DNA from: Thiomicrorhabdus aquaedulcis
GTDB lineage: Bacteria > Pseudomonadota > Gammaproteobacteria > Thiomicrospirales > Thiomicrospiraceae
Reading direction: 5' to 3'
DNA length: 64,000 nucleotides
NCBI RefSeq assembly: GCF_004001325.1
Contig: NZ_AP018722.1
Coordinates: forward strand, 248,001 to 312,000
Below are positions 1 through 64,000 of this stretch, piece after piece. The position numbers were made by a program, and so were the translations under genes. The first letter of the stretch is position 1. Each line of letters starts with the position of its first letter. Below the pieces are notes generated by a model. That model was not told where the DNA came from. It saw only the letters and a program-made list of their open reading frames with translations, and made no database searches.

Positions 1-414
1 AGCCTCTAAGGCATTTTGTAGGGTAATAAAACTTTGCACGTTTTGATTGCGCTTATTGGTTAAAACATAGCGGCGATTAAAGCCGGTGGTGTGCAGCGTG
101 GTTTCGTAGCGCACCGTTTTGACGTGCCGCTCGTAAGTCCAATTAGCAATGGCGGTGTGTTCGGTTAACTGAATTTCGGTGCGAAACGTTAATGGAATTT
201 CGTGGTGAACAGCTTCGATTAACGCATCAGACAAAGTCACCTTTGTTTGTGAGTCAAGGCGCACTTGTTGGTCAGCAATTTTAATGTCCATCGCAATCGT
301 AGAGATGTTATTACCTGCCCAGGCCTGGTTAACTTTAAACAGAGTTAACCAGGCCAGTAAAACAAGGGTAATGCCCATGACGCTGAACGTTGCGCTGTGC
401 ACTCTGTGACGCAC
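1..414 (-). CDS. DUF4390 domain protein (3' end outside window)
   Basis: Read on the minus strand from a GTG at 414, the frame stays open to the window edge, so the C-terminus is missing. The first 33 or so residues form a signal peptide: basic MRHR start, hydrophobic ITLVLLAWLTL, then an A-W-A cleavage site. The mature part (MDIKIADQQVRL, then HHEIPLTFRTEIQL) matches the DUF4390 family as I know it, a secreted or periplasmic protein of unknown role usually encoded just after rsmB. A later ATG at 378 would remove the basic n-region, so GTG is preferred. It starts 4 bp after the rsmB stop and is probably the last gene of the def-fmt-rsmB unit. It carries one copy of the CCAGGCCTGG palindrome in frame. 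Confidence 0.7.
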   Translation of the reverse strand, partial: MRHRVHSATFSVMGITLVLLAWLTLFKVNQAWAGNNISTIAMDIKIADQQVRLDSQTKVTLSDALIEAVHHEIPLTFRTEIQLTEHTAIANWTYERHVKTVRYETTLHTTGFNRRYVLTNKRNQNVQSFITLQNALEA

Positions 415-418
415 TCTG

Positions 419-1810
419 TTACGCGCCCATGCTTTTGTGCAGTAAGCAGTAAAAAAAGCCATCCATGCCGTGTTCGCCCGGTAATATTTGTTGACCAGGT
501 TGGGTTTTTAACCCCCATTCACACGCTTCTTTTGGGTTGTGCGCATTAAAACTTTGCAACACATCACCTTCTGTGGCACTGGGTTCTTGGGCTAAAAAAT
601 GTTGCATTTGCAGGGTGTTTTCGGCCGGTAAAATAGAGCAGGTGGCGTACAAAAGCTGTCCGCCCGGTTTTAATAATGGCCACAAGGCGTGCAAAATATC
701 GGCTTGTAGGCTGACCAACGCGTCAATGTCTTCGGGCGTTCTGTGCCACTTTATGTCGGGATGTCTTCGAATGATGCCGGTGGCCGAGCACGGTGCGTCC
801 AGCAAAATTTTGTCAAATAATTCACCGTCCCACCATGTGCTGGGTGTGGCGGCGTCACCCGCTTGGTAGTCGGCGTGCAGGTCTAAGCGGTGTAAGTTTT
901 CGGCCAAACGTTCTAAGCGTTCAGGCTCTTTTTCTAGGGCAAACACGCGACTTTGATTATTGGACCATTCGAGTAAATGCGTGGTTTTGCCGCCGGGCGC
1001 GGCGCAGGCGTCTAAAATGCGTTGGTTAGCGAGCGGTTGTAAAATATTGGCGGCCAACTGCGCGGCGGGGTCTTGCACGCTAAACCCACCCATGTCAAAG
1101 CTGGGCAGTTGGGTAATGTCCTGGCTTTGCCCCAACGTTACGCCCTCTGGAGCAATGGGGTGAGCGTGGGCGTCAATGCCTTGAGCGTGCAGGTTCGCCA
1201 AAAATTCATCGCGCGATTGTTGGCGCACATTCACCCGCAAGGTGAGCGGCGCGGGTTGATTATTGGCGTCTAACACCGCTTGCCAATGCTCTGGGTAAGC
1301 GGTGCGCAGTTGTTTTACCAACCATTGTGGGTGTGAATACAGGTGCGCGGGTTTTAAGTCCGCGGCCGCACACAACGCGTCTTTGTCACGTAAAAAATTA
1401 CGCAAAACGCCGTTTAATAACGCTTTGGCCCAAGGCTTTTTAAGCGATTGGGTAATGGCAACGGTTTCAGATACGGCGGCGTGTTCCGGAGTGTCCATGT
1501 ACAAAATTTGATACAGCCCTAATAAAATCAGCTGATTAACGTCTTCGTCTTTAATTTTAAGCGGGGTTTTCAGCAACAGCCCTCTGATAGCCTCTAAGCG
1601 GAACTGCCAGCGCAAGGTGCCCAGTACCAAGTTTTGGGTAAAGGCGCGTTCGCGGCGGTCGCTAAATTGGGCTAAGCCTTCGGGTAAAATTTGGCTGAGT
1701 GAACGGCCGTGTTCAATGACATTTAGGCACATTTTGAGCGCAACAAAGCGTGGGTTGGCGGCTTTTTTGGTAGGGGGGGTGTTAAAGTTTTTACTGGGCG
1801 TGTGACTCAT
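419..1810 (-). CDS. rsmB: 16S rRNA (cytosine-967-C5)-methyltransferase RsmB
   Basis: Methylates C967 of 16S rRNA with S-adenosylmethionine. The 463-residue length fits the family (about 430 in E. coli plus a longer N-terminus). An N-terminal NusB-like RNA-binding domain (about residues 20-150) precedes the methyltransferase fold. The SAM-binding motif DACAAPGGKT lies near residue 267, DAPCSATG near 338, and YATCS near 388, which supplies the second of the two cysteines used by m5C enzymes. The start ATG overlaps the fmt stop by 4 bp (ATGA), indicating translational coupling. It lies in the conserved def-fmt-rsmB order. No defect seen. Confidence 0.96.
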   Translation of the reverse strand: MSHTPSKNFNTPPTKKAANPRFVALKMCLNVIEHGRSLSQILPEGLAQFSDRRERAFTQNLVLGTLRWQFRLEAIRGLLLKTPLKIKDEDVNQLILLGLYQILYMDTPEHAAVSETVAITQSLKKPWAKALLNGVLRNFLRDKDALCAAADLKPAHLYSHPQWLVKQLRTAYPEHWQAVLDANNQPAPLTLRVNVRQQSRDEFLANLHAQGIDAHAHPIAPEGVTLGQSQDITQLPSFDMGGFSVQDPAAQLAANILQPLANQRILDACAAPGGKTTHLLEWSNNQSRVFALEKEPERLERLAENLHRLDLHADYQAGDAATPSTWWDGELFDKILLDAPCSATGIIRRHPDIKWHRTPEDIDALVSLQADILHALWPLLKPGGQLLYATCSILPAENTLQMQHFLAQEPSATEGDVLQSFNAHNPKEACEWGLKTQPGQQILPGEHGMDGFFYCLLHKSMGA

Positions 1811-2856
1811 TCTAAAACCGTGCCGGTTAAGGCGCGGGCTTGCGCAAAGTCGTAAGCGGCCATGGCGTTTTTACCGGCCGGTTGCACCTGTTCAATTAAA
1901 ATGGGTTGCGTACCTGTGGCCACCACAATTCCTTGCTTATTAACCGCAATGACCAGGCCTGGTACGTTTGGTTCTGAGTTTGTTTTAAGTTCAGTTTGCG
2001 CGTTCATATCGGCATCGGTTACATCGTCTACATTGGTTACATTGGCTACATTGGCTACATGCACCTTAGCCGACCAAATGCGCAAAGGCTGTTCTTGGTA
2101 GTGGCAAAAGGCGATGGGGTAGGGGTTAAAGGCGTGAATTTTTCGCACAATGACCTCGGCAGACTCAGACCAATTTATGCGCGCTTGCGCTTTGTTGAGT
2201 TTGTCGGCGTAGGTGGCCAAGTGTTCGTCTTGTATTTGCGGCAACAGTGTTTGCGTTTGCACATCGTGCAACGTGTGTAACAGCGCCTCTGCGCCTAAGC
2301 CGCTTAAGCGGTCGTGCAGGGTTTGCGCGGTGTCGTTATCGGCAATGGGGGTTTCTATTTTGTAGAGCATGTCGCCGGTGTCTAAGCCAATGTCCATTTG
2401 CATAATGGTGATGCCCGTGTGCGAATCACCGGCTTCGATAGCGCGCTGAATGGGTGCTGCACCGCGCCAACGTGGTAACAGCGAGGCGTGAATGTTTAAA
2501 CAACCGTATTTGGGGGCGATAAGCACCGCTTTAGGCAAAATAAGTCCGTAGGCCACCACCACCATTACGTCGGCATTAAGCTGTGCGAGGTGCTCTTGAG
2601 CCGGCACATCGCGCAAGGTTTCGGGTTGAAACACCGGTAAATGGTGTGTTAAAGCTAAGGCTTTAACCGGGCTGGCGGCCAACTTGCGCCCACGTCCAGC
2701 GGGGCGATCGGGTTGCGTGTACACCGCAATAACATTGTGGGGCGAGTCAAGCAGGGCTTGCAATATGCCCACCGAAAACTCGGGCGTGCCAGCAAAAATA
2801 ATATTAAGCGGCGTGTTTGGCTGTGCGGGTAGCGGTGCGGGTGTGTTTGTGGGCAT
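1807..2856 (-). CDS. fmt: Methionyl-tRNA formyltransferase
   Basis: Formylates Met-tRNAfMet with 10-formyl-tetrahydrofolate to make the initiator tRNA. The N-terminal transformylase domain shows FAGTPEFSVG, RPAGRGRKL and the catalytic block NIHASLLPRWRGAAPI with Asn121 and His123. Asp159 in DIGLDTGD completes the triad. The protein is 349 residues, longer than the usual 310-320. The excess lies in the C-terminal tRNA-binding domain (about residues 267-300), where the DNA holds a 12-bp tandem repeat coding for a V-A-N-V/T-N-V-type stretch. Upstream def is on the same strand 72 bp away, and rsmB overlaps its stop. One CCAGGCCTGG copy is in frame. Confidence 0.95.
   Translation of the reverse strand: MPTNTPAPLPAQPNTPLNIIFAGTPEFSVGILQALLDSPHNVIAVYTQPDRPAGRGRKLAASPVKALALTHHLPVFQPETLRDVPAQEHLAQLNADVMVVVAYGLILPKAVLIAPKYGCLNIHASLLPRWRGAAPIQRAIEAGDSHTGITIMQMDIGLDTGDMLYKIETPIADNDTAQTLHDRLSGLGAEALLHTLHDVQTQTLLPQIQDEHLATYADKLNKAQARINWSESAEVIVRKIHAFNPYPIAFCHYQEQPLRIWSAKVHVANVANVTNVDDVTDADMNAQTELKTNSEPNVPGLVIAVNKQGIVVATGTQPILIEQVQPAGKNAMAAYDFAQARALTGTVLE
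2018..2064 (-). repeat. 12-bp tandem repeat inside fmt
   Basis: About four consecutive copies of a 12-bp unit (TACATTGG followed by T/C-T/C-variants) are visible. Because the unit is a multiple of three, it lengthens Fmt without a frameshift, adding an Asn/Val/Thr/Asp-rich insert in the C-terminal domain. Copy number could vary between strains. Confidence 0.7.
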
Positions 2857-2928
2857 AAATACTCAGTTTTAAAGTTGTTTTTCGTTTGTTTTGTTTTTGC
2901 TTGATGCAAGGGTTGATAAAGCGCGCGG

Positions 2929-3447
2929 TCAGTCGTTGGCTAACTCGGCCTCTTCTTCCATTAACTTACGAAATTTTTGCAAGGCGCGTGCGCGCTTAAT
3001 GCCCGAAAGATGGTCCACAAATAATTTACCGTTTAAGTGGTCAATTTCGTGTTGTATGCAAATGGCCAGCAGTTCATTGGCTTCAATTTGCACCATTTTG
3101 CCGTCGCGGTTCATGCCGCGCACTAAAATATCGCTGGGACGACGCACCGTGCCGTAAATACCGGGCAGTGATAAACAGCCTTCTTCCCATGAGATTTCGC
3201 CGACACTGCGAATGATTTCGGGGTTAATCAGCGCCAAGGGTTGGTCTTTGCTTTCGGATACGTCCACCACAATGATGCGTTGTTGCACGGCAATTTGCGG
3301 CGCGGCTAAACCAATACCGGGTGCGTCGTACATGGTGTAAAACATGTCGTCAATGAGTTTATCTATGGCATCGGTCATTGCAGCAACAGGTTTGCAGACT
3401 TCGCGCAGTCCAGATTGAGGGTAGAGAACAATATCGAGTTTTTGCAT
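2929..3447 (-). CDS. def: Peptide deformylase
   Basis: Removes the N-formyl group from nascent proteins and is the functional partner of Fmt encoded just downstream. All three family motifs are intact in 172 residues: GIGLAAPQ (44-51), EEGCLSLP (88-95, metal ligand Cys91) and QHEIDHL (132-138, metal ligands His133 and His137, catalytic Glu134). The C-terminus ends with an acidic helix. It is transcribed away from dprA, with an 83-bp divergent region that should hold both promoters. The def-dprA divergent arrangement is common in gammaproteobacteria. Confidence 0.97.
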   Translation of the reverse strand: MQKLDIVLYPQSGLREVCKPVAAMTDAIDKLIDDMFYTMYDAPGIGLAAPQIAVQQRIIVVDVSESKDQPLALINPEIIRSVGEISWEEGCLSLPGIYGTVRRPSDILVRGMNRDGKMVQIEANELLAICIQHEIDHLNGKLFVDHLSGIKRARALQKFRKLMEEEAELAND

Positions 3448-3530
3448 GGTGTCGTTTATACTTAATTTTTTTAATTGGCCTATTATAACGAACTACGCCA
3501 ACATTTTTTTGATTTAAGCAGGGGTTTAAC

Positions 3531-4679
3531 GTGTCATTGAATACCGATTTGGCCAGTTTGGTGGCGTTGCACCTTTGTCACGCCACGCAAAAGCAGTTGC
3601 AGCAGGCGGTGGCGTTTTTTGGTGATGTAAACTCAGCCGTGCGCGCCACGCAAGCCGATTGGACGCGTGCGGGTATTTTAAGCGACAAACAGTTGGCGCA
3701 TTTAACGTTACCAGGCCTGGCGAAAGAGATTGAAGCCACCTTGCAGTGGGGCGAGCAGCCCGCTCAAACGTTATTGGCGTTAAGCGATGGGCGTTACCCG
3801 ACTTTGTTAAGTCGCATCAGTGACGCACCTATTTTGCTGTCGGTGCGTGGGCAGGTGAGTTTGCTCAACGACCCGCAGTTGGCCATTGTTGGCAGTCGCC
3901 ATGCCTCTAAACAAGGCCTTAACACCGCCAAAGACTTTGCCCAGCATTTATCGGCACAAGGTTTAACCATTACCAGCGGCTTGGCGCTGGGTATTGACAC
4001 CGCGGCTCACCAAGGGGGATTGCAAGGCCTGGGTAAAACCATTGCGGTCGTGGCCACGGGATTAGACCGCATTTATCCTGCGGCCAATCAAGCCTTAGGG
4101 CGGCAAATTGCCGAAGAGGGCGCGATGGTCTCAGAGTTTCCGTTGGGCACACAGCCGTTGGCGTACCACTTTCCTAAGCGCAATCGCATTATCAGCGGCT
4201 TGTCGGTGGGCACATTGGTGATTGAGGCGGCGTTGCAAAGTGGCTCGCTCATCACCGCCAAAACCGCCAACGAACAGGGGCGCGAAGTGTTTGCTGTACC
4301 TGGGTCTATTAATAACCCACAAGCCAAAGGGTGTCATCAGTTAATTAAACAGGGCGCTAAGTTGGTCGAATCGGGGCAAGATGTGTTGGAAGAGTTAGCG
4401 CCATTAATTCAACTGCCTATGCTCAGTGCGGCGCAAGAGAGCTTGGCGTTTAATGCGGCTGATAACACAGCACTAAATACATTGACCAGGCCTGGTCAAA
4501 GCTTAAATCATGTGTATAAAATTTTAGAGTTTATTGAGTATGACCCCATTGGGCTAGACGAATTGGTGGTGCTGAGCAAATGCGCGGTGTCGGATATTCA
4601 AAGCCAGTTGATGATGCTAGAAATGGCAGGACAGGTTGAGGCCTTGTCGGCAGGGCGTTGGCGACGCATTAAGGCTTGA
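3531..4679 (+). CDS. dprA: DNA-processing protein DprA (Smf)
   Basis: Binds incoming single-stranded DNA and loads RecA during natural transformation. The 382 residues contain an N-terminal helical region, the Rossmann-like DprA core (AIVGSRHAS, ITSGLALGIDTAAH, VVATGLDRIYPA, FPKRNRIISGLS, GSLITAKTA, VFAVPGSI) and a C-terminal winged-helix-like segment from about residue 320. No interruption is seen. It is divergent from def and convergent with the receiver/ATPase gene, 36 bp apart. Two exact CCAGGCCTGG copies lie inside it. With comM at 13.7 kb, the window keeps two competence-linked genes, although no pilus or ComEC genes are present here. Confidence 0.95.
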   Translation: MSLNTDLASLVALHLCHATQKQLQQAVAFFGDVNSAVRATQADWTRAGILSDKQLAHLTLPGLAKEIEATLQWGEQPAQTLLALSDGRYPTLLSRISDAPILLSVRGQVSLLNDPQLAIVGSRHASKQGLNTAKDFAQHLSAQGLTITSGLALGIDTAAHQGGLQGLGKTIAVVATGLDRIYPAANQALGRQIAEEGAMVSEFPLGTQPLAYHFPKRNRIISGLSVGTLVIEAALQSGSLITAKTANEQGREVFAVPGSINNPQAKGCHQLIKQGAKLVESGQDVLEELAPLIQLPMLSAAQESLAFNAADNTALNTLTRPGQSLNHVYKILEFIEYDPIGLDELVVLSKCAVSDIQSQLMMLEMAGQVEALSAGRWRRIKA

Positions 4680-4715
4680 GTTTTACATAATTTATTTGCA
4701 AGGTTTAAATGTGTT

Positions 4716-5666
4716 TTAAAGCGCAATGCGCGCCACGGCGGTGCGCCCACCGTCTTCATAATGCACGCTGTCAAAGCTGAGTTTACGGGCAATTAAAATA
4801 CCGCGACCGTGCTGGTCTGTGAGCCGTTCGGCCGAAAACTCCATAAACGGACTGGGGTCAAATCCTTCGCCACAATCGTGAATTTTAAACTCCAGTTGGT
4901 TGGCCAAACGCGTAAAAACAACTCTAATGACTTTGTCGCGATGTTGCGGGTTTTGCAGGCGTTCGTCAATCACTTGCTGCAGTTTATTTTGCTTAATAAG
5001 TTGTGTTTTATCTCGATAGTTTATACCCAAGTTACCGTGTTCTATCGCGTTAATGAACAGTTCAAACAGTCCGACGCCACAGCGCTTAGGGTTGGGGGTT
5101 AACAGCGCCAAACTGGTGGCCAAACTTTTGGCTTCGTCGGGGGTTTTAAAGTGAAACTCGCCGCTATGTAAAAGAGTTTTGGCGGCGTTAAAATCCGCTA
5201 AACGTAACTTAATTTTTTGCAAATGACTAAAGCCGTTTACGGCGGTTTGCAATACGCTAATCAGCTGTTGTTTGGTATAAGGTTTTACTAAATAAAAGAA
5301 CGCACCTGTGGCTAAACCATGCTGAATTTTGTAGTTGGATGGCGGCAAGTTTGTTTGCAAAATAATCGGAACGCTTTCGGGTTCGGACAGGGTTTTGAAA
5401 AGCGCGAGTGCTTCAAAGCAGGGCTCTTTCGACTGCGGTGAATCGTTTAATAAATAGGCACTAAAATAGGTGGTGGGTGCTTGCATTATTAAGGTTTTGG
5501 CCTGATGCAGGTCATGGGCAAACACCAAGTGATAAGGCTGGTTGGCCAGCGCCTGTTTTAAAAACGTCATGAGCGCAGGCTCAACATTTAAGACCAACAC
5601 ATTGGCCGGTAAATTATCGCTTACCGTGTCGGGAGAAAATGCAGAGGTGATAGAAGGGTGCAACAT
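4716..5666 (-). CDS. Receiver-like domain fused to RsbW-type HATPase
   Basis: This 316-residue protein has two parts. Residues 20-145 look like a CheY-type receiver with a possible phospho-acceptor Asp (YLLNDSP) and the conserved Lys (LVKPY). The usual acidic pair at the end of the first strand is replaced (VLNVEP instead of a D-D/E pattern), so phosphorylation is uncertain. Residues 160-316 form a GHKL ATPase of the anti-sigma/serine kinase type, with N-box LFELFINAIEHGN, G1 DCGEGFDP and G2 HGRGILIAR. Such proteins usually act as switchable anti-sigma or anti-anti-sigma kinases. No partner STAS or PP2C gene is adjacent. The target is unknown. Confidence 0.8.
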   Translation of the reverse strand: MLHPSITSAFSPDTVSDNLPANVLVLNVEPALMTFLKQALANQPYHLVFAHDLHQAKTLIMQAPTTYFSAYLLNDSPQSKEPCFEALALFKTLSEPESVPIILQTNLPPSNYKIQHGLATGAFFYLVKPYTKQQLISVLQTAVNGFSHLQKIKLRLADFNAAKTLLHSGEFHFKTPDEAKSLATSLALLTPNPKRCGVGLFELFINAIEHGNLGINYRDKTQLIKQNKLQQVIDERLQNPQHRDKVIRVVFTRLANQLEFKIHDCGEGFDPSPFMEFSAERLTDQHGRGILIARKLSFDSVHYEDGGRTAVARIAL

Positions 5667-6175
5667 AGTAATGTTTTAATGTCCAAAAGGTAGAGAGCGT
5701 TGGGTGAGTAAGGTGATTATTTGAATGTCATTATAAATGACTTTATCCGTTTTATTACAAGTGTTTTGTGCAAAATCACTTATTAAGTCTAATTTAACTT
5801 AAGATTGGGGCTTTAAAAACACCTTATAAACGGGCAAAGTCAGCATTAAAAGCAAAAATAATGAAACCTTTGCAAAAAGGGGATTGCAAAAAGTTAAAAA
5901 GTTTTGCACCCTTAAAAAAGCATAAAAATAGACATAATCCAAAATGCGTGCCATTGTGGTCGCCATTTGAGACCTTTGCACGAGTGGGGTGCGAGAAAAA
6001 AAAGAGGAGAAATTTGCCTGATTGAGGCGGGAAACGCAGTGAATAGCTGGCTATTCGCAAGTTTTTCAACGAAAATCAGGCAAATTTTAACCATTTTTGG
6101 CCGTACATCCACTCGTGCAAAGGTCTCATTTAAACCCCTTTTAATGAATTCATAAATTGTAGAGCTTAAATTGTT
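5667..6175. other. Non-coding gap upstream of topA
   Basis: This is a 509-bp A/T-rich stretch between two divergently transcribed genes. It holds one intact MITE (5969-6127) and otherwise no convincing reading frame. The promoter of topA must lie in, or be interrupted by, the element or the 48 bp after it. Confidence 0.6.
5969..6127. mobile_element. MITE copy 1 (GAGACCTTTGCACGAG ends)
   Basis: A 159-bp element bounded by perfect 16-bp inverted repeats (GAGACCTTTGCACGAG) that extend to about 19-20 bp (TGAGACC...GTGG) if one flanking base is included. It is flanked by a 4-bp direct repeat, ATTT. It has no coding capacity. An inner inverted repeat (TTTGCCTGATT with AATCAGGCAAA) and a central hairpin (GAATAGC-TG-GCTATTC) make the whole element foldable. 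It sits 49 bp before the topA start. Confidence 0.85.
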
Positions 6176-8770
6176 ATGACAAATTTGGTAATAGTGGAAT
6201 CGCCCGCTAAAGCAAAAACCATCGAAAAATACCTAGGTAAAGACTTTACGGTGCGCTCAAGCTATGGCCACATTCGTGACATTGAAAAAAAGGGCATGGG
6301 CATCGACATTGCCGGTGGGTTTATTCCGCATTACGAAATTTCGGTAGACAAAAAACGCAATGTCACCGAACTGCGTAAGCTTGCCAAAGAGGCCGACACA
6401 GTGTGGCTGGCAACGGACGAAGACCGCGAAGGAGAGGCCATTGCGTGGCATTTGGCCGAGGCACTTAATTTGGATGTAAAAACCACCAAACGGATTGTGT
6501 TTCATGAAATTACCAAACCCGCCATTTTAAAAGCCATTGCCCAACCACGTACTGTGGACATGGATTTGGTGGACGCTCAACAAGCACGCCGTATTTTAGA
6601 CCGTATTGTGGGCTTTGAATTGTCACCTATTTTATGGAAAAAAATTCGTACCGGCTTATCGGCCGGCCGGGTGCAATCGGTGGCAGTGCGCTTAATTGTC
6701 GAGCGCGAGCGTGAGTACGATGCGTTTACCGCCAGTTTTGTCTTTAGGGTGCAAGGCGTCTTGGATTTATTGGACGATAAAAACCAACCTGTGGGCAAAT
6801 TAGAGGTAAAACGTACCGCCACTTTTGACAGCGAAGAGCAGGCGACCGCCTTTTTAAACGCAGTAGCCACCGCACAATTGTCGGTGTTGTCGCTGGAAGA
6901 AAAACCCGCTAAACGTGCACCCAAAGCGCCGTTTACCACCTCAACGTTACAGCAAGAAGCGGCGGCCAAACTGGGCTTTTCGGTTAAGCAAACCATGATG
7001 GTCGCCCAGCGGTTGTACGAGTCCGGCAAAATAACTTACATGCGTACCGACTCGGTTAATTTGTCCGAAACCGCGATTGAACAAGCCAAAGAGACCATTG
7101 TGGCCAACTACGGCGCGCAATACAGCGAAGTGCGTCGTTACAAAACCAAAAACGCCGACGCGCAAGAGGCGCACGAAGCCATTCGCCCCACCGAGTTTGG
7201 AGTGTTTGAAGTCGAAGGCGAACGTAACGAGCAACGCTTGTATCAACTGATTTGGCGTCGTGCCATTGCCTCGCAAATGAGTGAGGCGCAGTTGAAACGT
7301 ACCACGGTCGATATTGGCATTAGCACGCTTGCGGGCGACAAACTCACCGCCAAAGGCGAAGTGGTTATGTTTGACGGCTTTTTAAAAGTCTACGATTTGG
7401 ACGACAACGACGAGGGCGGATTGCTGCCGGTCATGCACGTCGGTCAGGCTTTAAAGGTTGAACAACTCAGTGCACGCCAAAGTTTTAGCCGTCCGCCGCC
7501 GCGCTACAACGAAGCCAGCTTGGTACGTACTTTGGAAGAGTTGGGCATTGGCCGACCTTCGACCTACGCGCCTACCATTGACACCGTGCAACAGCGCGGC
7601 TATGTGGTCAAAGAAGACCGTGAAGGCAAGCCACGCGACTATCGCACCATTGTGTTAAGCGGCGGGCAGGTGCAGGCGCAAACCTTAACCGAGATGGCTG
7701 GCGGCGAAAAAAGTAAGCTGTTTCCGACCGAGATTGCTGGCATTGTGACCAATTTTTTAATTAAACATTTTGGCGAAGTTTTGGACTACCAATTTACTGC
7801 CAAAGTAGAAGACCGCTTTGACTCAATTGCCCAAGGCCAGGTGCAGTGGCAGGCGATGTTGGGCGATTTTTACCAGCAGTTTCACCCCAAAGTGGTGGCT
7901 GCCGAAGACGTATCACGTGAAGAAGCCGGTCAAGCGCGTTTATTGGGGAATCACCCCCAAAACGGAAAACCTATGTTTGTTAAGATTGGTCGTTTTGGCC
8001 CATTTGTGCAGATAGGCGACGGTGAGAACGATGAAAAACCGACCTTTGCCAGCCTAATGCCTGGACAAAAGATGGACTTAATCAATATTGACGACGCGCT
8101 GGAGTTGTTTAAATTGCCGCGTGACGTGGGTGATATGCCCGAATCGTTTAGCGCCAGTGCAGTCGATGGCACGGTGTTTTCGGTTGAAAAAGGCCAAAAA
8201 ATTATCGCCAAACAAGGGCCATTTGGCCCCTATTTGGAATTTGGTCCTAAAATGTACGCGCCCATCAAAGGCTTTGAGCCGCTGACCATTGAGCTAGAAG
8301 AGGCCGCGGCCATTATCGAAGCTAAGCTACAAGCCGACGCCGATAAGATTGTAAAAACCTTTAAAGGCACCGATGTGCAAATTTTAAACGGTCGTTGGGG
8401 GCCTTACATCACCGATGTGACCACTAAAAAGAACGCTAAAATCGCCAAAGACGAAGACCCTTTGGCGTTGAGTTTTGAAGAGTGCGTTAAACGTTTAGAC
8501 GAAGCTCCAGAGCCCAAAAAGCGCGGTAAAGCCGGGGCTAAAAAACCTGCCGCCAAAAAAGCCACGGCCGATAAAGTGGCAGACGGCGATGCTGTAACCG
8601 TGAAAAAAGTCGCCGTTAAAAAGCCAGCGGTTAAAAAACCCGTGGCTAAGAAAGCCGTGATTAAAAAAGCCGTGGCTAAGAAACCCGTTGTCAAAAAAGC
8701 CGTTGTCAAAAAACCCGCCGCCAAAGCGTCCAATACTGAGTCGTTTACCGACGACAGCGTACCGTTTTAA
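6176..8770 (+). CDS. topA: DNA topoisomerase I
   Basis: Relaxes negative supercoils by type IA strand passage. The Toprim domain is at the N-terminus (IVESPAKAKTIEKYL, acidic triad region ATDEDREGEAI). The catalytic tyrosine is Tyr288 in ITYMRTDSVNLS. Downstream are topoisomerase C-terminal repeats (GPFGPYLEFG and NGRWGPYITD, about residues 680-760). The 864-residue length equals the E. coli enzyme, but the tail differs. The Cys4 zinc ribbons of E. coli TopA are absent (only one Cys is seen in the last 120 residues) and are replaced by about 80 residues of Lys/Ala/Pro/Val repeats of the KKPVAKKAV type, probably a nonspecific DNA-binding tail. Confidence 0.96.
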   Translation: MTNLVIVESPAKAKTIEKYLGKDFTVRSSYGHIRDIEKKGMGIDIAGGFIPHYEISVDKKRNVTELRKLAKEADTVWLATDEDREGEAIAWHLAEALNLDVKTTKRIVFHEITKPAILKAIAQPRTVDMDLVDAQQARRILDRIVGFELSPILWKKIRTGLSAGRVQSVAVRLIVEREREYDAFTASFVFRVQGVLDLLDDKNQPVGKLEVKRTATFDSEEQATAFLNAVATAQLSVLSLEEKPAKRAPKAPFTTSTLQQEAAAKLGFSVKQTMMVAQRLYESGKITYMRTDSVNLSETAIEQAKETIVANYGAQYSEVRRYKTKNADAQEAHEAIRPTEFGVFEVEGERNEQRLYQLIWRRAIASQMSEAQLKRTTVDIGISTLAGDKLTAKGEVVMFDGFLKVYDLDDNDEGGLLPVMHVGQALKVEQLSARQSFSRPPPRYNEASLVRTLEELGIGRPSTYAPTIDTVQQRGYVVKEDREGKPRDYRTIVLSGGQVQAQTLTEMAGGEKSKLFPTEIAGIVTNFLIKHFGEVLDYQFTAKVEDRFDSIAQGQVQWQAMLGDFYQQFHPKVVAAEDVSREEAGQARLLGNHPQNGKPMFVKIGRFGPFVQIGDGENDEKPTFASLMPGQKMDLINIDDALELFKLPRDVGDMPESFSASAVDGTVFSVEKGQKIIAKQGPFGPYLEFGPKMYAPIKGFEPLTIELEEAAAIIEAKLQADADKIVKTFKGTDVQILNGRWGPYITDVTTKKNAKIAKDEDPLALSFEECVKRLDEAPEPKKRGKAGAKKPAAKKATADKVADGDAVTVKKVAVKKPAVKKPVAKKAVIKKAVAKKPVVKKAVVKKPAAKASNTESFTDDSVPF

Positions 8771-8775
8771 CCTAA

Positions 8776-8886
8776 CCCGGAAAATTCATAAATTATGCAC
8801 CCTCTCGCTTGCCTCTTGATTTCACAAGAAATATTTCTTCAGTCGGTCGTAATCGTGGATACGACACTTCTTTAGAAATTTCCGGG
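8776..8886. repeat. Segment with inverted ends CCCGGAAA...TTTCCGGG
   Basis: A 111-bp segment begins CCCGGAAAATTC and ends GAAATTTCCGGG, which pair over 12 positions with one mismatch. It starts 5 bp after the topA stop. An internal pair GTCGTAATCGTGG/ATACGAC may also fold. No second copy was noticed in this window, so it may be a lone short mobile element or a long stem. Function unknown. Confidence 0.35.
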
Positions 8887-8910
8887 CTAATCATTTGCGT
8901 TAAGCAGGTT

Positions 8911-8954
8911 AAAAACCCTTTGACCAGGCCTGGTCAAAGGGTTTTTGGTTTGTT
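8911..8954. terminator. Palindromic terminator after topA
   Basis: A perfect 36-bp inverted repeat (8911-8946): A5-CCC-TTTGACCAGG followed by its exact complement ending GGG-T5, with CCAGGCCTGG at its centre (8924-8933). It has an A-tract on one side and a T-tract on the other, so it can terminate in both directions. It should end topA transcription and insulate argS. Confidence 0.75.
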
Positions 8955-9089
8955 TAAATGGCGTTTGCGCACGCAAAGCGCAATTTAAACTCATTGATTT
9001 ACATAATTTTAGTAAAATACCAGCCCGTTTAAACCTGTTTAAGCCAAATTACTTCTACTCCCCTTGACTACCTTTAAAGAGAACCGCTG

Positions 9090-10853
9090 ATGAAGCCGCA
9101 AATTACGCAAATTTTGACCGACGTTGTTGAACAATTAAAAGCCCAAGGGGTAATTGGACAAGAGCACGCACCGCGTATTTCTGTGGAAAACACCCGCGAC
9201 AAAGCGCATGGCGACTTTGCCACCAATTTGGCGATGATGCTGACCAAAGAAGCGGGTATGCCACCGCGTGAGTTGGCGCAAAAAATCATCAGTATGGTTG
9301 AGCACTCTCCCATTATTCGTAAGGTCGAGATTGCCGGCCCCGGGTTTATCAACTTTTTTGTGAACGAACTGGCCAAGTTTGACGTAGTGCCGACTATTTT
9401 GGCGCAAAAAGAGGCGTTTGGACGTTGCAACGTCGGTCAAGGACGCTCGGTGTTGCTGGAGTTTGTGTCGGCCAACCCCACCGGACCTTTGCATGTGGGT
9501 CACGGCCGCGGTGCCGCGTATGGCGCGAGCGTGGCCAATTTGTTGGCGGTGGCCGGTTTTAACGTGGCTAAAGAATATTATGTGAACGACGCGGGTCGTC
9601 AAATGGACATTTTAGCCACGTCGGTATGGTTACGTTATTTGGCGCTGTGCGGCGAAACCTTTACGTTTCCTAGTAACGGTTACAAAGGCGATTACATCTA
9701 TCAAATTAGCGAAACATTGCGCGCGCAATACGGCTCGGCCTTAAGTAAGCCAGCGTTTGAAGTGTTTGCTGGCGTGTCGGCCGACGAAGGCGCGGACGGT
9801 GGCGACAAAGAAAAACACATTGATGAACTGATTGTAAAAGCCAAAAACTTATTGGGTTCGACCCATTACGAAGCGGTGTTTAGCGCGGCCGTGGACAGTA
9901 TTTTGGCCGACATAAAAGAAGACTTAGCCGGCTTTGGCGTATTGTTTGACAACTGGTTTTCAGAGCGTTCGCTGATGGATTCTGGTGTGATTGATGCGGC
10001 GCTGCAAAAATTACAAGCCGCCGATAAAATTTACGAAAAAGACGGCGCACTGTGGTTTAGATCGACCGACTACGGCGATGAAAAAGACCGTGTTGTAGTG
10101 CGTGAAAATGGCCTTAAAACCTATTTTGCCTCGGACATCGCCTATCACTTTAACAAGCTAGAACGTGGGTTTGACGTGTTAATTGATATTTGGGGCTCTG
10201 ACCACCACGGTTATGTGCCGCGCGTAAAAGCCGCCATGCACGCCATGGGCACCAATCCTGATGCGCTTGAAGTGTTGCTGGTGCAATTTGCAGTGCTGTA
10301 TCGTGGCGGCGAAAAAATGGCCATGTCCACTCGCAGTGGTCAGTTTGTAACCTTGCGCGAACTGCGTGAAGAAGTGGGCGTGGATGCGGCGCGTTTCTTT
10401 TACGTGCAACGCAAATCAGAACAGCACATGGACTTTGACTTGGATTTGGCGAAGTCAAAGTCCAATGAAAACCCGGTGTATTACATTCAATACGCGCACG
10501 CCCGTATCTGCCGCGTATTAGAGCAGGCGCGTGAGCAAGGGTATACTCTTGATGTAGCGCAAGGTTTGGCCAGTTTAGACCAGTTAACCACCGAGCAAGA
10601 AGCGCATTTGGCCACCGAACTATCCAAATACCCAGACGTTGTGGCGCGCGCGGCTTTGGCTTATGAGCCGCATCAAATTGCTTATTATTTAAAAGATTTA
10701 GCACACGCTCTGCATTCGTATTACAACGCCAATCAGTTTATTGTGGAAGACGCGGCGTTGCGACAGGCGCGTTTAACCTTAATTAGCGCAGTTCAGCAGG
10801 TGGTGCAAAACGGCTTGGCCATTATTGGGGTCAGTGCGCCTGAGAAGATGTAA
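9090..10853 (+). CDS. argS: Arginyl-tRNA synthetase
   Basis: Class I synthetase charging tRNA-Arg. The 587 residues contain an N-terminal Arg-tRNA-synthetase N domain (1-90), the HIGH-type signature SANPTGPLHVGHGRG (HVGH at 135-138), the KMSK-equivalent loop KMAMSTRSGQ and a C-terminal DALR anticodon-binding domain ending in VSAPEKM. AAAGAGAACC precedes the ATG as a weak ribosome site. The stop overlaps the next start by one base (TAATG), so the SPOR gene is translationally coupled. The argS-SPOR order is conserved in Pseudomonas-type gammaproteobacteria. Confidence 0.97.
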   Translation: MKPQITQILTDVVEQLKAQGVIGQEHAPRISVENTRDKAHGDFATNLAMMLTKEAGMPPRELAQKIISMVEHSPIIRKVEIAGPGFINFFVNELAKFDVVPTILAQKEAFGRCNVGQGRSVLLEFVSANPTGPLHVGHGRGAAYGASVANLLAVAGFNVAKEYYVNDAGRQMDILATSVWLRYLALCGETFTFPSNGYKGDYIYQISETLRAQYGSALSKPAFEVFAGVSADEGADGGDKEKHIDELIVKAKNLLGSTHYEAVFSAAVDSILADIKEDLAGFGVLFDNWFSERSLMDSGVIDAALQKLQAADKIYEKDGALWFRSTDYGDEKDRVVVRENGLKTYFASDIAYHFNKLERGFDVLIDIWGSDHHGYVPRVKAAMHAMGTNPDALEVLLVQFAVLYRGGEKMAMSTRSGQFVTLRELREEVGVDAARFFYVQRKSEQHMDFDLDLAKSKSNENPVYYIQYAHARICRVLEQAREQGYTLDVAQGLASLDQLTTEQEAHLATELSKYPDVVARAALAYEPHQIAYYLKDLAHALHSYYNANQFIVEDAALRQARLTLISAVQQVVQNGLAIIGVSAPEKM

Positions 10854-11857
10854 TGGCACGCGATTATCGACACGGGCATCAGCCCAAAGAATCGTTTCAA
10901 CGTAAGTCGCAAAAAACGGCGAGTGGCGATTTTGTGTCTAAACCACCCTCTAAGCCTACGTCTAAATCAGTTCCTAAGCCGACCCCTAAGCCAGTTCCTA
11001 GGTCTTCGTCTAATTTAGCGGCTAATTCAACGTATTCTCGTCAACCTATTAAGCCGCGCTACGATAATGGTGTGGGGCATGGCGGGTTCAAAAATGCTTC
11101 AAACCAAGAAGAGCCCGTTAAGCGATCAGCCGCTATGGTGTGGGGCGCGAGTTTTTTAGTCTCGTTGTTGCTGTTAACCGGTTTTTTTGTCACGCAGCAC
11201 TTTGCCGATTTTGGCGTTAAGTCTGGGACACCCGTTGACCAAACTATTTACCAAGAGCCGGGTCAGGCTGCATCAACGTCCCCTTCACAAACGGCGTTAA
11301 CCGAAGTGCCTATTGAAACCACCACGGTGGTTAAAGCGCTTAAAGTAGAGCAGTCTAAACCGGTTAATGTCAATCACAATGATATATTGCAAGCGCCAGA
11401 GTCAGTCGCGCAGGATGTGTCAGCGAGTGCGTTAAACGATTCTCCGGTTGAGTCGCAAGTGAGTGCGCAAGCATCGGGCGAGATGACCGAAGAAAAGACC
11501 ACCAGTAACTCTTCTGCTGAGCCCGTTGCCGACCCAGTGCTAAAAAATCATTACAGCTTTTATCAAGGTTTAGGCCAAACTGAGGTTATGGTAGACGCCG
11601 TGCCTATTTCGGTTAAGTTGGGTGACCCTTATTATATTCAGGGTGGTACGTTTGATACCTTAGAAAAGGCTCGCAATGAACAAAAGCGTTTGGCTCAGCA
11701 TAGTCTAAATTTGGTAGTGGCTAAATTTGAGTCGTCCAAAGGGGTGTATTATCGTCTGCGAATGGGGCCTTACAGCGATAGGTTGGAGATGAACAAAAAG
11801 CGCAACGAATTGCGTCGTCTTGGCGTGGATACGTTGTTGATTAAAATTCCAAAGTAG
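10853..11857 (+). CDS. ftsN: FtsN-like SPOR-domain cell division protein
   Basis: A bitopic inner-membrane protein of 334 residues. It has a basic, Pro/Lys/Ser-rich cytoplasmic part (1-95), one membrane helix (about 97-118, VWGASFLVSLLLLTGFFVT), a low-complexity periplasmic linker and a C-terminal SPOR domain from about residue 258 (DPYYIQGGTFDTLEKA to RLRMGPYSDRLE). SPOR domains bind denuded septal peptidoglycan, and FtsN activates septal synthesis. Its position right after argS supports the ftsN call. The FtsN essential periplasmic motif cannot be confirmed by eye, so generic SPOR protein is the alternative. Confidence 0.82.
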   Translation: MARDYRHGHQPKESFQRKSQKTASGDFVSKPPSKPTSKSVPKPTPKPVPRSSSNLAANSTYSRQPIKPRYDNGVGHGGFKNASNQEEPVKRSAAMVWGASFLVSLLLLTGFFVTQHFADFGVKSGTPVDQTIYQEPGQAASTSPSQTALTEVPIETTTVVKALKVEQSKPVNVNHNDILQAPESVAQDVSASALNDSPVESQVSAQASGEMTEEKTTSNSSAEPVADPVLKNHYSFYQGLGQTEVMVDAVPISVKLGDPYYIQGGTFDTLEKARNEQKRLAQHSLNLVVAKFESSKGVYYRLRMGPYSDRLEMNKKRNELRRLGVDTLLIKIPK

Positions 11858-11895
11858 CCATTTTTGGCCGCACATCCACTCGTGCAAAGATTTCA
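11858..11895. mobile_element. Solo right end of the MITE
   Basis: The bases right after the ftsN stop (CCATTTTTGGCCGCACATCC then ACTCGTGCAAAGATTTCA) match the right end of the intact MITEs almost exactly, with two changes in the terminal repeat. The left half is missing, so this is a remnant. It may have supplied part of the ftsN 3' end region. Confidence 0.65.
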
Positions 11896-11915
11896 ATGCA
11901 ATCCATAAATGTTAT

Positions 11916-11954
11916 AAAAAGGCTTAGAGCGTAGCAAGTTTCTAGGCCTTTTTT
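11916..11954 (+). terminator. Terminator after ftsN
   Basis: AAAAAGGCTTAGA pairs with TCTAGGCCTTTTT with one weak pair, around a loop of about ten bases, followed by a T-run. It lies 58 bp after the ftsN stop and before the convergent GGDEF gene, so it probably serves both. Confidence 0.7.
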
Positions 11955-11974
11955 ATGTTAGCTGAATATGTTCG

Positions 11975-13018
11975 TTAAAGTGTAGGCAGTTGAGTTTCAG
12001 TTACGACTTGATTGCGACCGCTGTTTTTAGCTTGGTATAACGCGGCATCGGCGCGGGCAATAAAACTTTCGGCGGTGTCGCCGGTACCGTGAAAGTGTGC
12101 CACGCCAAAAGAGGCCGTAATGGTGCTTAAAGGCTCGTTGGCATTTTTACGTTTAAGATGAGCGGCGGCAATGGCCATCCTAATTTGATCGGCGCGTTGC
12201 GCAGCAAGTGCAAGCGAAGTGTCGGCCACAATAATGGCAAACTCTTCACCGCCGTATCGGCAAATAGTTTCGTTGTCTTGTTTGGTTTTTTTCATAATGC
12301 TGGCGTAGTAACGTAACACGCTGTCACCCACTAAGTGACCGTAATTGTCGTTAAACTTTTTAAAGTGGTCAATGTCACTTAATATTAAACAGAGTTTTTG
12401 CGGTGCACCTTGTGCGTCAAACATCAGTTCGGCAAGGGCGTTGTTAAAGGCTTTACGATTGCCAATTTCGGTTAGCTCGTCTTTCATTGAGTCGGCAAGG
12501 GCTTCAATTAATTGTTGGCGCAGTTGTTTGACTTCGTCACTGGTGCTTAACATCTCTTCTTGAAACGCTAGGGTACTGGCTTGCATTGATTCGGCCGTGT
12601 TGCGTACCGAACGGGTGATGCGCTTAACGTCTTCAGCGTTTAAATTTGGGTCTGACAGCGAGCTGGTGCAGGCGTCCAGTTCTTTGCTGTGGGCTTCTAG
12701 ACGATTACTCCACAAGTCCATTTTTTTAACCATCAAATCAACCAAACGTCTAAACGCGCGGTCAAATTCTGATTGTGAATCGTCTTCTTTGGTTAAGTAT
12801 TCATCGTACAATCGTTTGCCAACACGGTCATTGTAGCCAAAGGGGTCGTTTAAAATGGCATCAAACGCTTGTCTAAATTTAGGCTTATCGCCTTTAAGGT
12901 ATTGATACCAAACAAAATAGTTAAGTGGCGTTGGATTGATGTTTTGTTCTTCAAATGCATCAATTAACTGCACAAAAATACGTTTAGCTTTATCGGGTGC
13001 ATCTTGAAATTCAATCAT
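11975..13018 (-). CDS. GGDEF diguanylate cyclase
   Basis: Predicted to make cyclic di-GMP from two GTP. The C-terminal half (about 180-345) is a GGDEF domain starting TEIGNRKAFNNAL with active-site RYGGEEF intact. The allosteric RxxD inhibitory site is not seen (QDNE at that position), so product inhibition may be absent. The N-terminal 170 residues are soluble and largely helical, with no recognisable sensor, matching the N-terminal region common to many soluble marine GGDEF proteins. It stands alone, convergent with ftsN. Its product could feed the LapD switch at 25 kb, but that link is inference. Confidence 0.9.
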   Translation of the reverse strand: MIEFQDAPDKAKRIFVQLIDAFEEQNINPTPLNYFVWYQYLKGDKPKFRQAFDAILNDPFGYNDRVGKRLYDEYLTKEDDSQSEFDRAFRRLVDLMVKKMDLWSNRLEAHSKELDACTSSLSDPNLNAEDVKRITRSVRNTAESMQASTLAFQEEMLSTSDEVKQLRQQLIEALADSMKDELTEIGNRKAFNNALAELMFDAQGAPQKLCLILSDIDHFKKFNDNYGHLVGDSVLRYYASIMKKTKQDNETICRYGGEEFAIIVADTSLALAAQRADQIRMAIAAAHLKRKNANEPLSTITASFGVAHFHGTGDTAESFIARADAALYQAKNSGRNQVVTETQLPTL

Positions 13019-13373
13019 AAAAGCAAAGACCTGTTAAACGAAGTGTTAAAAGAGACCTTTGCACGAGTGAATGCACGAATAAAAATGGTTAAAATTCACC
13101 TGATTTTTGTTGGAAAACTTGCTAATAGCTCGCTATTAGCTAAGTTTCCCGCCGCAATCAGATAAATTTTCTCTCATTTTTCTTTCGCACCTCACTCGTG
13201 CAAAGGTCTCAAAAAGTGATAAGCGGTAAATGTGAAACTATAAAATTTTACCATGTTTGTATAAGTGCGTAATGCAAAATGCGCGTTGTTACGTGCAAGC
13301 GCTAGAGAACTGGGCACTAAAAGGGTATAGTTTAAACGTTTTTTGTTAATGTCATGCATCATAAGGAAATCCT
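13019..13373. other. Gap with MITE copy 2
   Basis: A 355-bp divergent region between the GGDEF gene and ubiK. It is occupied by MITE copy 2 and, after it, about 160 bp of A/T-rich sequence that should hold the ubiK promoter. An AAGGAAATCC ribosome site precedes ubiK. Confidence 0.6.
13053..13210. mobile_element. MITE copy 2
   Basis: A 158-bp element with the same 16-bp terminal inverted repeats, flanked by AAAA on both sides. Its central hairpin reads GCTAATAGC-TC-GCTATTAGC. Compared with the other copies, both arms have changed together, which preserves pairing. Confidence 0.85.
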
Positions 13374-13625
13374 ATGTTTAATCCGCATCAATTAGAGGCG
13401 TTGGCTCAGAAAATCGCTGAAGCCATCCCACCAGCCTTGGGTAATTTACCCAGTGGCGTGCAAGATCATATAAAAGCTGTATTGAGTCGAGCGTTTGAAA
13501 AAATGGATTTGGTTAGCCGTGAAGAGTTTGATGTGCAAAGTGCCGTATTGGCCAAAACTCGTCAAAAACTTGAAGCCTTAGAGCAAAAAGTAGCGCAGTG
13601 GGAAAACTCCAGTCATGACGTATAA
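13374..13625 (+). CDS. ubiK: Ubiquinone biosynthesis accessory factor UbiK
   Basis: A small protein of 83 residues of the BMFP/YqiC family: amphipathic N-terminal helix (MFNPHQLEALAQKIAEAIP), then DHIKAVLSRAFEKMDLVSREEFD and a C-terminal coiled coil (ETRQ/EALEQKV type). UbiK assists the aerobic ubiquinone-ring hydroxylation complex (UbiJ partner). The length and motif order match E. coli UbiK. It is followed by comM 66 bp later, an order often seen in gammaproteobacteria. AAGGAA lies 7 bp before the ATG. Confidence 0.9.
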   Translation: MFNPHQLEALAQKIAEAIPPALGNLPSGVQDHIKAVLSRAFEKMDLVSREEFDVQSAVLAKTRQKLEALEQKVAQWENSSHDV

Positions 13626-13691
13626 AATATGGGTGCACCATGTTAATGGTTTAAGGTGTGGCGTTGATGTGAACACTGTGAACTTGAGGCA

Positions 13692-15314
13692 ATGAACGGC
13701 TCAAACTTGGCAATGTTGGCCACCCGCGCACTCAGCGGCATGGTGTCGCCCGAGGTAACCGTAGAAGTGCATGCCAGTAATGGCTTGCCTGGCCTGTCGC
13801 TGGTGGGGTTGCCAGAAGCATCGGTAAAAGAGAGTAAAGATCGCGTGCGCAGTGCCTTGCTAAGCTCTGGGTTTGATTTGCCACCGCAACGTATTACCGT
13901 TAATTTAGCACCAGCGGATTTGCCTAAAAGCGGTGGTCGTTACGACTTGGCCATTGCATTGGGTATTTTAATGGCCACAGGCCAACTGCCCAATATGCCG
14001 TTAGTTGACTATGAGTTTTTGGGTGAACTGGGATTAAACGGTGAGCTGCGTGCCGTGCGAGGCGTTTTGCCCAGTGTGCTGGCGGCAAGCCAGGCGCACA
14101 AAATAACCGTGCTGCCCAAAGCAAATCAGGCCGAGGCGGCTTTGGCTGTAATGGGTAAAAACCCAGCAGAGTATTTACGTGTGGCGCACGATTTGCGTGA
14201 AGTGTGCGCGTTGTTGTTGCACGAGCACGGTTTATTGACCACGACCAGCGCAACCAGCGCAAATGCTGGGTCTTACAGCACCAACACGCCTGCAAATTTA
14301 GCCACTCAGCCCAGTCAGGCAGACTGGCAAGCTCTAATGGCCAGTCACCAAGATACGGTTTATGAGGATGATTTATCCGATATTCGGGGTCAACATCAAG
14401 CCAAACGTGTGCTCGAAATTTGCGCCAGCGGAGGACACTCACTCATGATGGTGGGGCCGCCGGGTTCGGGCAAAAGCATGTTGGCGGCACGTTTGATAAC
14501 ACTATTGCCCATTTTAACCGAGCAACAAGCGGTCGAAGTGGCGGTATTGCGTTCGATTGCTGGGTATGACGTGCAGGCGCATACGCTGTATCAGCGACGT
14601 ATGTTGCACCCGCATCACACCGCTTCGGCGGCGTCTATTGTGGGTGGGGGCACTGTGCCTAAACCAGGGGCGGTATCATTAGCGCATTTTGGCGTACTTT
14701 TTTTGGACGAATTACCCGAATTTAATCGTGCGGTACTTGAGGCGTTGCGTGAGCCGTTAGAAACCAAGCGGGTTGAAATTTCTAGGGTCAGTCAGCAGGT
14801 GAGTTTTCCGGCTAATTGCCAACTTATTACCGCCATGAATCCCTCACCATCTGGATTTTTTCCAGACGATCCATTGGGGCGTTGCAAAGACACTCCCGAC
14901 CAAATTGCACGCTATCAAAAGAAAATATCAGGACCCTTGCTCGACCGAATCGACTTGCATTTAGAAGTGCCACCGGTCGATATTTTAGCCTTGCAAGGCG
15001 ATTCGCAGCCTGATGGCGACACTAGTGCGGTGGTGCGACAACGTGTGACCCAGGCTCAAGCCGTACAAATAGACCGACAGGGATGTTTAAACTCTGATTT
15101 AAGCGCTAAAGCCCTTAAAAACTTAATAGTGTTGGACGATTTGAGCCAAAAAATGTTGGCGCATGCCGTTAATAAAATGGGCTTATCAGCCCGCGGGTAT
15201 CATCGAATATTACGTGTGGCTCGCACTTTGGCCGACATGAACAGTGGGGGTGAAACCCCTGTGAGTTCGGCCAATATTGCTGAGGCGTTGAGTTATCGCG
15301 CCATGCATAAGTAA
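13692..15314 (+). CDS. comM: YifB/ComM family AAA+ ATPase
   Basis: A hexameric helicase-like Mg-chelatase-family ATPase. ComM promotes branch migration during natural transformation. The N-terminal LonC-like domain begins LAMLATRALSGM. The AAA+ core has Walker A GPPGSGKSM near residue 255, Walker B VLFLDELPEF and sensor-type residues (LITAMNPSP). The C-terminal Mg-chelatase region ends ARTLADMNSGG. At 540 residues it is slightly longer than usual (about 505) because of a Thr/Ser/Asn-rich insert near residues 180-215. No interruption is seen. It is probably co-transcribed with the following membrane gene 15 bp downstream. Confidence 0.93.
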   Translation: MNGSNLAMLATRALSGMVSPEVTVEVHASNGLPGLSLVGLPEASVKESKDRVRSALLSSGFDLPPQRITVNLAPADLPKSGGRYDLAIALGILMATGQLPNMPLVDYEFLGELGLNGELRAVRGVLPSVLAASQAHKITVLPKANQAEAALAVMGKNPAEYLRVAHDLREVCALLLHEHGLLTTTSATSANAGSYSTNTPANLATQPSQADWQALMASHQDTVYEDDLSDIRGQHQAKRVLEICASGGHSLMMVGPPGSGKSMLAARLITLLPILTEQQAVEVAVLRSIAGYDVQAHTLYQRRMLHPHHTASAASIVGGGTVPKPGAVSLAHFGVLFLDELPEFNRAVLEALREPLETKRVEISRVSQQVSFPANCQLITAMNPSPSGFFPDDPLGRCKDTPDQIARYQKKISGPLLDRIDLHLEVPPVDILALQGDSQPDGDTSAVVRQRVTQAQAVQIDRQGCLNSDLSAKALKNLIVLDDLSQKMLAHAVNKMGLSARGYHRILRVARTLADMNSGGETPVSSANIAEALSYRAMHK

Positions 15315-15329
15315 GAAAGGACGTTATTT

Positions 15330-16016
15330 TTGGACAGTATGTATATCACCGCATTTGTAGTGGGTATTTTAGGCGGCGTGCATTGCTTGGGCATGTGCGG
15401 TGGCGTGGTGGGTGCCTTAACATTTAGTTTAGAACCCCGTGTGCAACGCAGTTGGCCGCGGATGATGCTTTTTCAGTTGGCTTACAACTTTGGTCGCATT
15501 GGCGGTTACGCCATTATGGGTGCGCTGTTTGGTTTGTTGGGAGCGCAGCTGGGTTCGTTGGTGACGTTTTTACCCGTGCAACAAGCCTTACAGGTGCTGG
15601 CTGGTGTGTTTATGATCAGTTTGGGTTTGTATTTGGGTGGCTGGTGGTTTGGTGTGGTGCAGATTGAACGATTAGGCGCCAAATTATGGTCACGAATCCA
15701 ACCGTTAGCCAATAAGCTTACGCCCATTAAACGACTTGACCAGGCCTGGTTGTATGGCACTGTGTGGGGATGGTTGCCATGTGGCTTGGTGTACAGCATG
15801 CTTATTATGGCTTTAAGTGCCGGCAGTGCGCTGCAAGGCGGTTTGGTAATGCTGGCATTTGGGTTAGGAACGATTCCTAATTTACTGCTCATGGGGGTGT
15901 TTGCGTTTTATTTTACTAAATTAACCCGAATGGTTTTAGTGCGCCAATTGGCTGGTTTAAGCGTGATAGGCTTGGGGTTATGGCAAATTTATTTGGCGTG
16001 GGCGGTACAAGTGTAG
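15330..16016 (+). CDS. TauE/SafE-type (COG2836) membrane protein
   Basis: A 228-residue polytopic membrane protein with about six hydrophobic helices. The signature GGVHCLGMCGG appears in the first helix and again as GWLPCGLVYSML in the fourth, an inverted-repeat layout typical of the COG2836 family. Members are annotated as sulfite-exporter or as copper/heavy-metal and cytochrome-oxidase biogenesis proteins. The paired Cys residues favour a metal role. TTG at 15330 is preferred because AGAAAGGA lies about 9 bp before it, while the ATG at 15339 is too far. A CCAGGCCTGG copy lies in frame. Confidence 0.8.
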   Translation: MDSMYITAFVVGILGGVHCLGMCGGVVGALTFSLEPRVQRSWPRMMLFQLAYNFGRIGGYAIMGALFGLLGAQLGSLVTFLPVQQALQVLAGVFMISLGLYLGGWWFGVVQIERLGAKLWSRIQPLANKLTPIKRLDQAWLYGTVWGWLPCGLVYSMLIMALSAGSALQGGLVMLAFGLGTIPNLLLMGVFAFYFTKLTRMVLVRQLAGLSVIGLGLWQIYLAWAVQV

Positions 16017-16044
16017 CGAGCAGTTTTGTGGGTGTTTTTAAGTG

Positions 16045-16080
16045 CTTGTAAGAGTTTGTAATTAGTTGTAAGTGGTTTTA
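16045..16080 (+). promoter_or_regulatory. Three helically phased TTGTA repeats
   Basis: TTGTA occurs at 16046, 16056 and 16066, exactly 10 bp apart, with a weaker TTTTA at 16076. The same face of the helix is presented each time, 40-75 bp before the chemoreceptor start. This resembles a cooperative binding site or an intrinsic bend. No known regulator is assigned. Confidence 0.35.
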
Positions 16081-16120
16081 GACCTCAGTAATTTATATTT
16101 TTAATTTTTCAGGAGTCCCT

Positions 16121-18727
16121 ATGTTGCGTCTATCAAATCTTAGTATTAAGTCAAAGTTGTTTGGTTTGCTGTTTTTACCGGTGTTGGCATTGCTCTATTT
16201 TGCAGGATTAACGCTGGCTGAACGCTTAACCATTACTCAGCAAATGCAAAAAATTTCAAATTTGGCCATTGTGGCTCAGGGTATGGGGGATGTCATTCAC
16301 GAACTGCAAAAAGAACGTGGTATGACCGCAGGGTTCTTGGGTTCAAAAGGCAAAAACTTTGCTCAAGACCTGCCGCAACAGCGCCAGTTAACCGACCAAA
16401 AGCGTCAACTACTGGATGAACAACTCAAAAGCTTTAACTTTAAAAACTACGATGCCTTTTTGTTGGAAAACAATCAAAAACTACAAGCTAATCTTCAGCA
16501 AATCACCCAACTGCGTAGCAAGGTGGATACACTAAATGCCCAGTTGCCCGAAGTGCTTGGCTTTTACACCCAAACCATTGGTTATGGACTGTCTGCAATT
16601 GAAAGCATGCGTCACCTGACTCAAGACGGTGACATCTTAATTCAATTTAGTGCTTATATTAGCCTACTCAAAGCTAAGGAGTTTTCTGGCATAGAGCGAG
16701 CGGTACTCACCAATACCTTTGCGGCCGATAAATTTGCGCCTGGTATTTATAATCGGTTCATCACGCTGGTTGCCTCTCAAGAAGTGTTTATTCAAACCTA
16801 CCAAAGTTTAGCCACGTCAGTCCAACAACAGGCGTTAAACCAAGTATTAGAAAGTGATGCTTCAAAGGCCGTTAATGAGATGCGTCAAAAAGCACACACC
16901 CATTTTTATGAAGGTGGCTTTAACACAGATGCCAGTGTTTGGTTTAAAACCATCACTCAAAAAATTGATGGTTTGCGCGAGGTAGAATCACAAGTTTCAC
17001 ACGATATTTTGAATCTTACCTATCAAAAAACGCAAGCCGCTAATGCAGAGTTTTGGGTTTACGCTGTTGCGTTATTAATATTGATAATTTTAGTGATTTT
17101 GCTTTCCATGAAAATTATGCAAGGCATTCTCACGCCGGTTAATCACTTAATGAATCTTATGAAACAAGTGCAAGCAACCGGCAATTTTTCGGCCAGAATG
17201 CAGATTGTGCAAACAGATGAAATTGGTCAAATGTCCACCGCGTTTAATCAATTGCTCGACAATACTCAGCAAGCCCTACAAGAAGCAAATCGTGTGGTGG
17301 GTGCCATTGCTAAAGGCGAGTTTACTCAGCGCTTTAGCAAGCACTTTAACGGAGAATTAGACGCTCTAAAGCAAGGTGTTAATGCCTCAGCCGAATCGGT
17401 AGACTTTACCATGCAACAATTGGGCAACGTTATGGATGCGCTAACACAAGGAGATTTTTCGATACAAATGAGCCATCAAGTACCTGGTGCATTCCGAACT
17501 CAAGTGCAAACGGCACTGGATTCTATGAAAGGTGTGATTGATGAAATCAATCTTACGATGGAGCACATGGCACGCGGTGATTTTGATGTGACCGTCACCA
17601 CTCCGGCCAATGGAGACTTGCTCAAGCTTAAAGACAGTGTCAATAAGTCGGTAGGTGCAATAGGGTTTGCCATTAAAGCCATTAGCGATGTAGTACTTGC
17701 CCAAGCGCAAGGTAATTTAACGAAAGAGATGGCGCAAGGTTCATTGCACGGTCAGCTACTCAATCTTAAAAATGCCATGAATGATTCGACCCTTAAGGTA
17801 AAAGAAGTCGTGGATATGGCGGCTGAAGCCTCAGAGGTGGTCAGTGGTGCGGCGGCAGAAGTATCAAAAGGTTCGGAAGATTTGAGTCACCGTGTTCAAG
17901 AACAAGCGGCGGCACTTGAACAAACCAGTGCCACCATGGAGCAAATGAATGCGCAGGTGCAAAGTGCAAGCGACAATGCACAACACGCCAGTCAAATTAG
18001 CCAAGAAGTACAGCTGCAAGCTCAGCAAGGAGCTCAAGTTATGCAGCAAACCTTGCAGGCCATGCACGGCATCCAAGATGCCAGTCACAAAATTGTGGAC
18101 ATTGTAGCCTTAATTGACGGAATTGCTTTTCAAACCAATTTATTGGCGCTTAATGCCGCAGTAGAAGCCGCACGAGCAGGAGAACATGGGCGTGGCTTTG
18201 CGGTGGTGGCAGGCGAAGTACGCAATTTGGCCGGCAAGTCAGCGGATGCGGCTAAAGACATTAAAAAGTTAATTGACGTAACCGCGCAAAGAGTTGAGCA
18301 AGGTGCTGCATTGGCCGCACAATCAGGTCAAGTTTTACAGCAAATTAACACCTCTATAAACAGCGTCACAGACATGATTGCCGACATTGCTAAAACCTCG
18401 GCCGAACAAGCTCAGGGCATAGGTCAAGTGCATCAAGCCATCATGCAAATTGATGTCGTTACCCAGCATAATGCCGCCTTGGTTGAAGAGACCAGTGCCG
18501 CTTCTGAAAGCCTAAGCGAGCAGGCTGAAAAGTTGCAGACTGAAATTAGTTTCTTTAATACTGGGCGTAAGGCAAATCAGGTAAAAATGTTAACCAGAAA
18601 GTCGCCAGTAAAAGCAAACGATTATCAGGTTCAGGTTAAATTACCCATCAAGAAATTGGGTCAAAGTACACCGGTCAAACTGAATAACAAGGCCGCAAAC
18701 ACAGAGTCTGAGTGGGATGATTTTTAA
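16121..18727 (+). CDS. Methyl-accepting chemotaxis protein with NIT sensor
   Basis: A membrane chemoreceptor of 868 residues. A first membrane helix (about 12-30) is followed by a periplasmic helical sensor with the NIT hallmark [16 protein letters not shown], a domain linked to nitrate/nitrite sensing. A second membrane helix (about 312-333) leads to several HAMP-like units, and the signalling tip [32 protein letters not shown] lies near residue 665. The last five residues, EWDDF, resemble the CheR/CheB tether pentapeptide (NWETF in E. coli). AGGAG lies 6-7 bp before the ATG. It is a single-gene unit ending at a bidirectional terminator. Confidence 0.93.
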
Positions 18728-18887
18728 GTAAAAATGCAGAATTGCTTAGGATAAAAAGGCTGCCAACTTATTTGATAAGTTACCAGGCCTGGTTAGGTTT
18801 ATATGTTAAGGGATCAAGCCCCTAATACGTCAATTGCACCCAGTTGCGCCGCGCTAAACTAATAACACTCTGCAACATTCGCAACGC

Positions 18888-18916
18888 AAAAAAAGGCATC
18901 GAAAGATGCCTTTTTG
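18888..18916. terminator. Bidirectional terminator between MCP and tolC-like gene
   Basis: AAAAAAAGGCATC-GAAA-GATGCCTTTTT: a stem of at least 11 bp with a GNRA-type GAAA loop and tracts on both sides. It lies between convergent genes. Confidence 0.85.
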
Positions 18917-18957
18917 TTAACTGTTTAAATGTAATTTAAACGTGCTTAAACCTAAGG

Positions 18958-20301
18958 TTAAGGCGCTTTTTTATCATTTATAGTTTTATCGTCTGAATGG
19001 GTCGGTAAAGCAATTTGAAGGCTGTCTACTAAAGTACCCATGCCGTTAAGGATGCGATATTGCGCCACTTGATAATCGGCGTTGCTGGTGGTTAAGCTAC
19101 GCTGTGCAGTGATGTATTCGTCTTCGGTGTTAAGCAAGTCTAACAAAGAACGACGCCCTAAATTAAACTGCTTGCGATAACCTTCCAAGGTTTCTTTAGT
19201 TAAAGCCACTTGTTGATTAATATAGTCCAATTGAATATTGGTGTAGTTTTTAGCGTCCCACGCATAACGTAGATTTTCAACCGTTTGACGGCTGGTGTTA
19301 TTGCGAATTTCGGCGGCCTGTTGAATGCCCGCAGCGGTTCTGGCGCGGTTAGCGCTGTCTTTACCACCGTTATAAAGGTTGTAACGCATGCGTATCATCG
19401 CTTGCAGGTTTTCGTTTTTGCCTTCTACGCCACCAATGTTGTTGTCAAAGGTTTTTTGCACTTCTAAATCCACTCGTGGATAGTATGCGGCGCGTGCTGA
19501 ATCGTGCTGAGCTTGGGCTTGCGCAATATCCGAGTTGGCCGAGCGTAAGGTTGGGTGATTTAGCATCGCGCTATTGGTGGCTTCTTCAACCGAGTTAGGA
19601 AAGGTAAACGTTAATGTCGGTTTGACTAAATCGCTGTCGGGCAGACGGCCTAAAATACGTTGAAAACGGTTTAAGGCATCGTTGTAATTATTTTGTTGTG
19701 CCGCCAAGTTGGTTTGAGCTAACGCCAAACGCGCTTTAGCTTGATCCACTTCAACCTGGTTGCCAATGCCGGCGTCACTGCGCTGAGTAATTTGATCAAC
19801 AATGCGTTGATGGGTATCGCGACTTTCTTCGGTTAAACGCACCAAATCTTGTTCTTTTTGCAAATTAATAAACGCCTGCGCCATGTCTAATGCAATTTGA
19901 TTGGCCACCGCGTCAGCCGAATGCGCCGCCGCTTCTAAACGCGCTTCTTGACGCTTAATTTCGTTTTCGGTTCTGAAGCCTTCAAACAGGTTTTGGGTGG
20001 CTCTAATAGAGCTTTCGCTGCGTGTTAAGCTGGTGCTTGAATTGCGGGTATCTATCTCTTCGAGGCCCGTGCCCATCCCCAAATCAATAGTGGGCAGCCA
20101 ACTGCCTTTTGCGCCTTGCACTTCGGCTTCAATGCTTTTGTAAATGGCCAGTTGTGCGCGGTATTCAGGATTGTTAACAATGGCGTCTTCAATGGTTGGC
20201 ACCAGTTCAATGGCTTGAGCCGAACCCCAGGTTAAACTTAATGCCAAAACCAGCGTGCTTAATGCCGGTTTGGCTTGATTAAAAGAGTTAAAAGTTTTCA
20301 T
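18958..20301 (-). CDS. TolC-type outer-membrane channel of type I secretion
   Basis: Outer-membrane efflux protein (OEP family) forming the exit duct for the ABC/HlyD pair encoded upstream. I start it at the ATG at 20301, because AGGAC precedes it by 8 bp and a Sec signal peptide follows (MKTFNSFNQ... to SAQA). An in-frame start at 20355 adds 18 residues before that signal. The mature part has two OEP repeats with long coiled coils, such as AQAQAQHDSARAAYYPRVDLEV and YRKQFNLGRRSLLDLLNTEDE, the last being a TolC signature. It is AggA/LapE-like by context. Confidence 0.9.
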   Translation of the reverse strand: MKTFNSFNQAKPALSTLVLALSLTWGSAQAIELVPTIEDAIVNNPEYRAQLAIYKSIEAEVQGAKGSWLPTIDLGMGTGLEEIDTRNSSTSLTRSESSIRATQNLFEGFRTENEIKRQEARLEAAAHSADAVANQIALDMAQAFINLQKEQDLVRLTEESRDTHQRIVDQITQRSDAGIGNQVEVDQAKARLALAQTNLAAQQNNYNDALNRFQRILGRLPDSDLVKPTLTFTFPNSVEEATNSAMLNHPTLRSANSDIAQAQAQHDSARAAYYPRVDLEVQKTFDNNIGGVEGKNENLQAMIRMRYNLYNGGKDSANRARTAAGIQQAAEIRNNTSRQTVENLRYAWDAKNYTNIQLDYINQQVALTKETLEGYRKQFNLGRRSLLDLLNTEDEYITAQRSLTTSNADYQVAQYRILNGMGTLVDSLQIALPTHSDDKTINDKKAP

Positions 20302-20376
20302 GATATTTTGTCCTATAAGTTGATACGCGGTTTTAAGTAAAAAAGCGTTTAACACAGAAATATAAAAATTAGTTAT

Positions 20377-20991
20377 TTAGGCGGATAAGCTTTGCCAGTT
20401 TTTTACTTTTAAAGCCAACGCCAATCTGTCTTTGACATTTAGTTTTTCAAATGTGTTGTGTAAGTGCGATTTAACCGTGCGTTCGGTAATGTTTAAACGT
20501 TCGGCTATCGCACGGTTGGGTAGACTTTCTAAAACAAGTTTTACCACTTCAAACTCACGCTCTGTGAGTAGTGTTCGCCAGTCATCGTTGACCGTTACCG
20601 CTGAACCAACCGATTGAATCATGGCCGTCATAATAGATTGACCTAACCAAACATTGCCAGTCATGATGGTTGTCATGGCTTGCTTAATGCGGTCAGGAGT
20701 TGAAAAGGTGTTGAGATAACCTTTAATACCATTTTTAAACAGCGCCAAGCCTTCTTCGTTGCTGGGCAGGTTGCTAAAGACCAGCACGTCAAATCCATGT
20801 TTTACCAAGTGTCCAATGTCATGAACAGTGGCGTGTTCAGAAAGTTGCACCAGCAAGATACAACTTTGGGCAATAAAACGTTTTTCTAATTCATGTAGGT
20901 CGTACAACACTTTTACTTCTTGGCTGTCAGTAGCCTCAAGCCAATTCTTTAAAGCATTCGGGTCTTGAACAAAAATTAGGGACTGTTTCAT
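20377..20991 (-). CDS. LuxR-type regulator with degenerate receiver
   Basis: A 204-residue protein. The C-terminal 65 residues are a LuxR/FixJ helix-turn-helix (LLTEREFEVVKLVLESLPNRAIAERL, then ITERTVKSHLHNTFEKLNVKDRL). The N-terminal part has the size of a receiver (MKQSLIFVQDPNALKNWL) but lacks a clear phospho-acceptor Asp in LLVQLSEHA and the usual acidic pair, so it may act without phosphorylation, like CsgD-type regulators. It lies between the adaptor and pore genes of the Lap-like cluster on the same strand, suggesting it controls adhesin or biofilm genes. The ligand is unknown. Confidence 0.85.
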   Translation of the reverse strand: MKQSLIFVQDPNALKNWLEATDSQEVKVLYDLHELEKRFIAQSCILLVQLSEHATVHDIGHLVKHGFDVLVFSNLPSNEEGLALFKNGIKGYLNTFSTPDRIKQAMTTIMTGNVWLGQSIMTAMIQSVGSAVTVNDDWRTLLTEREFEVVKLVLESLPNRAIAERLNITERTVKSHLHNTFEKLNVKDRLALALKVKNWQSLSA

Positions 20992-21277
20992 TGAGAAACC
21001 TTTTGATTTTAATCGGGCTTTTGAATATTTTTTAAAAAAATTTAGTCATTGTATATCTTATTATCAGTATCAAGACTTACGTTCTTATTGGACAAGGTGT
21101 TGTAAGCAATAATTACTTTAAACCTATAATAAAACACTTATAAAGTATCTAAAGTTGCCGTAGACTTTATTTTAGGCATTCTAAATAAAAAAGTACGGCT
21201 AATAAAACCTAAATAAAGCAAATGGCTTGTTTTTTTATTTATCTGCCAATTAGTTTTTTTTATGACTTGCGTGGCTG
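20992..21277. other. A/T-rich gap before LuxR gene
   Basis: A 286-bp strongly A/T-rich region separating the HlyD gene from the LuxR gene on the same strand. It probably contains a separate promoter for the LuxR-tolC pair. No reading frame or repeat is recognised. Confidence 0.4.
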
Positions 21278-22660
21278 TTACGACTCTCGCAATGCCAAAT
21301 CGCGTGCCTTAATAATGGGTTTAAGTAAGTAATCCAATACGGTGTGCTTGCCCACTAAAATGTCCACACTTGAGGTCATACCGGGCATTAAATACAAAGG
21401 TGTTTTTGGCGTGCCAAGGTGGTTACGGTTAGTTTTAATGTACGCTAAATAAAAGCTATTGCCTTCTTCATCGGTAATGGTGTCGGCCGATATGCGCTGT
21501 ACTGTGCCGTCAAGTCCACCATAAATGGCAAAATCGTAGGCGGTAAATTTTACTTTTGCGACCAGGCCTGGGTAAATAAAACCAATGTCGGCCGGAAGAA
21601 TTTTGGTTTCAAGTACCAGTGAGTCGTCTTCGGGTACAATTTCGACCATATTGCTGCCCGGCTGAACTACTCCACCAATGGTGTTAACAAACATTTGTTT
21701 AATAATGCCGTTAACGGGCGATAGCACTTCGGTGCGACGCACGCGATCGGCCAGCGCTAATTTTGATTTTTCAATTTGGGTGATTTCAGCCAGGACTTCG
21801 TTAAGCTCGGCCTGGGCTTCGTTCATAAACACTTCTTTGGCCTCGGTGCGCTTAGATTCCGATTCGGTAATAATGGATTGCAGTCTGGGAATTGAAAAAC
21901 GAATACTCTGCAGATTAGATTGTGCATCGTTTTCTTCGCGTTGCAGTTTTAGCATGTCCACTTCGGAGGCGATGCCCTGTTTTACCAGGGGTTGCATTAA
22001 GTTAATCTCTTTGGTTAAGAGATTGAGTGAGCGTCCAAGTTGCGAAAGCTGACTTTGCGCGTCTTTTAGCTCGAGTTTCTTTTGGGCAACTTGTTCAATT
22101 AAGATGGATTCATTGGTGGTAAATTGCTTTTGACGACCTTGATAAAGCTGATATTCACGGTCGTATAATGATTGAATGACCGGGCTTTTATTCTCTTTGG
22201 TCACCATAAAAGGTTTGTCAAACGCCTCAGCGGTTAAACGTTGCGAACGTGCTATGAGCTGGGCTTCTTTGATTTGACTTTCGCCAAATGAGCTTGCAAA
22301 CAGCGTGTTGTCCAGCTTTAGCAGTGTTTGACCTTGGGTTACTTTATCGCCCGAGCGCACAAACAACGCCTCTACAATTCCGCCTTCCAGGTTTTGAATA
22401 ATCTGAATTTGCGATGAGGGCACTACTTTGCCCTCACCTCGTACCATTTTGTCGAGTTCGGCAAAGCTAGCCCAGACAATGAGCCAAACCACCACCAATA
22501 AAATAACCCACACCAGTAATTGCGATTTAACGGTGGGTTTTTCAAGCGCGGCTTGGCTTAAGCTAGACATGTAGGCAATGTCTTGCTCAATAATTTTAGC
22601 CTTATGAGGTGCGGCTATTGGGCTTTCGGAATGACCGAGTGTAGGTGTGTTTTGACTCAT
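21278..22660 (-). CDS. lapC: HlyD-family membrane-fusion protein (LapC-like)
   Basis: Periplasmic adaptor of a type I secretion system. The 460 residues have one N-terminal membrane helix (about 48-68, LLVWVILLVVVWLIVWASF), a lipoyl-like half (GGIVEALFVRSGDKVTQGQ), a long coiled-coil hairpin (about 120-290) and a beta-barrel region with PVNGIIKQMFVNTIGGVV and PGMTSSVDILVG. It is separated from the ABC exporter gene by 3 bp, so the two are translationally linked. It belongs to the lapB-lapC pair of the large-adhesin export system. One CCAGGCCTGG copy is in frame. Confidence 0.88.
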   Translation of the reverse strand: MSQNTPTLGHSESPIAAPHKAKIIEQDIAYMSSLSQAALEKPTVKSQLLVWVILLVVVWLIVWASFAELDKMVRGEGKVVPSSQIQIIQNLEGGIVEALFVRSGDKVTQGQTLLKLDNTLFASSFGESQIKEAQLIARSQRLTAEAFDKPFMVTKENKSPVIQSLYDREYQLYQGRQKQFTTNESILIEQVAQKKLELKDAQSQLSQLGRSLNLLTKEINLMQPLVKQGIASEVDMLKLQREENDAQSNLQSIRFSIPRLQSIITESESKRTEAKEVFMNEAQAELNEVLAEITQIEKSKLALADRVRRTEVLSPVNGIIKQMFVNTIGGVVQPGSNMVEIVPEDDSLVLETKILPADIGFIYPGLVAKVKFTAYDFAIYGGLDGTVQRISADTITDEEGNSFYLAYIKTNRNHLGTPKTPLYLMPGMTSSVDILVGKHTVLDYLLKPIIKARDLALRES

Positions 22661-22663
22661 AGA

Positions 22664-24925
22664 TTACCCATTTTTATTGATTCGTCCTGTTTTTAATGCC
22701 TCAAGCACCGACTGTTTAGGGCCGTCGGCAATGACTTTGCCGTTGTCCATCACCAATAATCGTTCGGTCAGTTGCAGTAAACTCATTTTGTGGGTAACCA
22801 CTAATGTGGTGTTTTTTATAGTGTTTTTTCGAATGCGGTCAATCATCAATTGTTCTGACTTGGCATCCATGGCGTTAGTGGGTTCGTCAAACAGATAAAT
22901 GGCGCTGTCTAATAAGAGCGCGCGTGCCACGCCAATGCTTTGACGCTGTCCACCCGATAACGATTTGCCGCCTTCCGAGATTTTTAAACTGTAACCCGAT
23001 GGGTGCAGTTTTATAAAGTCGTCAACACCGGCCAAACGGGCGGCTTTTAAGATAACGCTGTCTTCTACGTAAGGGGCGCGATAAGCAATGTTTTCACGCA
23101 CATCGCCGCTAAACAAGGTCACGTCTTGCGGCACGTAGTTAATGTTGCGCCGCAATTCGGCTGGGTCAAGCTGGGTGATGTCGATGCCGTCAATTAAAAT
23201 GGAACCCGAAGACGGTGGGTAAAATCCTAAAATGAGCTTTTCAAGGGTGGATTTACCTGAGCCAATACGACCAATAACGCCGACTTTTTCGCCGGCTTTA
23301 ATAATAAAACTTACGTTGTTTAAAGCCGGTTTGGTTTCGCCTGGGTAGGTAAAGCTGACGTTGTTAAATTCAATGTGGCCGTCAAATCGTGGGTGCTGAA
23401 TAAAGTGTTTGCTTTGCGGGCGTTCAACCTCTTTTTTCATGAGCTCATTTAAGCTGTTTAAAGCGGTTTTGGTTTGCTGGTAACTGGAGGTTAAGCTGGC
23501 AAATTGACCCATAGGGCCTATGGCGCGTTGGCTTAACATCACCACAGCAATAAGCCCGCCCATGGTTAAATTGCCTTCTTTAATGTAGTACACACCGGCC
23601 AAAACAATCACCACGGTGCTAATTTGTTGCATAAAACCGGTCATTCGTCCAATCGAGCTTTGCAACATTTTAGACTTTAAACTGGCGCGCGCTATTTCGC
23701 CTACCGCTTGCTCCCATTTCCACTGGGCACGCGCCTCAACCCCTAACGATTTAATGGTTTCCATAGCGGTAAGGGTTTCGATGAGTATGGCGTTCTTTTG
23801 GCTGTTGGCCTCGTAAGAGGCTTCAATACTGCGTTGAATAGGGCCTTTGAGCAATAGACTGTAAATAAGAATGAGCGCAATAATAATAATTGGCACCAAC
23901 ACAATGCTGCCGGCGATGTAAAAAATGACCAGTAAAAAAATCAGAGCAAAGGGTAAGTCTACTAAAGACGCAATAGTGCCCGAGGTGAAAAAACTGCGAA
24001 TGCTGTCAAACTCTTTAAGGTTGTTAGCAAACGCGCCAATCGAGCCACTGCGATTGCTCATGGTTAGACCAAGAGTTTGTTCAAATAATTTGGCCGACAT
24101 AAGTACGTCGCTTTTTTTGCCGGCAATTTCTAAAAAATACGAGCGCAGATATTTTAATAAAATATCAAACATATACACCACGCTGACACCAATCGCCAAC
24201 ACCCACAACGATTCTATGGCGTTGTTGGGCACAATGCGATCGTAAACGTTCATAACAAACAGTGGGTTGGCTAAAATAAACAGGTTAATAACAATCGAGG
24301 CGATGATGACATCGCGGTAGACTGCTTTAGAAGACCATAAAGTGCTCCAAAACCAATGGCCTTCCTCAAAGCCCACTAAGTTCTCTTTTTTACGCTCGTT
24401 GTGAAATTGCTGTGTCAGGTAAATTGCAAATCCTAGGTAATCTTCGTTGAGCTTGTCGAGTGTAACTTGGGTTTTGCCTTCGGGTGAGTCGGGCAGAATA
24501 ATACACGCTGTGCCGTTAGCAAAATCAATTTGCTCAAGTAAGCAGGCCTGGTTGTTTTTAAGCAGCAAAATACACGGTAAGACTAAATTAGAAATATCGC
24601 CTAACGCACGTTCTTTGTAAGCGGCCACTAAATTAGCGCGTTCGGCAGCGCGAATAAACATCTCGGGTGCTAAGGTGTCGCCACTTAAGGGTAAACCCGC
24701 AATCAACGCCTCTTTTGAGAACGATTGGCGATTAAGTTTGGTGTACAGCACCAAGCAATCTAATAGTGGGCTGGCATACTCGCTAGGCTTGGTGCTTTGC
24801 TGAGCGTTTAAAGGCTCGTTGTCCAGTGTGCTGGACGCGGCCGTGTTTTCGTTGTTAGAAGATTCTACGTCTTGCATAGTGGGGTTTGCCTGCTTACCGT
24901 GAATGGGTGGGGTTGATGAGTTCAT
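22664..24925 (-). CDS. lapB: Type I secretion ABC transporter (LapB-like)
   Basis: Inner-membrane permease/ATPase of 753 residues. Residues 50-185 are a C39-like domain lacking the catalytic Cys-His pair, typical of exporters of non-cleaved RTX or Lap adhesins. The membrane domain (about 210-490) has six helices. The ATPase has Walker A GRIGSGKST, Q-loop NYVPQDVTLFSG, signature LSGGQRQSIGVA and Walker B AIYLFDEPT. It is followed by HlyD and preceded by lapD, the order of lap/bpf clusters in Pseudomonas and Shewanella. The cargo adhesin gene is not in the window. Confidence 0.93.
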   Translation of the reverse strand: MNSSTPPIHGKQANPTMQDVESSNNENTAASSTLDNEPLNAQQSTKPSEYASPLLDCLVLYTKLNRQSFSKEALIAGLPLSGDTLAPEMFIRAAERANLVAAYKERALGDISNLVLPCILLLKNNQACLLEQIDFANGTACIILPDSPEGKTQVTLDKLNEDYLGFAIYLTQQFHNERKKENLVGFEEGHWFWSTLWSSKAVYRDVIIASIVINLFILANPLFVMNVYDRIVPNNAIESLWVLAIGVSVVYMFDILLKYLRSYFLEIAGKKSDVLMSAKLFEQTLGLTMSNRSGSIGAFANNLKEFDSIRSFFTSGTIASLVDLPFALIFLLVIFYIAGSIVLVPIIIIALILIYSLLLKGPIQRSIEASYEANSQKNAILIETLTAMETIKSLGVEARAQWKWEQAVGEIARASLKSKMLQSSIGRMTGFMQQISTVVIVLAGVYYIKEGNLTMGGLIAVVMLSQRAIGPMGQFASLTSSYQQTKTALNSLNELMKKEVERPQSKHFIQHPRFDGHIEFNNVSFTYPGETKPALNNVSFIIKAGEKVGVIGRIGSGKSTLEKLILGFYPPSSGSILIDGIDITQLDPAELRRNINYVPQDVTLFSGDVRENIAYRAPYVEDSVILKAARLAGVDDFIKLHPSGYSLKISEGGKSLSGGQRQSIGVARALLLDSAIYLFDEPTNAMDAKSEQLMIDRIRKNTIKNTTLVVTHKMSLLQLTERLLVMDNGKVIADGPKQSVLEALKTGRINKNG

Positions 24926-24932
24926 TTAAATA

Positions 24933-26888
24933 TCACACCAACGCCGCAGGTGCGCCGTATAAATAGCCTTGAAAATAGGTGACCCCAAGTTCGGCAAAGG
25001 CTTTTTGTTGCGCGGCGTTTTCAATGGCCATGGCAATGACGGTAATTTCTAAGCGGTCGGCTAGTTCGCACAGACTTAAAATATAACTGCGTGTTTGCTC
25101 ATCGGTTTCAACTACTTTACTGAATGCCGCGTCCAATTTAACGTAGTTGGGGCGCAGGTCTTGTAAATAACGCATATTGGTTAGGTGACTGCCAAAATTA
25201 TCTAATCCAAACGGTACGTTTAAGCGACTCAGCTCTTGTAAAAAAGGCCAAGCTAAGGCTTTGTCTTCGGTGACTAAGCGTTCGGGCATTTCAAACGACA
25301 GCATGCGTGCCGCACTCCCCGCTTGGTTTAACGTGGTAATGAGCCAGCTTTTAAGGACAGAATCGGTTAGAAGAGCTTTAGACAAGTTAATGGATAGCGT
25401 AGAAGAATCACCATGGGTGGATAGGTGTTGTAAAGCAAGTTGCACCACCAGTTTGTCAATGTGAGCCGTTTTATGCAGTTGTTCTACCGCAGGCATAAAA
25501 TAGCTGGCCGAACGAGTTGTGCCATCAAAGTCTTGAAGACGCACAAACAGTTCTTTGTAATGCAAACCAAAAGCTTGGTCGTATGCGCCTTGTTGAAACA
25601 GTAAAAAACGTTTTTGTTCAAACGCATCGGTTAAACGACTTTCCCAGCTGTGCAACGCATTATGCTCGTCTTGCGGGTCAATCTGCGCGTTACGATTGTA
25701 ATAAAAACTTTGATTTTTACCCAGTTGGTTCGCCTGGTTAATGGCAAAGTCTAAATTGCCTAATAACGAACCACGTTGTTCACCAGGTCGGTAATCTAAA
25801 TAGGCCACCGAAATACTGGTGCTTGCTCCTTCAGCAGACATATTTTTTAACAGTTGAGAAAATTCTTGACTCATGGCCAGCGCAGCCGCTTCAATTTGGC
25901 CGGAGCGCTTACCAGGCAATACCGCAATGAGTTCAGAGCCATTTAAACGCGCAAATAAACTGTTGTTGTTTGCCCATTGGGTTTGCATAGTGCGCGCTAA
26001 AGATTTCATAAGCGCATCGCCAATTAAATAACCAAATTGTTCGTTAAACTCTTTAAGCTCATGCACTCTAATAACGCCCATCATTCCAGGAACATTTTCA
26101 TCGTTAGGATCTAGCAGGGTGTCTACCAGCATCTCAAAATGTTGGCGATTGCTCAATTGGGTTACGCTGTCTTGGTAGGCAAGTTTTTGTAAGCGTTCGG
26201 CGCTGTTGGCATCACGCTCAAAGATGGTTTTTAGTTTATGCACCATGGCGTTCATGGCACCCACTACTTGTCTAAATTCGATGGTATTGGGCAGATTGTC
26301 TTGCAATAAATATTCTTTTTTAACGATGGCTTCAGCTTGTTTTTCGATGTCTTTTAACGGCTTTAACAGAATTTTAAGCGCGTAAATCACCACTAAAATA
26401 GCGATAACCGCCGCGATAAAAAACCACAACAATAAATTGGTGGCCGTTTTCCAAAGCTCTGCATAGGCGTAGCCGGTGTGGCTGGTTACTGTTAACGTTC
26501 CGGTGGGCATCCAGCCTGACTGAATCACCGCCTCGGCAGACGGCGCGATAAGGGTAATATTGTTAATAAACCAGTTGGGTACTTGCGCCATTTCTTGAGT
26601 GTTTTCGCGGTGATACAGTGGGGCGTTGTCCATGTCTTTTAACGTGATGTGAGCGTAATAGCCGCGGTCAAAAATGGCATTAACCATGGTTTCCATGCTT
26701 GACAAGTCGCTGGGGTCGCTAATAGAACTAAGCGATAAACCCAGTGACGTTGCGGTGTCTTGCGCGTGCGAGCTGAGCTGATTTTGCAAAAAGTTTTTGG
26801 TATGGCTTAGGTGTAAGCCAAAGGTACCCAGCAGCAAAATAATGAGCATTGAGGCGATAAAAATAATCATCTGTTTGTTTAAGCTCAT
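24933..26888 (-). CDS. lapD: LapD-like c-di-GMP receptor (LapD_MoxY, HAMP, GGDEF, EAL)
   Basis: Inner-membrane receptor of 651 residues. A membrane helix (8-25), a periplasmic LapD_MoxY-type domain containing GYYAHITLKD and TGYAYAELWKTA, a second helix (about 150-172) and HAMP are followed by degenerate GGDEF (ARLNGSEL) and degenerate EAL (KELFVRL) domains. Loss of both catalytic motifs is the hallmark of LapD, which binds c-di-GMP and then sequesters the protease LapG at the periplasmic face, keeping the adhesin on the surface. The C-terminal end has VKLDAAFSKVVE. It lies 7 bp from lapB and next to lapG, so function is strongly supported by context. Confidence 0.92.
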   Translation of the reverse strand: MSLNKQMIIFIASMLIILLLGTFGLHLSHTKNFLQNQLSSHAQDTATSLGLSLSSISDPSDLSSMETMVNAIFDRGYYAHITLKDMDNAPLYHRENTQEMAQVPNWFINNITLIAPSAEAVIQSGWMPTGTLTVTSHTGYAYAELWKTATNLLLWFFIAAVIAILVVIYALKILLKPLKDIEKQAEAIVKKEYLLQDNLPNTIEFRQVVGAMNAMVHKLKTIFERDANSAERLQKLAYQDSVTQLSNRQHFEMLVDTLLDPNDENVPGMMGVIRVHELKEFNEQFGYLIGDALMKSLARTMQTQWANNNSLFARLNGSELIAVLPGKRSGQIEAAALAMSQEFSQLLKNMSAEGASTSISVAYLDYRPGEQRGSLLGNLDFAINQANQLGKNQSFYYNRNAQIDPQDEHNALHSWESRLTDAFEQKRFLLFQQGAYDQAFGLHYKELFVRLQDFDGTTRSASYFMPAVEQLHKTAHIDKLVVQLALQHLSTHGDSSTLSINLSKALLTDSVLKSWLITTLNQAGSAARMLSFEMPERLVTEDKALAWPFLQELSRLNVPFGLDNFGSHLTNMRYLQDLRPNYVKLDAAFSKVVETDEQTRSYILSLCELADRLEITVIAMAIENAAQQKAFAELGVTYFQGYLYGAPAALV

Positions 26889-26979
26889 GCCTTTAGTCCT
26901 TGTGTAGCCATATTTAGGGTGGTGTGAGTGCTTTTAATGAAACATTTGCACGTGTGGGTATCTAAAATTTTCATGATTA

Positions 26980-27683
26980 TCATGGTTGCGATGTTTCCAG
27001 CTTTTTTAGCAAGTTGTTCCATTGCGTAAGTTTAGAGGTTCCGCTAGAAACCGACTGGCCTTTGCCACGCTCTTTGGCCAACCATAAGCCGTCACCGTTA
27101 AAACTGTACACCGGCAACAAATCTTTACGTTGCGTGGCCGGAAAAATTTTGCTGTTTAAGTTGTCTAAAACCAGCGGTATTGATTTTGGGTTTTCAAAGT
27201 ACGTTAAAACCATATGCGCTTGGTTGAGTTTAACGGCTTTAACGTAGGTTAAATACAACTTAGATTCGGCTACGCCAAGGGCTTTTAAGGTAAAGTATTT
27301 GGCGATTACATAATCTTCACAATCGCCCGCATCGGTGGCTAAAAACTCCACCGGGGTAGCCCAGTAGTCTTTGATGCCCCAGTGATCTATGTCCGAAATA
27401 AAACGCACATCGTTAAAAAATCGTTTACGTTTTTAAGTTTTTCCGCTTCAGGCAGCGATAAGTTATCGTTGACTAAAGCTTGCCAAGCCTCGAGCCGTTT
27501 GCCGGCCCAGGCTCCGTGTTTTTGAGTTGTTTTTTGAATTTGTTTAGCGCTGACCACACTGGGCGCTTGACTGGCTGTGACCCAAGAAAGTCCCAAAAAG
27601 CACAGCAAAAACCAACCGATTAGACCCCGGCTACTCGGCCATAATACGGCCGTAAAATAATGAGCCAACGAACGAGCTAACAT
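26980..27683 (-). pseudogene. lapG: LapG-like periplasmic cysteine protease, frameshifted
   Basis: Transglutaminase-like protease that releases Lap-type adhesins. Two overlapping frames together give one full protein. The upstream frame has a signal-type hydrophobic segment (IGWFLLCFLGLSWVTASQA) and ends EKLKNVNDFLT. The downstream frame resumes as DVRFISDIDHWGIKDYW with Cys in TDAGDCEDY, His in NQAHMVLTY and Asp in LVLDNLN, the expected triad. Adding one base to the A6 run at 27415-27420 (T6 on the coding strand) joins them as NVNDFFNDVRF. The start is uncertain: ATG 27683 gives the better signal peptide, TTG 27776 is the alternative. It is broken as read, by sequencing error or real slippage. 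Confidence 0.85.
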
Positions 27684-27966
27684 ACCGTTAGGACGTTTAT
27701 GCTGGCTAAAAACATTTTGGTAGGGCTGATAATCATGGTTGATTGTTTCATTATTAAGCGAGATTAAGAGAGTCAAGCGGCATTAAAATGCCATCAGCGT
27801 GGTTTGGATTATAAGGTAAAAGTTTCATTAGGGTATTTAAATCATGCTTAAACACCGCCAGTCACTAAGGCGGCTTACTAGTGTATGAGCCGATTTAAAA
27901 ATGTAAAGTTCCATAAGAAAATACTCATATTGGGCATGAAAAAGTGATTTTTTTACAGCGCCTTAA

Positions 27967-29151
27967 TTACAGCGCGCTAAGTAAGGCTTGGGTAAGTTGC
28001 GCGTCGCTCAGCGTGATGGGATTGCCCAACATACTGCCACTGCGACACGCGGCCAACACTGGGGCAAGGTTGTCGGCACGTAAGCCATAATGGGCTAAAC
28101 CTTGTGGAGTATAGCGTTGTGCGTACTCATTTAAGGTGTTGACCAGGCCTGGTGAATCAAATAGCTGTTCAATTTGCTGGTATTTAGCCAAGATGGTTTT
28201 ATGTTGTGGGTCGGTGGACTGCTGCAAGCTTTGCAGGTTAAGTGCGGTAATGGGCGATAGCAGTCTGGCGCACACCAGTCCGTGCGGGGCATCAAAAAAT
28301 GCCCCAATAGGCCCGGCCAAACCGTGCACCGCGCCCAAGCCGCCGTTGGCAAGCGTCGTGCCCGACAGCGAAGCCGCCAACATTAAACGCCCGTAACCCT
28401 GTTGCTGTTGCTCGGCATGCTCACTGTCAATGGCCTCAAACGCGCCTTTAAACAGCATCATGCCTTGCCAGGCTAAGGCGTCGGTAATGGGGTTGGCTTT
28501 AAGCGTGGTATACGATTCCAACAATTGGGTGAACGCGTCCATGCCCGTGGCGTACAAAATGTCTTTGGGGCAGGTAATAAGCAGTTCGGGGTCAAGCCAG
28601 GCTTCTTTGGCCAGCAGTTTGTCATCACGAAACGACTTTTTAAACGCACCCAATCGCGATAAAACCGCATTTTTGGTGGTTTCGCTGCCCGTGCCAGCGG
28701 TGGTGGGCAGCGCGATAAACGGGCAGGTGTTTACCTCAAAGGCTTTGCCCGCACCCACGCCTTCTAAATAATCCATTACCGAGGTTTGACTGGGAATTAA
28801 TCCAGCAACCGCTTTGGCGGCATCCAGCACACTGCCGCCGCCCAACCCTATTACCAAGTCGGCATGGGGCGAGCATTGCTTAACAATGGTATCCACGGTT
28901 TCGGGCGATGGCTCACCGCTTAAACTTAATAGAGTGACTTGTCCGCCTAAGTTTTGTAAATCGTCTGTTAGGGTATGACCAAATTGACCCGGTTGGGCTA
29001 AAAACCCGCTGCAAATAAGCACCACTTTTTGACCGTACAAATGCACAACGTGTTGAGCCAAGTTGTGGCGAACTCCCCAGCCAAAACGCACTTGGGGCAT
29101 GCTGGCAAAGACAAAGGGTGCGATGGCGGATGAATTGTGCTGGCTGTGCAT
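27967..29151 (-). CDS. Iron-containing alcohol dehydrogenase
   Basis: Fe-ADH family oxidoreductase of 394 residues: NAD-binding half with LVIGLGGGSVLDAAKA, then the metal-binding half with ALPTTAGTGSETT, GMDAFTQLLESY and GAVHGLAGPIGAFFDAPHGLV. Two His ligands (GAVHG and APHGL) and the Asp of GMDAF are present. The usual His of GMDALTH is Gln here, as also in some family branches. The substrate cannot be told from sequence; an aldehyde/alcohol or maleylacetate-type reaction is possible. AAAGGAACACG precedes the ATG. It is a single gene on the minus strand, with one CCAGGCCTGG copy inside. Confidence 0.88.
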   Translation of the reverse strand: MHSQHNSSAIAPFVFASMPQVRFGWGVRHNLAQHVVHLYGQKVVLICSGFLAQPGQFGHTLTDDLQNLGGQVTLLSLSGEPSPETVDTIVKQCSPHADLVIGLGGGSVLDAAKAVAGLIPSQTSVMDYLEGVGAGKAFEVNTCPFIALPTTAGTGSETTKNAVLSRLGAFKKSFRDDKLLAKEAWLDPELLITCPKDILYATGMDAFTQLLESYTTLKANPITDALAWQGMMLFKGAFEAIDSEHAEQQQQGYGRLMLAASLSGTTLANGGLGAVHGLAGPIGAFFDAPHGLVCARLLSPITALNLQSLQQSTDPQHKTILAKYQQIEQLFDSPGLVNTLNEYAQRYTPQGLAHYGLRADNLAPVLAACRSGSMLGNPITLSDAQLTQALLSAL

Positions 29152-29179
29152 CGTGTTCCTTTTGGGTATTTAAGTTTTT

Positions 29180-31213
29180 TTAAGGCTTTTTAAGCATCGA
29201 TTTCAAATTAGACAAATGGGCGTTGCCGGTTTCGAGTTGTTCTTCTTTGCTAATCACCACGCCGGGTTTGCCTTCCCATTTTAAAATCTCTTGCGGCAGT
29301 TCTTCAATAAACCGGCTGGGGTCGCAGCTCATGTCTTCGCCGTATTTGCGGCGTTTGGAGGCGTAGGTCATGGTTAAGGTTTTTTGGGCGCGGGTGATGC
29401 CCACGTACGCCAAGCGACGTTCTTCCTCCAGGCCTGGTGATTCCATGTTTTGTTTGTGGGGCAGCAGTTCTTCTTCCATGCCAATTAAAAACACATGCGG
29501 AAACTCCAAGCCTTTGCTGGCGTGCAAGGTCATTAGGCTGACCATGTCGTGCTCTTTTTCGGACTCATTGCGTTCCATCATGTCCATTAAGGTCATGTGA
29601 GTCACAATCGATTTAAGTTTTTTGTCCTCACCGTCTTCTTCTAACGCCTTTTTAATAATGCGCTCAATCCACAGGGTTAAATCGCGCACGTTGCCAATGC
29701 GTTTTTCGGCCGTTTTTGGACTGCTGGCGTTTTCGTGAATCCAATTATCGTACTCAATGGTTTCAATTAACTGGCGTACAAAGGCGGTGACTTCTTCGCC
29801 GCTGGCGTGGTCAGCGGCTTGTATCCAATTTAACAGCTGTTGGCCAAAGTGCTGCACGCGGCTTAAGGCTTTGTCGGACAATACCGAGGTAATGCCAAAC
29901 TCTTGCGTGGCGTCAAACAAACTAATGTCGCGACCGGTAGCGTAAGTGGCGAGTTTTTCGAGTGTGCCCGCACCAATCTCTCGGCGAGGGGTGTTTACAA
30001 TGCGCAAAAACGCCGCGTCGTCGTCGGGGTTAACCACCAGTTTTAAATAACTCATAACGTCTTTTATTTCGGCGTGGTCAAAAAACGATTTACCGCCCGA
30101 GATCACATACGGAATGTTCTGTTCGCGCAAAGCGCGTTCCATTAACCTGGCCTGGTGATTGCCGCGATACAAAATGGCGTAGTCTTTGTTTTTGGTGCGA
30201 TGTTTAAATTTATGCACAATAATTTCGGACACCACGCGTTCGGCTTCTTGATTTTCGTTGGCGCAGGCAATCACCCGCAAAAGGTCGCCTTCGCCCATGT
30301 CGCTCCACAGGGCTTTTTCGAATAAATGCGGATTATTGGCAATCAGTTGGTTGGCCGACTTTAAGATGCGGTTGCTCGAGCGGTAGTTTTGCTCAAGTTT
30401 AATGAGTTTTAACGCCGGATAATCGCTTTGCAACAACGCCAAGTTTTCGGGTTGCGCGCCACGCCAGGCGTAAATGGATTGATCATCGTCGCCCACCACG
30501 GTAAAACGGCCACGAATGCCCACCAACTGTTTTACCAACGCATATTGCGCGGCGTTGGTGTCTTGGTATTCGTCTACCAATAAGTAACGCACTTTATTTT
30601 GCCATTTGTCCAAAATGGCAGGGTGTTCACTAAACAGTTTAACGGGTAAGCCAATTAAGTCGTCAAAGTCCACTGCGTTGTAGGCTTTTAACTGCTTTTG
30701 GTACGCGCCGTACAGCAACGCGCGCGCCTGTTCTTGCGCATCTTGCGCTTGTTCTAATGCCGTTTGCGGGCTAATGTGTTGGTTTTTCCAGCCCGAAATC
30801 TGCCATTGCACACCGTCCAACACTTCGGGGTCGAGGGCTTGCTTAAACATCAACTCTTTTAAAATTTGGCCACTGTCGGCCGCATCCATAATCGAAAAAC
30901 TCGGCTTATAGCCCAGCGCTTGATACTCTTGGCGAATAATATTAAGCCCCAAGTTATGAAAGGTCGAAACGTTTAAGCCTTTGCTGTTTTCGTCTTTTAA
31001 CAGTTTGGTCACACGCTCTTTCATCTCGCGCGCCGACTTGTTAGTAAAAGTCAGCGCGTAAATGTTGTGCGCTTTTACCTCGCATTGGCGAATTAAATAG
31101 GCAATTTTCTCGGTAATTACCCGCGTCTTACCCGAACCCGCGCCGGCTAACACCAAAGCAGGGGTGTCAATGTGTTTAACGGCTTCACGTTGGCGGTCAT
31201 TTAAACTGTGCAT
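29180..31213 (-). CDS. rep: ATP-dependent DNA helicase Rep
   Basis: Superfamily 1A 3'-5' helicase that removes protein roadblocks and helps replication restart. It has 677 residues, close to E. coli Rep (673). Motifs seen in order: Q-motif LNDRQREAV, Walker A LAGAGSGKT near residue 21, motif Ia ALTFTNKSAREMKERV, motif II LLVDEYQDTN, motif III GDDDQSIYAWRGA, motif IV LEQNYRSS, motif V SLMTLHASKGLEFPHV and motif VI RLAYVGITRAQ. It is divergent from the methyltransferase gene with 32 bp between starts. UvrD is the near paralogue, but length and C-terminus favour Rep. Confidence 0.94.
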   Translation of the reverse strand: MHSLNDRQREAVKHIDTPALVLAGAGSGKTRVITEKIAYLIRQCEVKAHNIYALTFTNKSAREMKERVTKLLKDENSKGLNVSTFHNLGLNIIRQEYQALGYKPSFSIMDAADSGQILKELMFKQALDPEVLDGVQWQISGWKNQHISPQTALEQAQDAQEQARALLYGAYQKQLKAYNAVDFDDLIGLPVKLFSEHPAILDKWQNKVRYLLVDEYQDTNAAQYALVKQLVGIRGRFTVVGDDDQSIYAWRGAQPENLALLQSDYPALKLIKLEQNYRSSNRILKSANQLIANNPHLFEKALWSDMGEGDLLRVIACANENQEAERVVSEIIVHKFKHRTKNKDYAILYRGNHQARLMERALREQNIPYVISGGKSFFDHAEIKDVMSYLKLVVNPDDDAAFLRIVNTPRREIGAGTLEKLATYATGRDISLFDATQEFGITSVLSDKALSRVQHFGQQLLNWIQAADHASGEEVTAFVRQLIETIEYDNWIHENASSPKTAEKRIGNVRDLTLWIERIIKKALEEDGEDKKLKSIVTHMTLMDMMERNESEKEHDMVSLMTLHASKGLEFPHVFLIGMEEELLPHKQNMESPGLEEERRLAYVGITRAQKTLTMTYASKRRKYGEDMSCDPSRFIEELPQEILKWEGKPGVVISKEEQLETGNAHLSNLKSMLKKP

Positions 31214-31245
31214 GGCTCATCTTTGGGGGCTTAAAAAGGTACAAT

Positions 31246-31899
31246 ATGATAATTCAAAACCAACCCAATTATATGGGAACTTGCATATTGGAGCTTGCCG
31301 CTGTGGCCACCATTGACGAACTTAAAAAAGACCTACTCATTCAAACCCAACTCATGGGCAAACCGCTTAAATTTGCCACCACCTGGGGCATTTTTAGCCC
31401 AAGAGAGATCGATTCGGGCACCGATCTGTTTTTAAAATACCTAGACATTAACGACGACGAAGTGGTGCTAGACATCGGTTGTGGGTACGGCCCTTTAGGA
31501 TTAGCGATTGCCGCCAACGCGCCCAACGGTCAAGTACACATGGTTGATAAAGACTTTGTCGCGGTCGATTACGCCAATAAAAATGCCCAGCTCAATCACC
31601 TGCCCAACGCCAAAGCCTATTTGTCTAACGGACTAAGCGCCGTGCCAAAAGAGCTGCAATTTACCACCGTAGTGTCCAATGTACCCGCCAAAGTAGGCAA
31701 AGAGATGTTAGCGATTTTATTACACGATGTGCATCGCCAACTCGCCCCAGGTGGACAATTTGTGGTGGTCACCATTAACGGCCTACGCGACTACATGAAA
31801 CGTAACTTTATTGAAGTCTTTGGCAACTACGACAAAGTAAAACAAGGCAAAGACTACACCATTTCACGCTGTGTAAAGCCTATGAGTACAGGAAAATAA
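31246..31899 (+). CDS. RsmC/RlmG-like small-domain methyltransferase
   Basis: SAM-dependent methyltransferase of 217 residues with one catalytic domain of the MTS type: GIFSPREIDSGTDLFLKYL, motif I VVLDIGCGYGPLGLA, acidic motif II HMVDKD, and motif IV VSNVPAKVGKEM in place of the usual N-P-P-F. The family methylates guanines in rRNA or other nucleic acids, but the altered motif IV leaves the substrate open. AAAGG lies 7 bp before the ATG. A second ATG ten codons in (31273) is possible. The SEC-C gene begins 3 bp after its stop, suggesting an operon. Confidence 0.8.
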   Translation: MIIQNQPNYMGTCILELAAVATIDELKKDLLIQTQLMGKPLKFATTWGIFSPREIDSGTDLFLKYLDINDDEVVLDIGCGYGPLGLAIAANAPNGQVHMVDKDFVAVDYANKNAQLNHLPNAKAYLSNGLSAVPKELQFTTVVSNVPAKVGKEMLAILLHDVHRQLAPGGQFVVVTINGLRDYMKRNFIEVFGNYDKVKQGKDYTISRCVKPMSTGK

Positions 31900-31902
31900 T
31901 TT

Positions 31903-32909
31903 ATGCAAATCGGTCGAAATGAGCCGTGCCCTTGTGGGAGCGGCAAAAAATATAAGCGCTGCTGTATGAGCATGGCTGAACAACAACATTTTGAGGTGAT
32001 GGATGATTTGTCTCATATTATGGCCTGCCACCCAGATATGAGCATAGATGAGTTAAATATTGTGGCTCAACACAAAGTAAATAAGCTGAATAATCGTCCG
32101 ATGGAGCATTTTTTTGGCCTAACACCCGCCCAAATGACTAACTGGTTATATGCGCCTTTGGACACCTTAACAGGGGTTTCAATTAACACGCCCGATGATG
32201 TGACTGCCAGCCCTGTTATGCGGTGTTTAGAGATTATTCTTGAAGAGGCAATGGCACAAGGCGGTTCGTTTAAAGCCACCGCCAAAGGCAATTTACCCAC
32301 AAAACTGGTTGCAAGAGCGAGCGCATTACGACTAGAGTTGTTGATTAATAAATCCAGTACAAATATCAGCATTAGTGAATACGCTGGAAGCAACGAGGAT
32401 AAATTTAATGCCCTGCATTACAGTCGGGTTTTGGCGCAACTATCTGGAATAATCTATTTAAGAGCCGGTCGGTTTCACGTTAAAAAGAGGCACAAAAACG
32501 CTTTAATCAAAAAGGGCTTCAAGCGTTCTTTTTGCCCATGTTAGAGGCAGCCGTCAAAGACTATAACTGGGGGTATTTTGATGGTTGGCCAGATGACATT
32601 AATGTGCGAACTTTTTGGTTATTTATGCTTTGGCGAATAAAGCAGCATGGTTCTGAAAACAAGCTTATCGAAGAGTTTAAAATCGCGTTCCCCGATTTTG
32701 TTTTAGAGATGCAAAATAAAAGTGATTACCTTACCCCAGAAGAGCATTTAGCCTCAATCATCGCCTCTCGTTTTGTGCGTCGTTTTTTAGAGTTTTGGGG
32801 CTTTGCTGTGCAAGCATCAGACCGGTTATTTAAAAGCCCAGGGGACATCGCTCAAGTGAATGTGTTGCCACTTTTTGATCAAGTTTTTCAATTTAATTTT
32901 GATGAATAG
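31903..32909 (+). pseudogene. SEC-C motif protein, frameshifted
   Basis: The first frame opens with the zinc-binding SEC-C motif EPCPCGSGKKYKRCC (residues 7-20), found at the end of SecA and in many small proteins that use it to bind Zn or ribosome/SecB partners. The frame ends early at 32544 in an unnatural KRSFCPC tail. A second frame (to 32909) carries LEAAVKDYNWGYFDGW and an acidic C-terminus FQFNFDE. One extra A in the A5 run at 32482-32486 fuses them as RFHVKKEAQKRFNQKG, giving about 335 residues. The function of the body is unrecognised. The break is probably an indel error in the assembly. Confidence 0.7.
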
Positions 32910-32956
32910 ATGGTTGAGATTGCGCTATGTATACCTTGAAAATTTAAGGAATCTTC

Positions 32957-33073
32957 ATGGGTAATTTAAGTCAGCGAGCCTCACCAACTCAAGCAAGATT
33001 TAATACAGACGCTATTAAACGAAAAAAGACGCTTGAAAAGTCTGCGTTCCAGGGAGCGAGTCATGCCAGTTGA
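32957..33073 (+). CDS. Possible 38-residue coupled small ORF
   Basis: ATG at 32957 with AAGGA six bases before it opens a basic peptide (MGNLSQRASPTQ, then IKRKKTLEKSAF) that stops at 33073, eleven bases inside the next gene whose ATG is at 33063. The strong ribosome site and the overlap suggest translational coupling. No homologue recognised. It may be an antitoxin-sized partner, a leader peptide, or chance. Confidence 0.4.
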   Translation: MGNLSQRASPTQARFNTDAIKRKKTLEKSAFQGASHAS

Positions 33074-34535
33074 ATTAAGCTTAGAACACCTGCGCAGTTT
33101 ATTGAGGGAGTTGTGCCATCTCTCAGCTGAAACCGAATGGGTGGAGTTTAAGCACAATGCCGATATTTTAATGATTGGGGAGTATATCTCGGCGTTAGCC
33201 AACTCGGCCGCATTATTGGGTAAGCAGAGTGCCTATTTGGTTTATGGGGTGGATGATGCGAATCACCAAGTGATTGGCACGGCATTTAAGCCGTCGGTTG
33301 AAAAATATAAACAGCAAGAAGTCGAAAACTGGTTGTTGCAAAAACTATCGCCCAAGATTCATTTTCGTTTTTATGAGTTTTATGCCGGTGAACACGACGA
33401 TTTACCGGTTGTGATTCTCGAGATTCAGCCTGCTACTCATAACCCTGTGCAGTTTGATGGCATTGAGTATATTCGTATAGGTTCATATAAAAAGAAGCTA
33501 AAAGAGTTTCCTGAAAAAGAGCGCGCCTTATGGCGAGTGTTCGATAAAACCCCGTTTGAACAGCAGTTTGCGGCCTTGAATGTAAGCGCAGATGAGGTAT
33601 TAAAACTGTTGGAATATCCAGCTTATTTTGATTTAACAGGCCTGCCATTACCGGATAACCGAGCAGGTATCTTGAGCGCATTAAAAGTGGAGCGTTTGAT
33701 TAAAGAAGTGCAGGGCGGTTTTTGGCATATTACCAATTTGGGTGCGATTTTGTTCGCCAAAAAACTGCAAAACTTTGAGCATTTGGGGCGTAAAGCGGTG
33801 CGCTTGGTGCAGTATAAGGAAAATAGTCGTATAGAAACTGTGCGCGAGTTTGAGGGCAATAAGGGCTATGCGGTTGGGTTTGAAGGGTTGATGGATTATT
33901 TAAAAACCCTGTTGCCATCAAATGAGGAAATTGGCCGAGCGTTTCGTAAAGAGGTGCCAATGTATCCTGAGTTGGCAATTCGTGAGTTGGTGGCAAATGC
34001 CATTATTCATCAAGATTTTTCGATTAGTGGTACAGGCCCGATGATTGAGGTTTTTGAATCACGCATGGAGATTACAAATCCTGGCGTGCCGTTAGTCGCC
34101 GTTGAGCGCTTTTTGGATTCGCCACCGCAAAGCCGAAATGAAGCTCTGGCTTCGTTTATGCGCCGTATTAAGATTTGTGAAGAGCGTGGCTCGGGTATTG
34201 ATAAGGTCGTGTTTCAGACCGAGTTGTATCAACTGCCCGCACCCGTGTTTGAAGTAACCGATAAACACACGCGCAGCATTTTGTTTAGCTATAAAGTCTT
34301 TGCAGAAATGAACAAGGAAGAACGAATACACGCGTGTTATTTACACTGCTGTTTGCGTTATGTGAATCGTGAGCCGATGAATAACGGCTCATTACGCCAG
34401 AGGTTTGGTATTGAACAAAAAAACCAAGCGCAGGCGAGCCGAATAATTAGGGATGCGATGGAGGCTAAACTTTTAAAGCCTTTCGATCCTGATGTGGGAA
34501 CAAAAGCCATGCGTTACATTCCTTGGTGGGCTTAA
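33063..34535 (+). CDS. AlbA_2/Schlafen-type ATP-binding transcriptional regulator
   Basis: About 490 residues. The N-terminal AlbA_2 (Schlafen-like) domain shows ETEWVEFKHN and VYGVDDANHQVIG. A C-terminal GHKL-type ATPase (HATPase_c_4) has ELAIRELVANAIIHQDFS and EERGSGIDK, and a winged-helix-like end follows. Such proteins are annotated as ATP-dependent DNA helicase-related or transcriptional regulators and are often found in accessory or defence regions. ATG 33063 is chosen because GGGAG precedes it by about 8 bases; an upstream TTG at 33033 lies in frame. The gene stands alone after a coupled 38-codon ORF. The biological role is not known. Confidence 0.8.
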   Translation: MPVELSLEHLRSLLRELCHLSAETEWVEFKHNADILMIGEYISALANSAALLGKQSAYLVYGVDDANHQVIGTAFKPSVEKYKQQEVENWLLQKLSPKIHFRFYEFYAGEHDDLPVVILEIQPATHNPVQFDGIEYIRIGSYKKKLKEFPEKERALWRVFDKTPFEQQFAALNVSADEVLKLLEYPAYFDLTGLPLPDNRAGILSALKVERLIKEVQGGFWHITNLGAILFAKKLQNFEHLGRKAVRLVQYKENSRIETVREFEGNKGYAVGFEGLMDYLKTLLPSNEEIGRAFRKEVPMYPELAIRELVANAIIHQDFSISGTGPMIEVFESRMEITNPGVPLVAVERFLDSPPQSRNEALASFMRRIKICEERGSGIDKVVFQTELYQLPAPVFEVTDKHTRSILFSYKVFAEMNKEERIHACYLHCCLRYVNREPMNNGSLRQRFGIEQKNQAQASRIIRDAMEAKLLKPFDPDVGTKAMRYIPWWA

Positions 34536-34536
34536 T

Positions 34537-34647
34537 TTGCTTGATGGTTGCTTGATTGGAATTACATTTTTTAATGTTTTTCTGTTGGAGTTATAGTTTA
34601 ACATATTGAATTTAAAGTAATTAATTTGCTTGATCGTTGCTTGATTG
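34537..34647. repeat. Direct repeat pair TTTGCTTGATSGTTGCTTGATTGG
   Basis: A 24-bp sequence at about 34537 recurs at about 34624 with one difference (G/C in the middle). Each copy itself contains two TTGCTTGAT/TTGCTTGATT half-units. It lies just past the AlbA gene stop in a 262-bp gap. It may be a duplicated stretch or a regulator site. Confidence 0.5.
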
Positions 34648-34797
34648 GTCATTGCAGTAGATGAATAAAATCCGTTCTAAAACAACCCTGTCTAAATAAC
34701 AAAGTCGACCAATGTCCTGTCACACGCCCTGTCACCAGGCTCTAATATCGACATAAAAATCCCATAAAAACACCTTACCAGGCCTGGTTACACTGTT

Positions 34798-36132
34798 TTA
34801 AAAATATTTGGCTTTGTGCAGGCGTTTATTAAGTTCGTCTGCGCAAAATAGGCTGGGGTTATACAGTTGTATTTGTAAATCGTGCTCTAGGTGTGGGGGC
34901 ATTTCTTGATTTTTTTCAAGCGCGGCCACAATGTCGTTTAACGCCCAAACGCCGCCTATGTCTTCTAATGCGCCAGCGCGCTTACCTGTTATGCAATTAA
35001 CCAGTGATTTAAGCGTGCTTATGGGTGTTTCAATGGTTTGAATCGACTCTAAAACAATGTTTAGCTCCCAGCCATCGCCAAAATCGTATTCATATAGCAG
35101 TTTGTCTTTGGGTTTGTGCAACACATCTCTAAGCAATACGCCGGCTTCATCGTGGGTTTCGTATTGATTAAAATCGTCGTTTTCAATCTGTTCTTTTGAT
35201 TCGTAATGCACTTTACCCACTGAAAAAGAGTGTAAATGACTGTCGTTCCAATCGAAGCAGATTTGTATTATTTGATGTACAAGCGAAAGCGGGCAGCTGT
35301 CTACTATTTGTAAACGGCGCCAAACAATGGGTTTGCTCTCTTTTAAAGTAACTTTAAGCGTGTAAAACTGTTGCGCTAACTCTATAACCTGTCGGGTGTT
35401 TTTAATAAGCGTTTTAGGCGCTGGAAAATCAACCACATTAGAAAATGGCGTTGGTTTAATAGGTTGGGTTTTTTTAGTGGCTTGGGTCGATTGGGTGGGT
35501 TTTTCGCGGTTAAGCTGGGTTAGCGGGGCTACCGTCGCGACTTCATTAAGCGAGTGGGTGAGGTCAACGGGGTTTTCACCATTAAGCTTAAACACAAGGG
35601 TATCGGCCATTATTTTTTGTAATTCACCTAGGCGTTTTGCCGATTTAATGCCTGGATGACGCGCCCGCAGGTCGGCGTTATTTAAAAACTCAAAATGCAT
35701 TAAACCGTTGTTTTGTAACTCATTAATAATATCAAGCTGGGTAGAAGTGATGTCGTCGCTGGATGACATTAGCAGGTTTATATCGGGCAGTTTGGGTTTA
35801 TGGGCGTGTTTTAGAAGCATATCTTTAATCGCCATTTGAGCCCCAAGCTGTACAAAAAATTCAGCTTGCAAATGTTCTTCTTGAGCCTCGTTTAAATATT
35901 CATCCAGCGCTTCGGTTGTTTGCCAAAGTTTGGTGTTGGGATTTTGTTCTAACGCATTGTGCGCTTGCATTTTTTTGCCATGTTTAAAAACGTGCTGTAT
36001 AACTTGTTGATATTCATCTTCTTCTGGCAACATTAAGTCGCTGACATTATTGATTTTTTGCAGCTGCTTTTGCGCTAAGGCCAGCAGTTCAACTAAACGA
36101 ATATATTGAATGTTTGATAGGTTTAATAGCAT
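34798..36132 (-). CDS. Plasmid pRiA4b ORF-3-like protein
   Basis: A 444-residue soluble protein. The last 190 residues match the pRiA4b ORF-3 (IS1096 TnpR-like) domain: FYTLKVTLKESKPIVWRRLQI, then QICFDWNDSHLHSFSVG, YEYDFGDGWELNIVLE and ALEDIGGVWAL. The domain is common on plasmids and in accessory DNA, and its activity is not established. The first 240 residues are acidic and helical (repeated LL/EE patterns) with a Thr/Gln/Lys-rich linker, and I do not recognise them. It is a single gene bounded by two CCAGGCCTGG copies (34778 and 36246). Confidence 0.75.
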   Translation of the reverse strand: MLLNLSNIQYIRLVELLALAQKQLQKINNVSDLMLPEEDEYQQVIQHVFKHGKKMQAHNALEQNPNTKLWQTTEALDEYLNEAQEEHLQAEFFVQLGAQMAIKDMLLKHAHKPKLPDINLLMSSSDDITSTQLDIINELQNNGLMHFEFLNNADLRARHPGIKSAKRLGELQKIMADTLVFKLNGENPVDLTHSLNEVATVAPLTQLNREKPTQSTQATKKTQPIKPTPFSNVVDFPAPKTLIKNTRQVIELAQQFYTLKVTLKESKPIVWRRLQIVDSCPLSLVHQIIQICFDWNDSHLHSFSVGKVHYESKEQIENDDFNQYETHDEAGVLLRDVLHKPKDKLLYEYDFGDGWELNIVLESIQTIETPISTLKSLVNCITGKRAGALEDIGGVWALNDIVAALEKNQEMPPHLEHDLQIQLYNPSLFCADELNKRLHKAKYF

Positions 36133-36223
36133 TTTTTGGGTCTACATTAATGTTAAAACCCTATTTTAGCGGATGTTATAGTGGATGTGTAGGCCGGCTT
36201 TAAGGTCTAAATAAGCCACACAC

Positions 36224-36268
36224 AAAAAGCCCTTAACCAGACTGACCAGGCCTGGTTAAGGGCTTTTT
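36224..36268. terminator. Palindrome-based terminator after MCP
   Basis: AAAAAGCCCTTAACCAG pairs perfectly with CTGGTTAAGGGCTTTTT around an 11-base loop that contains part of a second CCAGGCCTGG. With A- and T-tracts on both ends it works in either direction. It lies 46 bp beyond the stop of the minus-strand chemoreceptor. Confidence 0.85.
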
Positions 36269-36314
36269 GTTTTATACGCCCGCTATGGCTGTATAGGTGG
36301 GTTTAGATATGGAT

Positions 36315-38747
36315 TTAATTTAAGCGTTTAAGCGCGCCACTTTGTGGACGAAAAAAGGCCATGTCTTGTGAGAGTTGCCCGGCCACTTCGGTCATGCTTT
36401 CGGCGGCGGCGGTGGTTTCTTCAACCAAGGCGGCGTTTTGCTGAGTGACCGAATCCATTTGGGTAATGGCGGTGTGTACTTGGCTTATGCCCAGTGCTTG
36501 CTCATGCGACCCAGCGGCAATTTGCTGCATTCGTTGTGAGGTGTCTTTAATGTTTAAATTAATCTCGTTGAGCATGCGCCCCGATTCGTCGGCTAAACGT
36601 GTTCCTTGGGTTATTTTGGCGACACTTTCGTCAATTAGGGTTTTAATGTTACGCGCCGCATCGGCTGATTTTTGAGCAAGCGAGCGTACTTCGCCGGCCA
36701 CTACTGCAAAGCCACGACCTTGTTCTCCGGCACGTGCCGCTTCTACTGCTGCGTTAAGCGCCAATAGATTGGTTTGAAACGCAATGGAGTCAATTAAGGT
36801 CACAATGTCGGCAATTTGATGGCTGGATTGCTCAATGCTGTTCATGGCGGTAATGGTGTCGTTCATTACTTTTGCACCGGTTTGGGCTTTGCTTTCAACG
36901 CCCTGCATGACTTGGCTGACTTCTTGAATGTTTTGCGTGCCGCTTTGTAAACTGGCGTTCATTTGTTCCATGGTGGCCGAGGTTTCTTCAAGCGCAGCCG
37001 CTTGTTGTTGCACGCGCTCGTTTAGGTCTTGCGCGCCTTGCGACACTTCTTGTGCGCTGTTTTGCACCTGTTGTGCCGATACAATGGCGTTGTTGACTAC
37101 TTCAAGTAAGCGATCGTTGCTGTTGTTTAACGCGTTTTGCAAAATTTGCAATTGGCCATTAAACGGCGTGTCAATCCGAGGGGTTAAATCACCGCTGGCT
37201 TGAGCTTGTAACACGCGACTGATTTCACTGATGGCCAGAGCTAAACTGTCTAAAGAGGCGTTCATGCTGTCTTTTAACTGACCTAATTGCCCAGGTGCAT
37301 TCACGTTTACGCGTGAGGCAAAATCGCCTTGTTGCATTTTTTGCATCACAGCGGTGATGTTATGAACCACGTCGTTTAACATGCTAAACGCGCCGTTAAC
37401 TTGATTGCGGAACGCTTCTGGAACTTGATCGCTCATTTTAAGATTAAGCGCACCGTGACTGAGTCCGTCCATAACCTTGCCCAGTTCATCCATCATAAAC
37501 GCGACACTTTTGGCACTGCCGTTAATACCTTCTTTAAGCTCGTTTAAGTCGCCTACATAAGTACCTTGCATGCGTTTTTGATAGTTGTTTTGGGCAATGG
37601 CTTGCACCACTTGGTTGGCTTCTTGCAAGGCTTGATGCGTTTGCCCAAACAGGTGGTTTAACGCTTGGCTCATTTGGCCGACTTCGTCGTTGCGCTGACT
37701 CACCAATTGTTTGTTTAACGTGCCTTGGGTAGACATGCTATTAATGGCGTCTTTCATGGTGTTTAAAGGACGTTTAACCAATTGTTGCAACGAAACAAAT
37801 AACACCAGCAGCAGCAGCGCAATCAAACCTGTTATAACTAGGCCTACCTGCATAAAAATGCTGTCAATGTGGGCAAACTGTTCGTCTAGCACGCTTAGGT
37901 TATAGCCCACAACGTGGTACGCAATCACTTCATTTTGGGCGTTGGTAATGGGGTAGACATCGGCACGGGTTTGATTGGTTTGAATCATTCCTGCGTCCAC
38001 CAATGCGTCTACGTCAAATTGTTTTAACCAATCTTGTGAGGGTTTTCTAAATTGAGTGTTATGAGCAATGTGATATTTGCCGTATTGGGTATTTTCAGCG
38101 CCTTTCTTAAAGGTTTTTAACGCCAAATCGTTGACTAAAATAACGTGAAAGTAGTTGCGAACCAGCATGTCATCGTTAATGTTGCCAAAGCCCGAGCGAA
38201 ACTCTAACGCGCCAATACGCTTGCCGTCTTTTTCAACCCCAGCAAACGAACCAATTACAATGCCGCCGCTGGACAAGTCAACCGCCGAATGAGTGGTTTT
38301 TTTGCCGGCTAAAATATCGCTTACACCACCACGATAGGTGGCGTCTTTACCACGCCCTGAATCGGGCTCTTTGGCGTAAGTGCGCATTAAAAATTTACCT
38401 TCGCTGTCTACTAATAAAAAGGTGATGTTTTTAAACGCAGTGTCTTGCTTGTATTTGTCGGCGACTTGAGCAAAACGGTCGCGTAAGCTGGCGTGGTCTT
38501 TATTGTCAAAGTCTTTAATGATGCCGGGTAAATTTACAAAACTCACCGCACCTAATTCGCCAATGCGCATTGATTGATCTATGCGATGTTCAAGAGTGCT
38601 GTGCGCTTGACGCGTTTCGTTAGCAATGGCACTTGTTACCATAGATTCACGAACAAAAAACATGACGATGGTGGCACCAATCAGCACTAGAGCGGCGGTA
38701 ATTAAAATGCGATTAATCACCGCTGTGGATAAGGATGTAGGTTTCAT
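36315..38747 (-). CDS. Methyl-accepting chemotaxis protein, Cache-type sensor
   Basis: A chemoreceptor of about 810 residues from the ATG at 38747, chosen for the GGAGTC site 7 bases before it; an in-frame upstream start at 38801 adds 18 residues. It has membrane helix 1 (about 12-32) and a periplasmic single-Cache-like domain (FLLVDSEGKFLMRTYA, GGIVIGSFAGVEKDGKRIGALEF). Membrane helix 2 (about 300-322) is followed by two or more HAMP units and the signalling tip [35 protein letters not shown] near residue 650. The C-terminus (SGALKRLN) lacks a CheR pentapeptide. The ligand is unknown. Confidence 0.92.
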   Translation of the reverse strand: MKPTSLSTAVINRILITAALVLIGATIVMFFVRESMVTSAIANETRQAHSTLEHRIDQSMRIGELGAVSFVNLPGIIKDFDNKDHASLRDRFAQVADKYKQDTAFKNITFLLVDSEGKFLMRTYAKEPDSGRGKDATYRGGVSDILAGKKTTHSAVDLSSGGIVIGSFAGVEKDGKRIGALEFRSGFGNINDDMLVRNYFHVILVNDLALKTFKKGAENTQYGKYHIAHNTQFRKPSQDWLKQFDVDALVDAGMIQTNQTRADVYPITNAQNEVIAYHVVGYNLSVLDEQFAHIDSIFMQVGLVITGLIALLLLVLFVSLQQLVKRPLNTMKDAINSMSTQGTLNKQLVSQRNDEVGQMSQALNHLFGQTHQALQEANQVVQAIAQNNYQKRMQGTYVGDLNELKEGINGSAKSVAFMMDELGKVMDGLSHGALNLKMSDQVPEAFRNQVNGAFSMLNDVVHNITAVMQKMQQGDFASRVNVNAPGQLGQLKDSMNASLDSLALAISEISRVLQAQASGDLTPRIDTPFNGQLQILQNALNNSNDRLLEVVNNAIVSAQQVQNSAQEVSQGAQDLNERVQQQAAALEETSATMEQMNASLQSGTQNIQEVSQVMQGVESKAQTGAKVMNDTITAMNSIEQSSHQIADIVTLIDSIAFQTNLLALNAAVEAARAGEQGRGFAVVAGEVRSLAQKSADAARNIKTLIDESVAKITQGTRLADESGRMLNEINLNIKDTSQRMQQIAAGSHEQALGISQVHTAITQMDSVTQQNAALVEETTAAAESMTEVAGQLSQDMAFFRPQSGALKRLN

Positions 38748-38770
38748 TAAAGACTCCAAAAGAGATAATT

Positions 38771-38952
38771 TGAAACATTCCACAAATGGATGCAAGGTCA
38801 AAAAGGGTTAAAATCTTCCTACTTTTGAGGGCGCTCTAAGAGTGCTTTTGTTGGGCGGTAACGCGTAAATAGCAGGCTATTCACAGTGTTTACTGCCTCA
38901 GTTAGGTAAGTTTTTGTCCTTTTTTATTGCGCCCATTCGCGCAAGAGTTTCA
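38771..38952. mobile_element. Decayed MITE-like element
   Basis: The ends TGAAACATTCCACAAATGG and (inverted) TGAAACTCTTGCGCGAATGG resemble the intact MITE ends with several substitutions, and the middle keeps AAATAGC-AG-GCTATTC. It is 182 bp long and probably an old or divergent copy. Confidence 0.55.
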
Positions 38953-39066
38953 TACATGCACGACGCTAAAAATTGGGTTTGCAAGTGGTTTGCAAACAGT
39001 ATGCATAAAGCCGTCAAAATAATCATAAACGCTAAAATTTAATCGTCTGTCGCGATTTTTATAAAG

Positions 39067-39171
39067 TGAAATTTTTGCACCAGTAAGGTCAACTAAAATT
39101 AAGCCAATAGCGCTTAAGAGCACTTAAGCGTTAACCCTTTTAGCCTTACATCCCATCGTGCATTGTTTTCA
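39067..39171. mobile_element. Second decayed MITE-like element
   Basis: It begins TGAAATTTTTGCACCAGTAAGGT and ends with the near-inverse CTTACATCCCATCGTGCATTGTTTTCA. A central CTTAAGAGCACTTAAG inverted repeat replaces the usual hairpin. It is 105 bp long and heavily diverged. Confidence 0.45.
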
Positions 39172-39400
39172 TTTAGCATAAATTAACAGAGAATGTGTTG
39201 ATGCATTTAAGTTTTTACACAAATTTTGTTTATTTTTGTTTGGTTATATTTTGGCTAAACAAGTATTTAACAGGGTTAACAGTGCTTTACTTAGGTTTTG
39301 AAGAGTATTTTACGACTTTTTTAAGTGCTTTTGCGTTTTCATTAGGCTTGTTTAAACGCTACAATGGCAAATCTGTTTTTTTACTTTTTTGGAGTAGTGT

Positions 39401-40390
39401 ATGAGTCCGTTAATTAAGCCGACATTTTGGTTGGTTTTTACTGTGTTTTTTAGTTTGTTTTCAATTTCTCAGGCCGCACACGCTAAGCGTTTGGGCGGTG
39501 GCAGCAGTTACGGTTATTCAAAATCAGTTCCCGACAAGTCGTTTAACACCGCGCCCAAATCAACCCCTGCGGCACCGGCTAAGCCTGCGGCTGCAGGTGC
39601 GGCTTCGGCAGCGGCCAAACCTGCTTCGGGTGCATCACGTTGGTTAGGGCCTTTGGCGGGCTTGGCGGCGGGTGGATTATTGGCGGCCATGATATTTGGC
39701 GACGGCTTTGAAGGCATGCAAATTATGGACATTTTAATGTTCGTATTATTGGGTGTGGCGGTGTTTATGATTATTAGACGCTTAAGAGCCAATCGCGCCC
39801 AGAGTGCTGAACAACCGGCGTATGCTCACTCGGCACCCTCATCACCGTCGTCCTCTCAAAACGAACGTGCTGAAAGTGCACAAGAAATTCCCGTGGTACA
39901 CACGCGTCAAGCGGCCGAACATACGCCTTACGACCCTAATCAAAGTGGTTCGATGATTGGCTCGGCGTTGGGCGAAGGGTTAAGCGAGCAAGCCACGTAT
40001 TTAATGGCCGATGCGGCACCCGCTTGGTTTGATGCGTCATCGTTTGCAGAAGGGGCTAAGAGTCATTTTGTTACCTTGCAAGCGGCTTGGGATGCGGTAG
40101 ACTTGGCTCAAGTAGAATCGTATTGCACCCCCGAACTGTTTGCCGCGTTGCAAGTTGAAATGCAAGGCATGCAGCCAGGTGAAAATGTGACCGTAATTGA
40201 TACGTTATACGCCGACATTGCTGATATGGCGATGGACGGTGAGTATTTTATTGTCAGCATTCGTTTTACTGGGTTTATTCAAGAAGACGCAGCGGTGGGC
40301 GCACACGCGTTTAACGAAGTATGGCATATTCGTCGTCTGTCTAATAACGAAGGCAACTGGCAGGTGGCTGGTATTCAGCAGACTCATTAA
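39401..40390 (+). CDS. Tim44-domain membrane protein
   Basis: A 329-residue protein. It has an N-terminal signal/anchor (WLVFTVFFSLFSISQAAHA), an Ala/Pro-rich linker, two hydrophobic segments (about residues 83-97, LGPLAGLAAGGLLAAMIFG, and 105-127) and a C-terminal Tim44-like domain from about 200 (FVTLQAAWDAVDLAQVESYCTPELFAALQ, then FNEVWHIRR and WQVAGIQQ). Bacterial Tim44-domain proteins are membrane-associated and resemble mitochondrial import subunits in fold, but their role in bacteria is unclear. The first half is rich in Gly/Ser/Tyr (LGGGSSYGYSKS). It is probably co-transcribed with the lipoprotein gene 35 bp downstream. Confidence 0.85.
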   Translation: MSPLIKPTFWLVFTVFFSLFSISQAAHAKRLGGGSSYGYSKSVPDKSFNTAPKSTPAAPAKPAAAGAASAAAKPASGASRWLGPLAGLAAGGLLAAMIFGDGFEGMQIMDILMFVLLGVAVFMIIRRLRANRAQSAEQPAYAHSAPSSPSSSQNERAESAQEIPVVHTRQAAEHTPYDPNQSGSMIGSALGEGLSEQATYLMADAAPAWFDASSFAEGAKSHFVTLQAAWDAVDLAQVESYCTPELFAALQVEMQGMQPGENVTVIDTLYADIADMAMDGEYFIVSIRFTGFIQEDAAVGAHAFNEVWHIRRLSNNEGNWQVAGIQQTH

Positions 40391-40425
40391 TTTGCGGATT
40401 TTTAAACGCTAAAAGCGAGATTAAT

Positions 40426-40911
40426 ATGCAACGATGGTTAAGTAAGAAAACAGTTTTTAACCTGCTAACGCTGGGCTTAATAAGCAGCTTTTTGTTGCTG
40501 GGTGCTTGTTCAAAAGCCCCGGTGACGTTAACCAGTGCTCAAATTGTAGGCAGCTTGGATAAAGGTTCGGGTAACTTTGACCGCGTCTTGCAAATTTGCT
40601 TTAAAGAGCCGTTAAAAAGTGACTACTTTCATAAGGTGGTCATTATCACTAAAGAAGATGTAAAAATTACGGGTGAAGGCATGTTGCGCCCACTTGCGTC
40701 AGATCCTGATAACAAGTGTCACTTGCGTAACGTGTACTTGTACATTCATAAAGATTCGCCCGTAGATGCCCGTCAACTTATTAAAGATTATGTGGTGCCA
40801 GGTAATGTGCGCCAAGTGTTGGTTCAGGTTTTAATGATAAACCTGTTGGCAAAGAGTTGCCGATTGCCGAAAAAGTCTTTAACGATTTGTAAAAGTATAG
40901 TTAGCTTTTAG
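40426..40911 (+). CDS. Small lipoprotein, C-terminus probably frameshifted
   Basis: The N-terminus is a lipoprotein signal: hydrophobic LTLGLISSFLLLGAC with lipobox LGAC, Cys near residue 28. The body (VLQICFKEPLKSDYFHKVVI, RQLIKDYVVPGNVRQVLVQV) matches nothing I can name. As read it ends at 40911 in an odd NLLAKSCRLPKKSLTICKS tail. Inserting one T in the T4 run at 40829-40832 gives FNDKPVGKELPIAEKVFNDL with a stop at 40892, a far more natural ending. I regard the printed C-terminus as the product of an indel. Confidence 0.75.
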   Translation: MQRWLSKKTVFNLLTLGLISSFLLLGACSKAPVTLTSAQIVGSLDKGSGNFDRVLQICFKEPLKSDYFHKVVIITKEDVKITGEGMLRPLASDPDNKCHLRNVYLYIHKDSPVDARQLIKDYVVPGNVRQVLVQVLMINLLAKSCRLPKKSLTICKSIVSF

Positions 40912-40936
40912 TTTTAGTTTTTATCTGTTTGACCAG

Positions 40937-40965
40937 GCCTGGTAGCTTTACCAGGCTTTTTTTTT
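40937..40965 (+). terminator. Terminator after lipoprotein gene
   Basis: GCCTGGTA-GCTT-TACCAGGC forms a perfect 8-bp stem followed by nine T. The left arm shares bases with a CCAGGCCTGG copy (40933-40942), so the palindrome has been built into a working terminator. Confidence 0.85.
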
Positions 40966-40989
40966 ATTTTTTAACGGCTGTTTTATTAA

Positions 40990-41004
40990 GAGACCTTTGC
41001 ACGA
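40990..41004. mobile_element. Solo left end of the MITE
   Basis: GAGACCTTTGCACGA, identical to the first 15 bases of the intact elements, with the related AAGGTG following. The rest of the element is absent. It lies 61 bp before truD. Confidence 0.6.
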
Positions 41005-41064
41005 ATAAGGTGTCAAGATTGCAATAAATCAGTGAGAAACAAAAGAGCTTAAAAGAGGTGATGC

Positions 41065-42195
41065 ATGCAAACTAACCAAAGCTTACTGGCCTATGCCTAT
41101 GGCGTGCCGCTGGTTCAGGGAGTGTACAAAGTATTGCCCGAGGACTTTAGGGTTGAAGAGCAAATTGGCTACCCATTAAGCGGTGACGGTGAGCACTTAT
41201 GGTGTTGGGTTGAAAAAACCGGTGAAAACACCGATTGGGTGTTACAGCAGTTGGCTAAGTGGGCCAATGTGCCTAGCTCGCGGGTGGGCGTGGCGGGACA
41301 AAAAGACCGTCATGCCGTTACGCGACAGTGGTTTAGCATTCAGTTACCAGGCCTGGTCAATCCGGATTTTGCAGCGTTTAATGTTCCAAACGTTCGCATT
41401 TTAAAGTGGCTGCGTCATGGACGAAAGCTGCAAACTGGCGGGTTGTCGGGCAATAAATTTACCTTAGTGGTGCGCGATGTGCAAAATCACGTGCAAGACG
41501 ATACTCAAGACGACGTGCAAGGCAGTGCGCAAAGCAATGTGGTCAAGGTGCAAAACCTCTTAGACACACGTTTAGCGTGTATTGCCCAGCACGGCGTGCC
41601 CAATTATTTTGGTGAGCAACGTTTTGGCCATTTTGGGCACAATTTAAAACAGGCACAACGCCTGTTTGCCGGAGAATTAACCCGCGTTAAACCCAATCAA
41701 AAAAGCCTGTATTTATCGGCGGTTCGTTCGCAGCTCTTTAATCTTATGCTGAGTGAGCGCGTGGCCGATGGTTCTTGGAACCAGCTGCTGGCGGGCGATG
41801 TACTGCAGCTCGAAGGTTCTAATAAATGGTTTTTAGAAGACGGCAGTGCCAACTTAGCGCAACGTATGCTTGATTTAGATGTGCATCCTACTGGGTTACT
41901 GGCCTCTGATGGTGTTAGTCAAGCTGAGCATTCGGTTAAGGTGTTAGAAGAGCGAGTTTGTGCCCAGTATCCCGATTGGATTAAAGGCTTAACACAATTA
42001 GGCTTAAAATCAGATAGACGTGCTTTGCGCGTTAAGCCGCTGGATTTTAGTTGGCATTGGCTACCAACGCCTGATAAGAATCTTATGTTACAGGTTAGTT
42101 TTACCTTGCGTCCGGGCAGTTACGCCACCATGGTGCTGCGTGAAATTATGCACACCCTAGACGCACAAGCCCCAACGCACGCAGCCAATGCTTAA
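41065..42195 (+). CDS. truD: tRNA pseudouridine(13) synthase TruD
   Basis: Converts U13 of tRNA to pseudouridine. The 376 residues contain the catalytic loop VAGQKDRHAVTRQWFS with Asp81 (Asp80 in E. coli), the substrate strand ILKWLRHGRKLQTGGLSGNKF, the NYFGEQRFGHFGHNL block and a C-terminal RPGSYATMVLREIMH. The TruD insertion region near residue 140 carries an expanded acidic stretch (QDDTQDDVQGSAQ). It is a single gene. One CCAGGCCTGG copy is in frame at 41347. The ribosome site AGAGGTG lies 6 bases before the ATG. Confidence 0.95.
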   Translation: MQTNQSLLAYAYGVPLVQGVYKVLPEDFRVEEQIGYPLSGDGEHLWCWVEKTGENTDWVLQQLAKWANVPSSRVGVAGQKDRHAVTRQWFSIQLPGLVNPDFAAFNVPNVRILKWLRHGRKLQTGGLSGNKFTLVVRDVQNHVQDDTQDDVQGSAQSNVVKVQNLLDTRLACIAQHGVPNYFGEQRFGHFGHNLKQAQRLFAGELTRVKPNQKSLYLSAVRSQLFNLMLSERVADGSWNQLLAGDVLQLEGSNKWFLEDGSANLAQRMLDLDVHPTGLLASDGVSQAEHSVKVLEERVCAQYPDWIKGLTQLGLKSDRRALRVKPLDFSWHWLPTPDKNLMLQVSFTLRPGSYATMVLREIMHTLDAQAPTHAANA

Positions 42196-42353
42196 CCGCT
42201 AATACCTGATTGCTAATACCTGAATTGCTAGGGCATGTTGCGCTCGTGGCGTTAAATATACGGATAAGCGTTTGTGTTTTATGTGGGGTTGATGCAAAAT
42301 AATTTTTCATCCCAAATTGTTTAATCTTTGGGTCATCATAGAGCCATTTAAAA

Positions 42354-45304
42354 ATGGCCGTTTTAGATGCTGCTTTACAGATGAGTCCATTAATGAAAGC
42401 GATGCTTAGCCACTTAAGTCTATTGGTAACTTCTTTTTTAACGCCTGCGATTGGCATGTTTGCGATTGTGTGGTTTTTGGTGGTGGTGTTGGCATCGTGG
42501 TATTTGGTACAGCAACATCAGCAGCGTCAACAAGAAGCGGCGGTTATTTCGGTCAAAGGTTTGTCGAGTTTAATTCAAAGCAAAGTAAACAACTATCGCC
42601 TTGTTTCCCGTTCAATTTCTAATCATCATCAAGACCGTATTTTGATCTTTCAGAAGGTGGAGGGTATCCATACGAGTTTTCAGAGGTTTCCGAAGAGATT
42701 TTTACATTGTTTGCTGATGCACAACAATTTGTAATTTTAAATGATCTTGGCATTCCGGTAATTGGCAGCCCCAATTATTTACTGGGCCCGCGGTGTCTAG
42801 AGCAAATTGATAATGTGCTAAAGGCCGAGGATACGCCCAATGTTTTAGAGGTGCATGAACACAATGGACAGTACCGACATTACGATATTATTACTAAACT
42901 AGAGCGCGGCTCGCAGCAAGCCATGCTGTTAATTAGTTTTTCTTTAGACGGCTTTAGTCATCTGTTAGACGACTTTAGCACGGCTGAAACTGAGTTTTTG
43001 TTAGTCGATTCGCATTCAATTGAAAACGTAATTTCAGCTACTAGCGCGCATATTCCGAGTATTCAAGGGCGTATTTTGCCCAGAATGTTGGCCTCTGAGC
43101 CCATTGCAGATACCGCATGGCAGGTGGTCGGGTTGCACAAAGTAGGCTCTTTAAACGGTTACGAAAAACAGGTGCTGTGGTTGGCAACGTTGTTGTTTGT
43201 AATGGTGCTGGTGGTGGTGGCGTTGGTGTGGCGACACTTTAATAAAGTGACGTTAGCGCGCAAAAAACTGCAAGAATCCTCACGCCATGACGCCATGTTT
43301 AACGCCGGCCCTACTGTGCTGTTTGAAAAAGATGCACAGCACAATATGGCCGTGCGTTACGTGTCGCCCAATGTAAACACCCTGTTGGGTTGCGATGCGA
43401 CCAGCTTAATTGAACAGCGCGGATTTATGGATTTGGTGCATCCTGACGACATTGATGCCGTGAGTGTTTTGATTAATCAGGCCATAATGGCCGGCAAAAC
43501 CGAGGTGGAGTTAGAATACCGGTTAATGCATCAGGTAGATTGGAGCTTTAGATGGGTTTACGATTTAACCCATATTTTATACGACGCGGCAGGTCAAGTT
43601 GTGGGTTTGCAAGGTTATGTAACCTCGGTGCACGAGCAAAAGTTAGCCGAACAACGCGCCAACGATTTAATTGAAAACTCACCCGACGCTATGGTGGTAA
43701 GCAATGAGCTCGGCGAGATTATTTTGGTCAATCAAGCCTTAGAAGAAACCTTTGAATACACGCGTGCCGAATTAATAGGTCGGTCGATTGACTTGTTTGT
43801 GCCCAACAGCAAACGCGATGCTCACGTGCGGTATCGCCAACAGTATTTAAGCATGCAAGACGTTAAACGCTATCAAATGGGGCAAGAGCGTGAGTTGTTT
43901 GGTGTGACTAAATCGGGAAGACTTATACCCGTTGCGGTCGATTTAAGCCGCATGCAAACTCCCGATGGGGTGTTGATTTTAAGTATTATTCGCGACATTA
44001 CCGTGCAAAAAGCCGCGCAAGCGCAAATGCAAACGGCCAAAGAAACCGCCGAATCGTTAGCCAAAGCCCGCAGTCGATTTTTGGCCACCATGAGCCACGA
44101 AATTCGCACCCCAATGAACGGCGTGCTGGGCATGACCGACTTATTACACGACACCGCGCTAGACACTACACAACGTAATTATTTAAATGCCATTAAGCAA
44201 AGTGGCCAGGCCTTATTGGGCATTATTAACGAGATATTGGATTTTTCAAAACTCGATGAGGGCGAAATGCGCCTAGAATCTCAGCCGTTTGATTTGTACG
44301 ATGTGGTCAACGCAAGCGTGCAATTGCTGATGCCTCAAGCGCACAATGCCAAAGTAGAGGTTAATTACCATTTTGAACACATTTGCCCCAAACAGTTTAA
44401 CGGCGATGCCGGGCGTATTAGACAAGTGGTGCTTAATTTATTAAGCAATGCAATTAAGTTTGCCCAAGAAGGTCAAGTAGATGTAGGTGTGAAACTGCTT
44501 AATTTAACCCCAGAAGGCGCGCAGATAGAGCTGTCTGTTACCGATAACGGAATAGGCATTGCGCCAGATTATCAAGCCAAACTGTTTGATTTTTTTACCC
44601 AAGCCGACGATTCAACCACCCGAAAATACGGCGGCACAGGATTGGGCTTAGCCATTACTAAACAGTTGGTAGAGCTAATGGGCGGTACGATTGGGGTAGA
44701 ATCTGAGCAAGATAAAGGCAGTACGTTTTGGGTTAAGTTGCCGATTTTACTGCATCAAGTGTCTGAAAGTACCGACAGTAAATCATTGGATGAATCGGAC
44801 GCGTTAAGGGCTTTAGAAGAAGCAAACAGTGTAGACGGTGTAGACAGCATGGATAATGTGGACAGCTCGGGCGTTCAAGTTATTGAAAGCGACAAGCCAT
44901 TGCTAAATCGCAGGGTGTTGTTGGTAGAAGACAATCTTATCAATCAAATGTTGGCGGTAAGCTTGCTTGAAAAACTCGGAGCCACGGTAGACGTCGCCAA
45001 TAATGGCTTAGAGGGTTTAGAAAGCTGGCGCTTGCACGGCAAAAAATATTGTGTGGTGTTAATGGATTGTCAAATGCCACTTATTGACGGTTATGAGGCC
45101 ACCACGTTGATTCGTCAAGAAGAAGAGTCGAGCGATGAGAAGTTTCCTATTCCTATTGTGGCCTTAACCGCCAACGCCATGAAAGAAGATAGGGAGATGT
45201 GTTTTGCTGTGGGAATGAGTGACTTTTTAGCCAAACCCATTAACATAGCCCAGTTTAACGCCGCGGTCGTTAAGTGGGCTATTATTGGATTTAACCGACA
45301 TTAA
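42354..45304 (+). pseudogene. Hybrid sensor histidine kinase, frameshifted
   Basis: The first frame gives an N-terminal membrane helix (LTPAIGMFAIVWFLVVVLASWYL) and breaks at 42734. The second begins at 42707. One T added to the T4 run at 42640-42643 restores DRIFDLSEGGGYPYEF and a protein of about 980 residues. Domains in order: periplasmic sensor (to about residue 270), second helix (LWLATLLFVMVLVVVALVW), two PAS domains (RYVSPNVNTLLGCD; SPDAMVVSNELGEIILVN), HisKA with SHEIRTPMNGVLG, HATPase with NLLSNAIKFA and GGTGLGLAI, and a receiver VLLVEDN with MDCQMP. The stimulus is unknown. It is probably functional if the indel is artefactual. Confidence 0.88.
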
Positions 45305-45366
45305 TTGCGATGCGGTTTAAGCGTTTAACCAGGCCTGGTCATTACGGTTAAGCACCACAAAAGCCC

Positions 45367-45438
45367 CGTCATTGCGGGCTTGACCCGCAATCTACTGCGG
45401 TTACGGCGTTAGATGCCGTGTCGTGGCACGGCATGACG
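45367..45438 (-). repeat. Double-hairpin repeat, copy A
   Basis: Two hairpins, TTGCGGG/CCCGCAA and TGCCGTG/CACGGCA, lie between CGTCATTG and CATGACG ends. It is inverted relative to the other copies. CCAGGCCTGG copies lie 28 bp before and 34 bp after it, between two convergent genes, so the group may act as a bidirectional transcription end. Confidence 0.75.
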
Positions 45439-45495
45439 GTAATGTGGATTGAAGATGAGCCAATCAAGATAACCAGGCCTGGTTAAATCCACTTT

Positions 45496-45975
45496 TCAAA
45501 GATGTTTATACAGTTCTTTGGGGTCAATCAGCGGATTGCTGTTTATGGTGGCGGTTTGGCCGTTTACGGTGGTGTAAAAACAGCTTTTGCGGCCGGTGTG
45601 ACACGCTGGCCCGGTTTGGTCTACTAGCAGTAAAATGGCATCGCCGTCGCAGTCTAAACGCAACTCTTTTAGTAATTGCACTTGTCCCGATTCTTCGCCT
45701 TTGCGCCAGTAGTTTTGGCGTGAGCGTGACCAGTAACAGACCCGCCCCGTTTGCAAGGTTTCGGCCAGCGACTGGGCGTTCATCCACGCCATCATTAATA
45801 TTTCTTTGCTGTCAAACTGCTGGGCAATGGCCGGAATTAAACCGTTTTCGTCAAACTTAACCTGGTCTTTTAAACGCGCCCAATCAATGTGTTGGCCTTG
45901 TTGTGCGTTTTCGAGTTGTTTAAAGCCAACGGCGTCGGCAGCCAACAAATCAAGAGGCTGAGTGGGGTTTGACAT
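45496..45975 (-). CDS. hisI: Phosphoribosyl-AMP cyclohydrolase
   Basis: Third step of histidine synthesis, opening the adenine ring of PR-AMP. The 159 residues carry the family pattern: VKFDENGLIPAIAQQF, MMAWMNAQSL, GRVCYWSRSRQNYWRKGEESG, the Asp metal site DCDGDAILLLV and the Cys/His motif GPACHTGRKSCFY. No HisE (PR-ATP pyrophosphatase) domain is fused and no other his genes adjoin. It is longer at the N-terminus than most HisI (about 110-140). A Q-rich first 25 residues (NAQQGQHIDW) could mean the true start is slightly further in. Confidence 0.94.
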   Translation of the reverse strand: MSNPTQPLDLLAADAVGFKQLENAQQGQHIDWARLKDQVKFDENGLIPAIAQQFDSKEILMMAWMNAQSLAETLQTGRVCYWSRSRQNYWRKGEESGQVQLLKELRLDCDGDAILLLVDQTGPACHTGRKSCFYTTVNGQTATINSNPLIDPKELYKHL

Positions 45976-46030
45976 AATAAAGTTCCAAGTAAACGCACGC
46001 TAAAGGCGCGCTAAAAAAGTGTGCTAAGGC

Positions 46031-47110
46031 TTACTTACCTTGCGCTTTGGCAAACGCGGCGGCAAACGGGTTGTTGGTAATGGCTTGGCTTTGCGCTTTG
46101 GCGGCGGGTTTAAGCGCCACATCGGATTGTTTGCCTTTTAACAATAAGGCGTTAAACAGTTCAACCGTGGCGCGGGCGTCGGCCAGGGCGTCGTGCGCGT
46201 CGCCCGGAAAAGGTCTGCCCAAGGTAAGCTCGAAAGCGGCGGTGAGTTTGGGTGTTTTGTAGAACCAGTACATGCGTTCACTGTGCCAACGCATCGCGCC
46301 CATTAAATCGGTGCTTAGTTGGGCGGCGTCCAGCCAGGTGTTGTAGTCGAGTTCAAAGGGCAAGATTTTTTTCTCGGCACTTTTTTCAAGATACATAAAA
46401 TCGCTTTCGGTGCTGTAAGCCAACACCACATCGGCGTCTTTTAATACCGCGTGAATGGCGTCCCAGGCTTGCGCCAAGGTGGGTTGGCCTTGCACCATGT
46501 CGGTGGTAATGTTGTGTTTTTCGTTGTCGGGAATGTCGTAACCTGGGTTAATCAGCTGGTTAAACAGCTCGTTGCCTTCTAAGTCGCAGGCCGACAATTG
46601 AATAATGTCGGCGTCGGGATCGGTGCAAATATTGGTGGCTTCGATGTCGATGCACACCACCTTTTTACCTTTTAAACTGTCGTTAAGTTCTTTGAGTTTG
46701 TACAGCGCGTCGTTGCGGCGTTCTTGAATTAGACCAACCACTTCGGACTGACAAAACTCTTGCAATAACTCTTCTATTTTTTTGCGTAATTTGACCATCG
46801 ATTTGGTCAAGGCATCGCGCACAGCCTGCTCTTCGGAGCAACGTTCAATAAATTGGGCAATGCTCAAAGACTCTTCTTCAATCATGACATTCGCCAACAC
46901 CGCATCGACCAATTTGGGGACGTTAAAATCGTAGGTTTCCAGCGCCGGAATCACCACATTGGCGTTGAGCAACGATTTTTCGCCTTTGGCGGGCGAGGCC
47001 ATGATTTCGACCCCTTTTATATTGAGTCCATCGGATGCGGCGACGGCCACAAGGTACTCTTTAAGGGGTTGATTGCGTTTGTCGATTAGGATTAATTGGG
47101 CATGGCTCAT
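46031..47110 (-). CDS. DEDDh 3'-5' exonuclease
   Basis: A 359-residue protein. The C-terminal half is an exonuclease of the DnaQ/RNase T fold with all acidic motifs: VCIDIEATN (motif I, D-E), a second Asp in VVLAYSTESDFMYL (motif II) and GDAHDALADARATVELF (motif III, with the His that defines DEDDh). The N-terminal 150 residues have no recognisable domain but contain a helical, charged LRKKIEELLQEFCQSE stretch. It is not an obvious DNA polymerase proofreading subunit or ExoX and could act in repair or RNA trimming. It shares the minus strand with hisI, 55 bp upstream. Confidence 0.82.
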   Translation of the reverse strand: MSHAQLILIDKRNQPLKEYLVAVAASDGLNIKGVEIMASPAKGEKSLLNANVVIPALETYDFNVPKLVDAVLANVMIEEESLSIAQFIERCSEEQAVRDALTKSMVKLRKKIEELLQEFCQSEVVGLIQERRNDALYKLKELNDSLKGKKVVCIDIEATNICTDPDADIIQLSACDLEGNELFNQLINPGYDIPDNEKHNITTDMVQGQPTLAQAWDAIHAVLKDADVVLAYSTESDFMYLEKSAEKKILPFELDYNTWLDAAQLSTDLMGAMRWHSERMYWFYKTPKLTAAFELTLGRPFPGDAHDALADARATVELFNALLLKGKQSDVALKPAAKAQSQAITNNPFAAAFAKAQGK

Positions 47111-47240
47111 GTGGGATTCATTTTGGCAGTTAAAAGAAGGCGCTCATTTTAACAGGTGTGGCTAAGAGTACGAAGTTAATTGTTAAGGCGCGTTTAAGTT
47201 TGACCAGGCCTGGTGAGTGAGTTTGCCGTGCCACAATTAC

Positions 47241-47318
47241 CGTCATGCCGTGCCACGACACGGCATCTGCCCCGTGCGCCGTATCGGCAATAGATTGCGG
47301 GTCAAGCCCGCAATGACG
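47241..47318 (+). repeat. Double-hairpin repeat, copy B
   Basis: CGTCATGCCGTGCCACGACA... to ...CAATGACG, about 78 bp, with hairpins TGCCGTG/CACGGCA and TTGCGGG/CCCGCAA. CCAGGCCTGG copies lie at 47204 and 47357 on the two sides. Confidence 0.75.
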
Positions 47319-47373
47319 TGGTTTTTGGTTTTGAATTCAACTAATAATTGTAATGACCAGGCCTGGTTATACA

Positions 47374-48234
47374 TTAAGGTGCTTTAAAGTCTACCCAATG
47401 AATGAGCGAAATCTGGCCGTCGTGGTCTTCCACCAACGCCGTACACGATTCAACCCAGTCGCCGCAGTTGTAGTAAGTAAGCTCGGGGCTTAGGGCGCGA
47501 ATTTCGGCGTGGTGAATGTGTCCGCAGACCACGCCGTCCATGCCTTTTTCGGCGGCGGCTTTGCCCAAAGCGTCTTCAAAGGCCGAGATAAAATTAACCG
47601 CGCGTTTCACCTTGTGTTTTAAATACGCCGATAACGACCAATAGCCAAAGCCCATTTTATGGCGCAGATGGTTGTACCAGCGATTGACGTGCAGCATGGT
47701 TTCATACAGACCGTCGCCCAAAAAAGCCAGCCAGCGATGACATTGAATCACGCCATCAAATTGGTCGCCGTGAATGCACCAGAGTTTTTTGCCCGTTGCG
47801 GTGGTGTGTTGGTATTCGTCTACCAGATGAATGTTGCCCAAGGTTAAGCCCGAGTAACGGCGCAGCATGTCGTCGTGATTGCCGGTAATGTAGACAATTT
47901 TGGTGCCCCGTTTGGCGCGGGTTAAAATGCGCCGAATCACATTGGTGTAGCTTTGTGGCCAAAAGACTTTTTTGCGCATACGCCAACCGTCAATAATGTC
48001 GCCCACCAAAATGAGGGTGTCGCAGTCGTTGTGTTTTAAAAAGTCGCTTAAAAAGTCGGCTTTGCAGCCTTTTGAGCCTAAATGGGTGTCGGATATCCAA
48101 ATGGTGCGATAGTGGTGTACGGCGGTTTCGTCTGGAGCAAGCCCGCCATGCGTTTGGGAGCCATCAGGCTCTGGAATGGTTTGATTGTGTAATTGAGTCA
48201 CTAATTTAATAACCGACTGGGGTTCAAGGTGCAT
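47374..48234 (-). CDS. PlcP-like metallophosphoesterase (LpxH-type family)
   Basis: A calcineurin-like phosphoesterase of about 286 residues with all metal-binding motifs: IWISDTHLG (D-H), LVGDIIDGW (GD), YITGNHDDM (GNHD), CIHGDQFD (H) and VVCGHIHHAEI (GH-H). Such proteins are usually labelled UDP-2,3-diacylglucosamine hydrolase. The WSLSAYLKHKVKRAVNFISAFE segment and the HRWLAFLGD block match the PlcP phospholipase C branch used in phosphate-starved lipid remodelling, as I recall it. I start at ATG 48234; an in-frame start at 48279 would overlap the previous gene. It is last in the btaA-GNAT-plcP operon, which favours PlcP over LpxH. Confidence 0.75.
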   Translation of the reverse strand: MHLEPQSVIKLVTQLHNQTIPEPDGSQTHGGLAPDETAVHHYRTIWISDTHLGSKGCKADFLSDFLKHNDCDTLILVGDIIDGWRMRKKVFWPQSYTNVIRRILTRAKRGTKIVYITGNHDDMLRRYSGLTLGNIHLVDEYQHTTATGKKLWCIHGDQFDGVIQCHRWLAFLGDGLYETMLHVNRWYNHLRHKMGFGYWSLSAYLKHKVKRAVNFISAFEDALGKAAAEKGMDGVVCGHIHHAEIRALSPELTYYNCGDWVESCTALVEDHDGQISLIHWVDFKAP

Positions 48235-48244
48235 GCAGACTCGC

Positions 48245-49408
48245 TTAAATTTCGTGTGATTGAAGCAGTTTGGGGCCAAAGGTACGCATGATTTTGGCCA
48301 GGCCTGTTAAGGTGGTTTTTTGTACCCAGGGCAAATGTTTAACGTACAGAGCCGTGTATTCCACCTCGGGTTTCCCACCTCGTCGCCGTTTAAACTCGCC
48401 AGCACCCGAGCTTAGGTTCATGGTTTGACCGCGTTCAAACGTGATTTTTAACAAGGTTGCCATCAGCAAACGATACAGCCCTAGTTCTTTGGGTTGTTGC
48501 GTGTCGTAGCCCACAATGGGCGTGGTAATAATGTCTTGCTGGGTAAGCAGACCGATGGTGGCGATGATGCGACCTTGCGGGTTTCTAAAACTGTAAAACT
48601 CAACGAGTTGCTGTTGGTGCAAAAATTCAAAATATTGCTCAGTAAAGTTGGGGTTGTAAGCCGAATGTTTTTCAATAAATAGCTGATGAAAACACTGCGC
48701 CATATCGGCAAAGTCTTCACTTAAATGTTCGTGCGGCAACACTTTGGTTAAAAGGGTTTTACGCAACAAGCGTTGGTCGTTTTGGGTGTTATTGCACTTC
48801 CACCAAGTGGGGTTGTGTTTGTCAAACAAATACACTTGGCGAGCTGGCATCAAAATCCACCCTTGCTGGGTTAAGGTGTGCATTAACTCAGGGTTGGTTT
48901 GGACGTTGAGCGAGCGAATAGAAAAATTATGTGAAGGATAGCGGTCAATTAAATTAAACGTTAGGGTTTGCACTGTTTCGGGTGACCATTCGGGCAGTAG
49001 ATTGGTGGACACCAACCAATTGTTAATAGACACCGAACGGTTGATTTTGCCAACTTTTAAAACCACCGATGTAACGCCAATCACCCCGCGCAACACAGCT
49101 TCTAACAATGGGTTTTTAAGCACGCTTAATTCATTGCGCGCATACGTAATGTAAGCGGTGTAGGCCGAGCAGACATAGCTGTTGTCGTAATCGGTGCTGT
49201 TAATGGTTAAGGGCACATCATCGTTGCCTACACGCAGGGTTTGCAGCTCGGTTTTAACATTGGCGATGTTGTTGCTTACCCCGGTAAGTTGAAAATAATG
49301 CGTCCATAACTTGGCCAACGAGGGACGCGGAGGCTCTGTTTGCGCTGAATCGGTTTGGGCAAAATGATACGGCATGCCAAAAGAATTATTGTGCGTGGAC
49401 ATACACAT
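48245..49408 (-). CDS. GNAT/FemAB-like acyltransferase
   Basis: A 387-residue soluble protein with a two-lobe acyltransferase architecture. The C-terminal lobe holds the most characteristic segments: FYSFRNPQGRIIATIGLL, LYRLLMATLLKITFERG, SSGAGEFKRRRGGKPEVEYTALYV. The family is annotated as GNAT N-acetyltransferase with FemAB-type similarity. The substrate is unknown. Its start (ATG 49408 or 49402) lies inside the last codons of the BtaA-like gene, about 20 bp overlap, and its stop lies 11 bp before the PlcP-like start. The tight coupling suggests one pathway. In other bacteria the second gene here would be the btaB N-methyltransferase, which is not seen. Confidence 0.75.
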   Translation of the reverse strand: MCMSTHNNSFGMPYHFAQTDSAQTEPPRPSLAKLWTHYFQLTGVSNNIANVKTELQTLRVGNDDVPLTINSTDYDNSYVCSAYTAYITYARNELSVLKNPLLEAVLRGVIGVTSVVLKVGKINRSVSINNWLVSTNLLPEWSPETVQTLTFNLIDRYPSHNFSIRSLNVQTNPELMHTLTQQGWILMPARQVYLFDKHNPTWWKCNNTQNDQRLLRKTLLTKVLPHEHLSEDFADMAQCFHQLFIEKHSAYNPNFTEQYFEFLHQQQLVEFYSFRNPQGRIIATIGLLTQQDIITTPIVGYDTQQPKELGLYRLLMATLLKITFERGQTMNLSSGAGEFKRRRGGKPEVEYTALYVKHLPWVQKTTLTGLAKIMRTFGPKLLQSHEI

Positions 49409-50678
49409 GCACCCCGCCGTAAATTCCTGAACGGTCTTGCTCGGTAAACTCGTGGTTTATGTTCGTGTCGGTGCGCCAGTGGCTTAATAATGCGCTTGGT
49501 AAATTTTCTTCTAATGGAGAGGTAATACCCGCTGTTCTAAACACAACGCGCGCATTGGGTTGAGCAGTACGATTAACTTCTTGCCACAGCTCGGTCAGTT
49601 GTTGGGCGTCCATCCAGTCTTGCGCGTCTAAAAACAAATACGCGTTTAAGCTCTGCGCGGGCATGGCTTTTAAGCGTTCGGTCATAGACTGGTGAAACAC
49701 CTCTACATTGCTTTGCCCTTGGCTTACGGCTTTAAAATGCGGGGCTTGCAAATAGCGCGGCACAGCTTGGAGGTGTTCTATATCGTATTGGCGATTAAAC
49801 GCCTGCCATGCAAAATAGTTGGTTTTAAGGTCAAACTGACACGCCAAGCGTCGAGCGCGCGTTTGCAGTAAAAGGTGCATGCCTTGGTTTTGCTGGTTAG
49901 ATTGTTCAACCATTTCGTTAAACTGCGCGGGCGGAATTCCTAGGCTGTACAAGACCACTGGGCGGTTGGATAAAAACTTTATTAAACGGGTTTCAAACAC
50001 CGGGGCGACATGCTCATCAAACAGGCGTGTTTGCTCGGCCAAGGTACGCGCTTGCATCACTTTACTGATGTCGTAGCCTAATTGGCGCGAGGTCCAATGA
50101 ATTAAGCCAATAAATTGCCCCAATAAGCCGTGGTTGTAAAAGCCATCGGTAAAAAATTCAATGCGCTTTTTGCCCCAAACGCGCTCTTTGCCTTCCCAAT
50201 AAGCCAAGGTTTGTGAGTCTAGGTTGGGTTTTAAATAGGCGTGGTAATGGTCTATGTTTTTGGGCAAATTAGCGCGGCCAAAAAAGTCAAAAAACGCTTC
50301 AAAATCAGGTAAATGTTTTAACGCCGCGAGTTTTAAACGAATTAACGCAATGTGCGCTTCGTTTAAATCGACCACGGTAATGTGTTCGGGTTGCACGCTT
50401 AAATAATTGAGTGCGTTGCAGCCACCCGAAGAAATAGTAAATATTCTTGAGTGTGCATTTAGGTTAAGTGCCGCAATATCCACCTCGGGATCTTCCCAAA
50501 TTTGTGGGTACACTAAGCGATTAAACCAACGGGCAAATAAGCGGTTTTGTAAGCCTTTGAGTGAAAAAATTGAGGTGTTGTGCACCGCATTGTCCAGCAA
50601 GTTTTGGGTAGAAGGCGTGGCGGTGGAGGTGTTAAGGCTATCGGCTGTTTGTGAAGTAAGAGAGCGTGTAAAGTTCAT
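49386..50678 (-). CDS. DUF3419 (BtaA-like) aminocarboxypropyl transferase
   Basis: A 430-residue SAM-dependent protein of the DUF3419 family. Family members BtaA transfer the 3-amino-3-carboxypropyl group of SAM to diacylglycerol, the first step of betaine-lipid synthesis. Motif evidence: RIFTISSGGCNALNYLS (SAM loop), ITVVDLNEAHIALI (acidic strand), YNHGLLGQFIG, a conserved FRTAGI and the C-terminal DRSGIYGGVHVY. It is membrane-associated by function, with no long membrane helix. First gene of a three-gene operon. The expected btaB methyltransferase is missing, so the lipid end product cannot be stated. Confidence 0.85.
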   Translation of the reverse strand: MNFTRSLTSQTADSLNTSTATPSTQNLLDNAVHNTSIFSLKGLQNRLFARWFNRLVYPQIWEDPEVDIAALNLNAHSRIFTISSGGCNALNYLSVQPEHITVVDLNEAHIALIRLKLAALKHLPDFEAFFDFFGRANLPKNIDHYHAYLKPNLDSQTLAYWEGKERVWGKKRIEFFTDGFYNHGLLGQFIGLIHWTSRQLGYDISKVMQARTLAEQTRLFDEHVAPVFETRLIKFLSNRPVVLYSLGIPPAQFNEMVEQSNQQNQGMHLLLQTRARRLACQFDLKTNYFAWQAFNRQYDIEHLQAVPRYLQAPHFKAVSQGQSNVEVFHQSMTERLKAMPAQSLNAYLFLDAQDWMDAQQLTELWQEVNRTAQPNARVVFRTAGITSPLEENLPSALLSHWRTDTNINHEFTEQDRSGIYGGVHVYVHAQ

Positions 50679-50787
50679 AAGAGTGCACCATTAAATTAAG
50701 TGGCTCTATGCTAAAACCCACCGCTAAATATCGTGTGAACTTTACATAATAGTTACGTAACAGAAATATGACGAACCTGAGTTTTTC

Positions 50788-50830
50788 AACTTAACTTAAC
50801 CAGGCCTGGTAGGCCTGGTTAAGTTAAGTT
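50788..50830. repeat. Duplicated-palindrome hairpin
   Basis: A perfect 19-bp stem (AACTTAACTTAACCAGGCC with its complement) around a 5-base loop TGGTA. It arises from CCAGGCCTGG plus a second AGGCCTGG arm. It lies between the secreted-protein gene and the BtaA-like operon. No U-tract follows, so factor-independent termination is doubtful. Confidence 0.75.
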
Positions 50831-50869
50831 AGGTTAATAGAAGTGCCTAAAAGCTTACCTCTCTTTAAG

Positions 50870-51628
50870 TTAAGGCTCGCTAAATTCGTAGTAGGGTTTA
50901 AGTTGGCCTTCAAACGCATAGGTAAATTGATACGCTGTTTGCGGTTGCGATGATGGTTTTTGTAAGCCTGTAATATGAGTGGGCGTGTGGGTGGTAAGGC
51001 GAGCGGGTGCGGTTAAGGAAATATTTTCTTCAACAATCATGGGAAAATAGCCGTCAAAAAACTTACGCATATACGGCCCACGCTGCACCGCAAATCCGTT
51101 GGCTACGCGAATTAAGGTTTGGCTTTGGCCTTTAATGCAAATGTGCGCTCCGCGACTTACATTAGACAGCACCACCACGTTTTCTTGGGTAATGGCCTGT
51201 TCAATGCCTTGTGACGAAACAACGTTTAAATTGCGGGTGCGCTGTGCGTTATAAGCCACCTCGACTTTAGAAATGGGGTCAAGCTGATAGTGGCATTGCG
51301 AAAAATCAATCCAGCCGCTGGCCAAACTGTTGTGGTCGATTTTAAGGTCGTTTTTAAGCCAATAACTCTCTTTATTGGCTTTGTCACTCCACGCAAACCC
51401 TTCGGAGGCCACATGAGCCGTAACCGACTTTAAGCCAGAATCGTCTAATAGCCAGGCTTTTTCAGCCTCGGTTAAGCCTTCTAGACTTTGACTGATTTCA
51501 ATTTGAGCCATAGCCACAGAATAAGGCGATAGTAACAAAAGGCTTAGAGCAATTTTAGCCACTCTAGCCATCTTAGAAATCTTGGCAGTCGCAGTATCAG
51601 CCGTCGCAATGTAAGTAAAAAGAGTCAT
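50870..51628 (-). CDS. Secreted hypothetical protein
   Basis: About 252 residues from the ATG at 51628, chosen for GGAC about seven bases before it. The in-frame start at 51802 adds 58 unlikely residues and would overlap the divergent DUF3429 gene. A Sec signal peptide ends at about SVAMA (VAKIALSLLLLSPYSVAMA). The mature part has QIEISQSLEGLTEAEKAWLLDDSG and two Cys (FSQCHYQL and GAHICIKG) that may pair. No family recognised. It is probably periplasmic, with no clear link to neighbouring genes. Confidence 0.65.
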   Translation of the reverse strand: MTLFTYIATADTATAKISKMARVAKIALSLLLLSPYSVAMAQIEISQSLEGLTEAEKAWLLDDSGLKSVTAHVASEGFAWSDKANKESYWLKNDLKIDHNSLASGWIDFSQCHYQLDPISKVEVAYNAQRTRNLNVVSSQGIEQAITQENVVVLSNVSRGAHICIKGQSQTLIRVANGFAVQRGPYMRKFFDGYFPMIVEENISLTAPARLTTHTPTHITGLQKPSSQPQTAYQFTYAFEGQLKPYYEFSEP

Positions 51629-51670
51629 AAAATAAGTCCAGGTTTGGTGTAGTTGTGCATTTACTTTAGC

Positions 51671-51680
51671 ACAATTGTGT
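51671..51680. promoter_or_regulatory. Candidate operator palindrome CACAATTGTG
   Basis: A 10-bp perfect palindrome (with flanking AG/TC) in the 151-bp divergent region between the secreted-protein gene and the DUF3429 gene. TATAAT lies 51 bp further on (51732-51737), but no good -35 is seen. No regulator is assigned. Confidence 0.25.
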
Positions 51681-51757
51681 CTTTCTGTACCGCGCTTGCA
51701 CTGAAAATGTATAGTTTTTGGCTGGTTATTGTATAATTTTTTTAAAGGAGAAACACG

Positions 51758-51778
51758 ATGAAAAAAATGAGTAATTAA
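51758..51778 (+). CDS. Hexapeptide mini-ORF (possible leader)
   Basis: AAAGGAG lies 7 bases before an ATG that encodes only MKKMSN and stops one base before the DUF3429 start (TAAGATG). The strong ribosome site belongs to this ORF rather than to the DUF3429 ATG, so the downstream gene may depend on reinitiation. It may also be the remains of the real start. Confidence 0.4.
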   Translation: MKKMSN

Positions 51779-51779
51779 G

Positions 51780-52406
51780 ATGTTGCCTAGAATGATAAAC
51801 AAAACTCTATTTGACCCCGATCCCGCATTGTCACGACAGCCACAAATTGTGGCGAGCGTATTAACGTATTTGGGTACGCTGCCTTTTTTATATGGTGTGT
51901 TGTGGGCGTTAAATGTGGTGGCAACGCCGCCTTTGCCGTTTTCGATTGAAGCGGCTTTAATGGGTTACACAGTGGTAATTATTAGCTTTATTGCGGGGAT
52001 TCACTGGGGTTTGGCGGTGAGTTTTTACAGTCACCGTTCAACGCAGCAATGGCACAGTAATGCTAGGCCATTAGACGATGACACCGAATTTTGTAGCCTA
52101 ACACGTCAGCAAAACTCAAAGCATTTTAGCGAATCTAATTTTTCGATTATGGCGTTATTTATCAGCTCTAATGTTATGGCGTTGTGGGCTTGGCTTATGT
52201 TGCTTTTATGGTTTGTGTCAACTCAACAGGCCTGGTCAAGTTGGCTAAGCTGGTTGGGCTTAGCCATGGCGTTTGCAGTATTGTTAACGGTTGATTACGT
52301 CTGGGCCAGAGTCAATGATACGCACTCATGGCTTTGGTTGTTACGCTGGCAAGCCAGCAGTGTGGCCATTGTGTCTATGTTTGCAATGGCCTTTAAAACG
52401 GCTTAA
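51780..52406 (+). CDS. DUF3429 membrane protein
   Basis: A 208-residue polytopic membrane protein with five or so hydrophobic helices: VASVLTYLGTLPFLYGVLWAL, AALMGYTVVIISFIAGIHWGLAVSFY, LFISSNVMALWAWLMLLLWF, WLSWLGLAMAFAVLLTVDYVWARV and LWLLRWQASSVAIVSMFAMAF. The IHWGLA motif is typical of DUF3429, an uncharacterised family. The start at 51780 is not ideal because the strong ribosome site lies before the hexapeptide just upstream. An Asn/Gln/Cys-rich central loop carries the acidic DDDTEF. Confidence 0.8.
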   Translation: MLPRMINKTLFDPDPALSRQPQIVASVLTYLGTLPFLYGVLWALNVVATPPLPFSIEAALMGYTVVIISFIAGIHWGLAVSFYSHRSTQQWHSNARPLDDDTEFCSLTRQQNSKHFSESNFSIMALFISSNVMALWAWLMLLLWFVSTQQAWSSWLSWLGLAMAFAVLLTVDYVWARVNDTHSWLWLLRWQASSVAIVSMFAMAFKTA

Positions 52407-52480
52407 AAACGAACTGCAAAGGTCTTATTAGGTCTGAAATGTTAAACGTTAAGTGTTTAGCGTTAACTTAAATCGTTAAT

Positions 52481-55359
52481 TTAAACCTTTAACTTTTCAA
52501 CAGAAATAATTAATTCCTCGGTCGCTCTTTTCATTTGCTCTGTCGTGGCATAATTTTCTTCAACCAAGGCGGCGTTTTGCTGAGTTACATCGTCAATGCT
52601 TGAAATTGCTTTGTTAATTTCAGCAACGCCTTTGGCTTGTTCGTGCGAAGACTGTCCAATTTGTATAACCACCGAGCGCATTTTTTGAGTTTCGGCGGTA
52701 ATTTGCTCAAGATAGGAATTAACGCGGTTTACTTTTTCTACACCGCCCTCAATGGCTTGCGATGTTTTAACCGTTAACTGGTTAATCTCTTTTGCAGCGT
52801 CGGCTGATTTGCCCGCTAAGTTACGAACTTCACCTGCCACAACGGCAAAACCTCGACCATGCTCACCGGCTCTGGCGGCTTCAACGGCGGCGTTTAAAGC
52901 CAGCAAGTTTGTTTGAAACGCAATAGAGTCAATTAAGCTGGTTATATTTTGAATTTGCGACGATGCGGTTTGAATATCATGCATAGCAGATTGTGTTTGA
53001 TGCATGGTTTCGTTAGCGTCATTTAATACAATAACTTGGCTTTCGGCAATGGCAACAGCCGATTGCGTTGATTCAAGATTGCTTTGAACCTGAGACGATG
53101 TTTGCTCCATAGCGGAAGAGGTTTCTTCTAAAGAAGCCGCTTGTTCTTGGGTTCGTTCATTTAATGACAATGTGCCAGAGGCAACAATATCAACCGCCTC
53201 ATTAACATCATTTGTAACCGATTTTACATGGTTAATGATTTCTCTTAGGCCCGTTACGGCTTTGTTTAGCGCCTCTTTTGCCTCAAGAATTTTGTATTCA
53301 TACGGGTTGGTAATAAGCGTTCTAAAATCGCCTTCGGCCAATCGTTGTGCGGCAATCACCACGTCATCAAAGCCTTTTGATAGGTTCACCAACGAGTCGT
53401 TAATAATATTAGACAGCTTTTTAATATCGCCCTTTGTTTGCGACTCAATTCTAAGTGAAAAATCGCCTTTAGACACTTGCAACATAACGTCATCAATCTC
53501 TTTAAACACCAGCGATAAATCGTGCATGGTGTTTTTAGCCGATTCGACAATGTCAAAGTACTGGCCTTTTAAATCATTTGAATGCGTATTGCCAAATTGA
53601 CCTTCGCGCAAGTCGGTTAACACTTCGTTAATGCGTTTAAAAGTGTTTTGCAGACCGTCTACGGTGCTGTTAAGTTGGTTTTGAATGACTTTAAAATCGG
53701 CTTTGTATTCTTGGTCTAATCGAGTGGTTAACTCGCCTTTTAAAATATTGCTAAGCGACAAAGACACATCATTAAACGCTTGTTGAAACTTGCTTACCTG
53801 GTCGTTATAGGCAAGCGCAAGAGCGGCCATTTCATTGTTGCCTACGCTTTCAACGCGAGCAAATAAATCGCTAGAATCTACCGCCGCTTGAATCTGTTTT
53901 TCCATGCGAGCAATAGGACGAATTAATAAAAGCCAGGTTAAAAACAGCAAAGACAAAGACGTGATTAAGGTCGCGGTAATGACACTGTAAAAGGTGTTTT
54001 TTACCACCGCTAAATTTCCATCCAAATACGTTTGATAAGTCGATGCATTAAGGCTGGTAACCGAGTAGCCAATAATCTCACCGCGAATGTCTTTGATTTC
54101 GGATGTGGTGTGAATGTAATCGCCTTGGTGAATGGTTTTCTCAAGCGCCAACGCCGTTATGTCAACGTCTGCTAACACTTTCAAATGGTCAGCCGTGATT
54201 TTGCAGGTTGTCGCTTCCTTGCTTGAGCACACTCTAAATTGTTCATCTTTACCGATGGTTTGGTTGTCTTTATTGGCTTCAAATACTTTAGGGGGTGCTT
54301 GTTTGATGTAGTCGTTTTTAATGGCAATTAAAAATAGTGACCACTATTGGCTTCAAGCTCTTTTTTAACCGATTGAAAACGTTGCGTCATCTCAGCAAGA
54401 CCAATAAAACTCCCTTGATCTAAAACCGGTACCAGCGATTTGATGCTTAAGCCTTGCTCGTCAAACACAAAGTAGGATTTTTTAGTTTTGTTTTTAAGCA
54501 TGTCTTTAACGTAACCGCGGCCTGATGGCGATACGGTTTGTTCGTGGTCTTGAACCCAAGAGCGATAAATTGAATTACCTTGTGGATCATAAAGTTGCAC
54601 AACGACATTTTTTAAATCACTGCTTTCTCGGTAGTGCGCAGAAACCCCGCTTAATTCTTTAATTAAGGTGGCTGTGTCTAAGGTTTTAATGGCTGTTTTT
54701 AATTCAGAGGATTTAGTAATGCCCACTAAATTGGTTTCACCAATCACTTCTTTTTGCGCAATCATGCCGTCAATTTGAGTGTTGGCCGCGTTGGCGTAGG
54801 TCATTAAAGATGACTTTTTAACAAGCGCTGTTTGAGTTTGCTCGTACACATAAGCGCCGGCAAGAATAGAACCGGTCGTTATAACCGCGACAGCAATCAT
54901 CATGGGCAAGCTTTTTAGCTTAAACACATTGCCAAACGTGCGCATGTAAAATTTGTTTTTAATAACGCCATTGTTAATAACAGAATGACCTTTGGCTAAC
55001 GAGTCCATTCGGGTTTTAATGTCGGTTACTTCTACCGGAGTAAGGGCGCGCTTTATGGCGGTATAGCCTTTGTATTGACCGGCCGTGCCTAGCGGAATAA
55101 GGGTCATGGCAAGGTAAATGTCCTGGCCGTTGGCCATCGTTTCAATTGTAAAGCCAGTGTACGGATGGTTTGAGCTGATGATGCGCACAATATCGTCTTG
55201 AATCGCCGAAGGAAAGTTTCGTGAGCGAAATTCACCAATTTTATGCTCAACCATGTCATTGTCTGTGCGATACCCAAGCAGGTCTAAATAGTCTTTATTA
55301 ACCGATAAGATAACGCCGTGTTCGTTGATTTTTGCGGTGGCTCTTAAATTTGCACTCAT
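52481..55359 (-). pseudogene. PAS-linked chemoreceptor (Aer-like MCP), frameshifted
   Basis: Upstream frame (343 residues): an Aer-type PAS domain (GVILSVNKDYLDLLGYRT), a membrane helix (MMIAVAVITTGSILAGAYVY) and a Cache-like periplasmic domain. It ends at EANSGHYF. Downstream frame (583 residues): helix 2 ([16 protein letters not shown]), HAMP units and the tip [28 protein letters not shown]. One base added in the A5 run at 54330-54334 (T5 on the coding strand) joins them through [20 protein letters not shown], giving about 960 residues. All three expected parts are present, so the gene is probably intact in the cell. PAS suggests redox or energy sensing. Confidence 0.88.
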
Positions 55360-55668
55360 GTTTATTCCCGATATTTATCTGTATTTGTTTTATTGCACTA
55401 ATGAATGGTTTTATTGGGTGCGTATCACAACGGTTTTTTAGTGCAAAAACCGATTGTCAACCTGGCTGAATTTACTGAATTTGGTGAACTTTACTCAATG
55501 CCTAATAGAGCGTAGTTTTTAGCTTGGTAGTTTACATAATTATCAACGAAGTCCTACAAGGTAACGCGAATAAACATCTAAAAATAAGCCTATGGTTGAG
55601 TTTATGTACGTTAATGATAGGCATAAATTACATAATTTCCATTTAAATTTAACAAAAATTAATTAAAT

Positions 55669-55827
55669 GAGACCTTTGCACGAGTCAGGTGCGAAAGAAA
55701 AATGAGGAAAAATTCACCTGATTGAGGCGGAAAACGCAGTGAATAGCTGGCTATTCACAAGATTTTCAACAAAAATCAGATGAATTTTAACCATTTTTAT
55801 TCGTGCATTGACTCGTGCAAAGGTCTC
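55669..55827. mobile_element. MITE copy 3
   Basis: A 159-bp element with perfect 16-bp inverted ends and a 4-bp AAAT duplication on both sides. The central hairpin is GTGAATAGC-TG-GCTATTCAC. The inner arms AAATTCACCTGATT and AATCAGATGAATTT pair with one mismatch. Confidence 0.88.
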
Positions 55828-55936
55828 AAATAATAAACAAACCCACCGGCACGCACTGGATTATGCCCAAGCGGTAAACGCAATGCGAGTATTGCAAGCA
55901 TCAACCAGGCCAGTTTGTTTACCGCGCCACGATTAC

Positions 55937-56008
55937 CGTCATGCCGTGCCACGACACGGCATCTAACGCCGTATTGGCAATAGATTGCGGGTCAAGCCCG
56001 CAATGACG
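55937..56008 (+). repeat. Double-hairpin repeat, copy C
   Basis: A 72-bp copy, nearly identical to copy D. A partial palindrome CCAGGCCAG lies about 30 bp before it and CCAGGCCTGG 19 bp after it. Confidence 0.78.
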
Positions 56009-56063
56009 ATGGAGTTGTTGGTAGTGACCAGGCCTGGTGAGTTTGTTTGCTGTGGAAGATGAT

Positions 56064-56135
56064 CGTCATGCCGTGCCACGACACGGCATCTAACGCCGTA
56101 TTGGCAATAGATTGCGGGTCAAGCCCGCAATGACG
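56064..56135 (+). repeat. Double-hairpin repeat, copy D
   Basis: A 72-bp copy nearly identical to copy C, with CCAGGCCTGG at 56028 and 56160 on either side. Copies C and D form a tandem pair with a palindrome between them. Confidence 0.78.
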
Positions 56136-56254
56136 AGGTTGTGTGGGGTTTAATAATGACCAGGCCTGGTTATCTTAAAACGGCTGATTCTAAGTTATTG
56201 AACAGGGTTTTCAACATCGTTTGCGGTAATTATAGGCTATGAAACCCTACAGAT

Positions 56255-56341
56255 TCATTTGACCATTACAGTTTTGATGGTGTGGTCTTGAAAGGTCAAA
56301 GTAAAAATAAATTCAGAATTAGAAAACGTTAACAGTTTCAT
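56255..56341 (-). CDS. Possible 28-residue ORF after methylase
   Basis: ATG at 56341 overlaps the methylase stop as ATGA and encodes a 28-residue peptide (MKLLTFSNSEFIFTLTFQD to VMVK). The sequence resembles the start of a DUF2442-type protein and may be a truncated end of one. Expression is uncertain. Confidence 0.3.
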   Translation of the reverse strand: MKLLTFSNSEFIFTLTFQDHTIKTVMVK

Positions 56342-59093
56342 TTTTTATTTACCGAACCACTTAGTTGAGCATAGCGTTGAAACAGGTGGTTGACTCGTTC
56401 GAGTGGGGTTTTGAAGCCGTTGCTGGAATAGAGTTTATCGACCGCTTTGTCGAGGGTTTGGTGGGCTTTGCGTAAAGTGCTAGGCATGAGATTGGGGTCG
56501 TAAAGGTCGGCCAGGCTGGTGTTGGGGTCTTGGGTAAATTCTTCGGCACGCGCATCCAAAATGGTTTGGGCGAGTTTTTCAATGTGGGCGGTTTGTTCGA
56601 GCGTGACATCTGGCCAAGGGAAGTTGTTGTAAACTAGTTTGGCGGAATAATTAAATCGACTTTCTAATCTACCCGTCACCACGCTCATCCAGTCGTAATG
56701 CATTTTGGAATTGAGAATGCCAAACTCATAAAGCGTGGCATTGGGAATCATTTGATTGCGGTCGGTTGTGATGGTATCTGATGTTAAAAATGCCATAGGC
56801 ACATATTCACGGCGCTCAGAGGAAACTCTGGGTACAAGAATATAACTGCCCGTTTTGGGTTGGCGAATTTCATCAAATAGCCATGATTTATTGGCAGATT
56901 CTTGAGTTTTGGCTTTGGTACTTGCCAAACGCATGGTTTTCACGCCTTCAATCCGGGTTTTAATTTCGGGGATTTGCATGAGGTCACGCAGTTGCTTGGT
57001 GCTGGCGTCGGCTAACCATAAACAATAGCGTTCACCGTTATTTAAAAACTCATCAGCGCCTAGAATTTTCTTGATAAATTCAACCAGGCCTGGTTGTTTT
57101 TGCAGCAACTCTTGCCTTTCTTGCGGAGTTAAAAACAAAAATCCGCCATCTACTGGTTTATTGCCATACACCATTGGCGTTACTTTACTAATAGGTTTAC
57201 TGCGATTGTCTATCACTACATTGGGCGCATCAATCAAATAGGGGTTAATGTTATTGACCGCAATTTCAAGCGGTTCGCCTTGTATGTCTGGGTAGTCATA
57301 AATAATTTTATTGGGCAGGTTGGTGTGGCAAAAGCCGATAATGACACAATGCACGGCGGCTTTGCCGTGGGCTTCGTTGTGCCATTGAAAAGTGCGGTGG
57401 GCAAAGTTAAGGTGAATGCCCATGTCTAACAGCGGTTGCCAAAGGGTGGCCACTTGTTCGCCCATGGTAATGGAATTAGTGGAAACCAAAGCGCATTGGG
57501 CGTGTGTGCCTTGGGTAAATTGAGCGGCCTTCATAAACCAGCTGGTGACAAAATCGAGCGACTTCCAGCTTTTAACAATGCCTTTAAATACACATTCTTG
57601 ACTGGCTTCTTGTGCTTTTGAGCGAAAATTTTTACCCACAAACGGCGGATTGCCAATTAAATAATCCAGCTTTTGCGCTTCAATCACCTGCGCCCAATCC
57701 AGTTCCAACGCATTGGCATGATGAATTTGGGCGTGTTCTTTGAGCGGCAATAAATCGGGTTCAAAACCAAACACCTTGGCAAACTCCACGTTCATTTGGT
57801 GTTGCGTTAGCCACATCGCCACCTCGGCAATGCGGGCCGGCCATTCGTCAATCTCAATGCCATAAAATTATTTAAAGGGATGGCGGGTTGAATCTCTAAC
57901 TCAATATGCCCTTGGCTTTGATCGGTGCGTTGGACGTGGAGTATTTGCAGTTCTAGGCGGCGCAATTCTCGGTAAGTAATAATCAAAAAGTTGCCACAGC
58001 CACAGGCGGGGTCTAAAAAAGTCAGGTGGCGAATTTGTGTGGTCAGTGCTTGCAGTTTTTGGTTGCGGGCTTTGTCGCTTTTAAGTTTTAGCGCGTCATT
58101 CAACTGGGTTTTTAAGCGTGTTAAAAACAGCGGTTCAATCGTTTTTAAAATATTGGCTTCACTGGTGTAATGTGCGCCCAAATTGCGCCGTGCAGTTTTA
58201 TCCATAATACTCTGAAACAAACTGCCAAAAATGGCGGGGCTGATGTCGCGCCAATTAAACAAACAGCATTCAATTAAGGTGTTGCGCATTTGGCTGGTAA
58301 AAAACGGCATATCAATGCGCTCTTTAAACAGGTGTCCGTTTACATACGGAAAGGCTTGCAACTCGGGCATCAGGTTTTTATTGCGTTGGTCGGGGGCTTG
58401 GTCCAGCACTTGAAACAGGCGTTGTAGGTGCATTTCGGTGTCGTTACCGGTATCGCAGGTAAACTTGAGCAAATATTGGGTAAATTGGTGGCGGTTAAAC
58501 ACGCCGGTGTCTTCGGCAAACAGACAAAACAGCACGCGCACCATAAACACTTGCAGGTCGTGGCCGCTAAAACCGCTTTGTTCTAACGCATCGTGCAAAT
58601 CGCCTAACAGGTCGGCGGCTTTGATATTAAGTTCTACCTCGCTGATGTCTTGCACGGCTTTGCCTTGCATAAAGTCAAACAGGTGCAGGTTGTCGGGCAG
58701 TTGGTCTAAGGCAAAGGTGTAGTCGGTGCGGCCTTCTAGGTCGTAAAGTTTAAAGGTGTTGAGGTCACACACCATAATATAGCGCGGCAAATCTTGGTCT
58801 TTAAGCCCTTTAAAGTAGCCCACACCTTGTTGGTAGGCGTTGCTTAAACTTTGCCCGGTCGATTTCATCTCGACCAACAACACGCCTGGCCAAAAGAGGT
58901 CGATGCGCTTGGTGCCTTTTTCGTCGGTTTTAACGGGTTGTTCAAAACTGGCCACGCGCTTGCGGTTTACACCAAAAATGGCAAAAAAGTCGTTTAAAAA
59001 ACTTTGGCTTTCGGCGTTTTCTTTAACGGCTTGGGTGTAGTCCATTACAAATTGATGGGCGTGGTTTTTAATGTCTTGAAACGATAAGGGCAT
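56338..59093 (-). pseudogene. MmeI-type restriction-methylase, frameshifted
   Basis: Upstream frame (428 residues): an N-terminal nuclease-like patch (RIDLFWPGVLLVEMKSTGQS, D..E-x-K), a helical region, then methyltransferase motif I DPACGCGNFLI. Downstream frame (494 residues): GNPPFVGK (motif IV of N6-adenine enzymes), a target-recognition region and a helical C-terminus. Adding one base to the A4 run at 57864-57867 joins them as PLNNFYGIEIDEWPARIAEV, giving about 918 residues, the size of single-chain type IIL/MmeI-like enzymes that cut and methylate. Recognition sequence unknown. One CCAGGCCTGG copy lies inside it. Confidence 0.83.
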
Positions 59094-59132
59094 GGGATGG
59101 CTTTGATTTATGAGAAGATGAAGGGTGTGGTA

Positions 59133-59375
59133 TTAGGCGGCTTTGTTGTCTAAATTTATGTTTAACATGGCTTCGATGCTTAGGTGGTAGTCTAAAGATT
59201 CCCACTCTATTCCTGTGGCATCGCAGATAAGCGTGTACGTTTTAATTTGTGCAATACTGGCTTTTTCAAGCGTTGGATACCAACTTAGTGGCGTAGAGAT
59301 ACGCCGACCATCTATTAAATCGACATGTAAAAATTGGTCGTCTACATGTACGGCTTTACCGGCTAAACCATTCAT
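59133..59375 (-). CDS. DUF2442 domain protein
   Basis: An 80-residue protein. VHVDDQFLHVDLIDGRRISTPLSWYPTLEKA fits DUF2442, a small domain normally encoded with DUF4160 in a pair thought to be toxin-antitoxin-like; this assignment is from family knowledge. Its ATG overlaps the end of the DUF4160 gene by 20 bp, so the two are co-translated. The protein continues GIEWESLDYHLSIEAML, a helical C-terminus. It lies 39 bp before the restriction gene on the same strand. Confidence 0.82.
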   Translation of the reverse strand: MNGLAGKAVHVDDQFLHVDLIDGRRISTPLSWYPTLEKASIAQIKTYTLICDATGIEWESLDYHLSIEAMLNINLDNKAA

Positions 59376-59587
59376 TCCATTTCTCCTTGAATTGGGTTTG
59401 ATGTTGTTTGGTTAATTCTAAGGCCTTTTTGAGCTCTTTTGAATTTAAGGTTGAGTAAATCACTTGTAGCGTTTGCAAATCTATTTTTGCCCATCGATTT
59501 TCTTTAACAATATGGACATGTGCCGGGGGGGTGGTCGTTGGCATAAAACAAGAATTTTAAACCTTCGTAATTAAGCAGTGTTGGCAT
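59356..59587 (-). pseudogene. DUF4160 domain protein, frameshifted
   Basis: An AAAGGAC ribosome site precedes ATG 59587, whose frame reads MPTLLNYEGLKFLFYAND and then runs into a G7 tract (59525-59531, C7 on the coding strand). Removing one base gives NDHPPAHVHIVKENRWAKIDL, the DUF4160 signature, and a protein of about 76 residues ending LKEKWNEWFSR-like. As printed, the intact frame only starts at 59544. DUF4160-DUF2442 pairs are predicted toxin-antitoxin or stress modules. The G-tract could switch the gene on and off. Confidence 0.75.
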
Positions 59588-59704
59588 TAACCGTCCTTTA
59601 AGAGACTTTTTGATGAGTGAATGCACGTATTAAAACGCAATGCCACATTGTAAACAATTTAAGGCTGTTTATCACGTTAACCAGGCCTGGTAACTTTGTT
59701 TAAT

Positions 59705-59883
59705 GAGACCTTTGCACGAGTGGGGTGCGAGAAAAAAATAGGCGTAAGTACCCCTTGAGGGTAAAAAATTGTCCTGATTAAGGCGGGAAACGCAGTGAAT
59801 AGCTGGCTATTCACAAGTTTTCCAACGAAAAGCAGGAAAATTTTAACCATTTTTGGCCGTACATCCACTCGTGCAAAGGTCTC
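59705..59883. mobile_element. MITE copy 4
   Basis: A 179-bp element with perfect 16-bp inverted ends and AAT on both sides. It is about 20 bp longer than the other copies because of an extra segment (GGCGTAAGTACCCCTTGAGG) near the left end. The central hairpin GAATAGC-TG-GCTATTC is intact. Confidence 0.85.
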
Positions 59884-59908
59884 AATGTATTTAGCGCGTA
59901 GCGATTAC

Positions 59909-60000
59909 CGTCATGCCGTGCCACGATACGGCATCTACTCTCTACCGTCTACCCCGTGCGCCGTAACCGCAATAGATTACGGGTTAAGCCGGCAATGACG
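59909..60000 (+). repeat. Double-hairpin repeat, copy E
   Basis: A 92-bp diverged copy: CGTCATGCCGTG...TACGGCAT is followed by a duplicated TCTACC stretch and TTACGGGTTAAGCCGGCAA. The second hairpin has lost pairs, so it is older than copies C and D. Confidence 0.7.
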
Positions 60001-60038
60001 GGGCTTTTGTGGTGTTTAATGGTAATGACCAGGCCTGG

Positions 60039-61259
60039 TTAGCTGGGTTTTTGTGTGCTTAATGCCAGCAGGTTTACGATGGCGTGCAGGGTGTTTTGTA
60101 AATTGATGGGGGCGTTTTGTAGGGCGCTAATCAGGTCAATGGGTTGTGGGGTGATGCTAAACAGGGCGTCAAATGCGCTGAGTGGATTGGTTGGTGCGTG
60201 GGTGCTTGAGTGGGCGCTCAAGTCAATCGCGCCGCATACACCAATGGTGATGGGGGCGGGGCTGTGGGCTTTGGCCAGTTGGGCTAGGCGCAAAGGCAGT
60301 TTGCCGTATTGGGTTTGGGTGTCTATTTTGCCTTCGCCGGTAATGAGGTAATCAATGCGGTGTTGGGCAAACAGGGCGTTTAGGTTTAGGGTTTGGTTGA
60401 GTACCTCAAACCCCGGTTGCATGCGGGCGTTTAGCAAACCCATAAATCCGGCGGCCATGCCTCCGGCGGCACCTGCGCCCGCTAAGTCGTGAGTGGCCAC
60501 GCCGGTTTTGGTTTGTATGCAGTCGGCAAAGTGGCTTAGGGCGTGTTCAAGGGCGTCCATTTGTTGCGGTTGCGCGCCTTTTTGGGGCGCAAATACGCGG
60601 GTAGCGCCGTGTTGACCCAAGAGCGGATTGGTGACGTCGCAGGCGATGAGCCAGTCAATGTGGGTTAAGTGCGCGGGAATATCGCCAATGCGGTGCAGTT
60701 GACGCAACGCTTGTGCGCCCAGGCCAATGGGCTGGCCTTTTATGTCGAAAAGCTCGATGCCTAGGGCTTGCAGCGCGGCCGCACCGCCGTCGTTGGTGGC
60801 TGAGCCGCCTAGGCCAAGGACAATTTTTTTGGCACCTAAGTTAAGCGCGGCGTTAATCAGTTGCCCTGTGCCGTAGGTGTGGGTTTGCATGGGGTTAAGT
60901 TCGGGCGGGCGCAGTTTGGTGAGTCCCGAGGCTTGTGCCATCTCGATAATGGCGGTTTGAGTGTGCGGCGCCCAGGCAAAGCGGGCTTTGACTTTACGTC
61001 CCAACGGATTGGCGACCCACAGACTATGAGGGCTGTAGGTTTCAAAGGGCTGTGTTACGTTGGCGGCTAAAAAAGCGTCTACAAAACCTTCGCCACCGTC
61101 CGACATGGGACGGCTTATGACGGTGGCATTGGGCAATCGGTCTTTAATAACGCGTTGGGCAATGGCGCAAAACTCGGTGGCGCTTAACGAGCCTTTAAAG
61201 CTGTCGGGGGCAATTAAAAACGTCGGCGCATGGGCTTGGTTTTGCGGTGGCTGTGTCAT
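60039..61259 (-). CDS. Glycerate kinase
   Basis: GarK/GlxK-family kinase phosphorylating glycerate, used in glycolate/glyoxylate salvage. It has about 406 residues. Evidence: LIAPDSFKGSLSATEFC at the N-terminus, RPMSDGGEGFVDAF, a central GTGQLINAALNLGAKKIVLGLGGSATNDGG and LAGAGAAGGMAAGF. ATG 61259 puts the first strand 16 residues in, as in relatives, and gives a 5-bp gap from the upstream stop; TTG 61286 and ATG 61274 are in frame. It follows the thioredoxin-fold gene on the minus strand. A CCAGGCCTGG copy lies immediately after its stop. Confidence 0.92.
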   Translation of the reverse strand: MTQPPQNQAHAPTFLIAPDSFKGSLSATEFCAIAQRVIKDRLPNATVISRPMSDGGEGFVDAFLAANVTQPFETYSPHSLWVANPLGRKVKARFAWAPHTQTAIIEMAQASGLTKLRPPELNPMQTHTYGTGQLINAALNLGAKKIVLGLGGSATNDGGAAALQALGIELFDIKGQPIGLGAQALRQLHRIGDIPAHLTHIDWLIACDVTNPLLGQHGATRVFAPQKGAQPQQMDALEHALSHFADCIQTKTGVATHDLAGAGAAGGMAAGFMGLLNARMQPGFEVLNQTLNLNALFAQHRIDYLITGEGKIDTQTQYGKLPLRLAQLAKAHSPAPITIGVCGAIDLSAHSSTHAPTNPLSAFDALFSITPQPIDLISALQNAPINLQNTLHAIVNLLALSTQKPS

Positions 61260-61264
61260 GTGCG

Positions 61265-61819
61265 TTAACGCCATTTTATCGAACAACCCATGCTCGGAAT
61301 TTGCTCTTGCGGGCCTTGTCCGGTTTGGGCAACTTGTTTTAGGGCTTCTAATAGGTCACGGCGTACGCCTTGGGGCGCGGTTTCTTTGCGTGATTCGTCT
61401 AAGCGGCCGCGGTATTGCAGTTGCAATTGGGCGTTGTAGCCAAAAAAGTCGGGCGTGCACACTGCGCCATAGGCTTTGGCTGTCTCTTGCGTGGGGTCAA
61501 TGACATAGGCAAACGGAAATTGCCAATTTTGAGCGACGGTTTGCATGTTTTCGTAGGCGTCTTCGGGGTATTGGGTGGTGTCGTTGGACATGATGGCTAA
61601 GCTGTTAATGCCAAATTGGTCGCGCAAAATTTGTGTGTCTTGCACTAAGCGTGCGTGTATCGCCTTTACGTACGGGCAATGGTTGCTTATAAACATAATT
61701 AATAGACCATTTTGGCCGCGCGCTTTGTCAAGCGTCCAGTATTGGCCGTCTACACCCAATAGATTAAATTGGGGCGCGGGTTGGTTAAAGTCACAAATGG
61801 GGGTGGTTAAACTGGCCAT
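61265..61819 (-). CDS. Thioredoxin-fold AhpC/TSA family protein
   Basis: About 184 residues from the ATG at 61819, which has AGGATT six bases before it; the in-frame start at 61867 adds 16 residues. Peroxiredoxin/redoxin fold: PAPQFNLLGVDGQYWTLDKARG, LLIMFISNHCPYVKAI (single active-site Cys where thioredoxins have C-x-x-C), SNDTTQYPEDAYENM and AYGAVCTPDFFGYN. This matches the thioredoxin family protein group with the NHCPYVK motif, predicted to be a redox or peroxide-linked enzyme. It is directly upstream of glycerate kinase and downstream of the superoxide dismutase on the same strand. Confidence 0.88.
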   Translation of the reverse strand: MASLTTPICDFNQPAPQFNLLGVDGQYWTLDKARGQNGLLIMFISNHCPYVKAIHARLVQDTQILRDQFGINSLAIMSNDTTQYPEDAYENMQTVAQNWQFPFAYVIDPTQETAKAYGAVCTPDFFGYNAQLQLQYRGRLDESRKETAPQGVRRDLLEALKQVAQTGQGPQEQIPSMGCSIKWR

Positions 61820-61866
61820 AATAAAATCCTGGTTGCGTAAAGGTCTCAAGGCTAAAAAAATAATCA

Positions 61867-61898
61867 AAAAAAACCCTGCTGTATTATGAGCAGGGTTA
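61867..61898 (-). terminator. Terminator after superoxide dismutase
   Basis: AACCCTGCT pairs with AGCAGGGTT around an 8-base loop. On the minus strand it ends in a run of eight U. It lies 46 bp beyond the sod stop and would separate it from the thioredoxin-fold gene. Confidence 0.85.
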
Positions 61899-61943
61899 GA
61901 TGCGTCTTACCATCGTTACATTAAGTTTAGCGTGGTATGAAGT

Positions 61944-62552
61944 TTACTTTGCGGCTGAATACAGTTCAGACACTTTGTTCCAGTTAACCACGTCCCACCA
62001 GGCCTGCATGTAGGCTGGGCGTAAGTTTTGGTAACGTAGGTAGTAGGCGTGTTCCCACACGTCTAACCCTAAAATGGGCGTGCCTTTTACATCGGCGCAA
62101 TCCATTAATGGGTTGTCTTGGTTTGGAGTAGATGAAATTTGCAACGCGCCGTCGGCGGCCACGCTTAACCATGCCCAGCCAGAACCAAAACGGGTTGCGC
62201 CGGCAGTGTTAAATTTTTCTTTCATGGCGTCAAAGCCGCCAAAGGTGGCGTTAATGTCGTCGGCCAACGCACCAGTGGGCGCGCCCATGCTGTCGCCGGT
62301 CATAATGTCCCAAAAAAATGAGTGGTTGTAGTGTCCGCCGCCGTTGTTACGGACAGCGGGCGCTAAGGTGCCGGCCACGGCGCAAAGTTGTTCGATGGTT
62401 TTGTCTTCTAGCTCGGTGCCGGCAATCGCGTTATTGACGTTGGTGATGTAGGCTTGGTGGTGTTTGGTGTGGTGAATTTCCATGGTGCGAGCGTCAATAG
62501 ACACTTCTAAAGCGTTGTAATCGTAAGGTAGAGCGGGTAGCGTAAAGGCCAT
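61944..62552 (-). CDS. sodA: Superoxide dismutase, Mn-type signature
   Basis: A 202-residue Fe/Mn superoxide dismutase. Metal ligands: His27 ([11 protein letters not shown]), His77 in [13 protein letters not shown], and the Asp and His of [11 protein letters not shown]. The GGGHxNH segment and Gln in PNQDNPLM, where Mn enzymes supply their second-sphere Gln from the C-terminal half, favour manganese. Fe enzymes have AAQVWNH instead. It may still be cambialistic. It carries its own terminator. Upstream promoter not recognised. Confidence 0.93.
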
Positions 62553-62661
62553 GATAAATTCCTATTTAAAAGAGTCGTTAAAGGATGAATAGGGTTCTAT
62601 TGTATTCACTATGGGTAAATTGTAAATAGTTGAGTGTTTTAATAGGGTATTACAGCGTTTG

Positions 62662-62958
62662 TTAACAAATGTTGTCTAAGCGCTCGGGTGGAGGTGCCAT
62701 ATTGCCGGCTTTTTCGATTTCATTGGGCGGCATTTGCATAAAATAACCTTTGCTGTGCAGGGCGGCCAAAATTGTGTCGGCGTCGCCACGCGGCATTTTA
62801 CGCTCTAGGCTAAGGTCAAAATCAATTACGTGCTTGGGTTCACCAAACATCACCAGCAACTCTTTGGGCAGCTTGGTTAAGCCATCGCTTTGCGGCACAA
62901 ATAAAAACAGTTGATCTTTTTTAGGACTTTTATAACTGGATACGGTAATGGGGTTCAC
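62662..62958 (-). CDS. YcgL domain protein
   Basis: A 98-residue protein. The family opens with YKSPKKDQLFLFV and continues LPKELLVMFGEPKHVIDFDLSLERKMPRGDADTILAAL, matching the YcgL domain, a conserved gammaproteobacterial protein of unknown function. I use GTG 62958 because its first residues (VNPITVSSYKSPKKD) fit the family and AAGAG lies about ten bases before it. An in-frame upstream start at 63024 adds 22 unlikely residues. It is divergent from the NDUFA9-like gene. Confidence 0.85.
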   Translation of the reverse strand: MNPITVSSYKSPKKDQLFLFVPQSDGLTKLPKELLVMFGEPKHVIDFDLSLERKMPRGDADTILAALHSKGYFMQMPPNEIEKAGNMAPPPERLDNIC

Positions 62959-63132
62959 GCGGTGATCTCTTTTTAAAACAGCAAAAAATGAACTGCATTG
63001 TATCAAAAAAAACCGTCGCCCCATAAATGCTAACGCGCTAAATTTAACGCCTAAGCGTTTGAAAAACTTGACCAGGCCTGGTCATTTACTTATTCTTATG
63101 GGCTTTGAATAACACAATTGGATTTTAGCGCC

Positions 63133-64000
63133 ATGTTAGGAAACAACGTTACAGTGTTTGGTGGGTCGGGATTTGTTGGCCGTGAAGTGGTTAATGCGCT
63201 GTCTAAAGCCGGTTATGTGGTCACTTTGGTGGTGCGCAGACCCGAGCGCTTTCGTGAGTTTGCGCTGTTTCCTAATACCAAGGTGGTGGCGTTAAGTGGT
63301 TACGATAAAGCCGATGAGTTGTACGCCACCTTGCAACACGCCGACATTATGGTTAACCTAACCGCCGACCGTTTAACCGGTACCGAAAAGGTGGAAGAGG
63401 CTGATTTGGTCGGTGTAGCGCAAAAACTTAAGGCCGCTGCCGAACACATGGGCGTTAAGCGCGTGTTGAGTTTGTCACTCATTGGCGCGTCGTCAACCAA
63501 GGGTGACAACGATTGGTTGCGCCATTTGGGCGAAGCCGATGGCTTAATGATGGGCGTGGTAAAAGCCGATGTCACCGTATTGCGCGCGGGTTTATTAATT
63601 GGGCCAAACGACGGCGTGACCAGTGCGTTTATTAAACAGTTAGACCGCATGGCGTTATTAATGGTGGCCAATGCCGACACCGTTGTGCAGCCGTTATGGG
63701 TTAAAGATTTTGCCCAAGCTTTTGTGCAAGCCATTCCACAAAAAGCGTTGTTTAACCAAAAAATTGAAGTGGCCGGCGAAGAGCGTTTAAGCGTGAAAGA
63801 GCTGGGCGAGTTGGTGGCCGAAATCAAACAAAAAACCGCTATTGTGTTTCCAATGTGCCGGTTAAACGCCAAGTTTATGGTGTTTTTGGGGGCGTTAGCG
63901 CCGTTTGCGTCGGTTAGTGCGCAGCAGTTGTTAACCTTAAAAGAAGACAGCGACACCGATCAAGATTTTGCCACGCGCTTTGGCTTTATGCCCAGCAGTT
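63133..64000 (+). CDS. NDUFA9-like NAD(P)-binding protein (3' end outside window)
   Basis: Open from ATG 63133 to the window edge (289 complete codons). The Rossmann start VTVFGGSGFVGREVVNALSK is the family nucleotide-binding motif, and RVLSLSLIGASSTKGDN replaces the Tyr-x-x-x-Lys catalytic pair, as in the complex I NDUFA9 branch of atypical short-chain dehydrogenases. PLWVKDFAQAFVQAI and the following EVAGEERLSVKEL are typical of the same group. Its role here is unknown; homologues are described as complex I assembly or ubiquinone-related factors. The coding strand is plus; an open frame on the other strand is only a shadow. Confidence 0.85.
   Translation, partial: MLGNNVTVFGGSGFVGREVVNALSKAGYVVTLVVRRPERFREFALFPNTKVVALSGYDKADELYATLQHADIMVNLTADRLTGTEKVEEADLVGVAQKLKAAAEHMGVKRVLSLSLIGASSTKGDNDWLRHLGEADGLMMGVVKADVTVLRAGLLIGPNDGVTSAFIKQLDRMALLMVANADTVVQPLWVKDFAQAFVQAIPQKALFNQKIEVAGEERLSVKELGELVAEIKQKTAIVFPMCRLNAKFMVFLGALAPFASVSAQQLLTLKEDSDTDQDFATRFGFMPSS

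Follow-up and report, generated by a model that had tools for sequence, protein, structure and literature searches.

An IS5-type MITE of Thiomicrorhabdus aquaedulcis with arms probably kept complementary mainly by templated copying

Compensatory changes in small mobile hairpins of bacteria have already been noted for the REPINs of Pseudomonas (PMC3116915). As described in that source, REPINs are associated with RAYT tyrosine transposases, whereas the MITE analyzed here has the ends and parents of the IS5 family and is flanked by target duplications. A non-coding element of Porphyromonas gingivalis, BrickBuilt (MITE464), has been reported with the ends GAGACCTTTGCA, or with ends a few letters off in some copies, and these ends correspond to those of IS5-family elements in P. 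gingivalis (PMC4596501). According to the same account, BrickBuilt contains a minisatellite, has kept both ends in 4 of 19 copies and shows duplications that vary, whereas the present MITE possesses a 159-bp palindromic interior, intact ends and mostly 5-bp duplications. The IS5-family element ISNme1 is given there with the ends GAGACCTTTGCAAAA (PMC4596501). Its ends, and those of the IS5-type elements that we found in relatives of T. aquaedulcis (GAGACCTTTGCA...), are the same, or nearly the same, as the ends of the MITE. The elements of the relatives are 1244–1264 bp long and coding, whereas the MITE has 159 bp, is non-coding and has only the outer 11–16 bp in common with them.

Double changes that preserve pairing can also arise in one event if one arm of a hairpin is copied from the other by template switching, as has been argued for RNA genes (PMC8794818). 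Unlike the RNA genes treated in that work, the carrier in our case is a MITE from bacteria, for which neither strand nor orientation to genes gave a convincing indication of an RNA role. None of the titles listed by our literature search named this MITE family. The new point made here is modest and lies in joining, for an IS5-type MITE, compensatory changes like those of REPINs with the maintenance of stems by template switching.

Copies of the MITE in the window and in the genome

The window, i.e., the whole stretch of DNA that was analyzed, comprises 64,000 nucleotides (C1:248001–312000) of a 2.54-Mb genome in two contigs. The original prediction had listed four intact elements with exact 16-bp ends in this window. 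All four are present, and each is bounded on both sides by exact copies of GAGACCTTTGCACGAG. Three of them lie on the plus strand, at 5969–6127 (159 bp, flanks ATTT/ATTT), 55669–55827 (159 bp, flanks AAAT/AAAT) and 59705–59883 (179 bp, flanks AAT/AAT). The fourth has the opposite orientation and occupies positions 13052–13210 on the minus strand (159 bp, flanks AAAA/AAAA), its start having been predicted one base off, at 13053. The flanking duplications are those that had been described, and they are shorter than usual for the 56 copies of the genome. The gene just downstream of the 5969–6127 copy is presumably topA-like, judging from its first residues. At a threshold of ≤2 mismatches, the window contains 10 end matches, compared to 0.01 expected from shuffled sequences. 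A lone end with one mismatch is located at 40990–41005 on the plus strand, and a search of its vicinity revealed no partner end. A decayed half of the element at 11879–11894 on the minus strand consists of an end with two mismatches, followed by right-arm sequence.

Two forms of the central hairpin had been predicted, and both exist as described. In the 55669–55827 copy, the center reads GTGAATAGC-TG-GCTATTCAC (55739–55758, plus strand), with its inner part paired in the DNA fold, and in the copy at 13052 it reads GCTAATAGC-TC-GCTATTAGC (13121–13140). The folding of the window copies is far beyond chance, with z = −10.6 for the DNA fold of 55669–55827 and z = −14.2 for the RNA fold of 13052–13210; in both cases, 0 of 200 shuffles were as good.

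Across the genome, 91 forward and 88 reverse end matches were found at ≤2 mismatches, and a reversed-pattern control gave 0. Pairing of the ends resulted in 56 near-full-length elements of 157–186 bp, whose ends measure 16–17 bp with ≤2 mismatches each. An exact target duplication of 4 or 5 bp flanks 43 of these 56 copies; the observed lengths were 5 bp (n = 32), 4 bp (n = 11), 3 bp (n = 7) and 2 bp (n = 1), and five copies had none. By a simple frame rule, one of the 56 copies is spanned by a long reading frame. Some copies differ from each other at 1–2 bases. The predicted assignment to the MITEs is borne out by the ends, the duplications, the 56 copies and one site that is empty in most relatives (see below): the element is a non-coding MITE, being short, bounded by terminal inverted repeats and free of a transposase gene.

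The length of the 59705 copy is accompanied by an insert of ~20 nt near 59743–59762, which could form a hairpin by itself and occurs in 3 of the 56 genome copies, this one included. Short hairpin-like inserts of 20–27 nt were seen at three different places of the element (59743–59762 in the window, and in the copies C1:2356170, C1:2434050, C1:1639290 and C1:1332359), one of them being common to three copies. The genome also contains shorter candidates of 28–126 bp, down to two facing ends. Micro-elements of 28–48 bp with little beyond two facing ends are located at C1:2046479, 2047915, 539034, 2105492, 2357273, 1441889, 565894 and 106958, and may have arisen by deletion or represent minimal mobile units.

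Other repeats share the window with the MITE. The 2.54-Mb genome contains 718 occurrences of a 12-nt palindrome, ACCAGGCCTGGT, which is found in the window at 4485, 8923, 36245, 45328, 56027, 59680, 60028 and further positions. The genome of one relative (G032) harbors many copies of a 1.3-kb transposon (L316, L317) that encodes a 400-aa PF01609 protein and has ACCAGGCCTGGC at both ends; this transposon behaves as if it inserted into, or carried, the palindrome ACCAGGCCTGGT. A second dispersed repeat of ~80–105 bp, at 45358–45443, 47236–47327, 55931–56009, 56058–56136 and 59904–60009, contains two palindromic pieces around GCCGTGCCACGACACGGC and GCGGGTCAAGCCCGC, respectively. In addition, stretches of 114–116 nt are repeated at 36685–36798 and 52824–52937 (77%, direct) and at 18404–18519 and 36388–36503 (74%, inverted).

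Spread among relatives and full-length IS5-type elements

Matches to the MITE at E ≤0.001 were obtained in 36 of the 62 genomes of the taxonomic family, T. aquaedulcis included, and in six of its seven genera. Extraction from the relatives was restricted to elements of 140–195 bp with recognizable ends; in one extraction set within this size range, one copy measured 188 bp and the others 158–162 bp. A target duplication of exactly 5 bp was present in 47 of the relatives' 101 distinct copies. The joined flanks of the copy C1:2356170 formed one continuous alignment over the joint in 26 of the 31 other genomes of the genus, gave a split or partial match in four and had no match in one. Most relatives therefore lack an insertion at this site, and the element at C1:2356170 most likely inserted in the lineage of T. 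aquaedulcis itself. A search of genome contigs added one gammaproteobacterial MAG, in which a single copy of the MITE was found. This copy (L101 4119–4277, WFMW01000045.1) lies in the gap between minus-strand frames at 3313–4062 and 4279–4836, which we take by eye to be uppS-like and frr-like genes, and it adjoins another GAGACCTTTG end. Viral contigs were dismissed as carriers of the MITE: two single-end matches were seen, the second end was not found nearby, and the matches looked coding by eye.

The suggestion that the ends are of the IS5 type was confirmed by both the ends and the transposase, since four relatives have full-length IS5-family elements whose ends are the same or nearly the same, and T. 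aquaedulcis has a broken one, in fragments. A profile search with PF01609 gave no match at E ≤0.001 in T. aquaedulcis and matches in 19 of the 62 family genomes. Six of the 30 loci from this search contained paired GAGACCTTTGCA-type ends 1244–1264 bp apart around a transposase frame, and at a seventh (L141 in G045) the ends were 586 bp apart, which represents an internally deleted form. The full-length transposase frames are intact in G034, G043, G055 and G059, each inside a 1244–1264 bp element with matching ends, and the transposases are about 326–337 aa long. The transposase of G034 matched NCBIfam NF033581 (transpos_IS5_4; E = 7.6e-78, 261.7 bits, cut-off 140) as well as PF01609 and PF05598. 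One of the six full-length elements (L152) was flanked by a clean 5-bp duplication, AATAA. When compared with three MITE copies, the upstream end of four of the six (in G034, G055 and G059) was identical to the MITE end over 16 bp, the two elements of G043 shared 15 bp with it and had one mismatch, and at the other end 11–13 bp were shared in five of the six. Comparison of the interior of three MITE copies with the six full-length elements revealed no convincing similarity beyond the ends.

In T. aquaedulcis, three fragments of the same transposase remain, without an intact frame. The largest (60 residues, 82%, with stops) adjoins the end GAGACCTTTGCACGAGA, which has 16-bp identity with the MITE end. 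No intact helper transposase was found in this genome or in the copy-rich genome G032. The search also found no intact helper in the copy-rich genomes G000, G044 and G016, and two of the four helper genomes (G055 and G059) had an intact helper and no MITE match. Two sets of candidate parents were discarded, namely the longest end-to-end candidate of T. aquaedulcis (C1:2046479–2047946), whose frames look like ordinary genes by eye, and G032's own PF01609 elements, of which eight stretches among 22 matches were examined and all had other ends. We propose that an IS5-family transposase of the transpos_IS5_4 group, encoded by same-ended elements of ~1.25 kb, would move the MITE in trans and that transposition would leave a target duplication of mostly 5 bp.

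Paired changes between the arms

The original prediction had further held that the hairpin is maintained by compensatory changes, and we ran a covariation test on a larger alignment. It contained 154 copies (152 distinct), 55 from T. aquaedulcis and 99 from others, one of them from the MAG. Left out of the event counts were C1:1146273 (too diverged), L127 and L129 (divergent), L210 and L130 (no end pair) and 32 duplicate extractions that were identical to sequences already present and mostly came from the same place. Changes were counted on tree branches at the 57 pairs of a consensus fold for which G-U pairing had been disabled. On single branches, 52 changes turned one Watson-Crick pair into another and thus affected both arms, compared to 3, 1, 2, 4, 2 and 0 such double changes when the partner was slid by −4, −3, −2, 2, 3 and 4 columns, respectively. 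The double changes were mostly isolated and distributed along the whole element (33 of the 52 in its interior), and they represented 36 distinct types at 26 pairs. That they are accidents of a palindromic start combined with a bad tree is extremely improbable: the copies are short and may be mosaic, which makes their tree uncertain, and several branches share some of the pair types, but the slid pairings gave almost none of these changes, the distinct types are many, and all of 12 bootstrap trees retained 32–45 interior doubles against at most 4 in slid pairings. The change from C-G to G-C at 5/155, among the outer bases, occurred on three branches, and double changes within the outermost ~28 bp may reflect that both ends track the same transposase. 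Across the family, the compensatory changes are real and far above the slid controls, whereas T. aquaedulcis alone (53 distinct copies) yielded only five doubles, three in the outer 28 bp and two in the interior (slid pairings: 0–1 per class). The covariation signal thus stems nearly entirely from the relatives.

Copying from arm to arm is directly visible in one case. The copy C1:1274375 differs from its sisters C1:2378327 and C1:183991 at the same nine bases, all at positions 131–142 of the right arm, and the nine changes give it a perfect outer stem of 36 bp, compared to 17 bp in the sisters. Since nine changes affected one arm and none occurred elsewhere, they point to one copying event, with the template either in the element itself or in an inverted copy, and C1:1274375 is one unambiguous arm replacement. 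Two further copies are weaker cases, because the copies closest to them are incomplete or show further differences elsewhere: C1:1259210 has a 2-nt deletion in the left arm and a central stem of 14 bp (8–9 bp in the nearest copies), and the half element C1:1421798 has a perfect central stem of 20 bp, with a left arm that matches an insert known from a right arm. The window copy at 13052 (C1:261052) and the related copy C1:1703881 show 14 differences in all; in the stem 68–78/83–93, these are at 68, 69, 72 and 73 in the left arm (within 6 nt) and at 88 in the right arm, and two more, at 80 and 81, are in the loop.

The spectrum of the paired changes was compared with that of single mutations. 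Single-arm changes at paired sites comprised 267 transitions and 143 transversions (143/410 = 0.35), and the double changes 29 transitions and 23 transversions (23/52 = 0.44). This share was compatible with the 0.35 expected if one arm is copied from the other (p = 0.19) and deviated strongly from the 0.13 expected for two independent hits (p = 1.6e-8; site by site and type by type 0.131, p = 3e-8), although smoothing with pseudocounts of 0.25, 0.5 and 1.0 raised the two-hit share to 0.19, 0.26 and 0.36 (p = 5e-5, 0.004 and 0.25, respectively). Hence, in their transversion share the both-arm changes resemble single mutations and not two independent hits, which fits copying. The share was somewhat above the copying expectation for the interior pairs alone (17/33, p = 0.044) and for the relatives alone (26/51, p = 0.041), and the doubles of T. 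aquaedulcis (four transitions, one transversion) were too few for a spectrum test. If each distinct change was counted once, transversions accounted for 14 of 36 doubles and 97 of 194 singles; this count saturates and thus cannot separate copying from two hits, and on the flattened base two hits would not be rejected. Strong selection that compensated every mismatch in time would also yield the spectrum of single mutations.

The element is one long imperfect palindrome, and a strand of it may fold back when it is single-stranded during replication. One arm could then serve as template for the other (template switching, that is, quasipalindrome correction), and a mutation would either be undone or doubled. 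Conversion between oppositely oriented copies could be an alternative route of homogenization. Our preferred account, which we consider probable, has the IS5-type MITE moved in trans and its arms kept complementary mainly by templated copying. That such copying accounts for most of the covariation is what we infer from the one arm replacement and the fitting spectrum. The original prediction had read the compensatory changes as an argument for selection on the folded form. This conclusion is not secured: copying from one arm to the other can be seen in one element, agrees with the spectrum of the doubles and works without selection.

Possible selection on the folded form

Selection could act on a folded RNA if the element were co-transcribed with its neighbors and served as an mRNA stabilizer, terminator or processing site, but we regard this as very unlikely. 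In its favor, the RNA fold is very stable, and in a strict mirror register changes to G-U exceeded those to A-C by 107:53 events (44:14 in T. aquaedulcis and 69:33 in the relatives). This register (513 G-U vs. 829 A-C cells) was not relied on, because in several stretches it is one base out of step with the pairing. When pairs were chosen without favoring G-U, the numbers were 150:110 (p = 0.015) in the whole alignment and 30:27 in T. aquaedulcis. The six slides summed to 361:237, a ratio no smaller than that of the true pairing, and the G-U excess is therefore not tied to pairing. We rejected the RNAalifold structure (494 G-U vs. 41 A-C cells) as a test of strand specificity, because the RNA energies themselves choose G-U pairs. 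The copies in T. aquaedulcis have no preferred orientation relative to genes, which likewise argues against an RNA role; there are 16 sense and 18 antisense copies between co-directional flanks, and 22 vs. 24 cases for genes reading into the element. Location between divergent genes is more frequent than between convergent ones (15 vs. six copies), and one copy has no called neighbor. Moreover, 23 of the 52 doubles are double transversions, which cannot be bridged by a G-U step. In the window, no Rfam family reached its gathering score. Taken together, no strand-specific sign of an RNA role was convincing.

A folded DNA could be selected if a cruciform or foldback were needed for the element's own transposition, or speeded it, and copies with broken pairing left fewer offspring. 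We judge this to be possible, albeit unlikely. The covariation spans the whole length of the element, with most of the doubles in the interior, and relative to breaks the doubles were ~4 times more common on internal branches. The ratio of doubles to breaks was 18:52 on internal and 15:167 on terminal branches for interior pairs (p = 0.0006), and 10:45 and 9:157, respectively, for the outer 28 bp (p = 0.009). In T. aquaedulcis this internal excess was not repeated, as its interior pairs had 0 doubles and 10 breaks on internal and 2 doubles and 40 breaks on terminal branches. An internal excess is predicted by selection among propagating copies, and a delay between mutation and copying, i.e., slow copying, could give the same pattern. 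Paired interior columns also had fewer substitutions per site than unpaired ones on terminal (3.66 vs. 6.63) and internal branches (1.86 vs. 3.66), a comparison that is biased because pairing was called from the consensus. The transversion share of the doubles, with the smoothing caveat given above, disfavors two independent hits, and the arm replacement in C1:1274375 shows that an arm can be replaced directly. Furthermore, classical IS5-type cut-and-paste transposition is not known to depend on a foldback. As paired changes are relatively more common on internal branches, we keep selection as a possible contributor, and it may add to the complementarity of the arms that templated copying would mainly maintain. 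A somewhat more doubtful version is that the foldback itself is selected, with IS5-type transposases or host replication mobilizing the element through a cruciform or single-strand hairpin, and with copying acting together with the loss of unpaired copies. If true, this would represent a fold-dependent route for a MITE of a DDE transposase.

When both members of a pair change and the pairing is preserved, this is widely regarded as proof that an RNA has a function. In this MITE family, paired changes alone do not demonstrate a job for the folded form. A high-copy bacterial element that combines strong covariation over 159 nt with visible copying between its arms, and in which no strand-specific sign of RNA function was convincing, would provide a negative control for RNA searches based on covariation, and the spectrum test, which asks whether double changes resemble singles or singles squared, is reusable. 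With its many copies, the MITE could also allow the rate of hairpin-templated copying to be measured in a bacterium.
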